This document shows, piece after piece, positions 1 through 36,028 of a stretch of 36,028 nt of DNA. The DNA comes from Bacillota bacterium (lineage in GTDB: Bacteria > Bacillota > Clostridia > Peptostreptococcales > Anaerovoracaceae): contig JAFWZZ010000032.1 in NCBI GenBank assembly GCA_017522185.1, forward strand, positions 1 through 36,028. Reading direction: 5' to 3'. The translations under genes were made by a program, and so were the position numbers. Below the pieces are notes generated by a model. The model had not been told where the DNA came from. It worked only from the letters and a program-made list of their open reading frames with translations, and ran no database searches. How positions within the stretch are numbered: position 1 is the stretch's first letter; the number at the start of each line of letters is the position of its first letter.

Positions 1-150
1 TGCCGCAGCGATACAAGACAGAATCAGTGGAACGTGAGGGTCAATACCCCATACCTTTACAGCCGCGATCATAGTTGCCAGTAATACAATAACAGGAATT
101 ACTGCGATAATGAAACTTGGCTTATGAGGTGTTCTTGTTTTCGTTTCCAT
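1..150 (-). CDS. NhaC-type Na+/H+ (or substrate/H+) antiporter, N-terminal fragment cut by the window edge
   Basis: Only the first 50 codons are visible; the gene runs off the left edge. The residues read a short basic N-terminus, a first hydrophobic helix (about residues 12-31) and the motif GIDPHVP. The complete antiporter gene at 20385-21887 has GQDPHIP at the same place after a similar helix, so this looks like a paralogue of that NhaC-family protein. NhaC relatives exchange Na+ for H+, and some (MleN) exchange organic acids, so the substrate cannot be assigned. The start is supported by GGGAGG placed 8 bases before the ATG. A consensus sigma-54 promoter lies about 75 bases upstream, so this gene is probably activated by the sigma-54 regulator encoded next to it. 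Confidence 0.8.
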   Translation of the reverse strand, partial: METKTRTPHKPSFIIAVIPVIVLLATMIAAVKVWGIDPHVPLILSCIAAA

Positions 151-205
151 ATAAAGTCCTCCCAAATAAAATAATAAGATTAATCCGTATAAATCCAATA
201 CACCC

Positions 206-215
206 AACCGCGGTT
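206..215. repeat. 10-bp perfect palindrome AACCGCGGTT at the predicted transcription start
   Basis: The palindrome falls about 12-25 bases downstream of the -12 element of the sigma-54 promoter, so it lies at or just after the expected start site of the antiporter transcript. It could be a binding site for a local regulator or a small hairpin at the mRNA 5' end. No function can be read from sequence alone. Confidence 0.35.
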
Positions 216-226
216 AACATATACTA

Positions 227-244
227 ATGCAAAAGTCGTGCCAA
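227..244 (-). promoter_or_regulatory. sigma-54 (-24/-12) promoter of the antiporter gene
   Basis: On the minus strand the sequence is TTGGCACGACTTTTGCAT. It has GG and GC separated by exactly 10 bases and matches the RpoN consensus TGGCACG-N4-TTGCW at every defined position. It points toward the antiporter start at 150. Promoters of this class need an AAA+ activator, and one is encoded immediately upstream (344-2419). Confidence 0.88.
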
Positions 245-247
245 ATC

Positions 248-284
248 AAAAAATGCGGATTTTCAATAGAAAAACCGCATTTTT
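248..284 (-). terminator. Rho-independent terminator of the sigma-54 regulator gene
   Basis: On the minus strand AAAAATGCGG pairs with CCGCATTTTT around a 16-base AT-rich loop, and the stem ends in a run of six T. It sits between the regulator stop codon at 344 and the sigma-54 promoter at 227-244, which would insulate the two transcripts. The GC core is only about 4-6 pairs, so strength is moderate. The AT-rich sequence could also serve as a bend site. Confidence 0.6.
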
Positions 285-317
285 ATTCAAAATAAGTCGA
301 TTTCGAGCAGACTGTTG

Positions 318-332
318 CGACTTGTCAAGTCG
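318..332. promoter_or_regulatory. candidate upstream activator site for the sigma-54 regulator
   Basis: CGACTT-GTC-AAGTCG is a perfect 6+6 inverted repeat about 75-90 bases upstream of the -24 element, a usual distance for enhancer sites of sigma-54 activators. A further AAGTCGA half-site occurs about 25 bases nearer the promoter (near 294). Assignment to this regulator rests on position and symmetry only. Confidence 0.5.
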
Positions 333-343
333 AAACTGACTTG

Positions 344-2419
344 CTAAAGCTCGTATTTCTTTTTCTTTCTCGCAAACTGGGACTGAGTCATCTGCAGCGC
401 CTCGGCAGCCTTATAGGTGGAGCCGTACTTTTCCAATGCCTGCTGAAGCAGGGAGCGTTCAAAGGTTTCCACGCGATAGGCAAAGGAACTGTCTCCGTTG
501 ATATCAAGGCCGGCAGTTGCGCTGGTTTTCTCAATTTCAGATATCTTGCTGTATTCCAAAAGGACGTCTCCGGCTGTAATGACGTTTTCCCGGGAGCTGA
601 TCAGAAGCCTTTGGATTGTATTTTCAAGTTCACGTACGTTGCCCGGCCAGTTATAGTCCAGAAGCAGCTGTTTGGCCTCTTCGGAAAGTGTCTTCTCAAA
701 GCCGTACTGTTTTGAATACTTCTCCAAAAAATATTCAGCCAAAGGGATGACGTCCTCTAATCGCTCACGGAGAGAAGGCACGCGAAGCCGCACTACCGCC
801 AGTCTGTAGTAAAGGTCTTCTCTAAAAGATCCCTCCTGTACTGCCCGTAGCAGATTCTGATTGGTTGCCGCAATGATACGGACGTCGACTGTAGTTGTCT
901 TTTGTGCGCCTACCTTGTAGAACTCGCCCTCCTGGATAGCCCGGAGCAGTTTCGCCTGAATCTCGTATGGGATTTCTGTAACTTCGTCCAGGAAGAGGAT
1001 GCCGCCGTTGGCCATTTCGAAGAAGCCCTTCTTGCCTTCGCCGCTGGCACCGGTAAAGGCCCCCTTTTCATAACCAAAGAACTCGGATTCCATCAGTTCT
1101 TTTGGAATGGCGGCACAATTGACTTTGACATAAGGTGTGGCGTTTCTGTCACTCATCTTCTGCAGCATACCGGCCAGGACTTCTTTGCCAGATCCGCTTT
1201 CGCCTTCGATGATGACAGAACAGTTGAAACGGGCCACTTTTTCTATCTCGCTGGCAAGCTCCAGCATCTTCGGGCTCTTGCAGTGGAGTAGCTCATGAAT
1301 GGATTGCAGCTGATCGCTTCGTTCCGGTGGATTGATTTTGCTCCGTTCCCGCTTTGCCTGGTAAATCTTGGTCAGAAGATTGCCCAAATCTACGATTCTT
1401 TCCATATTCCTGCTGAGGAAGTCCATCATAAAATCATAGTAACCGCTGCTGTAGCCGGTGGCGCATTGCATGTACATATCCCTGTTTATGGCTTCCTGAA
1501 TATAGAGTGCAAGGGTATAGTTATTACTCAGGTTAGAGAAAAAGAGGGAGGCGCCTTCCTTTGCAGCCATGACGCTTACTGCTTCTGCACCCATCTGGTC
1601 GGCACAGTTGACGATGACATCGAAATACCTGCTGCCGTTCATGGTTACGTAGTCCACGCATTCGATGGCTGTCGCACGGTTCATGGAATACACTTCATCA
1701 AAGATGGAGTAGAAGAATTTATTTCGTTTCTGTTCCTCCCCTTCAGACATTTCCAATATTTTATCTCCATACAAAACGCCGACCAGGTCGCCGCCTTCTT
1801 TCATAGAACCGCTGACTGCCAGACTGTAAAGCATGGCTACCATCGGATTACTTCCGATAATCAGGACACGTTCCTTACCTGCCGCCAGCTTGCTGACATT
1901 ATGAATCGAAGCGGATTCTTCAAAGGCAACCAAAAGGAGATCCCATGGAATATCGGGATGTTTTCTGATGGTCGGACAGTGATTATATAGGATCGCATGG
2001 CCATCAACATCCAGATGTCCATAGGCATAGTCCACCTTATGAATTTTCTCGAGATAAAGAGGGAGTATGCTGGCCGAAATCGGGATGAAGATTTCGTCGC
2101 CAACTTTCAGATTGTTTTCGTTTGAGAATAGAGGACCGATTTCATCAACCACGCCCGCAATAAGACCACCTGTACCGGTATACGGATTGTGCAGTTTGCC
2201 TCTTTGAGAAACGAGCTGCATCACTCGTTCCCGGACTTTTGCATCTTCCCCGTAAGTTTCCATACAGATTTGATTGAAACTACCGTTTTCCAGATGAATC
2301 TTCACAACACGAAGGCGGAGTTCATCCGGATTGATTTCTTTGCTGTTATCTAGTTTCCATGCGTGAACCGGCAAAGTCTGACTGCCGTCCACACGTCTGC
2401 TTCCGATTATATTTTTCAT
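344..2419 (-). CDS. sigma-54-dependent transcriptional activator with an N-terminal 3,5-diaminohexanoate dehydrogenase-like domain
   Basis: This is a 691-residue activator of RNA polymerase-sigma-54. Residues 1 to about 350 resemble L-erythro-3,5-diaminohexanoate dehydrogenase (Kdd), an NAD(P) enzyme of lysine fermentation, in the N-terminal region and in the stretch RGKLHNPYTGTGG. The rest is a standard AAA+ activator: Walker A GESGSGKE (406-413), the sigma-54 contact loop GAFTGA (453-458), Walker B GGILFLDEV (472-480), and a Fis-type helix-turn-helix at the C-terminus (about 645-690). The Rossmann glycine motif of the Kdd-like part reads GSNPMVA, without the usual GxGxxG, so it may sense a ligand instead of catalysing. 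GGTGG precedes the ATG. The gene is divergent from the catabolic operon at 2650 and adjacent to a sigma-54 promoter. AAA+/Fis identity is certain; the Kdd relationship is from recognition by eye. Confidence 0.9.
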   Translation of the reverse strand: MKNIIGSRRVDGSQTLPVHAWKLDNSKEINPDELRLRVVKIHLENGSFNQICMETYGEDAKVRERVMQLVSQRGKLHNPYTGTGGLIAGVVDEIGPLFSNENNLKVGDEIFIPISASILPLYLEKIHKVDYAYGHLDVDGHAILYNHCPTIRKHPDIPWDLLLVAFEESASIHNVSKLAAGKERVLIIGSNPMVAMLYSLAVSGSMKEGGDLVGVLYGDKILEMSEGEEQKRNKFFYSIFDEVYSMNRATAIECVDYVTMNGSRYFDVIVNCADQMGAEAVSVMAAKEGASLFFSNLSNNYTLALYIQEAINRDMYMQCATGYSSGYYDFMMDFLSRNMERIVDLGNLLTKIYQAKRERSKINPPERSDQLQSIHELLHCKSPKMLELASEIEKVARFNCSVIIEGESGSGKEVLAGMLQKMSDRNATPYVKVNCAAIPKELMESEFFGYEKGAFTGASGEGKKGFFEMANGGILFLDEVTEIPYEIQAKLLRAIQEGEFYKVGAQKTTTVDVRIIAATNQNLLRAVQEGSFREDLYYRLAVVRLRVPSLRERLEDVIPLAEYFLEKYSKQYGFEKTLSEEAKQLLLDYNWPGNVRELENTIQRLLISSRENVITAGDVLLEYSKISEIEKTSATAGLDINGDSSFAYRVETFERSLLQQALEKYGSTYKAAEALQMTQSQFARKKKKYEL

Positions 2420-2518
2420 CTTACCACCATTACAAATAGAACAGTCACGAGAGGCAACTGCACTTTTCGCCTTTTGATTGTCATGATTGTTACTAATTGG
2501 GTGGGTTTATATGGAAGG

Positions 2519-2549
2519 ATAGTGCTAAGAACACCGCGAAAAGCACTAT
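2519..2549. repeat. inverted repeat ATAGTGCT/AGCACTAT in the divergent intergenic region
   Basis: Two 8-base arms flank a 15-base spacer in the region between the regulator and the catabolic operon. They lie just downstream of the regulator's own -10, in its leader, so they could be an autoregulatory operator or a leader hairpin. No known regulator was matched. Confidence 0.4.
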
Positions 2550-2557
2550 TTGACATA

Positions 2558-2586
2558 ATTATAGCAAGAAATGAAGAAATATGCAA
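2558..2586 (-). promoter_or_regulatory. sigma-A type promoter of the sigma-54 regulator gene
   Basis: On the minus strand the -35 TTGCAT and the -10 TATAAT are separated by 17 bases. The start would fall near 2551, giving a leader of about 130 bases to the ATG at 2419. Confidence 0.65.
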
Positions 2587-2597
2587 ATGAATAAAAA

Positions 2598-2626
2598 TGG
2601 AAATCCATTTGGCTGCATGGTATAAT
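2598..2626 (+). promoter_or_regulatory. sigma-A type promoter of the acetyltransferase/aconitase X operon
   Basis: TGGAAA and TATAAT are separated by 17 bases, 23 bases before the ATG at 2650. The -10 is perfect and the -35 weak, which suits an activated promoter. No GG-N10-GC sigma-54 element was found here. Confidence 0.6.
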
Positions 2627-2649
2627 GAAAGCATATCAGGAGGTGCAAT

Positions 2650-3918
2650 ATGACCAATCCAAGAATCCGAAAATTGACGCCGGCGGATCTGCCTGGCTAT
2701 ATGGATATTTATCTCAACGCCTATCCGGCTGGCAAGGATTTGTCGGAAGAATGTTATGACAAATATGCCGCACGGCATACCCAGTCCATGGAGGAATTCA
2801 ATCATGTGACTTACTATGGCCTGTTTGAGGACGGTATGATGGCGGCGGCCATGAAACTAATCGACTTTGATATCAACCTGTATGGGCGTATGTGTAAAGC
2901 GACAGGCCTGATGGCTCTTGGCGTCCATCCGCTTCATAAGAAGAAGGGCCTTGCCCGGGAAATGGTACAGTTTTTCGAAGACTACACCAGGGAATCCGGT
3001 GCCAGTGTAGCCATGCTGCTGCCGTTTCGAATGGATTTCTACCGTAAGCTGGGCTATGGATGCGGCACGAAGATGGACGAGTACCACATTCCGACCTGTC
3101 AGCTGCCGAAGGCGGGCAAAGAAGCAGTCGGCAAGCTGAAATACATGGGTACGGATGACATCGACAAAGTCCTGGACTGTTACAGTGCTTTCGTCAGGAA
3201 GAATCACGGCTGGCTGATGAAGTTTGAAGAGGAAGTCCGCGATATGCGCAGCGATGATGAGGTAAGGCGCATTGGCTATTTTGATGGCGATGAATTGAAA
3301 GGATATGCGGCCTTTACCTTTGTGAATACCTCGGACTGCAACTATACCCTGAACCTGATGGACGTGAAGGAACTGATTTACGATGACGCGAAGGTACTGA
3401 AAGCACTGCTGGGAGGTCTCCGCATGCAGGAGGATCTGGCACAGACAGTCATCATCCGGACCGGAGAGCCGGATTTCTATCATCTGCTGGACAGTCCCCA
3501 GGATGTCAGCGGCAACTATATCGATTTCGGGTTCCTACAGACCAATATCTCGGCCGTAGGCACCATGTATAAGATTGTAGACATCAAAGGTTTCATGGAT
3601 GATGCTGACAACCGGATCTTCCCACCGGTAGATTTCGCCGCTGAATTTGAAGTTTATGATGAATTGAAGCAGGAAACGGAAAACTTTGTGTTGTCTTTCG
3701 AAGGCGGACGATGGTTCTACGAAAAACCGGAGGATGTGGAGACCGCGACCCACATCAAATGCAACCTGTCCGATTTCTCCTCTCTGCTCATGGGTAGCGC
3801 AGAGTTCGGCGGTTTGGCAAGACTGGGCGTCATGGAAACCAATAATCCGGGACGTACCCGTCTGCTGGACTATTTGCTGCATGCAGAACAGAAACCGTTT
3901 ACCAATACAGATTATTAA
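2650..3918 (+). CDS. Eis-like GNAT family N-acetyltransferase
   Basis: The protein has 422 residues, the usual size of Eis-type acetyltransferases, which carry two GNAT-like folds followed by a sterol-carrier-like C-terminal domain. The acetyl-CoA loop is about residues 92-104 (VHPLHKKKGLARE), a variant of the usual VxPxxRxxGxG. FYRKLGYG follows, typical of the end of the first GNAT domain. Family members acetylate amines, including aminoglycosides in mycobacteria; here the operon context suggests an amine metabolite instead, which is inference. The start has AGGAGG 5 bases upstream. It is the first gene of an operon, and the next gene begins 18 bases after its stop. Confidence 0.8.
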   Translation: MTNPRIRKLTPADLPGYMDIYLNAYPAGKDLSEECYDKYAARHTQSMEEFNHVTYYGLFEDGMMAAAMKLIDFDINLYGRMCKATGLMALGVHPLHKKKGLAREMVQFFEDYTRESGASVAMLLPFRMDFYRKLGYGCGTKMDEYHIPTCQLPKAGKEAVGKLKYMGTDDIDKVLDCYSAFVRKNHGWLMKFEEEVRDMRSDDEVRRIGYFDGDELKGYAAFTFVNTSDCNYTLNLMDVKELIYDDAKVLKALLGGLRMQEDLAQTVIIRTGEPDFYHLLDSPQDVSGNYIDFGFLQTNISAVGTMYKIVDIKGFMDDADNRIFPPVDFAAEFEVYDELKQETENFVLSFEGGRWFYEKPEDVETATHIKCNLSDFSSLLMGSAEFGGLARLGVMETNNPGRTRLLDYLLHAEQKPFTNTDY

Positions 3919-3936
3919 AGGAAAGGAAGACGAACG

Positions 3937-5997
3937 ATGAATCAAAAGTATGAGCACCTGTTTACACCTTGGAAAGTTGGGAATGTAGAGATCAAAAACA
4001 GAATCGTTATGTGCCCGATGGGCGGCACCTCCCTTTTCGGCTGGTTCGAACTGGGCGGCTGTCATTTTGACAAAGAAGCGGCAAAACTGTTTCTGGAAAG
4101 AGCCAATAACAACGTTGGGCTGATTATCCCGGGCATCGCACCGCTCCGTGACACATTCTGGGGCAAATGGCTCTGGCAGAATCCAAAGATGTTCGAAGAT
4201 CTGAAGGTATTCATGGATGAAATCCACAAGACTGATACAAAACTATTTGTACAGCTGACTGCCGGCATGGGCCGTTCCTGGGCCATCACAGAGCTGATTG
4301 CACCGCTGCATAAGAACAAGGTTACGAGAAAACTGATCAAGCCGATCATTGATACCAGCCATGAACTGGCTTGTCCAAGCCCACAGCCAAATCGTTGGGC
4401 CCACGACATCATTTGTCCGGAAATGACAGTAGAACAGATTCACGAAATCATCGAAGCTTTCGCAAAGACAGCAAAGCTTTGCAAGGATGCCGGTGTTGAC
4501 GGCGTAGAAGTACACGCAGTACACGAAGGTTATCTGTTAGACCAGTTTGCCATCGAGTTCTTCAATAAGCGCGAGGATGATTACGGCGGAAGCTTCGAAA
4601 ACCGTTACCGTTTTGCTGCAGAAGTCGTAAAGGCCATCAAAGCAGAATGTGGCGATGACTTCCCTGTTTCCTTACGTTATTCCGTAGAGTCCAAGCTGAA
4701 AGATTTCTGCTACGGGGCAATGCCTGGCGAAGACTATGTAGAAGTCGGCAGAGCTATGGAAGAATCTGAAAGAGCAGCAAAATACCTGCAGGACGCAGGC
4801 TATGATATGTTAAATGCAGACAACGGCACCTACGACTCCTGGTACTGGGCACATCCACCTATGTACATGCCGGAAAACTGTAACTTGGACGACGTGGCAC
4901 ACATTAAGAAGTTTGTGGATATTCCGGTTGTCTGTGCAGGCAGAATGGATCCTGAAACCGGTGCAAAGGCTGTCGCAGAGGGGCGCATCGACGGTATGGG
5001 CGTTGCCCGTCAGTTCCTGACCGATCCTGAATGGGTGACCAAGCTAATCGAAGACCGTATTGAGGATATCAAGCCTTGTATCTGCTGTCACAGCGGATGC
5101 TTCAACTTCTCTTCCTCCAAGGGTCACGCCAATACACAGGATCTGACTGACACCATGGGTCTGGCACGCTGCGCATTAAATCCAAAGACTATGCAGTCCA
5201 AGAAGTACAAGATCGAGAAGGCAAAGAAGGCGAAGAAGATTGCCATCATCGGTGGCGGCATCGGCGGTATGGAAGCTGCAATTGTCTGCGCACAGAGAGG
5301 CCACAGCGTAACTCTATATGAAAAGAGCGACAAGCTGGGCGGCGTATTTATTGCGGCAGCATCTCCATCTTTCAAGGAAAAAGACAGAGACCTGATTGCA
5401 TGGTATAACCGTGAAATCACAAAGCACCCAATCGAAGTAAAGTTAAATACTGAAGTTAAAAATGTGAGCGAACTGGATGCAGACGAAGTCATCGTTGCAA
5501 CCGGCGCAACAGCAAAGAATATCCCAATTAAGGGCGCAGACAAGGCCGTCGAAGCAGTGGATTATCTGCTGGGTAAGGCACCTGTCGGCGACAAAGTTGT
5601 CATCATCGGCGGTGGCCTGACCGGATGCGAAATTGCTTACGAATTATTCCTGGAAGGCAAACAGCCAACCATCGTGGAAATGATGGACGACCTGATTACA
5701 ACCAAGGGCATCTGCCTGGCAAACACAAGCTATCTCCGTGACTGCTTCAAGACCAATGAAGTGCCGGTACATCTGGAAACTGGTGTGGTAGAAATCGGTG
5801 ACGGCAAGGTGACAGTGAAAAACAAAGAAGGCAATATCTTTGATATCGAAGCAGATAATGTGATTCTGTCTGTAGGCTACAACCCTGCACCGGCAGCACC
5901 AAAGAGCAAGCACGTTCATGTGATTGGTGATGCTGCAAAGGTAGGCAATCTAAGAACCGTAATCTGGGGTGCATGGGACGTATGCATGAAGCTGTAA
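3937..5997 (+). CDS. NADH:flavin oxidoreductase / Fe-S enoate (2,4-dienoyl-CoA reductase-like) reductase
   Basis: This 686-residue protein has the three-part layout of FadH, BaiCD and clostridial enoate reductases. An OYE-type TIM barrel covers about residues 1-370, with the catalytic segment VEVHAVHEGYLLDQF near 190-204 and NKREDDYGGS after it. A 4Fe-4S site follows (C381, C384, C388, C412). Then come two dinucleotide folds with GGGIGG at 439 and GGGLTG near 558. Such enzymes pass electrons from NAD(P)H through FAD, Fe-S and FMN to reduce an activated C=C bond. The Cys spacing after C388 is 23 residues, longer than the 11 of FadH. It precedes the aconitase X genes by 24 bases, so its substrate may be an unsaturated product of that dehydratase (inference). 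Confidence 0.88.
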   Translation: MNQKYEHLFTPWKVGNVEIKNRIVMCPMGGTSLFGWFELGGCHFDKEAAKLFLERANNNVGLIIPGIAPLRDTFWGKWLWQNPKMFEDLKVFMDEIHKTDTKLFVQLTAGMGRSWAITELIAPLHKNKVTRKLIKPIIDTSHELACPSPQPNRWAHDIICPEMTVEQIHEIIEAFAKTAKLCKDAGVDGVEVHAVHEGYLLDQFAIEFFNKREDDYGGSFENRYRFAAEVVKAIKAECGDDFPVSLRYSVESKLKDFCYGAMPGEDYVEVGRAMEESERAAKYLQDAGYDMLNADNGTYDSWYWAHPPMYMPENCNLDDVAHIKKFVDIPVVCAGRMDPETGAKAVAEGRIDGMGVARQFLTDPEWVTKLIEDRIEDIKPCICCHSGCFNFSSSKGHANTQDLTDTMGLARCALNPKTMQSKKYKIEKAKKAKKIAIIGGGIGGMEAAIVCAQRGHSVTLYEKSDKLGGVFIAAASPSFKEKDRDLIAWYNREITKHPIEVKLNTEVKNVSELDADEVIVATGATAKNIPIKGADKAVEAVDYLLGKAPVGDKVVIIGGGLTGCEIAYELFLEGKQPTIVEMMDDLITTKGICLANTSYLRDCFKTNEVPVHLETGVVEIGDGKVTVKNKEGNIFDIEADNVILSVGYNPAPAAPKSKHVHVIGDAAKVGNLRTVIWGAWDVCMKL

Positions 5998-6021
5998 GAA
6001 TAGGATAGGAGGAGAAATGCT

Positions 6022-7296
6022 ATGCTATTAACAAAAGAACAACAGGCCATTCTCGACGGTGCACAAGGCGAGACCATGGCAAAGGTTATGAAGACCATGG
6101 TAATGTACGGCGATGCTTTCGAAGCAGAAAAGCTGGTGCCAATCACCTCTGAATATAACCACCTGGTAACATCTTTCGGGCTGAAGGTGATGTCACCGGT
6201 GTACGATTTGATGCAGCAGCTGCTGGATGCAGGCGTTATGTCCGGCCAGAAGTTTTCCGTTGACCCTCGTCCGCTGGATAAGAACGTACCAGCAAGCTTC
6301 CTGCAGAACTTCGTGTTTAACAAGTTCATGTACACCAAGCAGGACTTCTATGAAGACCAGTTGGAAAAGCTAGGACTGAAAGACGACAAGGCATTTACCT
6401 GCACCTGCTACATGGACGAAGTGGGAAACCAGCCAAAGAAGGGGGACATCCTGTCCTGGGCAGAGTCTAGTGCAGTGGTATACGCAAACTCCGTTTTAGG
6501 AGCAAGATGTAACCGTAACTCCGGAATCATCGATATCATGGGTTCCATCGTTGGCTTTGTGCCATACTTTGGACTCTTGACTGATGACGGACGAAAGGCA
6601 GACTGGGTCATCAAAATCCAGACAACAAAGAAGCCTGAAGCACAGTTGTTAGGTTCCGCCATCGGCGTGAAGGTTATGGAAGACGTGCCTTATGTTATTG
6701 GTCTGGATCAGTGGATCGGTACAGAACTAAACGACGAAGCAAAGTCTTATCTGAAGGATTTCGGTGCAGCAACTGCGTCTAACGGTGCGGTTGGCCTGTA
6801 TCATATCGAAAACCTGACACCGGAAGCGGTAGAACTGGGCGAAGACCTGATCCGTCCGGATGCGAAGGAATATATCATCGACGATGCAGAACTGCAACGC
6901 GTACAGGACAACTATCCTGTCATTTGGAAGAATCCGGACGCAGCACCAAAGCTTTGCTTCCTTGGATGCCCACATCTCTCTCTGCAGCAGATGAAAGACT
7001 GGACAGACAAAATTGAAGCAGGTCTGGCAGCCAGCGGTAAGAAGAAGGTTGTCATCCCTACTGTGCTGACAGCAGCCCCTGGCGTGCTGGAAGCCTTCAA
7101 TCAGACAGAATACGCAGACAGACTGAAAGCAACCGGTGTAATTACCTCTTACATCTGTCCGCTGATGTATATGAACAATCCGCTTTGCAAAACCATGCCG
7201 GTTATCACATCTTCCAACAAGCTGCGCACATATACCAGCGCAAGATACTACAAGGATGATGAAATCCTGGCAGCAATCACAAAGGGAGGTAAGTAA
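6022..7296 (+). CDS. aconitase X catalytic (large) subunit, DUF521 family
   Basis: This 424-residue protein matches the large domain of aconitase X (AcnX), a dehydratase family with a labile Fe or Fe-S centre. Known members dehydrate cis-3-hydroxy-L-proline to 1-pyrroline-2-carboxylate in bacteria or mevalonate 5-phosphate in archaea. Recognisable segments are NSVLGARCNRNSG (157-169), FLGCPHLSL (313-321) and SYICPLMYMNNPLC (376-389), which supply candidate metal-ligand cysteines C163, C316, C379 and C389. The swivelling domain is a separate gene immediately downstream, so this is the two-subunit form. GGAGG precedes the ATG by 9 bases. The operon shows no mevalonate gene, so a hydroxy amino acid substrate is more likely than phosphomevalonate, but that is inference. 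Confidence 0.88.
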   Translation: MLLTKEQQAILDGAQGETMAKVMKTMVMYGDAFEAEKLVPITSEYNHLVTSFGLKVMSPVYDLMQQLLDAGVMSGQKFSVDPRPLDKNVPASFLQNFVFNKFMYTKQDFYEDQLEKLGLKDDKAFTCTCYMDEVGNQPKKGDILSWAESSAVVYANSVLGARCNRNSGIIDIMGSIVGFVPYFGLLTDDGRKADWVIKIQTTKKPEAQLLGSAIGVKVMEDVPYVIGLDQWIGTELNDEAKSYLKDFGAATASNGAVGLYHIENLTPEAVELGEDLIRPDAKEYIIDDAELQRVQDNYPVIWKNPDAAPKLCFLGCPHLSLQQMKDWTDKIEAGLAASGKKKVVIPTVLTAAPGVLEAFNQTEYADRLKATGVITSYICPLMYMNNPLCKTMPVITSSNKLRTYTSARYYKDDEILAAITKGGK

Positions 7297-7298
7297 AG

Positions 7299-7742
7299 AT
7301 GAGACAGTTTCAAGGAAGAGTTGTAACCCCTGGAACCGTGACAGCGGAAGCAGTTGTTACAAAACAGGGCTTTAATACACTGGCATCCCTGCAGATGGCA
7401 CTTCAATTTGGTGATAAACAGGTAAAATGCGGCGACCAGAATAACGAAGAACTTCACGGCAAGCCTTTGCTTGGCAAGGCGTTATGTCTGCCACAGACCA
7501 TCGGCTCTACAACTGGCGGCCTGGTTCTCTACTGTGCCTGCGCACTGGAAAAGAATCCTGCATGCCTGTTGTTTGCAAACCACATCGACTCCCTGGCAGC
7601 AGCCGGCGCTGTACTGGCAGATGTATGGGTAGACGGCGTATCCATGCCGGTAGTTGACTGTCTAGGCGACGATTTTCTGGAATATGTCAAAGATGGCATG
7701 ACTGTGACCATCAAAGAAGACGGCATTGTAGAAGTCGCATAA
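7299..7742 (+). CDS. aconitase X swivel (small) subunit, DUF126 family
   Basis: The 147 residues match the small swivel domain that completes the aconitase X active site. The family signature around the catalytic serine reads GSTTGGLVLY (about 69-78, with S70 the likely base), followed by the ANHIDSLAAAGAVLADV stretch typical of DUF126. It begins 2 bases after the large-subunit stop, and GGGAGG lies inside the end of that gene, so the pair is translationally coupled and probably made in equal amounts. It is followed closely by a DUF362 gene. Confidence 0.88.
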   Translation: MRQFQGRVVTPGTVTAEAVVTKQGFNTLASLQMALQFGDKQVKCGDQNNEELHGKPLLGKALCLPQTIGSTTGGLVLYCACALEKNPACLLFANHIDSLAAAGAVLADVWVDGVSMPVVDCLGDDFLEYVKDGMTVTIKEDGIVEVA

Positions 7743-7756
7743 AGGAGGAACGCGAT

Positions 7757-8626
7757 ATGAAATCCAAAGTATTTTTCTCAAGAGAAATTACACCGGAAAA
7801 GGTGGTTGAACTTTTTGAGATGACAGATAAGAAGTTAGAAGGCAACATCGCCATCAAAGTTCATTCTGGAGAAGAAGGAAATCAGAACTTCCTAAAGCCT
7901 GACTTCTGGAAACCTGTTGTAGCTCATGTGGGCGGTACTGTTGTAGAGTGTAACACCGCTTACGATGGAGAAAGAAACGAAACGGCGAAGCACCTGAATC
8001 TCTTCAAGAAACACGGCTGGAGCGTACACTTCAAGGTAGATCTGCTGGACGCAGAAGGTCCTGATCTGGAACTGGATATCCCGGAAGGAAAGCAGATTCA
8101 GAAGAACTTCGTGGGCAAGAATCTGGCGAACTACGATTCTATGCTGGTGCTGTCCCACTTCAAGGGACATCCGATGGGGGGCTATGGCGGCGCGCTGAAG
8201 CAGTTATCCATCGGTGTAGGATCTTCTTTCGGCAAAGCCTACATCCATGGTGCCGGTGAACCGGAAAAAATCTGGACAGCTGACCATGATTCTTTCTTAA
8301 GATCCATGGCCGATGCAGCAAAATCCGTAGTGGACTACTTTGATGGTAAAATCGTTTATGTTAATGTGATGAAGAACATGTCTGTTGACTGCGACTGCTG
8401 TGCAGTAGCGGAAGACCCTTGCATGAAGGACATCGGTATTCTGGTTTCTACAGACCCGATTGCCATCGACCAGGCCTGCATCGATCTGGTATATGCGCAA
8501 GTCGACGATCCGGGCAGAGACCACCTGCTTGAGCGAATCGAATCCAGAAACGGCGTGCTGACCATCGAGGCAGCAGCAGAGCTGGGTTACGGCAGCAGAG
8601 AATATGAATTAGTAGAAGTAAAATAG
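7757..8626 (+). CDS. DUF362 domain protein without ferredoxin domain
   Basis: The 289 residues match DUF362: an N-terminal KVHSGEEG segment, the central LSHFKGHPMGGYGGALKQLSIG, and DIGILVSTDPIAIDQACIDLVY near 225-247. Many relatives carry an added 2x4Fe-4S ferredoxin domain; this one does not, but it has a cysteine cluster (C212, C214, C215, C222) that could hold metal or a cluster. DUF362 proteins have no general assigned reaction. AAAGGAGG stands 8 bases before the ATG. As the last gene of the operon, ending just before a strong terminator, it probably works with the dehydratase and the reductase. Confidence 0.85.
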   Translation: MKSKVFFSREITPEKVVELFEMTDKKLEGNIAIKVHSGEEGNQNFLKPDFWKPVVAHVGGTVVECNTAYDGERNETAKHLNLFKKHGWSVHFKVDLLDAEGPDLELDIPEGKQIQKNFVGKNLANYDSMLVLSHFKGHPMGGYGGALKQLSIGVGSSFGKAYIHGAGEPEKIWTADHDSFLRSMADAAKSVVDYFDGKIVYVNVMKNMSVDCDCCAVAEDPCMKDIGILVSTDPIAIDQACIDLVYAQVDDPGRDHLLERIESRNGVLTIEAAAELGYGSREYELVEVK

Positions 8627-8640
8627 CAAAAAAACATAAA

Positions 8641-8673
8641 AAACAGAGGATTTTTTTGAAAATCCTCTGTTTT
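8641..8673 (+). terminator. Rho-independent terminator of the aconitase X operon
   Basis: A 14-base perfect stem (AAACAGAGGATTTT with its complement) encloses a 4-base loop and ends in TTTTG, 14 bases after the DUF362 stop. Its near-symmetrical A and T flanks allow it to act in both directions. Confidence 0.85.
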
Positions 8674-8765
8674 GTTGCAAATGCCACAATCTTCCTCGGG
8701 TAAACGTGTTAATATATGGTCAAGATAAAGATAAAACAAACACTCAAATTCGAGGAGGTATAAAT

Positions 8766-9071
8766 ATGTTAAACTTAAATGTAAATAAAGAGAACTTCAA
8801 ATCCGAAGTGTTAGAAAGTAATAAACCGGTACTGTTAGATTTCTTCGCAAGCTGGTGCGGACCATGCAAAATGTTGTCCCCTATCATCGACGAAATCGCA
8901 GAAGAAAGAGAAGATGTGAAAGTTGTAAAACTGGACATCGATGAACACCCTGAACTGGCAGCACAGTTCGGCGTGATGAGTGTACCTAGCTTATTCGTCA
9001 TCAAAGGTGGCGAAATCGCAAACAAAGCATTAGGCGTAAGACCAAAGCAGCAGATTTTAGGACTGCTGTAG
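8766..9071 (+). CDS. trxA: thioredoxin
   Basis: This is a 101-residue classical thioredoxin with the redox site W30-C31-G-P-C34, the buried Asp in LLDFFASW, and the cis-Pro in SVPSLFVI. It reduces protein disulfides and in amino-acid fermenters also feeds Stickland reductases. I chose the ATG at 8766 because GAGGAGG lies 7 bases upstream and the fold begins there; the in-frame ATG at 8706 has no ribosome site and would add 20 unrelated residues. Terminators stand on both sides, so it is transcribed alone, although it sits beside the catabolic operon. No thioredoxin reductase gene is present in the window. Confidence 0.95.
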   Translation: MLNLNVNKENFKSEVLESNKPVLLDFFASWCGPCKMLSPIIDEIAEEREDVKVVKLDIDEHPELAAQFGVMSVPSLFVIKGGEIANKALGVRPKQQILGLL

Positions 9072-9113
9072 ACTTATAGAAAACTAAAAATGATCGTCTC
9101 CTTAAATCAACAC

Positions 9114-9144
9114 AAAAAACAGAGCGGAAAGGCTCTGTTTTTTT
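9114..9144 (+). terminator. Rho-independent terminator of the thioredoxin gene
   Basis: ACAGAGC pairs with GCTCTGT around a GGAAAG loop, and a run of seven T follows. The A-run on the 5' side extends the pairing. Confidence 0.85.
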
Positions 9145-9195
9145 GCTTTTTGAAGACGCACATATTATAATGAAAGCGGGAAAAGGAGGTAATCT

Positions 9196-9690
9196 ATGGA
9201 TTCATATACAAAACTACGAAACATGACGGCCATCTACATCACGCGGGGAGAAGAAATGCTGATGCTCTACCGTGTTGGCTCCAGAGTCGTGGACCCTTCC
9301 TGGTGCGGGATCGGTGGTCATTTTGAGGAATCGGAATTAAACGATCCTTATGCCTGCGTGCTGCGGGAAATGGAGGAAGAGACGCCAATCCGCCGGGAAA
9401 TGCTGGAAAATCTACAGTTCAAGTATGTGACCCTCCGTCTGAAGAAGGGAGAAATCCGTCAGAATTACTATTACTTTGCATCGCTAAAAGACGATGTGGA
9501 AGTTTCGCTGGAATCCGACGAGGGGAAACTCCGCTGGGTGCCTCTTTCGAAAGTCATGGAGAAGGAAATGCCGCTTACCGCAAAGTTTATGCTGGAGCAT
9601 TACCTGAAAACGGGCCGGTATGATGACTGCCTGTACAGCGGTGTAACCTGTGAGGATAAAATGATTTTCACGGAGCTGAAAGAATTCTGA
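9196..9690 (+). CDS. Nudix hydrolase
   Basis: The protein has 164 residues. The Nudix helix is visible as GGHFEESELND followed by CVLREMEEET (about residues 37-59), with the key REMEEE metal ligands. The spacing between GG and RE is two residues longer than the commonest form (GGxxExGESxxxAAxRE), a variant I recognise from a clostridial subgroup. Nudix enzymes cleave a nucleoside diphosphate linked to another group; the substrate (for example an oxidised nucleotide) cannot be named. AAAGGAGG precedes the ATG. The gene is transcribed alone and converges on the pyrimidine operon with a shared terminator. Confidence 0.85.
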   Translation: MDSYTKLRNMTAIYITRGEEMLMLYRVGSRVVDPSWCGIGGHFEESELNDPYACVLREMEEETPIRREMLENLQFKYVTLRLKKGEIRQNYYYFASLKDDVEVSLESDEGKLRWVPLSKVMEKEMPLTAKFMLEHYLKTGRYDDCLYSGVTCEDKMIFTELKEF

Positions 9691-9703
9691 TATATGATGA
9701 AAC

Positions 9704-9745
9704 GAAAAAACCCGAAGGCTGTATGGCCTCCGGGTCTTTCATTTT
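9704..9745. terminator. bidirectional terminator between the Nudix gene and the pyrimidine operon
   Basis: ACCCG-A-AGGC pairs with GGCCT-C-CGGGT around a TGTAT loop, with one mismatch. T-rich sequence follows on the plus strand, and an A-run (T on the minus strand) precedes it, so it can end both converging transcripts. Confidence 0.75.
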
Positions 9746-9765
9746 TTGTTGTTGTATAAAAGTGT

Positions 9766-10188
9766 TTACTTGTTCTTGTGTTCTGCGTCGCAGTAAGCAC
9801 ATCTGTAAACTTTCTTTTCTCTGTCAACCAGCTTGAAAGTATGTACGATTTCCTGTTCTACAGAAGTGATGCATCTTGGGTTCTTGCACTTGATTACATT
9901 TTCTAATGTTTCAGGCAGTTCCAGGTGCTTCTTTTCTGCCAGCTTGCCATCCTTTACGATGTTCACTGTAATGTTGCTGTCGATGTAGCCCAGAATGTCC
10001 AGGTCTAATTCGATCAGCTGGTCAATCTTGATGATATCTTTCTTGCCGTACTTGGAGCTGGAAGCGTTCTTGATAATTGCAACGGTGTTATCAATCTTGT
10101 CCAGCTTCAGGTACTTGTAGATATCCATACTCTTACCAGCTTTGATATGGTCTAATACAATACCAGTCTTTACGCCATCAATATTCAT
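9766..10188 (-). CDS. pyrI: aspartate carbamoyltransferase regulatory chain
   Basis: The protein has 140 residues. The N-terminal allosteric domain begins GIVLDHIKAGKS, and the C-terminal zinc domain has the four expected ligands C101, C106, C130 and C133 (CKNPRC and CAYC). The chain binds CTP/ATP and links the PyrB trimers into a regulated holoenzyme, giving feedback control of the first committed step of pyrimidine synthesis. AGGAGG precedes the ATG. It is the last gene of the pyr operon and starts 13 bases after pyrB. It is slightly shorter than the roughly 150 residues of enterobacterial PyrI. Confidence 0.96.
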   Translation of the reverse strand: MNIDGVKTGIVLDHIKAGKSMDIYKYLKLDKIDNTVAIIKNASSSKYGKKDIIKIDQLIELDLDILGYIDSNITVNIVKDGKLAEKKHLELPETLENVIKCKNPRCITSVEQEIVHTFKLVDREKKVYRCAYCDAEHKNK

Positions 10189-10201
10189 AAAGTAATACCT
10201 C

Positions 10202-11131
10202 CTATGCTTCTTTCTTAATACCTAACAGTTTCAGAATCAGTGCCATTCTGATGTGCTTGCCGCACAGAGCCTGGAAGAAGTAGCATGCTCTTGGGTCATC
10301 GTCTACTTCTACGGAGATTTCGTTAACTCTTGGCAGTGGGTGCATGATTGTCAGGTCTTCCTTTGCTGTTTCTAACTTTGCTAAGTCTAAGATGTAGCTG
10401 TCCTTCAGTCTTACGTAATCTTCTTCGTTGAAGAATCTTTCTCTCTGGATTCTTGTCATGTACAGGATGTCCAGTTCAGACATTGCTTCTTCTAAGCTTT
10501 CAACTTCCTTCCATTCTGCACCGTGCTTGTCCATAGTTTCCTTCACATAGTCTGGAACCTGTAATTCCTGTGGAGAGATCAGAACGAACTTGATGTTTTC
10601 GTATCTCAGCATAGCTTCGATCAGGGAGTGAACAGTTCTACCGAACTTCAGATCACCACAAAGACCAACTGTCATGTTGTCCAGTCTGCCCTTCTTTCTC
10701 TTGATGGTTAACAGGTCAGTTAAAGTCTGTGTTGGGTGGAAGTGGCCACCGTCACCAGCGTTGATGATTGGAACTGTCGTTCTTCTTGCACCAACGATAG
10801 GCGCACCTTCTTTAGGGTGTCTCATTGCAATAATGTCGGCATAGCAGCAAACAGTCTGGATTGTGTCGCTTACGCTTTCACCTTTTGCTGCGGAGCTGGA
10901 TCCTGCTTCGGAGAAACCAAGAACGGTACCGCCCATTTCCAGCATAGCTGCTTCGAAAGACAGTCTTGTTCTTGTGCTTGGTTCGAAGAATAATGTAGCC
11001 AGTTTCTTGTGTCTGCAGATATCTTCATATGCAGCGTGGTCAGCTACGATGTCATTTGCCACATCGATGAGTTCATCGATTTCTTCTACCGTAAAATCGG
11101 TAATGTTGATTAAGTTTCTTACGTCACTCAT
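10202..11131 (-). CDS. pyrB: aspartate carbamoyltransferase catalytic chain
   Basis: This 309-residue enzyme joins carbamoyl phosphate and aspartate to N-carbamoyl-aspartate. It shows the carbamoyl phosphate loop FEPSTRTR (49-56), the HPTQT motif (132-136) and the late HPLPR motif. Its length is normal for the family. The ribosome site AAAGGAG lies inside the 3' end of pyrE, whose stop is only 3 bases before this start, so the two are coupled. The presence of pyrI directly downstream indicates the CTP-regulated holoenzyme type instead of the unregulated Bacillus trimer. Confidence 0.97.
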
Positions 11132-11134
11132 TTT

Positions 11135-11773
11135 CTATTTGTCTCCTTTCATCCAACCTTCGTCAGAAGGGTTATTTCTGAACTTAATGATCTTGTCTTT
11201 GTCTTCTGCTTTGATGTAGCCGGTGTCAGCTGCTACTTCTACTAAAGCGTCTAAGTCACTTAAGCTTACGTTCTTTACATCATGTTCTGCAAATCGATCC
11301 AGACCCTTCTGCATACCATAAGTAAAGATAGACGCAATACCCAGGACTTCCGCACCTGCAGCTCTCAGTACTTCTACTGTGTCAACTGCAGATCCGCCGG
11401 TGGAGATTAAGTCTTCGATAACAACAACCTTCTGGCCAGGTAATAATCTGCCTTCAATCTGGTTAGTTCTGCCGTGATCCTTTGCGGAACCGCGAACATA
11501 ACCCATAGGAATATTCATTAAATGTCCAACGATCGCTGCATGTGCGATACCTGCAGTGCTGGTACCCATGACAACTTCGCATTCAGGATAGTGTTCTTTG
11601 ATGATTTCCACCAGACCTTCTTCTACCATGGTACGAACTTCCGGTGTAGTCAGAGTCAGTCTGTTGTCGCAGTAAATCGGGCTCTTGATACCGCTTGCCC
11701 ATGTAAAAGGTTCTTCAGGTCTTAAAAATACTGCTTCAATAGATAATAAGCCTTTTGCAATTCTCTGTTTCAT
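11135..11773 (-). CDS. pyrE: orotate phosphoribosyltransferase
   Basis: The 212-residue enzyme transfers ribose phosphate from PRPP to orotate, giving OMP. The PRPP-binding signature VVVIEDLISTGGSA is at 116-129, and the substrate lysine-arginine region GSAKDHGRTN is at about 95-104. AGGAGG lies a few bases before the ATG. It lies between pyrF (18 bases upstream) and pyrB in the operon. Confidence 0.97.
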   Translation of the reverse strand: MKQRIAKGLLSIEAVFLRPEEPFTWASGIKSPIYCDNRLTLTTPEVRTMVEEGLVEIIKEHYPECEVVMGTSTAGIAHAAIVGHLMNIPMGYVRGSAKDHGRTNQIEGRLLPGQKVVVIEDLISTGGSAVDTVEVLRAAGAEVLGIASIFTYGMQKGLDRFAEHDVKNVSLSDLDALVEVAADTGYIKAEDKDKIIKFRNNPSDEGWMKGDK

Positions 11774-11791
11774 GTCAAATCCTCCTATATA

Positions 11792-12490
11792 TTAACCGAT
11801 GAATTCCTTGCAGCATCTTTCGTAAGCTGCAACCGGATCTTCTGCTTTGGTGATTGGTCTGCCTACTACGATGTAGTCGGAGCCCAGTTCTTTCGCACCT
11901 TCCGGTGTCGTAACTCTTACCTGGTCGTCCTTTGCCGCATCAGCAAAACGTACGCCTGGTGTGATAGTCAGGAACTCTGGACTGCAATTTTCGTGAATCT
12001 TGCCTGCTTCCAGTGGAGAGCAGACAACGCCATCCAGTCCGGATTCCATCGCGTTCTGTGCATATTTGATAACAACCTTGTCTAAATCCTCGTTGATCAG
12101 CAGGTCTTCCTGCATTCTTTCCTGACTTGTGGAAGTCAGCTGTGTTACTGCGATTAACAGAGGTCTGGTGCCGTCTTCTCTGGTCAGACCGCGGACTGCA
12201 GCTTCCATCATAGCCTTTGTGCCGGCAGCGTGCACGTTGCACATGTCAACGTCCAGTCTGGACAGAGCAGCCATAGCCTTCTCTACTGTGTTTGGAATGT
12301 CGTGGAGTTTCAGGTCTAAGAAGATCTTGTGACCTCTTGCCTTGATTTCTCTTACGATGTCCAGACCTTCGCTGTAGAACAGCTCCATGCCGATCTTTAC
12401 GTAAGGCTTCTTGCCAGTAAACTTATCTAAAAATTCTAATGTTGCTTCCTTTGATGGAAAATCGCAAGCGATGATAACGTCTTTTCCCAT
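11792..12490 (-). CDS. pyrF: orotidine 5'-phosphate decarboxylase
   Basis: The 232-residue class I enzyme decarboxylates OMP to UMP, the last step of the pathway. The catalytic motif [11 protein letters not shown] (59-69) supplies D59, K61 and D64. The phosphate loop region near the C-terminus reads [14 protein letters not shown]. The start has GGAGG upstream. A 46-base gap separates it from pyrD, the longest inside the operon; I see no terminator in it. Confidence 0.97.
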
Positions 12491-12536
12491 GATTCTAATC
12501 CTCCGTAACGTTCTCTTCGTTAAACTTTGATTTTAA

Positions 12537-13448
12537 CTATTCAATGATTCCGATAATGTCGGATAACTTTTCAATGCCTAATTCTTCCATAACCTTTGGC
12601 AGGTCTTCGATGATTTCCTTACATACGTAAGGATTTACCAGGTTTGCGGCGCCAACCTGTACTGCTGTTGCGCCGGCCATCATCATTTCGATGACGTCGC
12701 GGGCAGAGCTTACGCCGCCCATGCCGATGACAGGAATGTTTACAGCCTTTGCTACCTGGTATACCATGCGGACTGCAACCGGGAAGATTGCAGGGCCGGA
12801 GAACCCGCCCATCTTGTTGGCGATAACAGGCTTTCTTCTTGCGATGTCGATACGCATACCCAGCATGGTGTTAATCAGAGACAGGCCGTCCGCACCTGCT
12901 TCTTCGCAGGCCTTTGCGATGGCAACGATGTCTGTAACGTTAGGGCTCAACTTAATATATACTGGCTTTGTTGTTACTGCCTTGACTGCACGGGTAACTT
13001 CTGCAGCAGATTCAGGCAGAACGCCGTATGCCATGCCTCCGTTATGTACATTTGGACAGCTTACATTGACTTCGATAATCCCAACCTGAGGCTGCTTGTC
13101 CATAGCCTTTGCGCATTCTACATATTCTTCGATGGAGAAGCCGCTCACATTGGCGATGACCGGCTTGGAGTAAATCTTCGCCATGTCCACCAGTTCCTTC
13201 TCACATACTGCCTCTACACCAGGGTTCTGCAGACCAACGGAGTTAATCAGGCCGCTGGTACATTCTGCGATTCTAGGCAGCGGATTGCCCAGACGGGCAT
13301 CTCTGGTGGTTCCTTTGAAAGAAATGGAACCTAAGATGTTGATATCGTAAATTTCTGCAAATTCCTTGCCGTATCCGAAGGTGCCGCTGGCAGGAATCAC
13401 AGGGTTATCCAGCGTAATGCCGCTTAAGTTTACTTTTAAATCTACCAT
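12537..13448 (-). CDS. pyrD: dihydroorotate dehydrogenase, class 1B catalytic subunit
   Basis: The 303-residue FMN subunit oxidises dihydroorotate to orotate. The catalytic cysteine of class 1 enzymes is present (C131 in NVSCPNVHNGG), and the FMN phosphate region GMGGVSSARDV lies near the C-terminus. Class 1B enzymes need the PyrK partner to pass electrons to NAD+, and pyrK overlaps this gene by 7 bases just upstream, which implies coupled synthesis of the heterotetramer. Confidence 0.97.
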   Translation of the reverse strand: MVDLKVNLSGITLDNPVIPASGTFGYGKEFAEIYDINILGSISFKGTTRDARLGNPLPRIAECTSGLINSVGLQNPGVEAVCEKELVDMAKIYSKPVIANVSGFSIEEYVECAKAMDKQPQVGIIEVNVSCPNVHNGGMAYGVLPESAAEVTRAVKAVTTKPVYIKLSPNVTDIVAIAKACEEAGADGLSLINTMLGMRIDIARRKPVIANKMGGFSGPAIFPVAVRMVYQVAKAVNIPVIGMGGVSSARDVIEMMMAGATAVQVGAANLVNPYVCKEIIEDLPKVMEELGIEKLSDIIGIIE

Positions 13449-14170
13449 ATGATTTCCTCCTTATATAATACAGGACCGTCTTTGCAGATTCTCTTGTATC
13501 CGTATTTTGTTTCGCATGTACATCCCATGCATGCGCCGAAGCCGCAGGCCATTCTCGCTTCGAAACTGAACTGACCGTCTGGTGCTACGTCCCAGATTGC
13601 CTTCAGCATCGGTTCCGGACCGCAGGTGTACACGTAATCATAATCTAAATCTTTCATGGCATCGGTTACAAAACCTTTGATGCCCATGCTGCCGTCAACC
13701 GTTGTTACGATCGGTTCGATACCCAGGAGCTTGAACTGGTGCAGCAGAATCACATCGTCAGCGCTGTTGAATCCCATGATAACCTGAGGAACAATGCCGC
13801 GGTTGATGAAATCTTTCGCCAGTCCGTACATTGGAGGCACGCCGATGCCGCCGCCAACCAGCAGTGGTTTTTCACCGCCCTTTTCCGGATCAAAGCCGTT
13901 GCCCAGAGGCAGCAGAACATCAAGTTCGTCGCCGACCTTCATTTCAGACAGGGCCTTTGTTCCCTGGCCTACAACCTTGAAGACGATAGTTACGTAGTCT
14001 TCGCCGTAGCTGTAGATGGAAATCGGTCTTCTCAGGTAGAAGCCGTCCACATGGATATTGATGAACTGTCCGGGTGCATTCACCTCGCTGCAGTCACCAC
14101 CCAGATTCATGGCAAAGATGCCATTCTGGATTTCCGTAATGCTGTCAATTTTAAGCGTTTGTCTTTTCAT
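13442..14170 (-). CDS. pyrK: dihydroorotate dehydrogenase electron transfer subunit
   Basis: This 242-residue FAD and 2Fe-2S protein carries electrons from PyrD to NAD+. The FAD motif RRPISIYS is at 48-55, the NAD-binding VGGGIGVPP at 105-113, and the cluster cysteines are C209, C214, C217 and C229. Its start codon lies inside the end of pyrC (20-base overlap) with GAGAGG just before it, and its end overlaps pyrD. The length is slightly under the usual 250-260. Confidence 0.96.
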   Translation of the reverse strand: MKRQTLKIDSITEIQNGIFAMNLGGDCSEVNAPGQFINIHVDGFYLRRPISIYSYGEDYVTIVFKVVGQGTKALSEMKVGDELDVLLPLGNGFDPEKGGEKPLLVGGGIGVPPMYGLAKDFINRGIVPQVIMGFNSADDVILLHQFKLLGIEPIVTTVDGSMGIKGFVTDAMKDLDYDYVYTCGPEPMLKAIWDVAPDGQFSFEARMACGFGACMGCTCETKYGYKRICKDGPVLYKEEIIW

Positions 14171-15428
14171 ATACTACCTCTCCGTTCACAATGGTCATAA
14201 CGACTTCACCTGTAACGTTCCAGCCATCCAGCGGTGTAGCCTTGCCCAGGCTGACAAAATCCGCAGAGTCGATGGTCCAGTCTGCTTCTAAATCCAGTAC
14301 GGTCAGGTCTGCCGGTTCGCCATCTGCGATGACGCCTCCGGGTAGTCCGAAACGCTTGCGCGGATTTACAGACATGATTTCAATGAGTTTTTCTAATGTA
14401 ATAATCCCTTTCTTCACCAGATATGTGTAGAGGATTGGGAATGCTGTTTCCAGACCAACAATACCGAAGGCACTCTTTTCCAGTCCTTTTGCCTTTTCTG
14501 CCTCGCTGTGCGGTGCGTGGTCTGTTGCAATCATATCGATGGTGCCGTCCACGATGCCTGCAATCAGTGCGTCTCTGTCTTCTGCGCTTCTGATTGGCGG
14601 ATTCATCTTGAAACGTCCTTCTTCCTGCAGTTCCTCGTCACAGAGAACCAGATAATGTGGACCTGTTTCGCAGGTTACGGAGATGCCTTTTGCCTTCGCA
14701 TCTCTGATGATGTCGACGGTTTCCTTGGTGGAGATGTGACATACGTGGTAGTCCACACCGGTCTTGGCAGCCAGTTCCACGTCACGTTTCACCTGTCCCC
14801 ACTCACTTTCAGAACAGATGCCTCTGTGTCCGTGTTCTTTGGCATATTTGCCGTCGTGAATGTAACCGCCGAAGAGCAGGCTTTCGTCTTCACAGTGTGC
14901 GACAATCATTTTGCCCAGACGCTTTGCTTCTAACATGGCTTCTTCCATGAGTTCGCCGGCCTGCACGCCTTTACCATCATCGGTGAAACCGCATACGTAA
15001 GGGGCCATTGCTTCCATGTCTGCCAGCTCACTCGCGCCGTTCTGTTTCATGGTGATGGTACCGTAAGGGATGGTACGGATGATGGCATCTTTTTCGATGA
15101 TGTCCAGCTGCTGCTGCAGCTTTTCCATGGTGGATGGCACAGGATTCAGGTTCGGCATGGTACATACGCAGGTGTAGCCGCCTTTTGCAGCTGCTGCGGT
15201 ACCGGTTGCAATGGTCTCTTTATAAGAAAAGCCAGGTTCGCGGAAATGCACATGCACATCCGTAAAACCCGGCACAATTACACGATCGGTGCAGTCGATT
15301 ACGTCTGCACTGTTCATATCTAAAGAGTCATTACCATTAACAAAAACACTACCGCCTGAAAGAACTAAATCACACTTTTCGAATCCGTTAGATGTAAAAA
15401 CTGTGGCGTTTTTCAGTAAAGTTGTCAT
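14151..15428 (-). CDS. pyrC: dihydroorotase
   Basis: The 425-residue class I enzyme cyclises carbamoyl-aspartate to dihydroorotate. The metal motif DVHVHFREPG is at 57-66. Later metal-site residues appear in HCED, HISTKE and ATDHAPHS. The length fits type I dihydroorotases of Firmicutes. AAAGGAG stands 9 bases before the ATG. It is the promoter-proximal gene of the pyr operon, with a leader of about 45 bases. Confidence 0.96.
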   Translation of the reverse strand: MTTLLKNATVFTSNGFEKCDLVLSGGSVFVNGNDSLDMNSADVIDCTDRVIVPGFTDVHVHFREPGFSYKETIATGTAAAAKGGYTCVCTMPNLNPVPSTMEKLQQQLDIIEKDAIIRTIPYGTITMKQNGASELADMEAMAPYVCGFTDDGKGVQAGELMEEAMLEAKRLGKMIVAHCEDESLLFGGYIHDGKYAKEHGHRGICSESEWGQVKRDVELAAKTGVDYHVCHISTKETVDIIRDAKAKGISVTCETGPHYLVLCDEELQEEGRFKMNPPIRSAEDRDALIAGIVDGTIDMIATDHAPHSEAEKAKGLEKSAFGIVGLETAFPILYTYLVKKGIITLEKLIEIMSVNPRKRFGLPGGVIADGEPADLTVLDLEADWTIDSADFVSLGKATPLDGWNVTGEVVMTIVNGEVVYEKTNA

Positions 15429-15481
15429 GTCTCTTGGCTCCTTTCTTAACTCGTATTTATATTTTTGCTCAAATCTTCAAC

Positions 15482-15510
15482 ATATTATCACAGCCTGAAG
15501 CCGGTGTCAA
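15482..15510 (-). promoter_or_regulatory. sigma-A promoter of the pyr operon
   Basis: On the minus strand a perfect TTGACA and TAATAT are 17 bases apart. The predicted start near 15475 leaves a leader of about 45 bases, too short for the PyrR anti-terminator/terminator switch found in Bacillus, and no such structure is seen. The promoter lies directly after the cvpA stop. Confidence 0.85.
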
Positions 15511-15515
15511 TAGGT

Positions 15516-16172
15516 TTATGAAAACAAATCTCTCAAAAGAATCAGAAGAAGATTGTCATCATAAAGTACCGAAGCAATCATGGACTGGTCCATGGCCGTC
15601 TTCAATGCCACCGATAAGGTTCCCGGAAGCAGTGTGAGTACCGGGACCAGCAGGGCAAAGAGAATAAACAACAGCAAAATCCCTCTGACCGCTCCGAAGA
15701 GAAATCCTAACACGCCGTCGAGAAAACCGATAACACCGTCATGATAGTCTTTGGATACAAGCAGAATCATCAGACCACCTGCGATTTTGACCAGTAGGAT
15801 AATCAGCAGAAATGCCAGCACGGTCAGGATAATGTCCGTGATGGAAGCACAGGAGCCGTAGATGAAATCGTTGTCTGCGTCCTGTATCCATTGACTGAAC
15901 AGATCCGGCATGGACTGGTAAGGTGCGCTGGCTTCTATGGTCGTCTGGACCTGATCCAATATATAGTTGTGAATGGCTTCATCCAGCGTGGTATGTTCGA
16001 TCAACCGCTCTTTTACCGTTGTGCACAGGAAAAATCCGGCAAGGATGCAAATAAACCATTGGGTAAAACTGAGACAGGTTTTTGCAAAGCCTTTTCGTGC
16101 ACCCCAGAGGATAGATAAGAGTAGTATGACCGCCGCCAGGATATCTAAAATCATACCGGGTTCGAGGCGCAT
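15516..16172 (-). CDS. CvpA family membrane protein
   Basis: The 218-residue protein has an N-terminal helix followed by ILWGARKGFAK, a second helix, then two more after residue 110 (ITDIILTVLAFLLIILLVKIAG) with GFLDGVLGFLFGAVRG between them. This is the CvpA (colicin V production) layout; its molecular role is unclear. An upstream in-frame ATG at 16187 exists, but AAGGAG lies between it and the ATG at 16172, so the latter is the likely start. The gene is divergent from the unknown gene at 16265. Confidence 0.82.
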   Translation of the reverse strand: MRLEPGMILDILAAVILLLSILWGARKGFAKTCLSFTQWFICILAGFFLCTTVKERLIEHTTLDEAIHNYILDQVQTTIEASAPYQSMPDLFSQWIQDADNDFIYGSCASITDIILTVLAFLLIILLVKIAGGLMILLVSKDYHDGVIGFLDGVLGFLFGAVRGILLLFILFALLVPVLTLLPGTLSVALKTAMDQSMIASVLYDDNLLLILLRDLFS

Positions 16173-16264
16173 AATTCTCCTTGTCATAAACGAATAGGTG
16201 TCATTTTTCTACATATATTATATTACTAAAAACAATACAAAAAATCAATAAAGGAGAACTACAT

Positions 16265-17020
16265 ATGCAGGGGAAATATCGAAAAATCATAGTGCCTGTG
16301 AAGAGGGAATCGGAGACCTATGTCTTCTGGAAAAGAGAGACGGCGGAACCGGTCTGCTATGTGGAAAGTTACAAAGAAAAAAGAGCGGTTTTCTTCCACG
16401 GGCGGAACCTGCATCCGCAAATCACATACCACCTGATTCTGATAGGGAGCAGCGACGGGCAGGTATTGCATGAAGATTTCGGACCCTTACGAACGGGCGG
16501 GAGTGGTGAGCTGCAGTGCTATAAAACCTTCGGCGGGCCGGAGCTGGAAGCCTACCGTTTTTGTCTTCTTTGTGCGGAAAGGGAGGACAAAGAAATGGAC
16601 ATCGTTTACAAGGGGGAACTGTTTCCTGCGGAATCCTGCTGGACGGATTTGTGCTGTCCGGAAAAGAGGCTTGAAGCTTTTTCTGCCGGATGTGACGAAA
16701 CCGGGGCGCAGTGGTTTCGCGTAGAGGCCTTTGACAGTCTGCCTGTGGGCGCAAAAGGATGCAGGACCTGGATGGAAAAATACGGACACTATATAATAGG
16801 AAGAAAAGAAATGCAGTACTATATCGGTGTGCCGGGAAGATTCCTGCAGAGGGAACAACCCCTTCGGGAAGAAGGTATCTTCCTGCTTTGGCAACCGATA
16901 CGGGGAGGGGAGGCGTTTTTCGAACGGCCGGATCTCATGACTCCGAAACAGCAGGAAGAGATTTTCGGATATTGGATTGCAGAGCTTGATGCGGAAAGCG
17001 ACAGCCTGAAAGCCCTTTGA
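16265..17020 (+). CDS. uncharacterised 251-residue protein
   Basis: I do not recognise this family. AAAGGAG stands 8 bases before the ATG, and base use is normal for the window, so it is very probably a real gene. The protein is soluble, with no signal peptide or membrane helix. It appears to have an N-terminal beta-rich part (HLILIGSSDGQ, then LGPL-like DFGPLRTGGSGELQC), and a C-terminal part rich in aromatic residues (YYIGVPGRFLQREQ, FLLWQPIRGGEAFFE, FGYWIAELD). It is cysteine-rich (C34, then several between 85 and 155). It lies between cvpA and tadA, where a structural or envelope role is as likely as an enzyme. Confidence 0.7.
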   Translation: MQGKYRKIIVPVKRESETYVFWKRETAEPVCYVESYKEKRAVFFHGRNLHPQITYHLILIGSSDGQVLHEDFGPLRTGGSGELQCYKTFGGPELEAYRFCLLCAEREDKEMDIVYKGELFPAESCWTDLCCPEKRLEAFSAGCDETGAQWFRVEAFDSLPVGAKGCRTWMEKYGHYIIGRKEMQYYIGVPGRFLQREQPLREEGIFLLWQPIRGGEAFFERPDLMTPKQQEEIFGYWIAELDAESDSLKAL

Positions 17021-17056
17021 ACATGTACTTTGCATCAAAATCAGTACAAAAAAATG

Positions 17057-17085
17057 TTGAATACTGATATAAAGTGTGGTAACAT
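17057..17085 (+). promoter_or_regulatory. candidate promoter of tadA
   Basis: TTGAAT and TAACAT are separated by 17 bases. The predicted start near 17092 is only a few bases before the chosen ATG at 17096, which raises the possibility of a leaderless or very short-leader transcript. Confidence 0.5.
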
Positions 17086-17095
17086 AGTTGGGTGT

Positions 17096-17566
17096 ATGAA
17101 TAAGTTTATGGAAGAAGCCCTAAAGGAAGCCGCCATTGCGTTTTCGCTTGGCGAGGTCCCCATTGGCGCAGTAATTGAAAAAGATGGACAAATTATCGCA
17201 AGGGGTCATAACCTGACGGAGACGTCTAAGGATCCGACCGCTCACGCGGAAATGATTGCCCTGCGGGAGGCTGCCAGAGTGTTAGGCGGCTGGAGACTGC
17301 TGGGATGCAATCTGTATGTGACCATTGAACCCTGCAGTATGTGTGCAGGTGCCATGGTCTGGGCACGCATCGATAATTTGTATATTGGAGCCATGGACCC
17401 CAAGGCTGGAGCCTGTGGATCAGTCTTTCAGATCCCTTGTTGTGATAAACTGAATCATCAAATTAATGTAGAGACAGGAATCATGGAAGAAGAGTGTAGC
17501 AGCATAATGCGCGAATTCTTCGCTAGACTTAGAAATAGAAAGAAAAAGAGTAAATCGGAGGAATAA
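17096..17566 (+). CDS. tadA: tRNA-specific adenosine deaminase
   Basis: The 156-residue enzyme converts A34 to inosine in tRNA-Arg(ACG). The zinc and catalytic residues are H50 and E52 (HAE) with C80 and C83 (PCSMC). The family's GEVPIGAVI and ARIDNLYIGAMDPKAGACGS segments are present. The ATG at 17096 gives the usual MNKFMEEAL start; an in-frame ATG at 17030 would add 22 unrelated residues upstream of the promoter-like elements. No good ribosome site precedes 17096, and the second ATG at 17108 remains possible. The next gene begins 3 bases after the stop. Confidence 0.93.
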   Translation: MNKFMEEALKEAAIAFSLGEVPIGAVIEKDGQIIARGHNLTETSKDPTAHAEMIALREAARVLGGWRLLGCNLYVTIEPCSMCAGAMVWARIDNLYIGAMDPKAGACGSVFQIPCCDKLNHQINVETGIMEEECSSIMREFFARLRNRKKKSKSEE

Positions 17567-17569
17567 GAG

Positions 17570-18430
17570 ATGAAGAAATTAGGCAGAATCTTATGCCTGG
17601 CAACATTAATCGTAACTTTAACAGCATCTATCTGTTTTGGTGCGGAAGGCTTGCAGATCGTAGAAGCATATCCGGAAGATGGCCAGAAAAACACAACAAT
17701 TGAAAACATGTGTGTGAAGCTGTGGTTCAACCACGAAATGGGTGATAAGGAATCTGTAAAAGCAAACAAGGATTGTTTCAAGCTGACAGATGACGAAGGC
17801 AAGGAAATTCCAATCAGAGTGTTCTATCATCCAGACGATACAAAGCAGGTTCTGGTACTGGCAGACACAACGAAGAAGCTGGACATCAAAGACAACACAG
17901 ATTATACAATGACAGTCTCTGCAGATCTGATGGATAATGACGGCCATAAGCTGGGAAAGGACGCAAAGTATACCTTTACAACACTGAACCAGGGCAGAAA
18001 CAACGCAATCTATATGGTTATGATGTTCGTGATGTTTGGTGGTATGTTCTTCTTTACTTCCCGTCAGATGAAGAAACAGCAGGAAGGTGAACAGAAGGAA
18101 CACCAGGTAAAGGAAGAAGCATTCAATCCATATAAAGAAGCAAAGAGAACCGGTAAATCCGTACAGGAAGTCATTGCAGCTCACGAAAAAGAACAGGCAA
18201 AGAAGGCGGCAAAGCAGGCGAAGAAGGCTGCAAAGAATGCTGTTGATGAAGTTGAATACGAAGAAATCGAAGACAATGGTAACTACAGAGTAAAGGGACC
18301 AAGACCGATTTCTGCAAGTGGCAGTACCTTTATTACAGGTAGAAAAGCCGAAGCTGAAGCCAGAAAGGCAGAAGAAGAAAGACTTGCAAGAAGAAGAGCC
18401 GCAAACGCAAAGGGTAAAAAGAAGAAGTAA
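17570..18430 (+). CDS. secreted Ig-like (SbsA/Big_5) domain protein with membrane anchor and basic tail
   Basis: This 286-residue protein has a signal peptide (1-25, ICFGA before the mature part), then a bacterial Ig-like domain of the Big_5/SbsA type (about 28-138; VEAYPEDGQKN at the start and KYTFTT at the end). A single membrane helix (145-164) is followed by a long charged tail full of K, A and E, ending in KKKK. The tail would face the cytoplasm and may bind nucleic acid, acidic lipid or a protein. CGGAGG precedes the ATG. It is probably cotranscribed with tadA and ends in a hairpin. A cell-envelope role is inferred. Confidence 0.75.
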   Translation: MKKLGRILCLATLIVTLTASICFGAEGLQIVEAYPEDGQKNTTIENMCVKLWFNHEMGDKESVKANKDCFKLTDDEGKEIPIRVFYHPDDTKQVLVLADTTKKLDIKDNTDYTMTVSADLMDNDGHKLGKDAKYTFTTLNQGRNNAIYMVMMFVMFGGMFFFTSRQMKKQQEGEQKEHQVKEEAFNPYKEAKRTGKSVQEVIAAHEKEQAKKAAKQAKKAAKNAVDEVEYEEIEDNGNYRVKGPRPISASGSTFITGRKAEAEARKAEEERLARRRAANAKGKKKK

Positions 18431-18434
18431 GTAA

Positions 18435-18465
18435 GATGAGCGGCTATGCCGCTCATTTTAGATAT
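18435..18465 (+). terminator. hairpin after the Ig-like protein gene (weak terminator or attenuator)
   Basis: ATGAGCGGC pairs with GCCGCTCAT around a TAT loop, followed by only TTTTAG. The stem is very stable but the T-run short, so read-through into ispE is likely. It contains an in-frame ATG for ispE that is sequestered in the stem, which supports the later ispE start. Confidence 0.6.
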
Positions 18466-18477
18466 TTGGTGAGAAAG

Positions 18478-19422
18478 ATGAAAGAAATAAAAGTATCGTC
18501 TTACGCAAAGATTAATTTTTCCATTGATGTAACCGGCGTTCTGGAAAACGGAATGCATGCCGTGGACATGATCATGCATCAGATCGATTTTTTCGATGAT
18601 GTGAACCTGTCCTTTGTACCGGTAGAGACCGCAGAACGCGGCGATGTAACCATTGAACTCAGTACAAACCGATACTATCTGCCGACAGATCAGAGGAATC
18701 TGGCATACAAGGCGGCAGAGCTGATGACAGAGCGATTCGGAGAACAGATTCCGGGTGGTCTTCTGAAGATTCACATCCAGAAGAGAATCCCGGTAGCTGC
18801 AGGCATGGCTGGCGGCAGCGGAAACGGTGCGGCTGTACTCCATGGCCTGAATGTACTATGGAATCTGGACCTGTCGCTGGAAGAACTCTGTAATCTGGGT
18901 TCTGCTCTGGGATCCGATGTTCCGTTTTGTGTCATGGGACAGGCCAGAATGAATTACCGTCTGCCGCACAAAATCAGAAAAGACAGTTCCGCTGTTTCCT
19001 GTGCCAGAGCAACCGGAACAGGTACAGACATGGAACCACTGCATTCCGTGAAGAAGGCTGTCGTCATCGCGAAACCTCCGATTGGTGTGTCTACCCGGGA
19101 GGTATACCAGGGAATCGACCACTGTGAGATTACGGCACGGCCTGATAACGATGCGATGATAAAAGCTATTTACGAAAAAAACAACGAAAGTTTTCTGGAA
19201 GAGTGTATCAACGTACTGGAAAACTACACGCTGAAAGCCTATCCTGAAGTACAGAAACTGAAGGAAGTGCTGCTGCAGGACCAGCGGGCAGAGAAAGTTT
19301 TGATGAGCGGAAGCGGACCGACCGTATTTGCGCTGTATCAGAAAATTGCAGAGGCAAGGAAAGCATGCTCTATCCTGAGAGAGCAGGGATACGAAGCCTA
19401 CTGGACAAAAACCACAAAGTAA
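18478..19422 (+). CDS. ispE: 4-diphosphocytidyl-2-C-methyl-D-erythritol kinase with apparent insertion
   Basis: The 314-residue GHMP kinase acts in the MEP isoprenoid pathway. SSYAKINFSID carries the substrate lysine K11; the ATP loop PVAAGMAGGSGNGAA is at 105-119; the catalytic Asp is D147 in LGSDVPFC; and KPPIGVST and GSGPTVFALY follow. It is longer than the usual 280-290 residues because about 20 residues (about 156-175) seem inserted before RATGTGTDMEPL, bounded by a GCCAGA direct repeat exactly 60 bases apart. I chose the ATG at 18478 (weak GGTGAG upstream) over one at 18436 that lies in a hairpin. A GntR regulator follows closely. Confidence 0.93.
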   Translation: MKEIKVSSYAKINFSIDVTGVLENGMHAVDMIMHQIDFFDDVNLSFVPVETAERGDVTIELSTNRYYLPTDQRNLAYKAAELMTERFGEQIPGGLLKIHIQKRIPVAAGMAGGSGNGAAVLHGLNVLWNLDLSLEELCNLGSALGSDVPFCVMGQARMNYRLPHKIRKDSSAVSCARATGTGTDMEPLHSVKKAVVIAKPPIGVSTREVYQGIDHCEITARPDNDAMIKAIYEKNNESFLEECINVLENYTLKAYPEVQKLKEVLLQDQRAEKVLMSGSGPTVFALYQKIAEARKACSILREQGYEAYWTKTTK

Positions 19423-19435
19423 TTAGGAGAAAAAT

Positions 19436-20110
19436 ATGTTAAATTTTGATTTACACAACCATAGACCGCTGCGGGAAATCGTATATGAGCAGCTGAAACG
19501 ACAGATTCTGACTGGCGAAATCACACCGGGAACCCGTATGATGGAAGTAGAACTGGCAGATGAGATGGGCGTTTCCAGAACACCGGTCAGAGAAGCGATC
19601 AGAAAGCTGGAAAAGGAAGGACTGGTCACTATCGAACCGAGAAGAGGCGCCTATGCTTCTGATATCTCTGTAAAGGATATGGTCGATACGATGGAGGTTA
19701 GAGAGCATCTGGAGTCCCTTGCAGCATATCTGGCAGCCCAGACCATGACGGAAGAGCAGAGGGAAGAGCTGGAACGTATCACCAACGGTTACACCAACGC
19801 CATCCATAACAACAACATGGAGGAGATGATCCATTACGATGAGCTTTTCCACAAGGGTATCGTTAACGCCAGCGGCAACAAGACACTGATTCAGATCAGT
19901 GAAACCGTACAGGAACTGGCATTACGTTTCCGTTATCTGTACTACGATGATTTGTCCAGATACGGCTCCATGCCGATGGAGCACAAGCAGATTCTGGAGG
20001 CCATCGAAAACAAGGATCCGGATGCAGCAAAGGAATGTGCAAAGACCCATGTGAAAAGACTGAAGGACTTCGTCATCCGCGAAGGGGAAAATGCATTTAA
20101 GCATGAATAA
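19436..20110 (+). CDS. GntR family transcriptional regulator, FCD (FadR-type) subfamily
   Basis: The 224-residue protein has a winged helix at about 10-75 (LREIVYEQLKRQILTGEI, then VSRTPVREAIRKLEKEGLV) and an all-helical FCD ligand domain at about 80-215, with metal/ligand residues in DELFHKGIV and EHKQILEAI. Such regulators respond to small carboxylates. TAGGAG precedes the ATG. It lies 13 bases after ispE and ends with a strong terminator. Its target is unknown; the antiporter gene downstream is one candidate. Confidence 0.92.
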   Translation: MLNFDLHNHRPLREIVYEQLKRQILTGEITPGTRMMEVELADEMGVSRTPVREAIRKLEKEGLVTIEPRRGAYASDISVKDMVDTMEVREHLESLAAYLAAQTMTEEQREELERITNGYTNAIHNNNMEEMIHYDELFHKGIVNASGNKTLIQISETVQELALRFRYLYYDDLSRYGSMPMEHKQILEAIENKDPDAAKECAKTHVKRLKDFVIREGENAFKHE

Positions 20111-20129
20111 ACCGATATGAAGATAAACC

Positions 20130-20162
20130 ACAGGGCGCATCTCGTATGCGCCCTGTATTTTT
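20130..20162 (+). terminator. Rho-independent terminator of the ispE-gntR unit
   Basis: An 11-base perfect stem ACAGGGCGCAT/ATGCGCCCTGT with a CTCGT loop is followed by ATTTTTAT. Confidence 0.9.
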
Positions 20163-20175
20163 ATGCATTATGAAA

Positions 20176-20240
20176 AGTAGTTCAGCACTTCGCCCTGTTA
20201 AAGGGATGAGGGCGAAACCCCTTGAAATTACTGGTTTTTT
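20176..20240 (+). ncRNA. candidate structured RNA ending in a T-run
   Basis: Two nested stems are visible: outer AGTA/TACT plus TTCA/TGAA, inner TTCGCCCT/AGGGCGAA (8 pairs), with internal loops between them, then GG and six T. The inner region has an alternative pairing (AAGGG with CCCTT, or AGGG with CCCT). It lies after a complete terminator and before the antiporter promoter. I see no promoter for it and cannot match it to a known riboswitch. It may be a second terminator or a small regulatory RNA. Confidence 0.4.
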
Positions 20241-20262
20241 GTGGATTTTCTGAAAATAGTCC

Positions 20263-20291
20263 TTGACACTATCTAGCATAAATAGTAAAAT
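20263..20291 (+). promoter_or_regulatory. sigma-A promoter of the second antiporter gene
   Basis: A perfect TTGACA and TAAAAT are separated by 17 bases. The predicted start near 20298 gives a leader of about 87 bases. Confidence 0.85.
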
Positions 20292-20297
20292 AGCGAA

Positions 20298-20384
20298 TGT
20301 TGTCTGCTTCAGACAAAATCTGCGTTATGATAAGCAGAAATGCATAACTAATATTATTTTAATGTATGAAAGGAAAATGAAAAA
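20298..20384 (+). promoter_or_regulatory. structured leader of the antiporter mRNA
   Basis: The leader contains the hairpin TTGTCTG-CTT-CAGACAA and a second possible stem, TCTGC/GCAGA or alternatively GTTATG/CATAAC, which are mutually exclusive. AAAGG lies close to the ATG at 20385. It could stabilise the message or act as a regulator of translation; it matches no riboswitch class I know. Confidence 0.45.
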
Positions 20385-21887
20385 ATGACAGAACAGAAAA
20401 AAGCTGTACGTCTGCCGAACAAAATTGAAGCATTAGCTCCAATCGTTGTTCTGCTGGCACTCATGATCTCCAACTATGTTCTGGGATGGGGCCAGGACCC
20501 ACATATCCCAGTATTAATCGCTTGTGCAGTAGCTATGGGCGTAGGTAAGCTGTGTGGCGCATCCTACCAGGATATGCTGACTGGCTTCTTAGAAGCTGTT
20601 AACATGTCCATGGAAGCTATCATCATCATCCTGTGCGTAGGTTGTATGATTGGTTCCTTCACATGGTGTGGTACAATCCCAGCTGTAGTATTCTACGGTC
20701 TGAAGTTATTAAGCCCAGCAATCTTCTTACCATTCGCATGCGTACTGTGTGCAGTAGTAGGTATCTCCCTGGGTTCCGCTTGGACAGTAACTGCTACTTT
20801 AGGTGTAGCATTCATGGCTATCGGCCAGACAATGGGTCTGTCTCCTGCTCTGATCGCTGGTTGTATCTTATCCGGCGCTTGCTGCGGCGACAAGTTCTCC
20901 CCAATGTCCGACTCCACAAACCTGGCTGCAGGTTCCGCACAGACTGGTCTGTTTGACCACGTAGCTGCTATGATCACAACTACATTCCCATCTCTGGTAA
21001 TCGCAGTTGTAATCTACGCTGTATTAGGTGTAAACGCATCCGGTACTTATGACCCAACTTTAGCAAACGAATTATCCCAGGCTATCGTTGACCACTACAG
21101 CTACATGAGCCCAGTGCTGTTAATCCCAGTACTGTTAATCGTTGTAGTAGCATTAATGAAGATTCCTGCAATCCCATCCGTACTGTTAGTATCTGCAGTA
21201 GGCTGCGTATTCGCTGTAATCTTCCAGGGTGCAACATTCTCTGACTGTATCACAATGGTACACTACGGTTACGAAGCTGAAACTGGCAACGAACTGTGCG
21301 ACGCTTTAGTAAACAGAGGCGGTATGGACTCCATGCTGTGGACAAACAACTTAGTAATCATCGCTGTTGGTTTCGGTGGTGTATTACAGAAGATCGGTAT
21401 GGTAGAATCCCTGTTAGGCGGCCTGATCAAGAGAGTAAAGACTCCATTCCAGTTAGTAGTAGTTACTATGATTACAGGTGCATTCTGTATCACTACAATG
21501 TGCGACCAGTACTTAGGTCTGATCATCCCATCCACAATGTACAAGGATAAGTATGACGAAATGGGTCTGGGTAGAAACTTCCTGTCCAGAACTCTGGAAG
21601 ACTGCGGTACTCTGTGGTCCCCACTGGTTCCATGGTCCTCCTGCGGTGCATACCACGCTGGCGTTTTAGGCGTATCCACTTTTGCATACCTGCCTATGAC
21701 ATTCATGAACCTGATTAACCCAGTATTCGCATTAGTAACTGTTAAGTTAGGCATCAACATCCTGTACGCTGATGGTTCCAGAAGAAACATCTTCGGCAAG
21801 ATGGTGAAGAAGGCTCCTGCTGGCGCTCCTGCTGATGCACACGCAAAGGCTATGGCTGCTTTAGAAGCAATGAGAGCTGCAAAATAG
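20385..21887 (+). CDS. NhaC-type Na+/H+ antiporter family protein
   Basis: This is a 500-residue integral membrane protein with about 11-12 hydrophobic segments. NhaC-family features include GQDPHIP in the first loop, ISLGSAWTVTATLG, CGDKFSPMSDSTNLAAG and the C-terminal DCGTLWSPLVPWSSCGAYHAG. It exchanges sodium, or possibly an organic anion or amino acid, against protons or sodium at the cytoplasmic membrane. Codon use is strongly biased (GTA, TTA, CCA), as in highly expressed genes. It has its own promoter and structured leader, unlike the paralogue at the left edge, which is under sigma-54. It ends in a GAPADAHAKAMAAL tail. Confidence 0.9.
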   Translation: MTEQKKAVRLPNKIEALAPIVVLLALMISNYVLGWGQDPHIPVLIACAVAMGVGKLCGASYQDMLTGFLEAVNMSMEAIIIILCVGCMIGSFTWCGTIPAVVFYGLKLLSPAIFLPFACVLCAVVGISLGSAWTVTATLGVAFMAIGQTMGLSPALIAGCILSGACCGDKFSPMSDSTNLAAGSAQTGLFDHVAAMITTTFPSLVIAVVIYAVLGVNASGTYDPTLANELSQAIVDHYSYMSPVLLIPVLLIVVVALMKIPAIPSVLLVSAVGCVFAVIFQGATFSDCITMVHYGYEAETGNELCDALVNRGGMDSMLWTNNLVIIAVGFGGVLQKIGMVESLLGGLIKRVKTPFQLVVVTMITGAFCITTMCDQYLGLIIPSTMYKDKYDEMGLGRNFLSRTLEDCGTLWSPLVPWSSCGAYHAGVLGVSTFAYLPMTFMNLINPVFALVTVKLGINILYADGSRRNIFGKMVKKAPAGAPADAHAKAMAALEAMRAAK

Positions 21888-21896
21888 TAGAAAGCT

Positions 21897-22388
21897 ATGG
21901 AATTTAAAGGTATTCAAAAGGCACGTGAGCCTTGGGTAAAATATGCGGTTGCGGCAGCGGCTCTGTTCATGTTCTTCTTTGCCTTTGCGGACAAGAAGCC
22001 GACATACATGGCCATTGCACTCATTGTTATCGTTGCTGCTTTCCTGGAGAAGGAACATGTAGTATGCGAAGACGGTGTCGACATCAGATATAACGTTCTT
22101 GGCTGGAAACATGTGAACCGCTGGGAATGGAGTGAGATTACAGCAATGCAGACCGACTATAAGAAAGCTGCCCCAAATGTGATGGTTCACTTTAATAAAG
22201 ATGTTTCCATCAGAGCCTTCACCATGAAGAAATCTCAGGTAAAAGGTATCCTGCAGCTGGCTGCTTCCAAGAATCCTGATATGTTCATCGGGGATGTATC
22301 TCCGGAAGAAAAGGAAAAGAGAGAAGCAGAAATCCTGCATCAGCAGGAAATCGAACGTGCTCGCGAAGCCGCAAAGAAAAGAAAATAG
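21897..22388 (+). CDS. small membrane protein with PH-like domain
   Basis: The 163-residue protein has two hydrophobic segments (about 17-32 and 37-50) separated by a short KKPTY loop, then a beta-rich part (HVVCEDGVDIRYNVLGWKHVNRWEWSEI) resembling bacterial PH or YcxB-like domains, and a charged helical tail. The function is unknown. It begins 9 bases after the antiporter stop with only a weak ribosome site, so it probably depends on the antiporter transcript and may be an accessory subunit (inference). Confidence 0.72.
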   Translation: MEFKGIQKAREPWVKYAVAAAALFMFFFAFADKKPTYMAIALIVIVAAFLEKEHVVCEDGVDIRYNVLGWKHVNRWEWSEITAMQTDYKKAAPNVMVHFNKDVSIRAFTMKKSQVKGILQLAASKNPDMFIGDVSPEEKEKREAEILHQQEIERAREAAKKRK

Positions 22389-22396
22389 TTTTTATA

Positions 22397-22436
22397 CGGG
22401 AATCGGATTTTTGTCCGGTTCCCTTTTGTTTTTTGC
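22397..22436 (+). terminator. Rho-independent terminator after the antiporter unit
   Basis: GGGAATCGGA pairs with TCCGGTTCCC (one G-T pair) around TTTTTG, followed by TTTTGTTTTTT. Confidence 0.85.
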
Positions 22437-22495
22437 ATTTTTTTTCGGGAGGCGGCATAGGCATAAAACAAGAAGGTTTTGGGAGGAGAAGGAAC

Positions 22496-24109
22496 ATGAC
22501 ACAAGAAAAGGATATTCCCGCATATGCACTGCAGGTAGCCAGGGCGCCACGAATCATCCCTTGCCAGGCAGTTTATCATACAGAGAACATGATGACACCG
22601 GGTGGCAGGCAGATTGCGGTTTACCAGTTTGAGGAGGACATTCTTGTCCCCGACACGAAAGAGGATATGGCAGAGATCCTGTTGATGGAGGCAGATTGTG
22701 ATGTGCAGCCTGCGGAGCGGAAACTGAGCCAGAAGGGTGATGACCTGCTGAATCTGACGGGAACGCTCACTGTGCAGACTCTTTACCGTCCGGAGTATGC
22801 GGATTGTCTGCCGGTTTCCATCACATCAAAAGTGCCATATCAATACCAGTGGCATCTGCAATGTTCAGATCCGGCAGAAGGCCGGTTCTCATGCAGAGTC
22901 AAATCCCTGGAATCCATGGTGATGAATGAACGGAAATTCCGCGTAAAGGTGACCCTGGAGTTTTCCTGTATGCTCTATATGGAACAGGAGCTTTCGCTTT
23001 TCCAGGGTTTGGAGCAGGAAGAACTGGAGATGAAGACGGAGGAAGTTTCGCTTTGCGCACTGACGACAACAAAGAAGGAAGTGCTGGACCTGGATGCCTG
23101 GGTGGACTGCAGCGGGAGCAAGAATGAACCAACAGAGCTTTTGCAGCAGAACTATATCCTGACAGAAAACTACCGGCAGGTTACCAGTGAGAAAATCGTG
23201 CTCAATGGTTTCGTGTTTGCCGAGTTCCTGTACCGCGCGCGGGACGAAGAGGGGAAGGAAAATATCTGTTGTCAGAAAGGCCGCATCGAGTTTACCCAGT
23301 TCCTTCCGCTGGAGAAGAAATACAGGGGGAAGAAGTGGAGCCTGGTAAAGACCGGTTTTTCCGGCCGGGGACTACGAGCCGCCTTGGAAAAGAAGGAAGA
23401 CGGTATGCCGGGCTTTCACGTGGAAGGGAAGGTGGAAACCCTTGTTTCCCTCTATGAGAACAGAGAAATGGAGATGGTTGCAGATGCCTACCATCAGGAT
23501 AAGGCTTTCTCCTGCAGCTTCCAGACGCAAAGGAAAAAGGATCTGTCCTGTATTGGCACCAATGAGCTTTCTTTCCGGGAGCTGATCCACCTTCCGGAAG
23601 GAGCAAAAGCAGAAGATGCTGTCTGTGTCCGCTGTCATCCGTGCAGCTGGAGTTGTCAGGCAGAAAAAGACCGCCTGCACCTGTCTGTGGAGATGGAAGC
23701 TGTCTGTCTGTGGAAGACGGATGATGAATACCGAATCACAAAGGTGAAACACAGCCTGCAGCAGACCGTGGAAGCGGAAGGAATGGAGCCAACGACAGAG
23801 GTAAACCTGGAAATTATGCCGAAGGACTGCCGCCTGACACTGCTTAGTGAACGGCAGATGGAGCTGGCAGGAGCTCTTAACCTGTGTTGGGAAGGATGCA
23901 TTGAGAAGGAAATCCTTCTGCTTACATCACCGGGATTCGTGGAGGGAGACCTGCACAAAGGGGCAGCCATGGTCATTACCATGATGGAAGAGGGCGAAGA
24001 TCTTTGGACGCTGGCAAAACGCCATCACACGACGGAAGCCAGAATCCGCAGTATAAACCGGCTGGAAAGCAGTCCGGCAGCAACACAAAAATTATTGATT
24101 ATTAAATAG
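22496..24109 (+). CDS. SPOCS (DUF3794) and LysM domain protein, probable spore envelope protein
   Basis: The protein has 537 residues. Repeated SPOCS/DUF3794 modules are visible from about 20 to 460, each with the alternating pattern of EDILVPDTKEDMAEILLMEAD, LLNLTGTLTVQTLY and similar beta strands. A LysM peptidoglycan-binding motif closes the protein (about 490-537; EEGEDLWTLAKRHHTTEARIRSINRL). Such proteins are found in spore formers and are thought to sit at the cortex/coat. I chose the ATG at 22496 because GGGAGGAGAAGG precedes it; an ATG at 22433 lies inside the upstream terminator tail. It is probably cotranscribed with spoIIR, 57 bases on. Confidence 0.85.
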   Translation: MTQEKDIPAYALQVARAPRIIPCQAVYHTENMMTPGGRQIAVYQFEEDILVPDTKEDMAEILLMEADCDVQPAERKLSQKGDDLLNLTGTLTVQTLYRPEYADCLPVSITSKVPYQYQWHLQCSDPAEGRFSCRVKSLESMVMNERKFRVKVTLEFSCMLYMEQELSLFQGLEQEELEMKTEEVSLCALTTTKKEVLDLDAWVDCSGSKNEPTELLQQNYILTENYRQVTSEKIVLNGFVFAEFLYRARDEEGKENICCQKGRIEFTQFLPLEKKYRGKKWSLVKTGFSGRGLRAALEKKEDGMPGFHVEGKVETLVSLYENREMEMVADAYHQDKAFSCSFQTQRKKDLSCIGTNELSFRELIHLPEGAKAEDAVCVRCHPCSWSCQAEKDRLHLSVEMEAVCLWKTDDEYRITKVKHSLQQTVEAEGMEPTTEVNLEIMPKDCRLTLLSERQMELAGALNLCWEGCIEKEILLLTSPGFVEGDLHKGAAMVITMMEEGEDLWTLAKRHHTTEARIRSINRLESSPAATQKLLIIK

Positions 24110-24166
24110 GTATAAATTTCGAAGTTCTGTCCATACTCCTTACATCAAAGGAAAGGACAGGAAGAA

Positions 24167-24724
24167 ATGGGTAAGAGATTTACGAGATTACAGAGAGAAG
24201 TAGCGCTGCTGCTTCTGATGATAACTGCCATTGGCGGAATATTCGCCTATCATGAGAATCATCCGGTCAACGAACATCCGGGGATGATTCGTCTCCATGT
24301 GGTGGCCAACAGCGATACGCCAGAAGATCAGATGCTTAAGCGGAAAGTCCGAAATGAAATGATCCGGATGATGGAGGGGCAGGATGACATAGAAGCCGCA
24401 CGTACTTATATCGATGGGAACCTGCAGGAAATGGAGGCTCTGGCGGAGACCGTTATCCGTGGGGGTGGCGCCTCCTATGGGGCAAAGGCAGAACGGAAGG
24501 TGAGCTTTATTCCGGAAAAAAGCTACGAGGATCTGACGCTGCCGGCAGGAAACTATGAAGCGCTTAAAATTACACTGGGGGAAGGTAAAGGACAGAACTG
24601 GTGGTGCGTCATATTCCCCCAGCTCTGCCTCATTGGTGAAGAAAGCGGCAGTGAAAAACTGGTTTTGAAATCAAAAATCAAAGAAATGATCATAGAACAG
24701 GAAAAAAGGGCGGAACCTGCATGA
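24167..24724 (+). CDS. spoIIR: stage II sporulation protein R
   Basis: This 185-residue secreted signalling protein is made in the forespore and triggers SpoIIGA to process pro-sigma-E in the mother cell. An N-terminal membrane/signal segment (about 12-28) is followed by the family signature IRLHVVANSDTPEDQMLKRKVRNE and, near the end, NWWCVIFPQLC. GGAAAGGACAGGAAG precedes the ATG. The length is normal or slightly short. Its stop codon lies within the terminator stem-loop, an unusually compact end. The gene argues strongly that the organism can form endospores. Confidence 0.93.
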   Translation: MGKRFTRLQREVALLLLMITAIGGIFAYHENHPVNEHPGMIRLHVVANSDTPEDQMLKRKVRNEMIRMMEGQDDIEAARTYIDGNLQEMEALAETVIRGGGASYGAKAERKVSFIPEKSYEDLTLPAGNYEALKITLGEGKGQNWWCVIFPQLCLIGEESGSEKLVLKSKIKEMIIEQEKRAEPA

Positions 24725-24745
24725 CAGCAGATTCGCCCTTTTTCT
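24703..24745. terminator. bidirectional terminator between spoIIR and htrA
   Basis: AAGGGCG pairs with CGCCCTT, and an inner CTGC/GCAG stem caps it. An A-run precedes it and a T-run follows. It overlaps the last codons and stop of spoIIR and can serve both converging genes. Confidence 0.78.
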
Positions 24746-24759
24746 TTCGTGCTTATAGA

Positions 24760-26022
24760 TTATGATTTTGTTTCAATCAGTTCCGTTTCGATGTCTACCG
24801 TTTTGTTGTCACGAATGACGGTGATGCTTACCTTGTCTCCCGGCTCGTGTTTGCTGAGGGCAGAAGATAAGTCGTCAAAGGTTTCAATCTTCTTGTCTTC
24901 GAGGTAATAGATCATATCTCCGGACTTCAGGCCGGCCTTCTTCGCTTTTTTGGAGGTTACGTCCTGAATGTATACACCGGTATGCTGTACGCCGTACTGC
25001 ATTGCCATCTGAGCATCTGTAATTTCCAGAACCTGAATACCGATGGAAGCTTTGTTACTGTTTTCTACGTCGCCGTCTTCGATGAGGGCCTTAGCAATCT
25101 TTGCCGCCGTGTTGATTGGGATGGCAAAGCCCAGACCTTCGATATCGGAACCAGAGGATTTGGCTACTACGATACCGATCAGGTGACCGTACTGGTCAAA
25201 CAGGCCGCCGCCGGAGTTACCCGGATTGATGGAAGCATCTGTCTGCAGCAGCGTAAGATTCTTGCCGTCTACCGTCAGTTCTCTGTCCAGCGCGCTGACG
25301 ATACCCTGGGATGCTGTGCCGCCCAGTTCGCCCAGCGGGTTGCCGATGGCAACAACCAAGTCACCAACAGATAATTCTTCGCTGTCTCCATAGGAAGCGG
25401 CAACCAGGTTTGTGGCGTTAACTTTGAGGACAGCCAGATCGTTTGCAGGGTCTGTGCCGACGATCTTAGCATTGAGCTCGGTGCCGTCCTTCAGGGTAAT
25501 CGTAATTTTGTTGGATCCTTCAACCACGTGGTTGCAGGTGAGGATGTAGCCCTTGGTATCCACGATGACGCCGCTGCCGGCACCTTCTGTAACATAGTTC
25601 TGCATCCAGATATCCATGGAAACGGATTCCGTCCTGATTTCAACTACGGCATTCTCATTCATGGCTACGATTTCCTCGATGGTCTTCTCGCTGCCCGTTG
25701 CCTTCTCCAGGGTGTAGTTGGTAGCGGAGATCCGCTTGGTGGTACTGCCGACGCCCCACTGGGATGCCAGCGTGTAACCGCCGATGGTCAGTGCTGAAGT
25801 GAGGATCATACAGATAATCATGGAAAGGACAAAAGCCTTCCTGGTAATGTACTTCGGTTCCTTCTTTTTCTTTGGTGCCTCCTCGCGGAATGCGGAAGGA
25901 TCATAATATACTGTCGGTTCTTCCGCAACGCTTTCTTCTTTTGTGTCATAAGCATCTCCGACCATGACAAAGTTCGGAGTGCTGTCGTTTGTTTCGTTAT
26001 TTTCATAATCTCTATAATCCAT
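24760..26022 (-). CDS. HtrA/DegP-like serine protease with PDZ domain
   Basis: The 420-residue protein has an acidic cytoplasmic N-terminus, one membrane helix (about 62-86), an extracellular S1C trypsin-like domain with triad H165 (CNHVV), D195 (NDLAVLKV) and S270 (GNSGGGLF), and one C-terminal PDZ domain (about 325-410). This is the HtrA layout of Firmicutes, degrading misfolded envelope proteins. The start has GGAAAGG and CAGG upstream. A perfect TATAAT is present on the minus strand at 26073-26078, without a clear -35. It is divergent from hslO, another protein-quality gene, which suggests shared stress control. Confidence 0.94.
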   Translation of the reverse strand: MDYRDYENNETNDSTPNFVMVGDAYDTKEESVAEEPTVYYDPSAFREEAPKKKKEPKYITRKAFVLSMIICMILTSALTIGGYTLASQWGVGSTTKRISATNYTLEKATGSEKTIEEIVAMNENAVVEIRTESVSMDIWMQNYVTEGAGSGVIVDTKGYILTCNHVVEGSNKITITLKDGTELNAKIVGTDPANDLAVLKVNATNLVAASYGDSEELSVGDLVVAIGNPLGELGGTASQGIVSALDRELTVDGKNLTLLQTDASINPGNSGGGLFDQYGHLIGIVVAKSSGSDIEGLGFAIPINTAAKIAKALIEDGDVENSNKASIGIQVLEITDAQMAMQYGVQHTGVYIQDVTSKKAKKAGLKSGDMIYYLEDKKIETFDDLSSALSKHEPGDKVSITVIRDNKTVDIETELIETKS

Positions 26023-26170
26023 TTATGAACCTGCCTTTCCTATTGTTAGCATTTTATCTTCGATATGACTAAATTATACAATAGAATTGTGGTTTTTTGG
26101 TGTTCATTTTGCAAAGAGTGTGATAAAATATATAAGTTAAATCGCAGATTAGAATGAAAGGTTGAAATAA

Positions 26171-27100
26171 ATGAGTAAAGTATTAACAGCAATGGACAGA
26201 AGCGGCTCTTTCCGCGTATACCTGACAATCAGTACAGATATGGTGGAAGAGGCGAGAAAAATTCATCATACAACACCTCTGGCGACGGCAGGCCTGGGCA
26301 GGGTTCTGACTGGTGCCGGCCTGATGGGCCTGATGCTGAAGAACGACAGCGAAAAGCTGACCCTGCAGTTCAAGGGCGATGGCCCTGCACAGCAGATTCT
26401 GGCGACAGCTTACGGCGACGGCAGAGTAAAAGGATATATTGCGAATCCGAATGTGGATCTTCCGCTGCGTGATGACCATCATCTGGACGTGGGAGGTTCC
26501 TTAGGCATCGGTGAGCTGACCGTAATCAAGGACATCGGCCTCAAAGAACCGTATGTTGGCAAGATTGCCCTGGTAAGTGGGGAAATCGCAGATGACTTAA
26601 CGGCATATTATTTCATTTCCGAACAGCAGAACTCTTCTGTAGCACTGGGCGTGAAGATTGACACTGACTGCTCCGTACTTTGTTCCGGCGGTATGATCAT
26701 TCAGATGCTGCCTGGCTTTGAAGAGGCGGCTGTAGACGCACTGGAAGAGATGCTGGCAAAGATGGAACCGCTGACTACCATCATCGAAAGAGTGATGGGT
26801 AATGGCGCAGGCAAGAGTGAAGAAGGCCTGCTTACAGACCTGATGTATGACATCTTCGCAGAAATGCCAGAAAGCTACACCGTGGACAAGAAAGAAGTAA
26901 GAGATATGAGATGGGAATGTGACTGCTGTGAGGAACGTCTGGAGCAGCTTATCATGACCATCGGTGCAAAGGATTTAAGAGAACTGATCGAAGAAGACGG
27001 ACAGGCAGAACTGGTTTGTCAGTTCTGCGAAAGCAAGTACTTCTTTGATAAGGAGCATTTAGAAAAGATCTACGCCCAGGTAACAGGCGGCAGATCATAG
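26171..27100 (+). CDS. hslO: Hsp33 redox-regulated chaperone
   Basis: The 309-residue protein holds unfolded proteins during oxidative stress. The substrate domain contains YGDGRVKGYIANP and DLPLRDDHHLDVGGSLG; the C-terminal zinc redox switch has cysteines near 250-253 (ECDCC) and 283-286 (CQFC). An additional Cys follows the first pair (CDCC instead of CDC). AAAGG precedes the ATG, and TAAAAT at 26124-26129 is a likely -10. It heads a run of five close genes to 30753. Confidence 0.95.
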   Translation: MSKVLTAMDRSGSFRVYLTISTDMVEEARKIHHTTPLATAGLGRVLTGAGLMGLMLKNDSEKLTLQFKGDGPAQQILATAYGDGRVKGYIANPNVDLPLRDDHHLDVGGSLGIGELTVIKDIGLKEPYVGKIALVSGEIADDLTAYYFISEQQNSSVALGVKIDTDCSVLCSGGMIIQMLPGFEEAAVDALEEMLAKMEPLTTIIERVMGNGAGKSEEGLLTDLMYDIFAEMPESYTVDKKEVRDMRWECDCCEERLEQLIMTIGAKDLRELIEEDGQAELVCQFCESKYFFDKEHLEKIYAQVTGGRS

Positions 27101-27110
27101 GGGCAGAAAG

Positions 27111-27536
27111 ATGAAAGATATTACACTGAAGATTATTGGAAAACAGTATTCCGAAGATCAGGAAGAAGATCAGATGGAATTTGTGACAGAAGGAAAGCTT
27201 TACGAAAGAAACGGCGCCATGTATCTGGTGTATGAGGAAAGCGAATTTTCCGGCATGCCGGGATGCAAGACATCTCTCAAGTTGACGCCGGAAAGCATCC
27301 GCATGAAACGCATCGGCGGGGAAGCTTTTGGCATGGAGTTTGTCTTTGAGAAAGGAAAGCGCTTCCAGAGCAGCTACAGAACGCCGTATGGCATCTTTGA
27401 TATGGAAGTGCTGACCAACAACGTGGTGAATAACCTGACGCCGGAAGGCACGGGCGATATTTTCATTGACTACCATGTCAGTCTGAGCGGCATGACAGAA
27501 GGTAGGAATTGTTTGAGTATAGAAGTAACACAATAG
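27111..27536 (+). CDS. DUF1934 (YwiB-like) protein
   Basis: The 141-residue protein is all beta, with the DUF1934 features ITLKIIGKQ at the start, [27 protein letters not shown] in the middle and [19 protein letters not shown] near the end. The family has a calycin-like barrel fold; its ligand is unknown. In many Firmicutes it neighbours argS, which is not seen here. It starts 10 bases after hslO with a weak ribosome site. Confidence 0.8.
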
Positions 27537-27548
27537 GGGGTAAGGACA

Positions 27549-27653
27549 GTGAACGAAAAGAAAAAGAGAATGATTGCGAAGATTATCGTCATCGCTTTAA
27601 TTATTTCTTTAGTAGGAACCAGTGTATTTGGTGCACTGATGTTGTGGGTATAG
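27549..27653 (+). CDS. 34-residue single-span membrane microprotein
   Basis: A GTG start is preceded by GGGGGTAAGG and opens a 34-codon frame. The product has a basic N-terminus ([11 protein letters not shown]), a helix of about 20 hydrophobic residues ([20 protein letters not shown]) and ends MLWV. It resembles the short DUF4044-type proteins of Firmicutes. It fits exactly between DUF1934 (12-base gap) and the ribosome site of the next gene (20-base gap to its ATG). The alternative is a reading-frame accident, made unlikely by the ribosome site and spacing. Confidence 0.6.
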
Positions 27654-27673
27654 AAGAAAATCGGAGGACAGCA

Positions 27674-29185
27674 ATGAAGAAGGGTTTTGATGCTGAAAAA
27701 TACATCGAGGAACAGTCAAAATACATTTTAGAGCGCATCGGTCAGGGAGACGCAGAAAGGTTATACCTGGAGTTTGGAGGCAAGCTTGTTCATGATAAAC
27801 ATGCTATGCGTGTGCTGCCGGGATTTGATGAAAACGCAAAGATCAAATTGCTGCAGAAGATGAAGGACGAAGCGGAAATCATCATCTGCATCTATGCCGG
27901 CGACATTATGACCAACAAGACCCGCCACGATTTCGGTATCACATATGATCTGGAAGTGATGCGTCTCATCGACACTTTCAGAAGATACGATTTGGAAATC
28001 AACAGCGTTGTGGTAACCAGATACGAAGATGCACCGGCGGTGGACATGTTTATCAATAAGCTGGAGAGAAGAGGCATCAAAACGTACAAGCACAGATTCA
28101 CCAAGGGTTATCCGACCGATGTGGATACTATCGTAAGTGACGAAGGTTACGGTGCAAATCCATATATTGAAGTTACAAAGCCTCTGGTCGTGGTAACTGG
28201 TCCCGGTGGTGGCAGCGGCAAGCTGGCAACCAGCTTGTCTCAGCTGTATCATGACTTCAAAAGAGGTATCAAAGTCAGATATGCCAAGTTCGAAACCTTC
28301 CCGATTTGGAATCTGCCGCTGAAGCATCCGGTAAACATTGCATACGAAGCAGCGACGGCTGACCTGAAGGACGTGAACATGATCGACTCCTTCCATCTGG
28401 AAGCTTATGGCAAAATGGCAGTCAACTACAATCGTGATATGGAAGTCTTCCCGGTTGTAAAGAGAATCATTGAAAAGATTACAGGAGAAACTTCAGAATA
28501 CCAGTCTCCGACAGACATGGGTGTAAACCGTATCGGCTGTGTAATCACCGATGACGAAGTCTGCAAGGAAGCCGCATATCAGGAAATCATCAGAAGATAT
28601 CTGATCGCAGAATGTGACTACAAGAAGGGCAAAATCGATGAGGGGTCTTTAGAAAGAGCAAAGCTTCTCATGAAGGAAGTGGGCAAGGATGTCAGCGACA
28701 GAAAGGTTGTAGAGGCTGCGAGAGTATATGCAGAGCAGAAAGTAGCCGGAAATGATCGTTATCAGAACATGGTTGCCATGGCACTGGAACTGCCTGACGG
28801 CTGTATCGTGACAGGAAGAAGCTCCCGCCGTATGGTTGCAGCAGCTGCGGCAGTGCTCAATGCAATCAAAAAGATGTCCGGACTTGCTGATGACATGCTG
28901 ATTATCACGCCGCAGGTACTGGAGACAACACAGAAACTGAAGACGGATATTCTGGATTATGACAGAACCAGCCTGAACTGTGAAGAGGTTCTCATGGCAC
29001 TGTCCATCTCCGGCACGCAGAATCCAATGGCACAGGTTGCTGTGGACAAGCTGAAGCAGCTGAAGGGCTGTAAGGCACACTGTACAGCGATCTTAAGTGA
29101 CAGCGATGAGCAGACGCTTCGTGCACTGGGTATCGATGTAACCTGTGATCCGGAATATATCACTACGAACCTTTATACAGGATAA
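27674..29185 (+). CDS. DUF1846 family protein
   Basis: The 503-residue protein matches DUF1846 throughout: [22 protein letters not shown] at the start (shown by family, not by function), [21 protein letters not shown], a glycine-rich nucleotide-like loop [23 protein letters not shown] near 173-195, and [21 protein letters not shown] late. The loop suggests phosphate or nucleotide binding, but no reaction is established. I chose the ATG at 27674 because GGAGGACAG precedes it and the family begins there; longer frames upstream overlap the microprotein. Confidence 0.88.
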
Positions 29186-29187
29186 TT

Positions 29188-30753
29188 ATGGGAAACAAAA
29201 CGAAACGAATTCTGGAGAATTTAGAAACAAATAAATACAGAAATATCTTAGAAGGCGTTGGTGTCGGTGTGCTTACCGGCCTGACCGTATCCTTCTTTCG
29301 ATTGAGTTTACAGAAAGCAGAGTCCTTCCGGGGCTCTGTTTTGCGTGGCATAGAAACAACAGGTCAGGGCGTGATGTGGGCGCTGCTGCTTCTGGCAGCG
29401 GCTTACCTCATCGTCTGGTTCTGCAGCCGCAAGGTTCCGCTCTGTGGAGGCTCCGGTATCCCCCAGGTCAAAGGGGAACTGCTGGGCAAGATAGAGCAAA
29501 ACTGGTGGCAGGTGCTGTTGGCCAAGTATTTTGGCGGCGTTGCAGCTATCGGTGCAGGACTTTCCCTGGGTCGTGAAGGCCCGAGCATCCAGCTGGGTGC
29601 CATGGTGGGTAAGGGCTTCTCCAGATTGACTGGTAAGCTGCGGACAGAAGAAAAACTGCTGATGACCTGCGGTGCAGGTGCGGGGCTTTCCGGTGCCTTC
29701 TGTGCACCGCTGGCAGGCGTCGTATTTACCCTGGAAGAGCTGCACAAGAACTTCTCCACAGAGATTCTGCTGGCAACCATGGCAGCTTCCGTGGCGTCTG
29801 ACTTCGTGTCTTCCTATTTATTCGGGTTGACACCGGTTTTTGGCATCCACGTAGAGAGCAAACTGCCGCTGTCTCATTACTGGCAGCTGATCCTTCTCGG
29901 CATTCTGCTGGGGGGGTTAGGCGTTTTCTACAACTGGACAACGGCAAGAATGCAGGAGTTCTATGACAAAATTCCAAGAAAGTCTCTCAAGGTTGCACTG
30001 CCCTTCGGGGCGGTCATTCTGCTGGCTGTATGCTATCCGATTGTACTGGGCAGCGGCCACGAGTTGGTTGCAGAAACGGCTGATGGGCACTTCGTGCTGC
30101 AGACACTGGCAGTGCTTTTGATTGTGAAATTCTTCTATTCCATTTTCTGCTTTGGTTCCGGTGTACCGGGCGGTATTTTCCTGCCGCTGCTGGTGCTGGG
30201 TTCTTTGACAGGAGGCCTGTTCGCAACCCTGATGGAACAGTTTGCAGGAAATGACAGTATGTATATGGCGAATTTCGTGATTCTGGGCATGACCGGTCTC
30301 TTCGCATCCATCGTTAGAGCGCCGATTACAGGGGTTATTCTGATTACGGAGATGTCCGGCGATTTCAAGAACTTCCTGCCGCTGGCGGTCATCGCTTTGA
30401 TTGCATATTTGACGGCAGATATGCTGAAAGGGGAGCCGATTTACGACCAGCTGCTGGACAGAATGCTTTCCGGCGGTAAGAAGCACGGCACAACAAAGGA
30501 AACAAAGGGCCACAAGGTGCTTCTGGAGAGTCAGGTATATATCGGCAGCCGTATGGACGGCGAGAAAATTGAGAAGATGCTGCTACCAAAGGGATGTCTG
30601 GTGGTTTCCGTGCAGAGAGAAAAGAAGGAAATCGTCCCAAGCGGCAGTACGGTGCTGAAGGGCGGGGACAAGCTCATCATCCTTTGCTCAGAAGGGGACG
30701 TCCATGTGGTGGAAGAAAAACTAAAGAACATATGTAAGACGATAAAGTTTTAA
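29188..30753 (+). CDS. ClC family chloride/proton transporter with C-terminal RCK_C (TrkA-C) domain
   Basis: The 521-residue protein has the three ClC anion-site motifs: GSGIPQ (88-93), GREGP (128-132, with the gating glutamate E130) and GSGVPGGIF near 323-331. The internal proton-path glutamate lies in TLEELHK (183-184), so an exchanger is more likely than a channel. GSGIP, not the GNGxP-type motif of fluoride ClC proteins, points to chloride. Residues about 445-515 form an RCK_C domain that may sense nucleotide or ion. The gene begins 2 bases after DUF1846 and ends the operon. Confidence 0.92.
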   Translation: MGNKTKRILENLETNKYRNILEGVGVGVLTGLTVSFFRLSLQKAESFRGSVLRGIETTGQGVMWALLLLAAAYLIVWFCSRKVPLCGGSGIPQVKGELLGKIEQNWWQVLLAKYFGGVAAIGAGLSLGREGPSIQLGAMVGKGFSRLTGKLRTEEKLLMTCGAGAGLSGAFCAPLAGVVFTLEELHKNFSTEILLATMAASVASDFVSSYLFGLTPVFGIHVESKLPLSHYWQLILLGILLGGLGVFYNWTTARMQEFYDKIPRKSLKVALPFGAVILLAVCYPIVLGSGHELVAETADGHFVLQTLAVLLIVKFFYSIFCFGSGVPGGIFLPLLVLGSLTGGLFATLMEQFAGNDSMYMANFVILGMTGLFASIVRAPITGVILITEMSGDFKNFLPLAVIALIAYLTADMLKGEPIYDQLLDRMLSGGKKHGTTKETKGHKVLLESQVYIGSRMDGEKIEKMLLPKGCLVVSVQREKKEIVPSGSTVLKGGDKLIILCSEGDVHVVEEKLKNICKTIKF

Positions 30754-30759
30754 GAATAC

Positions 30760-30808
30760 GTAAAAGGCTGTATAGTCCGGTGGAAAGTCGGACAATACAG
30801 CCTTTTAC
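30760..30808. terminator. strong bidirectional terminator between the ClC gene and the XRE gene
   Basis: A stem of about 19 pairs (GTAAAAGGCTGTATAGTCCG with its complement, one mismatch) surrounds a short loop. Both flanks provide T-runs for their strand. Confidence 0.88.
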
Positions 30809-30823
30809 ATTCAGACGCGATTT

Positions 30824-31198
30824 TTAGCCGAGGGCAAGAAACCCTTCTTTTTCCAAAAGTACATTTGCACGTTCCATCAGTTTCCCCTGTGCATGAGGCG
30901 GCAGCTGGAAGTACGCTTCTACCAGATGCGCCACATCACGGCGGCTTCTTTCCTGTGAAAAGACTTTTTGGACGTAGAGATTCGTTTTGGAATCCAACAG
31001 CACGTCGAGACGAGTATTATATAGTGCTGCCAGATCTACAAGCAAATCCATGGAGGGGAGTTTCCTGCCAAGCTCGTAGAGGGTGTAGGTGCTGCGGCAG
31101 ATGTGGAGTTCTTCCGCAACTTCCGCCTGTGTATATCCAAAGGCGTTACGCAAAAGCTTTAAATTCTCGGCTAATTTTTGTTGCGTATTGATGTCCAC
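30824..31198 (-). CDS. XRE family helix-turn-helix regulator
   Basis: The 124-residue protein has an N-terminal HTH_3 domain (about residues 6-62; NLKLLRNAFGYTQAEVAEEL then LGRKLPSMDLLVDLAALYNT) and a C-terminal helical part (VFSQERSRRDVAHLVEAYFQL). I chose the GTG at 31198 because AAAGGAGG precedes it and the HTH begins there; a longer frame reaches 31306 but would run through a promoter and the tandem repeats. An extended -10 (TGGTATAAT) lies at 31242-31250 on the minus strand. The repeats upstream and the near-copy at the hbd promoter make hbd a candidate target (inference). Confidence 0.85.
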   Translation of the reverse strand: MDINTQQKLAENLKLLRNAFGYTQAEVAEELHICRSTYTLYELGRKLPSMDLLVDLAALYNTRLDVLLDSKTNLYVQKVFSQERSRRDVAHLVEAYFQLPPHAQGKLMERANVLLEKEGFLALG

Positions 31199-31241
31199 CC
31201 CACACCCTCCTTTGGTATAAAAACTATCATTTTCACCTGTT

Positions 31242-31250
31242 ATTATACCA
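31242..31250 (-). promoter_or_regulatory. extended -10 promoter of the XRE gene
   Basis: On the minus strand TGGTATAAT is a full extended -10 element. No good -35 is present at 16-18 bases, which is usual for this class. The TTTTCCAACA repeats begin about 25 bases further upstream. Confidence 0.7.
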
Positions 31251-31275
31251 GAACATATTTTTTTGTGGGGACGAA

Positions 31276-31305
31276 TTTTCCAACATTTTCCAACATATTC
31301 CAACA
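31276..31305. repeat. three tandem 10-bp direct repeats TTTTCCAACA
   Basis: The copies are TTTTCCAACA, TTTTCCAACA and TATTCCAACA, back to back, so each lies one helical turn from the next. They sit about 40-70 bases upstream of the XRE start of transcription and about 60-85 upstream of the hbd -35. A protein could contact the same DNA face at each copy. Confidence 0.8.
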
Positions 31306-31349
31306 TTTTTCTCCGTGTTTTCCCCGCGAAAAAAGTTACTCCCCAATAG

Positions 31350-31359
31350 TTTTGGAAAA
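31350..31359. promoter_or_regulatory. reverse-oriented near-copy of the TTTTCCAACA repeat at the hbd promoter
   Basis: TTTTGGAAAA is the complement of TTTTCCAAAA and matches the repeat at 9 of 10 positions. It lies 4 bases before the hbd -35. It is also part of CCAATAGTTTTGG, a small inverted repeat. An operator role is proposed, not shown. Confidence 0.45.
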
Positions 31360-31363
31360 GGTG

Positions 31364-31391
31364 TTTACTTTATTTTTTTATATGATATAAT
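31364..31391 (+). promoter_or_regulatory. promoter of hbd
   Basis: TTTACT and a perfect TATAAT are separated by 16 bases. The predicted start near 31398 leaves an AT-rich leader of about 60 bases, ending in AGGAGG 9 bases before the ATG. Confidence 0.75.
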
Positions 31392-31457
31392 AAATGGTAA
31401 TTGTGAGTTAATTTTTTAACAAAATAAATGTACGTAAATAAGTAGGAGGTTTTCACA

Positions 31458-32306
31458 ATGAAAAAAGTTGGTGTATTAGGCACAGGTACAATGGGCGCTG
31501 GCATCATTCAGGTACTGGCACAGAACGGTTACGAAGTAGTACTGAGAGCAAGAAGAGAGTCTTCTGTAGAAAAAGGTATTGCTACAGTTTCCAAGAACTT
31601 AGACAGATTAGTAAAGAAAGAAAAGATCACAGAAGCTGACAAGGCTGAAATCATGGGCAGAATCCACGGTTCCACAGACATCAGCATCGTTAAGGACGCT
31701 GACCTGATCATCGAAGCTGCTACAGAAGATATGGAAGCTAAGAAAGCATTATTTGCTGAATTAGACCAGTTAGTAAAGCCAGAAACTATCTTAGCTACTA
31801 ACACTTCTTCCTTATCCATCACTGAAATCGCTGCTGCAACTGGCAGACCTGACAAAGTTATCGGTATGCACTTCTTCAACCCAGTTCCAGCTATGAAGTT
31901 AGTTGAAATCATCAAGGGCTTAACTACTTCCGAAGAAACTAAGGCTACTATCGTTGAATTATCCGAAAAGTTAGGCAAGACTCCAGTAGAAGTTGCTGAA
32001 GCTCCTGGTTTCGTAGTAAACAGAATCTTAATCCCAATGATCAACGAAGGTATCGGCATCTTAGCTGACGGCGTTGCTGACGCAAAGGGCATCGACACAG
32101 CTATGAAGTTAGGTGCTAACCACCCAATGGGACCTTTAGAATTAGGTGACTTAATCGGTTTAGACGTATGTCTGGCTATCATGGACGTTCTGTACACTGA
32201 ATACGGCGATCCTAAGTACAGACCACACGTATTACTGAAGAAGATGGTAAGAGCTGGCAAGTTAGGTAGAAAGACAGGCGTTGGCTTCTACGACTACAGC
32301 AAATAA
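31458..32306 (+). CDS. hbd: 3-hydroxybutyryl-CoA dehydrogenase
   Basis: The 282-residue enzyme reduces acetoacetyl-CoA to 3-hydroxybutyryl-CoA with NAD(P)H on the route to butyrate. The dinucleotide motif [12 protein letters not shown] is at 5-16. The catalytic [13 protein letters not shown] segment (with the family His and Asn) is at about 138-150. The C-terminal dimer domain ends [13 protein letters not shown], typical of the family. Codon use is extremely biased (TTA for Leu, GTA, GCT, CCA), as in abundant enzymes. It is transcribed alone; the crotonase, thiolase and acyl-CoA dehydrogenase partners are not in this window. Confidence 0.96.
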
Positions 32307-32332
32307 GATTCAACCTACATATGCGTGATTTT

Positions 32333-32359
32333 AAGGACTGCTTTCGGGCAGTCCTTTTT
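32333..32359 (+). terminator. Rho-independent terminator of hbd
   Basis: AAGGACTGC pairs with GCAGTCCTT around TTTCGG, followed by T-rich sequence, 26 bases after the stop. Confidence 0.88.
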
Positions 32360-32378
32360 ATGTGTCGAAAAATCCCTC

Positions 32379-32407
32379 TTCAAATTTTCAATCGCGTGGT
32401 ATATAAT
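32379..32407 (+). promoter_or_regulatory. promoter of the rho transcript
   Basis: TTCAAA and a perfect TATAAT are separated by 17 bases. The leader of about 95 bases contains a small AAGAT/ATCTT stem; rho genes are often autoregulated through their leaders, which is possible here. Confidence 0.7.
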
Positions 32408-32509
32408 AGTAGAAGATTTTTTATCTTAACGAGTTTATATCTGCATTCGAATATTTCCCAAGAAAAGTAAGTTTACCAGTTGAATATATAGAAAGGAAGG
32501 ACTCTTTTT

Positions 32510-33736
32510 GTGTCCGAAAAAATAATGGAAAAAGACATTTTAGAAGTAACTGAGGCTGCACAGACGGAAGTCGAAGAAACAGCCATTGAAAAGGAAGAAA
32601 AGAGGAAACCGGATCAGCCGAGACCGGAAGTGGAAGGCATCCTGGAGATCGCGGACGGCGGTTTCGGGTTCCTGCGTTTTGATAACTTCCTGACAAGTGA
32701 AAAGGATATTTACGTATCCCCGACACAGATCAGAAGATTCAACCTGAAGACCGGGGATAAGATCAAGGGTATTTCCCGCCTGCCAAACGAAGGCGAAAAA
32801 TTCGGTGCCCTGCTGTACGTACTGACGGTTAACGGTGACGAGCCAGGTGCAGCCATCAGAAGACCGGATTTCGAAGATCTGACGCCGATCTTCCCGACAG
32901 AAAGACTGACTCTGGAAGATAATCCGAAGGATCTTTCCATGCGTCTCATCGACCTGATTGCGCCAATCGGCAAAGGTCAGAGAGGCCTGATTGTCGCACC
33001 GCCAAAGGCAGGTAAGACGACCCTGCTGAAGAACATCGCTAACAGCATCGAGAAGAAGCATCCGGAAATCGAGATGATCGTACTGCTTATCGATGAAAGA
33101 CCGGAAGAAGTAACTGACATGAAGCGCTCCCTGGTCAACGGCGGTGAAGTCATCTATTCCACCTTTGATGAACAGCCGGAGCACCATGTGAAGGTAGCGG
33201 AAATGGTACTGGCGAGGGCACAGCGTCTGGCAGAACACGGCAAAGACGTTGTCATCCTGTTAGACAGTATCACAAGACTGGCGAGGGCATACAACCTGGT
33301 GATTCCGTCTTCCGGAAGAACCTTATCCGGCGGTCTGGATCCCGGAGCCCTGCATAAGCCGAAGAAGTTCTTCGGTGCGGCGAGAAATATCGAAGAAGGC
33401 GGCAGCATCACCATCCTGGCAACGGCCCTGGTGGATACAGGTAGCCGTATGGATGACGTTATCTATGAAGAATTCAAGGGTACAGGCAACATGGAACTGC
33501 ACCTGGACAGAAAGCTTTCCGAAAAGCGCATCTTCCCAGCCATGGATCTGAACAGATCCGGCACACGTAAGGAAGACCTGCTGATGACCCAGGACGAAAT
33601 CGAGGCAATCTGGGCCATGAGAAGAGAGCTGGGGAACAAACCGACCCAGGATGTGACAGAAACCATCATCGACAACCTGGCACATACCAGAACCAACGAG
33701 AATTTCATTCAGATTATCAAGAAGATATTTATGTAA
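32510..33736 (+). CDS. rho: transcription termination factor Rho
   Basis: The 408-residue hexameric helicase ends transcription at unstructured C-rich RNA. A short acidic N-terminal extension (1-38) precedes the cold-shock-like RNA domain (about 40-110; [15 protein letters not shown]). The ATPase has Walker [10 protein letters not shown] (163-171), Walker B VVILLDS near 247, and the Q/R-loop segment [21 protein letters not shown]. The start is GTG, with GGAAGG about 10 bases upstream. An in-frame ATG five codons on is possible. It heads the rho-DUF1385-prmC unit. Confidence 0.97.
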
Positions 33737-33749
33737 AAAGGGATATACT

Positions 33750-34772
33750 ATGGATTTAAGTAAGATTTTTTTGAAAGACGCATGCCCAACATCCATCGGC
33801 GGTCAGGCCGTCATGGAGGGGATTATGATGCGTGGCGTGGAGAGAAGCGCCGTAGCTGTCCGCATACCGGACGGCCGCATCCACATGAAAACCTACGCCA
33901 ACAAAAAACTGGGCAAATGGTCTAAGGTGCCCCTCATCCGCGGCGTGGTGTCCTTTGTGACCTCTCTTGTTCAGGGCACAGGCACGCTGATGTACTCTGC
34001 GGATGTACTTGAGGAATACTGGCCGGAAGAGGAGGGCCTGGAAGAAGATAAGTTTGAAGCCTGGCTCAACAATAAGTTTGGCGAAAAGAAGGCATGGAAC
34101 CTGATGGTGTACCTGTCAGTTGTTTTCGCTATCGCATTCAGCATCGGGGTTTTCATTCTGCTGCCGACGGCAATTGTTGATCTTGCAGAGCACGTTACGA
34201 AAAACGCAGTCGCCCTGAATCTGATTGAAGGGATAGTCAGAATCGTACTCTTTGTCATCTATGTGGTGCTCATCAGCAAGATGGAAGACATCAAAAGAGT
34301 GTTCCAGTATCACGGCGCAGAACACAAGACCATTCATTGTTTCGAAAAGGGTCTGGAACTGACGCCGGAAAACGCCCAGGAGTACTATACGCTTCATCCG
34401 AGATGCGGAACCAGCTTCCTGGTGTTCGTTATGGTGATCAGCCTAGTGCTGTTCTCTTTGCTTGGCTGGCCAAACCTGTTCTGGCGTATTACGTCCAGAC
34501 TGCTCCTGATTCCGGTAGTAGCGGGCCTCTCCTACGAAGTGCTCCGCTGGGCGGGAAGAAGCGATAACTGGCTGGTGAAGACGCTCAGCATCCCCGGGCT
34601 GTATATGCAGAAACTGACGACCAGAGAGCCGGAAACGGATCAACTGGAGGTTGCCATCGCAGCCATGAAAGCCGTGATGGTACCGGCAGAAACACCGTAT
34701 TTTGAGGGCATTTGTGATTTAGAAGGAAACTTAGTAGAAGAACATAAGATAGAAAGAGGGAAGGACGCATGA
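33750..34772 (+). CDS. DUF1385 family membrane protein
   Basis: The 340-residue protein has the family's hallmark motifs: SIGGQAVMEGIMMRG near 16-30, YHGAEHKTIHCFEKG near 188-202, and HPRCGTSFLV near 216-225, whose His, Glu and Cys residues look like metal ligands. Several membrane helices (about 121-142, 154-175, 222-262) lie among them. It is a predicted metal-dependent enzyme or stabilising membrane protein of unknown reaction, nearly always next to prmC in clostridia. Its stop overlaps the prmC start by 4 bases. Confidence 0.9.
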   Translation: MDLSKIFLKDACPTSIGGQAVMEGIMMRGVERSAVAVRIPDGRIHMKTYANKKLGKWSKVPLIRGVVSFVTSLVQGTGTLMYSADVLEEYWPEEEGLEEDKFEAWLNNKFGEKKAWNLMVYLSVVFAIAFSIGVFILLPTAIVDLAEHVTKNAVALNLIEGIVRIVLFVIYVVLISKMEDIKRVFQYHGAEHKTIHCFEKGLELTPENAQEYYTLHPRCGTSFLVFVMVISLVLFSLLGWPNLFWRITSRLLLIPVVAGLSYEVLRWAGRSDNWLVKTLSIPGLYMQKLTTREPETDQLEVAIAAMKAVMVPAETPYFEGICDLEGNLVEEHKIERGKDA

Positions 34773-35683
34773 GTTTAGCGGTAAAAGAAATATTGAATAT
34801 CGGATGTCGCCAGCTGGAAGAATGCGGCATCGCAGACGCGGCCATCGACAGCAAGCTGTTGTACTGTCATCTGATGAACATCACGACCACACAGCTGATT
34901 CTGGAATATCAGCAGATTCTTTCTGATGCCCTGTGCGACGAGTATTTCAAGCTTCTAGATATCAGAAGCAGCGGCGTGCCCCTGCAGCACATTACCGGTG
35001 TCCAGGAGTTCATGGGTCTGGAGTTTGCGGTAAACGAGCATGTCCTGATTCCGCGTCAGGATACAGAAACTCTCGTAGAGGACGCTCTGGATGTCATCAA
35101 TAAGAACGAGCTTCGCGGAGAGCCGCTGACCATCAAAGCGAAGAAGGACTACGACGTTCTGGACCTTTGCTGCGGCAGCGGTGCCATCGGGGTATCCCTT
35201 GCGGCCCTGTGCCCGAAGGTCAAAGTCACCTGCTCTGACTTGAGCAAAGACGCCATCGCCATGGCGAAGCAGAATGCGGCAAAGCTGGCAGGCGGAAAGA
35301 AGGTATCCTTTGAAGAGGGCAACCTGCTGATGCCGTTTAAAGGCAGATTCAAGAATAAGAAGTTCGACATGATTATCTCCAATCCGCCTTACATAAAGAC
35401 CAGCGTCATTCCGACCCTGCAGAAGGAAGTCCGCGATCACGAACCGATGATGGCCCTGGACGGCGGCGCAAGCGGCCTGGATTTTTACAGACAGATTATC
35501 GCCGATGCGGCCGGCTGCCTGAAGAAGGAAGGCGTTTTGATGCTCGAAATCGGCCACGACCAGAGAGAAGAGCTTTGCGCGCTGCTGGAAGAGACCGGAC
35601 AATTCGAAAACATTACCGGTCTGCAGGATCTGGCGAACAGAGACCGCATCATCTTTGCGACCCTGGCGCCAAAGAAGAAGTAA
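34769..35683 (+). CDS. prmC: peptide chain release factor N5-glutamine methyltransferase
   Basis: The 304-residue enzyme methylates the glutamine of the GGQ motif in release factors. A helical N-terminal domain precedes the SAM motif DLCCGSGAIGVSLA (about 131-144) and the catalytic SNPPY near 206-210. GAGGGAAGGACGC precedes the ATG and the gene overlaps DUF1385 by 4 bases. The usual downstream partner prfA is not next; rpmE follows after 146 bases. Confidence 0.95.
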   Translation: MSLAVKEILNIGCRQLEECGIADAAIDSKLLYCHLMNITTTQLILEYQQILSDALCDEYFKLLDIRSSGVPLQHITGVQEFMGLEFAVNEHVLIPRQDTETLVEDALDVINKNELRGEPLTIKAKKDYDVLDLCCGSGAIGVSLAALCPKVKVTCSDLSKDAIAMAKQNAAKLAGGKKVSFEEGNLLMPFKGRFKNKKFDMIISNPPYIKTSVIPTLQKEVRDHEPMMALDGGASGLDFYRQIIADAAGCLKKEGVLMLEIGHDQREELCALLEETGQFENITGLQDLANRDRIIFATLAPKKK

Positions 35684-35731
35684 TTGCAAGCAAAAAGAAG
35701 CAAAAAACATTGCAAAACAGCAAAAAAACAC

Positions 35732-35760
35732 TTGTTTCCTGCTGTGCGTTGTGATATAGT
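35732..35760 (+). promoter_or_regulatory. promoter of rpmE
   Basis: TTGTTT and TATAGT are separated by 17 bases. The leader of about 60 bases holds pairing possibilities (GGCA with TGCC, GCAC with GTGC) just before the ribosome site; ribosomal protein L31 genes often have an autoregulatory leader, so this is plausible. Confidence 0.65.
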
Positions 35761-35829
35761 ATAGGGGCTGTAAAAGACAAGGCAAAAATTATGCACGGGC
35801 GAGTGCCTGAGCAGGAAAGAGGTAAGAAC

Positions 35830-36027
35830 ATGAGAGAAGGAATCCATCCTGATTATAAGGAATGTAAAGTAACTTGCGCATGTGGTAATTCTTTTGTTAC
35901 TAGATCTACAAAAGAAGAACTGAGATTAGATGTTTGCTCAGCATGTCATCCGTTCTTTACAGGTCAGCAGAAATTCATCAACCGTGGCGGTCGTGTTGAA
36001 AAGTTCAAGAACAAGTACGGTCTGTAA
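35830..36027 (+). CDS. rpmE: 50S ribosomal protein L31 (zinc-binding form)
   Basis: The 65-residue protein reads [11 protein letters not shown] then [16 protein letters not shown] and [25 protein letters not shown], as in L31. The CxC and CxxC pairs mark the zinc-containing form used when zinc is plentiful. The ATG at 35830 has GAGG 7 bases upstream and matches family length; an in-frame ATG at 35791 would add 13 residues and is not supported. The stop is complete one base before the window end. Confidence 0.96.
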
Positions 36028-36028
36028 A

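Follow-up and report, generated by a model that had tools for sequence, protein, structure and literature searches.

The window analysed here, a whole stretch of 36,028 nt, carries near its left end a gene (R1) in which a sigma-54 regulator is fused to a domain resembling an enzyme of lysine fermentation, and this raises the question of what such a protein senses and which genes it controls. The preliminary description took the N-terminal half to resemble 3,5-diaminohexanoate dehydrogenase (Kdd), joined to an intact AAA+/GAFTGA and helix-turn-helix module, and proposed a class of regulators in amino-acid fermenters. Coordinates of the features are given in Table 1.

Table 1. Features of R1, its flanking DNA and the AcnX region.
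Feature	Position	Strand	Remarks
R1, sigma-54 enhancer-binding protein with Kdd-derived sensor	344..2419	-	691 aa
R1 sensor, 3,5-diaminohexanoate dehydrogenase fold	1370..2419	-	residues 1-350; degenerate glycine loop VLIIGSNPMVAML
R1 AAA+ sigma-54 interaction domain	785..1282	-	residues 380-545; Walker A GESGSGKE, Walker B GILFLDE
R1 GAFTGA loop	1046..1063	-	residues 453-458
R1 AAA+ lid	524..769	-	residues 551-632; PF25601
R1 C-terminal helix-turn-helix	347..472	-	residues 650-691; HTH_50 and HTH_8
Candidate R1 operator CAAGTC-N6-GACTTG	326..343	.	directly behind R1 stop; putative function
Extra half-site AAGTCGA	294-300		near candidate R1 operator
Inverted repeat, probable R1 terminator	249..284	-	between operator and promoter; putative function
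Sigma-54 promoter	225..244	-	TTGGCACGACTTTTGCATTA; core 228-243, score 16.4
nhaC-type transporter gene, 5' end only	1..150	-	first 50 codons, ends at contig edge
AcnX, AcnX swivel domain, DUF362	6022-8626	+	

The R1 protein and its locus

Homology of the R1 sensor to Kdd spans the whole length of the enzyme, in sequence and in fold. The NCBIfam model for Kdd (NF052381, cut-off 200) scores R1 at 122.6 bits and a stand-alone Kdd (L011:9529-10569) at 262.5 bits. The proposed architecture is confirmed in both its parts, the Kdd-like half (residues 1-350) by sequence and modelled fold, and the module by an AAA+ match to PF00158 at 1.8e-66, the GAFTGA loop, and a helix-turn-helix recognized by PF18024 (33.1 bits, cut-off 27) and HTH_8 (22.1 bits, cut-off 22). 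R1 has the marks of the NtrC class—Walker A and B in the AAA+ domain, GAFTGA, a C-terminal helix-turn-helix, a −24/−12 promoter nearby (at 225-244), and rpoN in the genome (PF04552)—and no PAS domain is among the 12 Pfam families that match it at E ≤ 1. Judged by its sequence, R1 activates sigma-54 promoters as a one-component enhancer-binding protein (EBP), a kind already known, but its sensor is of a new type; the joining of a Kdd-fold sensor to an AAA+/GAFTGA motor and a helix-turn-helix is evident from sequence and modelled fold, and membership of the EBP class predicts ATP-dependent formation of open complexes.

The promoter lies about 100 nt behind the R1 stop codon and reaches the full maximum of our −24/−12 score (16.4/16.4). 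The pattern TGGCAYRNNNNTTGCW has eight exact sites in the assembly, this promoter being one of them, and the reversed control has three. Action of R1 on this promoter, upstream of the nhaC-type gene, is strongly supported. The gene piece is named from its 44% identity to the NhaC encoded at 20385-21887. A near-identical twin of its 5' end is found at the end of contig C24 (G000:C24:69704-69853). Before it lie lysS (592 bits, against a cut-off of 428) and a gene for a basic amino acid antiporter, which scores 503.5 bits with TIGR00905 (cut-off 409); no exact −24/−12 site is present on C24. Each of the two contigs breaks off within the repeat, as would be expected of a recent duplication, and the adjoining lysS offers no more than a hint to the substrate. 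The candidate operator between the R1 stop and the promoter occurs exactly once in the assembly (2.12 Mb), the pattern having been derived from that same site; with one mismatch allowed there are four places, compared with three for the reversed control.

The sigma-54 promoter and nhaC-type target of R1, a paralogue (R2) in a lysine-fermentation cluster, and the loss of GAFTGA in relatives lie beyond the preliminary description.

The family of Kdd-sensor fusions

R2, on contig C11 of the window genome, is 39% identical to R1. It stands directly before two kdd genes, kamA and a further row of genes, which we take to be kamB, kamC (MutS-like), kamD, kamE and two CoA-transferase subunits; kamA and the one kdd gene that was scanned exceed their NCBIfam cut-offs. 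In a set of relatives, sensor matches at 1e-5 occur in 44 of 61 genomes, including the window genome, with Kdd enzymes among the matches. Among 80 loci (the best 80 of 499 from a scan of named genomes), 77 hold a total of 78 fusions, and the other three are L106 (cut by a contig end), L147 (broken frame) and L100 (ORF unresolved). Carriers among the matches listed include Emergencia timonensis and Aminicella lysinilytica (both Anaerovoracaceae), Anaerovorax, Sinanaerobacter, Bacilliculturomica and Cohnella kolymensis.

Any fusion that repeated residues 100-300 of an earlier one was discarded, which left 100 non-identical fusions; 88 carry GAFTGA, in some cases with one letter changed, and the other 12 lack it. 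Those shorter than 600 aa (L088, cut by a contig end, L150 and L151) were excluded from the trees, leaving 97 rows. Taxonomy places 32 of 38 fusions in the family of the window and six in another family of the same order; for eight of the other 62, which come from named genomes, an NCBI family is available: Anaerovoracaceae (3), Peptostreptococcaceae (3), Eubacteriaceae (1) and Paenibacillaceae (1). A class-wide sample of 291 genomes contains 23 that match the profile at 1e-30; six of these have a frame of more than 600 aa that is a fusion (four in the window's family), and the remaining 17 have enzyme-sized frames only.

Nearly three-quarters of the fusions (74/100) have kdd or kamA within the next two ORFs and are here called kam-linked, which upholds the earlier proposal of a regulator class in amino-acid fermenters. 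In many of these loci the divergent gene is kal, encoding 3-aminobutyryl-CoA ammonia lyase (NF052388, 189.8 bits, cut-off 160, in one example). Another branch comprises eight fusions divergent from an NhaC-type gene (L045, L047, L052, L054, L059, L068, L153 and L156, the last with one small ORF between), and all eight have a promoter of at least 14.2 on the NhaC side. Those NhaC proteins of this branch for which an identity was obtained are only 20-22% identical to the window NhaC (20385-21887), and with TIGR00931 the two scanned score under the cut-off.

Promoters were sought with a simple −24/−12 score (maximum 16.4, threshold 14) in regions of 350 nt, and later of 700 nt. Within 350 nt, 56 of the 64 GAFTGA-containing kam-linked fusions have a promoter (downstream in 56, on the kal side in 42) and shuffled regions have none; within 700 nt the count is 61 of 64 (shuffled regions 1.9%), the five added being L042, L050, L094, L150 and L151, with scores of 14.9-15.9 at 346-526 nt behind the regulator. 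Scoring promoters within 700 nt are lacking in L041_10228 and L049_2258 (each with another fusion behind it) and L104. L094 and L104 had been considered as an intermediate state, and this was dropped, since L094 has a sigma-54 promoter within 700 nt and only these three remain without one.

A dyad, GAAC-N8-GTTC (extended form GAACCG-N4-CGGTTC), is present in 49/67 downstream and 27/58 upstream regions; the best dyad of one shuffled set is present in four and two, respectively. In the window genome the extended form has two exact copies, at C11:28714 and C11:29969, and the kam locus holds both; a third copy there, with one mismatch, lies between kal and R2. Five more copies with one mismatch occur elsewhere in this genome, and the reversed control has six such places, so a one-mismatch list lacks significance by itself. 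These operators and promoters lead us to infer that GAACCG-N4-CGGTTC is the site through which the main members of the family, located between kal and kdd-kamA, regulate lysine fermentation.

R1 represents a specialised branch of the family. It was rejected as a regulator of the kam genes of its own genome, which are on C11 with R2; its region has no scoring kam operator, the best values being 8 and 7 of 12. Its closest relative is L077 (64% identity in the sensor, fork 100 in the tree), and the pair is the neighbour of the kam-linked branch in the tree (drawn open, with a support of 86). At 1e-92, R1-like proteins are present in two of 247 genomes of the family, the window genome and G105. 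L077 has a promoter of 15.9 directly behind the regulator, followed by a class-III aminotransferase gene of the glutamate-1-semialdehyde type instead of nhaC, and the R1 branch is thus without a constant target. The candidate R1 operator is not clearly common to L077, where only GACTTAA repeats.

GAFTGA-less fusions and sigma-70-like promoters

In the 12 fusions without GAFTGA, R2 among them, the motif is replaced by various sequences, and in four (L048, L062, L064 and L072) the Walker B aspartate is gone as well. Ten of the 12 are kam-linked. None of these ten (and none of the 12) has a −24/−12 score of at least 14 within 700 nt on either side, compared with the 61 of 64 given above. Fisher tests of the association between promoter and GAFTGA give 6e-8 (350 nt) and 4e-10 (700 nt) and ignore ancestry; a control with independent pairs, using the 350-nt promoter calls, finds two pairs on starred branches and no significance, and with only two such pairs the Fisher values are not independent evidence.

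The kam operator is retained, at 10 or more of 12 letters, in all ten kam-linked GAFTGA-less loci (shuffled regions 1%). A sigma-70-like site scoring at least 10/12 precedes kdd in nine of the ten GAFTGA-less regions with a placeable kdd start but in one of 41 GAFTGA-containing regions (shuffled 8-9%), in a test that is not blind because the score and the threshold of 10 were chosen after some GAFTGA-less regions had been viewed. The site at R2 (L011) scores 9, under the threshold. The contrast is weaker on the kal side, where 10/12 GAFTGA-less and 18/58 GAFTGA-containing regions reach a score of 10.

The spacing between operator and promoter also differs. With operators scoring at least 9 of 12, all 10 GAFTGA-less regions have an operator with its centre between −90 and −92 relative to the predicted start, and five have a second at −121 to −123, whereas 69 operators at sigma-54 promoters are scattered between roughly −80 and −330. 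The −91 distance emerged post hoc and was tested afterwards on these ten and 53 GAFTGA-containing regions; an operator lies at −90 to −92 relative to the best sigma-70-like site in just one of the 53, and in 2.1% of shuffled regions. The DNA between operator and −35, compared in six rows of different groups, is 20-48% identical where 28% is expected from composition, and this low identity argues that the distance is not simply inherited sequence.

The rpoN gene is retained in five GAFTGA-less carriers (G001, G003, G010, G012 and G023) besides the window genome, and in 16 of 17 genomes overall, the exception (G002) being 84% complete. Parsimony by a quick method gives four GAFTGA changes, two of them forced by starred branches, and trees of the sensor only and of AAA+ with the helix-turn-helix agree. 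R2 nests among GAFTGA-containing regulators of its own genus, the nearest being 85% (sensor) and 81% (AAA+ and helix-turn-helix) identical.

These comparisons suggest that in several relatives, R2 included, GAFTGA and sigma-54 promoters have been replaced by sigma-70-like promoters with the operator at −91. In such a switch GAFTGA and the −24/−12 promoters would vanish together, GAACCG-N4-CGGTTC would stay, and sigma-70-like promoters would arise, so that an enhancer protein driven by ATP would become an activator bound to a fixed distance; with the first two lost and the operator fixed, the same sensor would act in an activator of the ordinary kind.

Among EBPs that lack GAFTGA, activity at sigma-70 promoters is described for NtrC of Rhodobacter capsulatus, NtrC of Caulobacter and VspR (PMC10274813), and TyrR is a further example. 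R2 and the 11 other GAFTGA-less fusions resemble them in having lost the sigma-54 contact loop while keeping sensor and helix-turn-helix; R1, unlike R2 and the TyrR-type proteins, keeps GAFTGA. The R1/R2 family differs from NtrC and VspR, as these are presented in the source, in that both states coexist in it while operator and targets are shared, and in the fixed −91 distance of the operator at sigma-70-like promoters. No report of a sigma switch with a kept operator inside one family was found in the open-licence PubMed Central literature.

Ligand, mode of action and related systems

What the sensor binds can be approached through the residues that it shares with the enzyme. The dinucleotide loop GxxGKxG is present in 85/90 stand-alone Kdd proteins from the same loci but in 3/100 fusions (L056, L150 and L151, as GANGKxG or GAGGKxG), and R1 reads GSNPMVA. 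Kdd proteins have 148 columns with a constancy of 95% or more, and 27 of these persist in 95% or more of the fusions, including G74, K75, N78, T81, G84, G85, S115, E279 and E309 (R1 numbering); R1 deviates at four of the 27 (G12, H135, A170 and A290). E309 and G322 align with E310 and G323 of the Cloacamonas enzyme CaKdd, in which E310 is reported to hydrogen-bond the NADPH amide, with G323 near it (PMC9902596). The family sensor has thus lost the glycine loop but retained a residue where the nicotinamide end of the cofactor lies. As E309 is a cofactor-contacting position, its retention may reflect binding of cofactor rather than of a diamino acid. The R1 sensor is very probably no longer an enzyme, and the sensors of the family are probably no longer NAD enzymes. 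A substrate-like diamino acid would be the ligand of R1.

The preliminary description had also allowed for reading of the NADH state or for hydroxyproline. A sensor of the NAD(P)H/NAD(P)+ ratio, in which the Rossmann half binds dinucleotide and couples redox state to the AAA+ motor, would have a model in the redox logic of Rex, and both the nucleotide half of the dehydrogenase fold and the alignment of E309 and G322 with the NADPH amide site are in its favour, as are the three fusions with an intact loop. The loss of that loop in R1 and in nearly all other fusions makes binding unlikely even with E309 kept, and we regard this reading as improbable. Hydroxyproline was rejected as ligand because no link to it was found; the AcnX genes (6022-7742), and with them the swivel domain and DUF362 (together 6022-8626), are encoded on the plus strand, and two other genes separate them from R1. 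The earlier interpretation holds for the Kdd sensor, the intact module and the fermenter class, and is unsupported for NADH and hydroxyproline.

R1 might also sense a metabolite outside the lysine pathway, for example one derived from ornithine or arginine, and control a transporter for another cationic amino acid. Its sensor is just 29-42% identical to those of the 74 kam-linked fusions, the kam operator is absent from its region, the nhaC under OrdR is named an ornithine/arginine transporter (PMC6615313), and the top-scoring model for the antiporter beside the twin nhaC is TIGR03810 (arginine-ornithine), yet below that model's cut-off. Set against this, the twin nhaC follows lysS and the genome has a kam cluster, and we consider a non-lysine ligand possible but rather doubtful. 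Complexes of enzymes with regulators exist in principle, and the sensor and kdd genes adjoin in most of the collected kam loci, as they might if the sensor were a docking surface forming mixed oligomers with true Kdd, whose occupancy would be the signal. But no kdd gene adjoins R1, and K75, N78, T81, S115, E279 and E309, kept throughout the family, are residues that the enzymes retain too, which fits a pocket better than a new surface; we regard docking as highly improbable. A bifunctional R1, still a dehydrogenase, could account for the fold and for several invariant enzyme residues, but the lost glycine loop and an NF052381 score well under the cut-off make it extremely unlikely.

The reading that we consider likely is that R1 is a sigma-54 activator with a former Kdd as sensor of a lysine-pathway diamino acid and an nhaC-type target, in a family with sigma-factor switches. 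Lysine, β-lysine or 3,5-diaminohexanoate would occupy the former substrate pocket and let the AAA+ ring assemble on the candidate operator CAAGTC-N6-GACTTG; the ring would then remodel sigma-54 RNA polymerase at 225-244, so that the nhaC-type transporter is expressed and, if substrate and sign of the response are as supposed, more of the sensed amino acid is taken up. In R2 the same signal would pass through sigma-70 polymerase at a fixed distance.

Several known systems share parts of this arrangement. R1 differs from Kdd itself (CaKdd, PDB 7dl0/7dl1/7dl3/7dl7) in the fusion to AAA+ and helix-turn-helix, the lost dinucleotide loop and a score below the NCBIfam cut-off of the enzyme. KamR of Bacillus thuringiensis is a sigma-54 activator that adjoins kamA and controls it through a −24/−12 promoter (PMC4428206); like the R1 family it is an EBP at a lysine 2,3-aminomutase gene, but its sensor is by description a PAS domain, and that of R1 is derived from Kdd. 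OrdR of Clostridioides difficile and relatives is an EBP predicted to control an ornithine operon that ends in nhaC (PMC6615313, PMC7438776); compared by published target alone, it resembles R1 in its amino-acid fermentation context and nhaC target, and differs in that its target is ornithine oxidation. Nie et al. (2019) surveyed 490 EBPs of 57 Clostridiales (PMC6615313), to which R1 is similar as a one-component regulator with an intracellular sensor and a role in fermentation control. The sensors listed in section 5 of that survey are PAS, GAF, HPr, PrpR_N, ACT, CBS, Fer4, Fe-hydrogenase, FeS, V4R and RR, a list without a dehydrogenase type, in agreement with the earlier remark that such a sensor is unusual among sigma-54 activators; nor was a Kdd-type EBP sensor found in the open-licence PubMed Central literature.

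As to history, we lean towards a course in which Kdd was captured as a sensor guarding its own pathway and the sigma factor changed more than once in closely related gut bacteria, with R1 staying on sigma-54 and being rewired to a duplicated transporter. R1 would then be the paralogue that was given a new operator at the duplicated gene. R1 alone is of less interest than the R1/R2 family with its apparent changes of sigma factor. In Anaerovoracaceae and related Clostridia the family links Kdd-sensor regulators to the fermentation of lysine, and it would add to the sigma-54 activators a class of sensors with a ligand predictable from the ancestral enzyme. Both sigma states are found in living relatives with the same targets and operator, in some cases within one genus, and the transition from an EBP to a sigma-70 activator would be directly testable in this family.

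Genes of the window and their relatives

The two nhaC 5' ends of the window genome are near-identical, and each runs out at its contig end, inside the gene. A further NhaC antiporter, preceded by a GntR/FCD regulator gene, lies on the plus strand within window 19436-21887 and scores 396.7 with TIGR00931, above the cut-off of 370. The flavin oxidoreductase, aconitase X and DUF362 genes probably form one operon. At the locus of the nearest relative of R1, the window's sigma-54 activator with a Kdd-derived sensor, the aminotransferase gene is preceded by a sigma-54 promoter scoring 15.9 (maximum 16.4).

Features located in the window, its genome and relatives
Feature	Position	Strand	Context
nhaC 5' end, copy 1	window 1-150		behind R1, sigma-54 promoter present
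nhaC 5' end, copy 2	contig C24:69704-69853		behind lysS and basic amino acid antiporter
Oxidored_FMN-type flavin oxidoreductase; aconitase X in two genes (PF04412, PF01989); DUF362 protein	window 3937-8626	+	
Glutamate-1-semialdehyde-aminomutase-like class-III aminotransferase	L077:9753-11108	+	behind nearest R1 relative
R2, kam-linked R1 paralogue	L011:12024-14090 = G000:C11:30023-32089	-	window genome
Fusions with dinucleotide loop in sensor (GANGKxG/GAGGKxG)	L056:6893-9010; L150:4043-5743; L151:9986-11593		
Tandem pair of Kdd-sensor activators	L041:8071-12312; L049:2258-6423		ahead of kamA and CoA transferases
Further fusion branch	L042:8980-11052; L050:8916-10988		adjoining second kdd type (VVIGAGKAGLL)

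Variant fusions

The tandem-activator loci belong to another family of the same order as the window genome. Beside the further branch (L042, L050) are genes whose size and start suggest a TRAP transporter; the -24/-12 sites of this branch score 15.9 and are located 424-429 nt behind the regulator. In genome G031 an in-frame TAA breaks the sensor of a fusion (L037 and L076, around 8459-9544; L147), and the AAA+ portion sits in a separate frame. The fusions with the dinucleotide loop, of which L151, from Cohnella kolymensis, has a split frame, may have retained NAD(P)(H) binding and resemble an initial stage in the evolution of these regulators.

Operators and the putative sigma switch

On the side of the divergent kal gene, kam operators scoring at least 10 of 12 lie at exactly -63 or -64 from the predicted sigma-54 start in GAFTGA-bearing fusions (34 of 34 sites); judged by eye, this operator region may coincide in part with the promoter of the regulator itself. 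In R2 the GAFTGA motif is gone, with GREEPDANGEKRKG in its place, and a search around the gene found no sigma-54 promoter; the kam operator is still present despite the loss. As read from sequence, the state of R2 is one instance within a wider putative sigma switch among the fusions.
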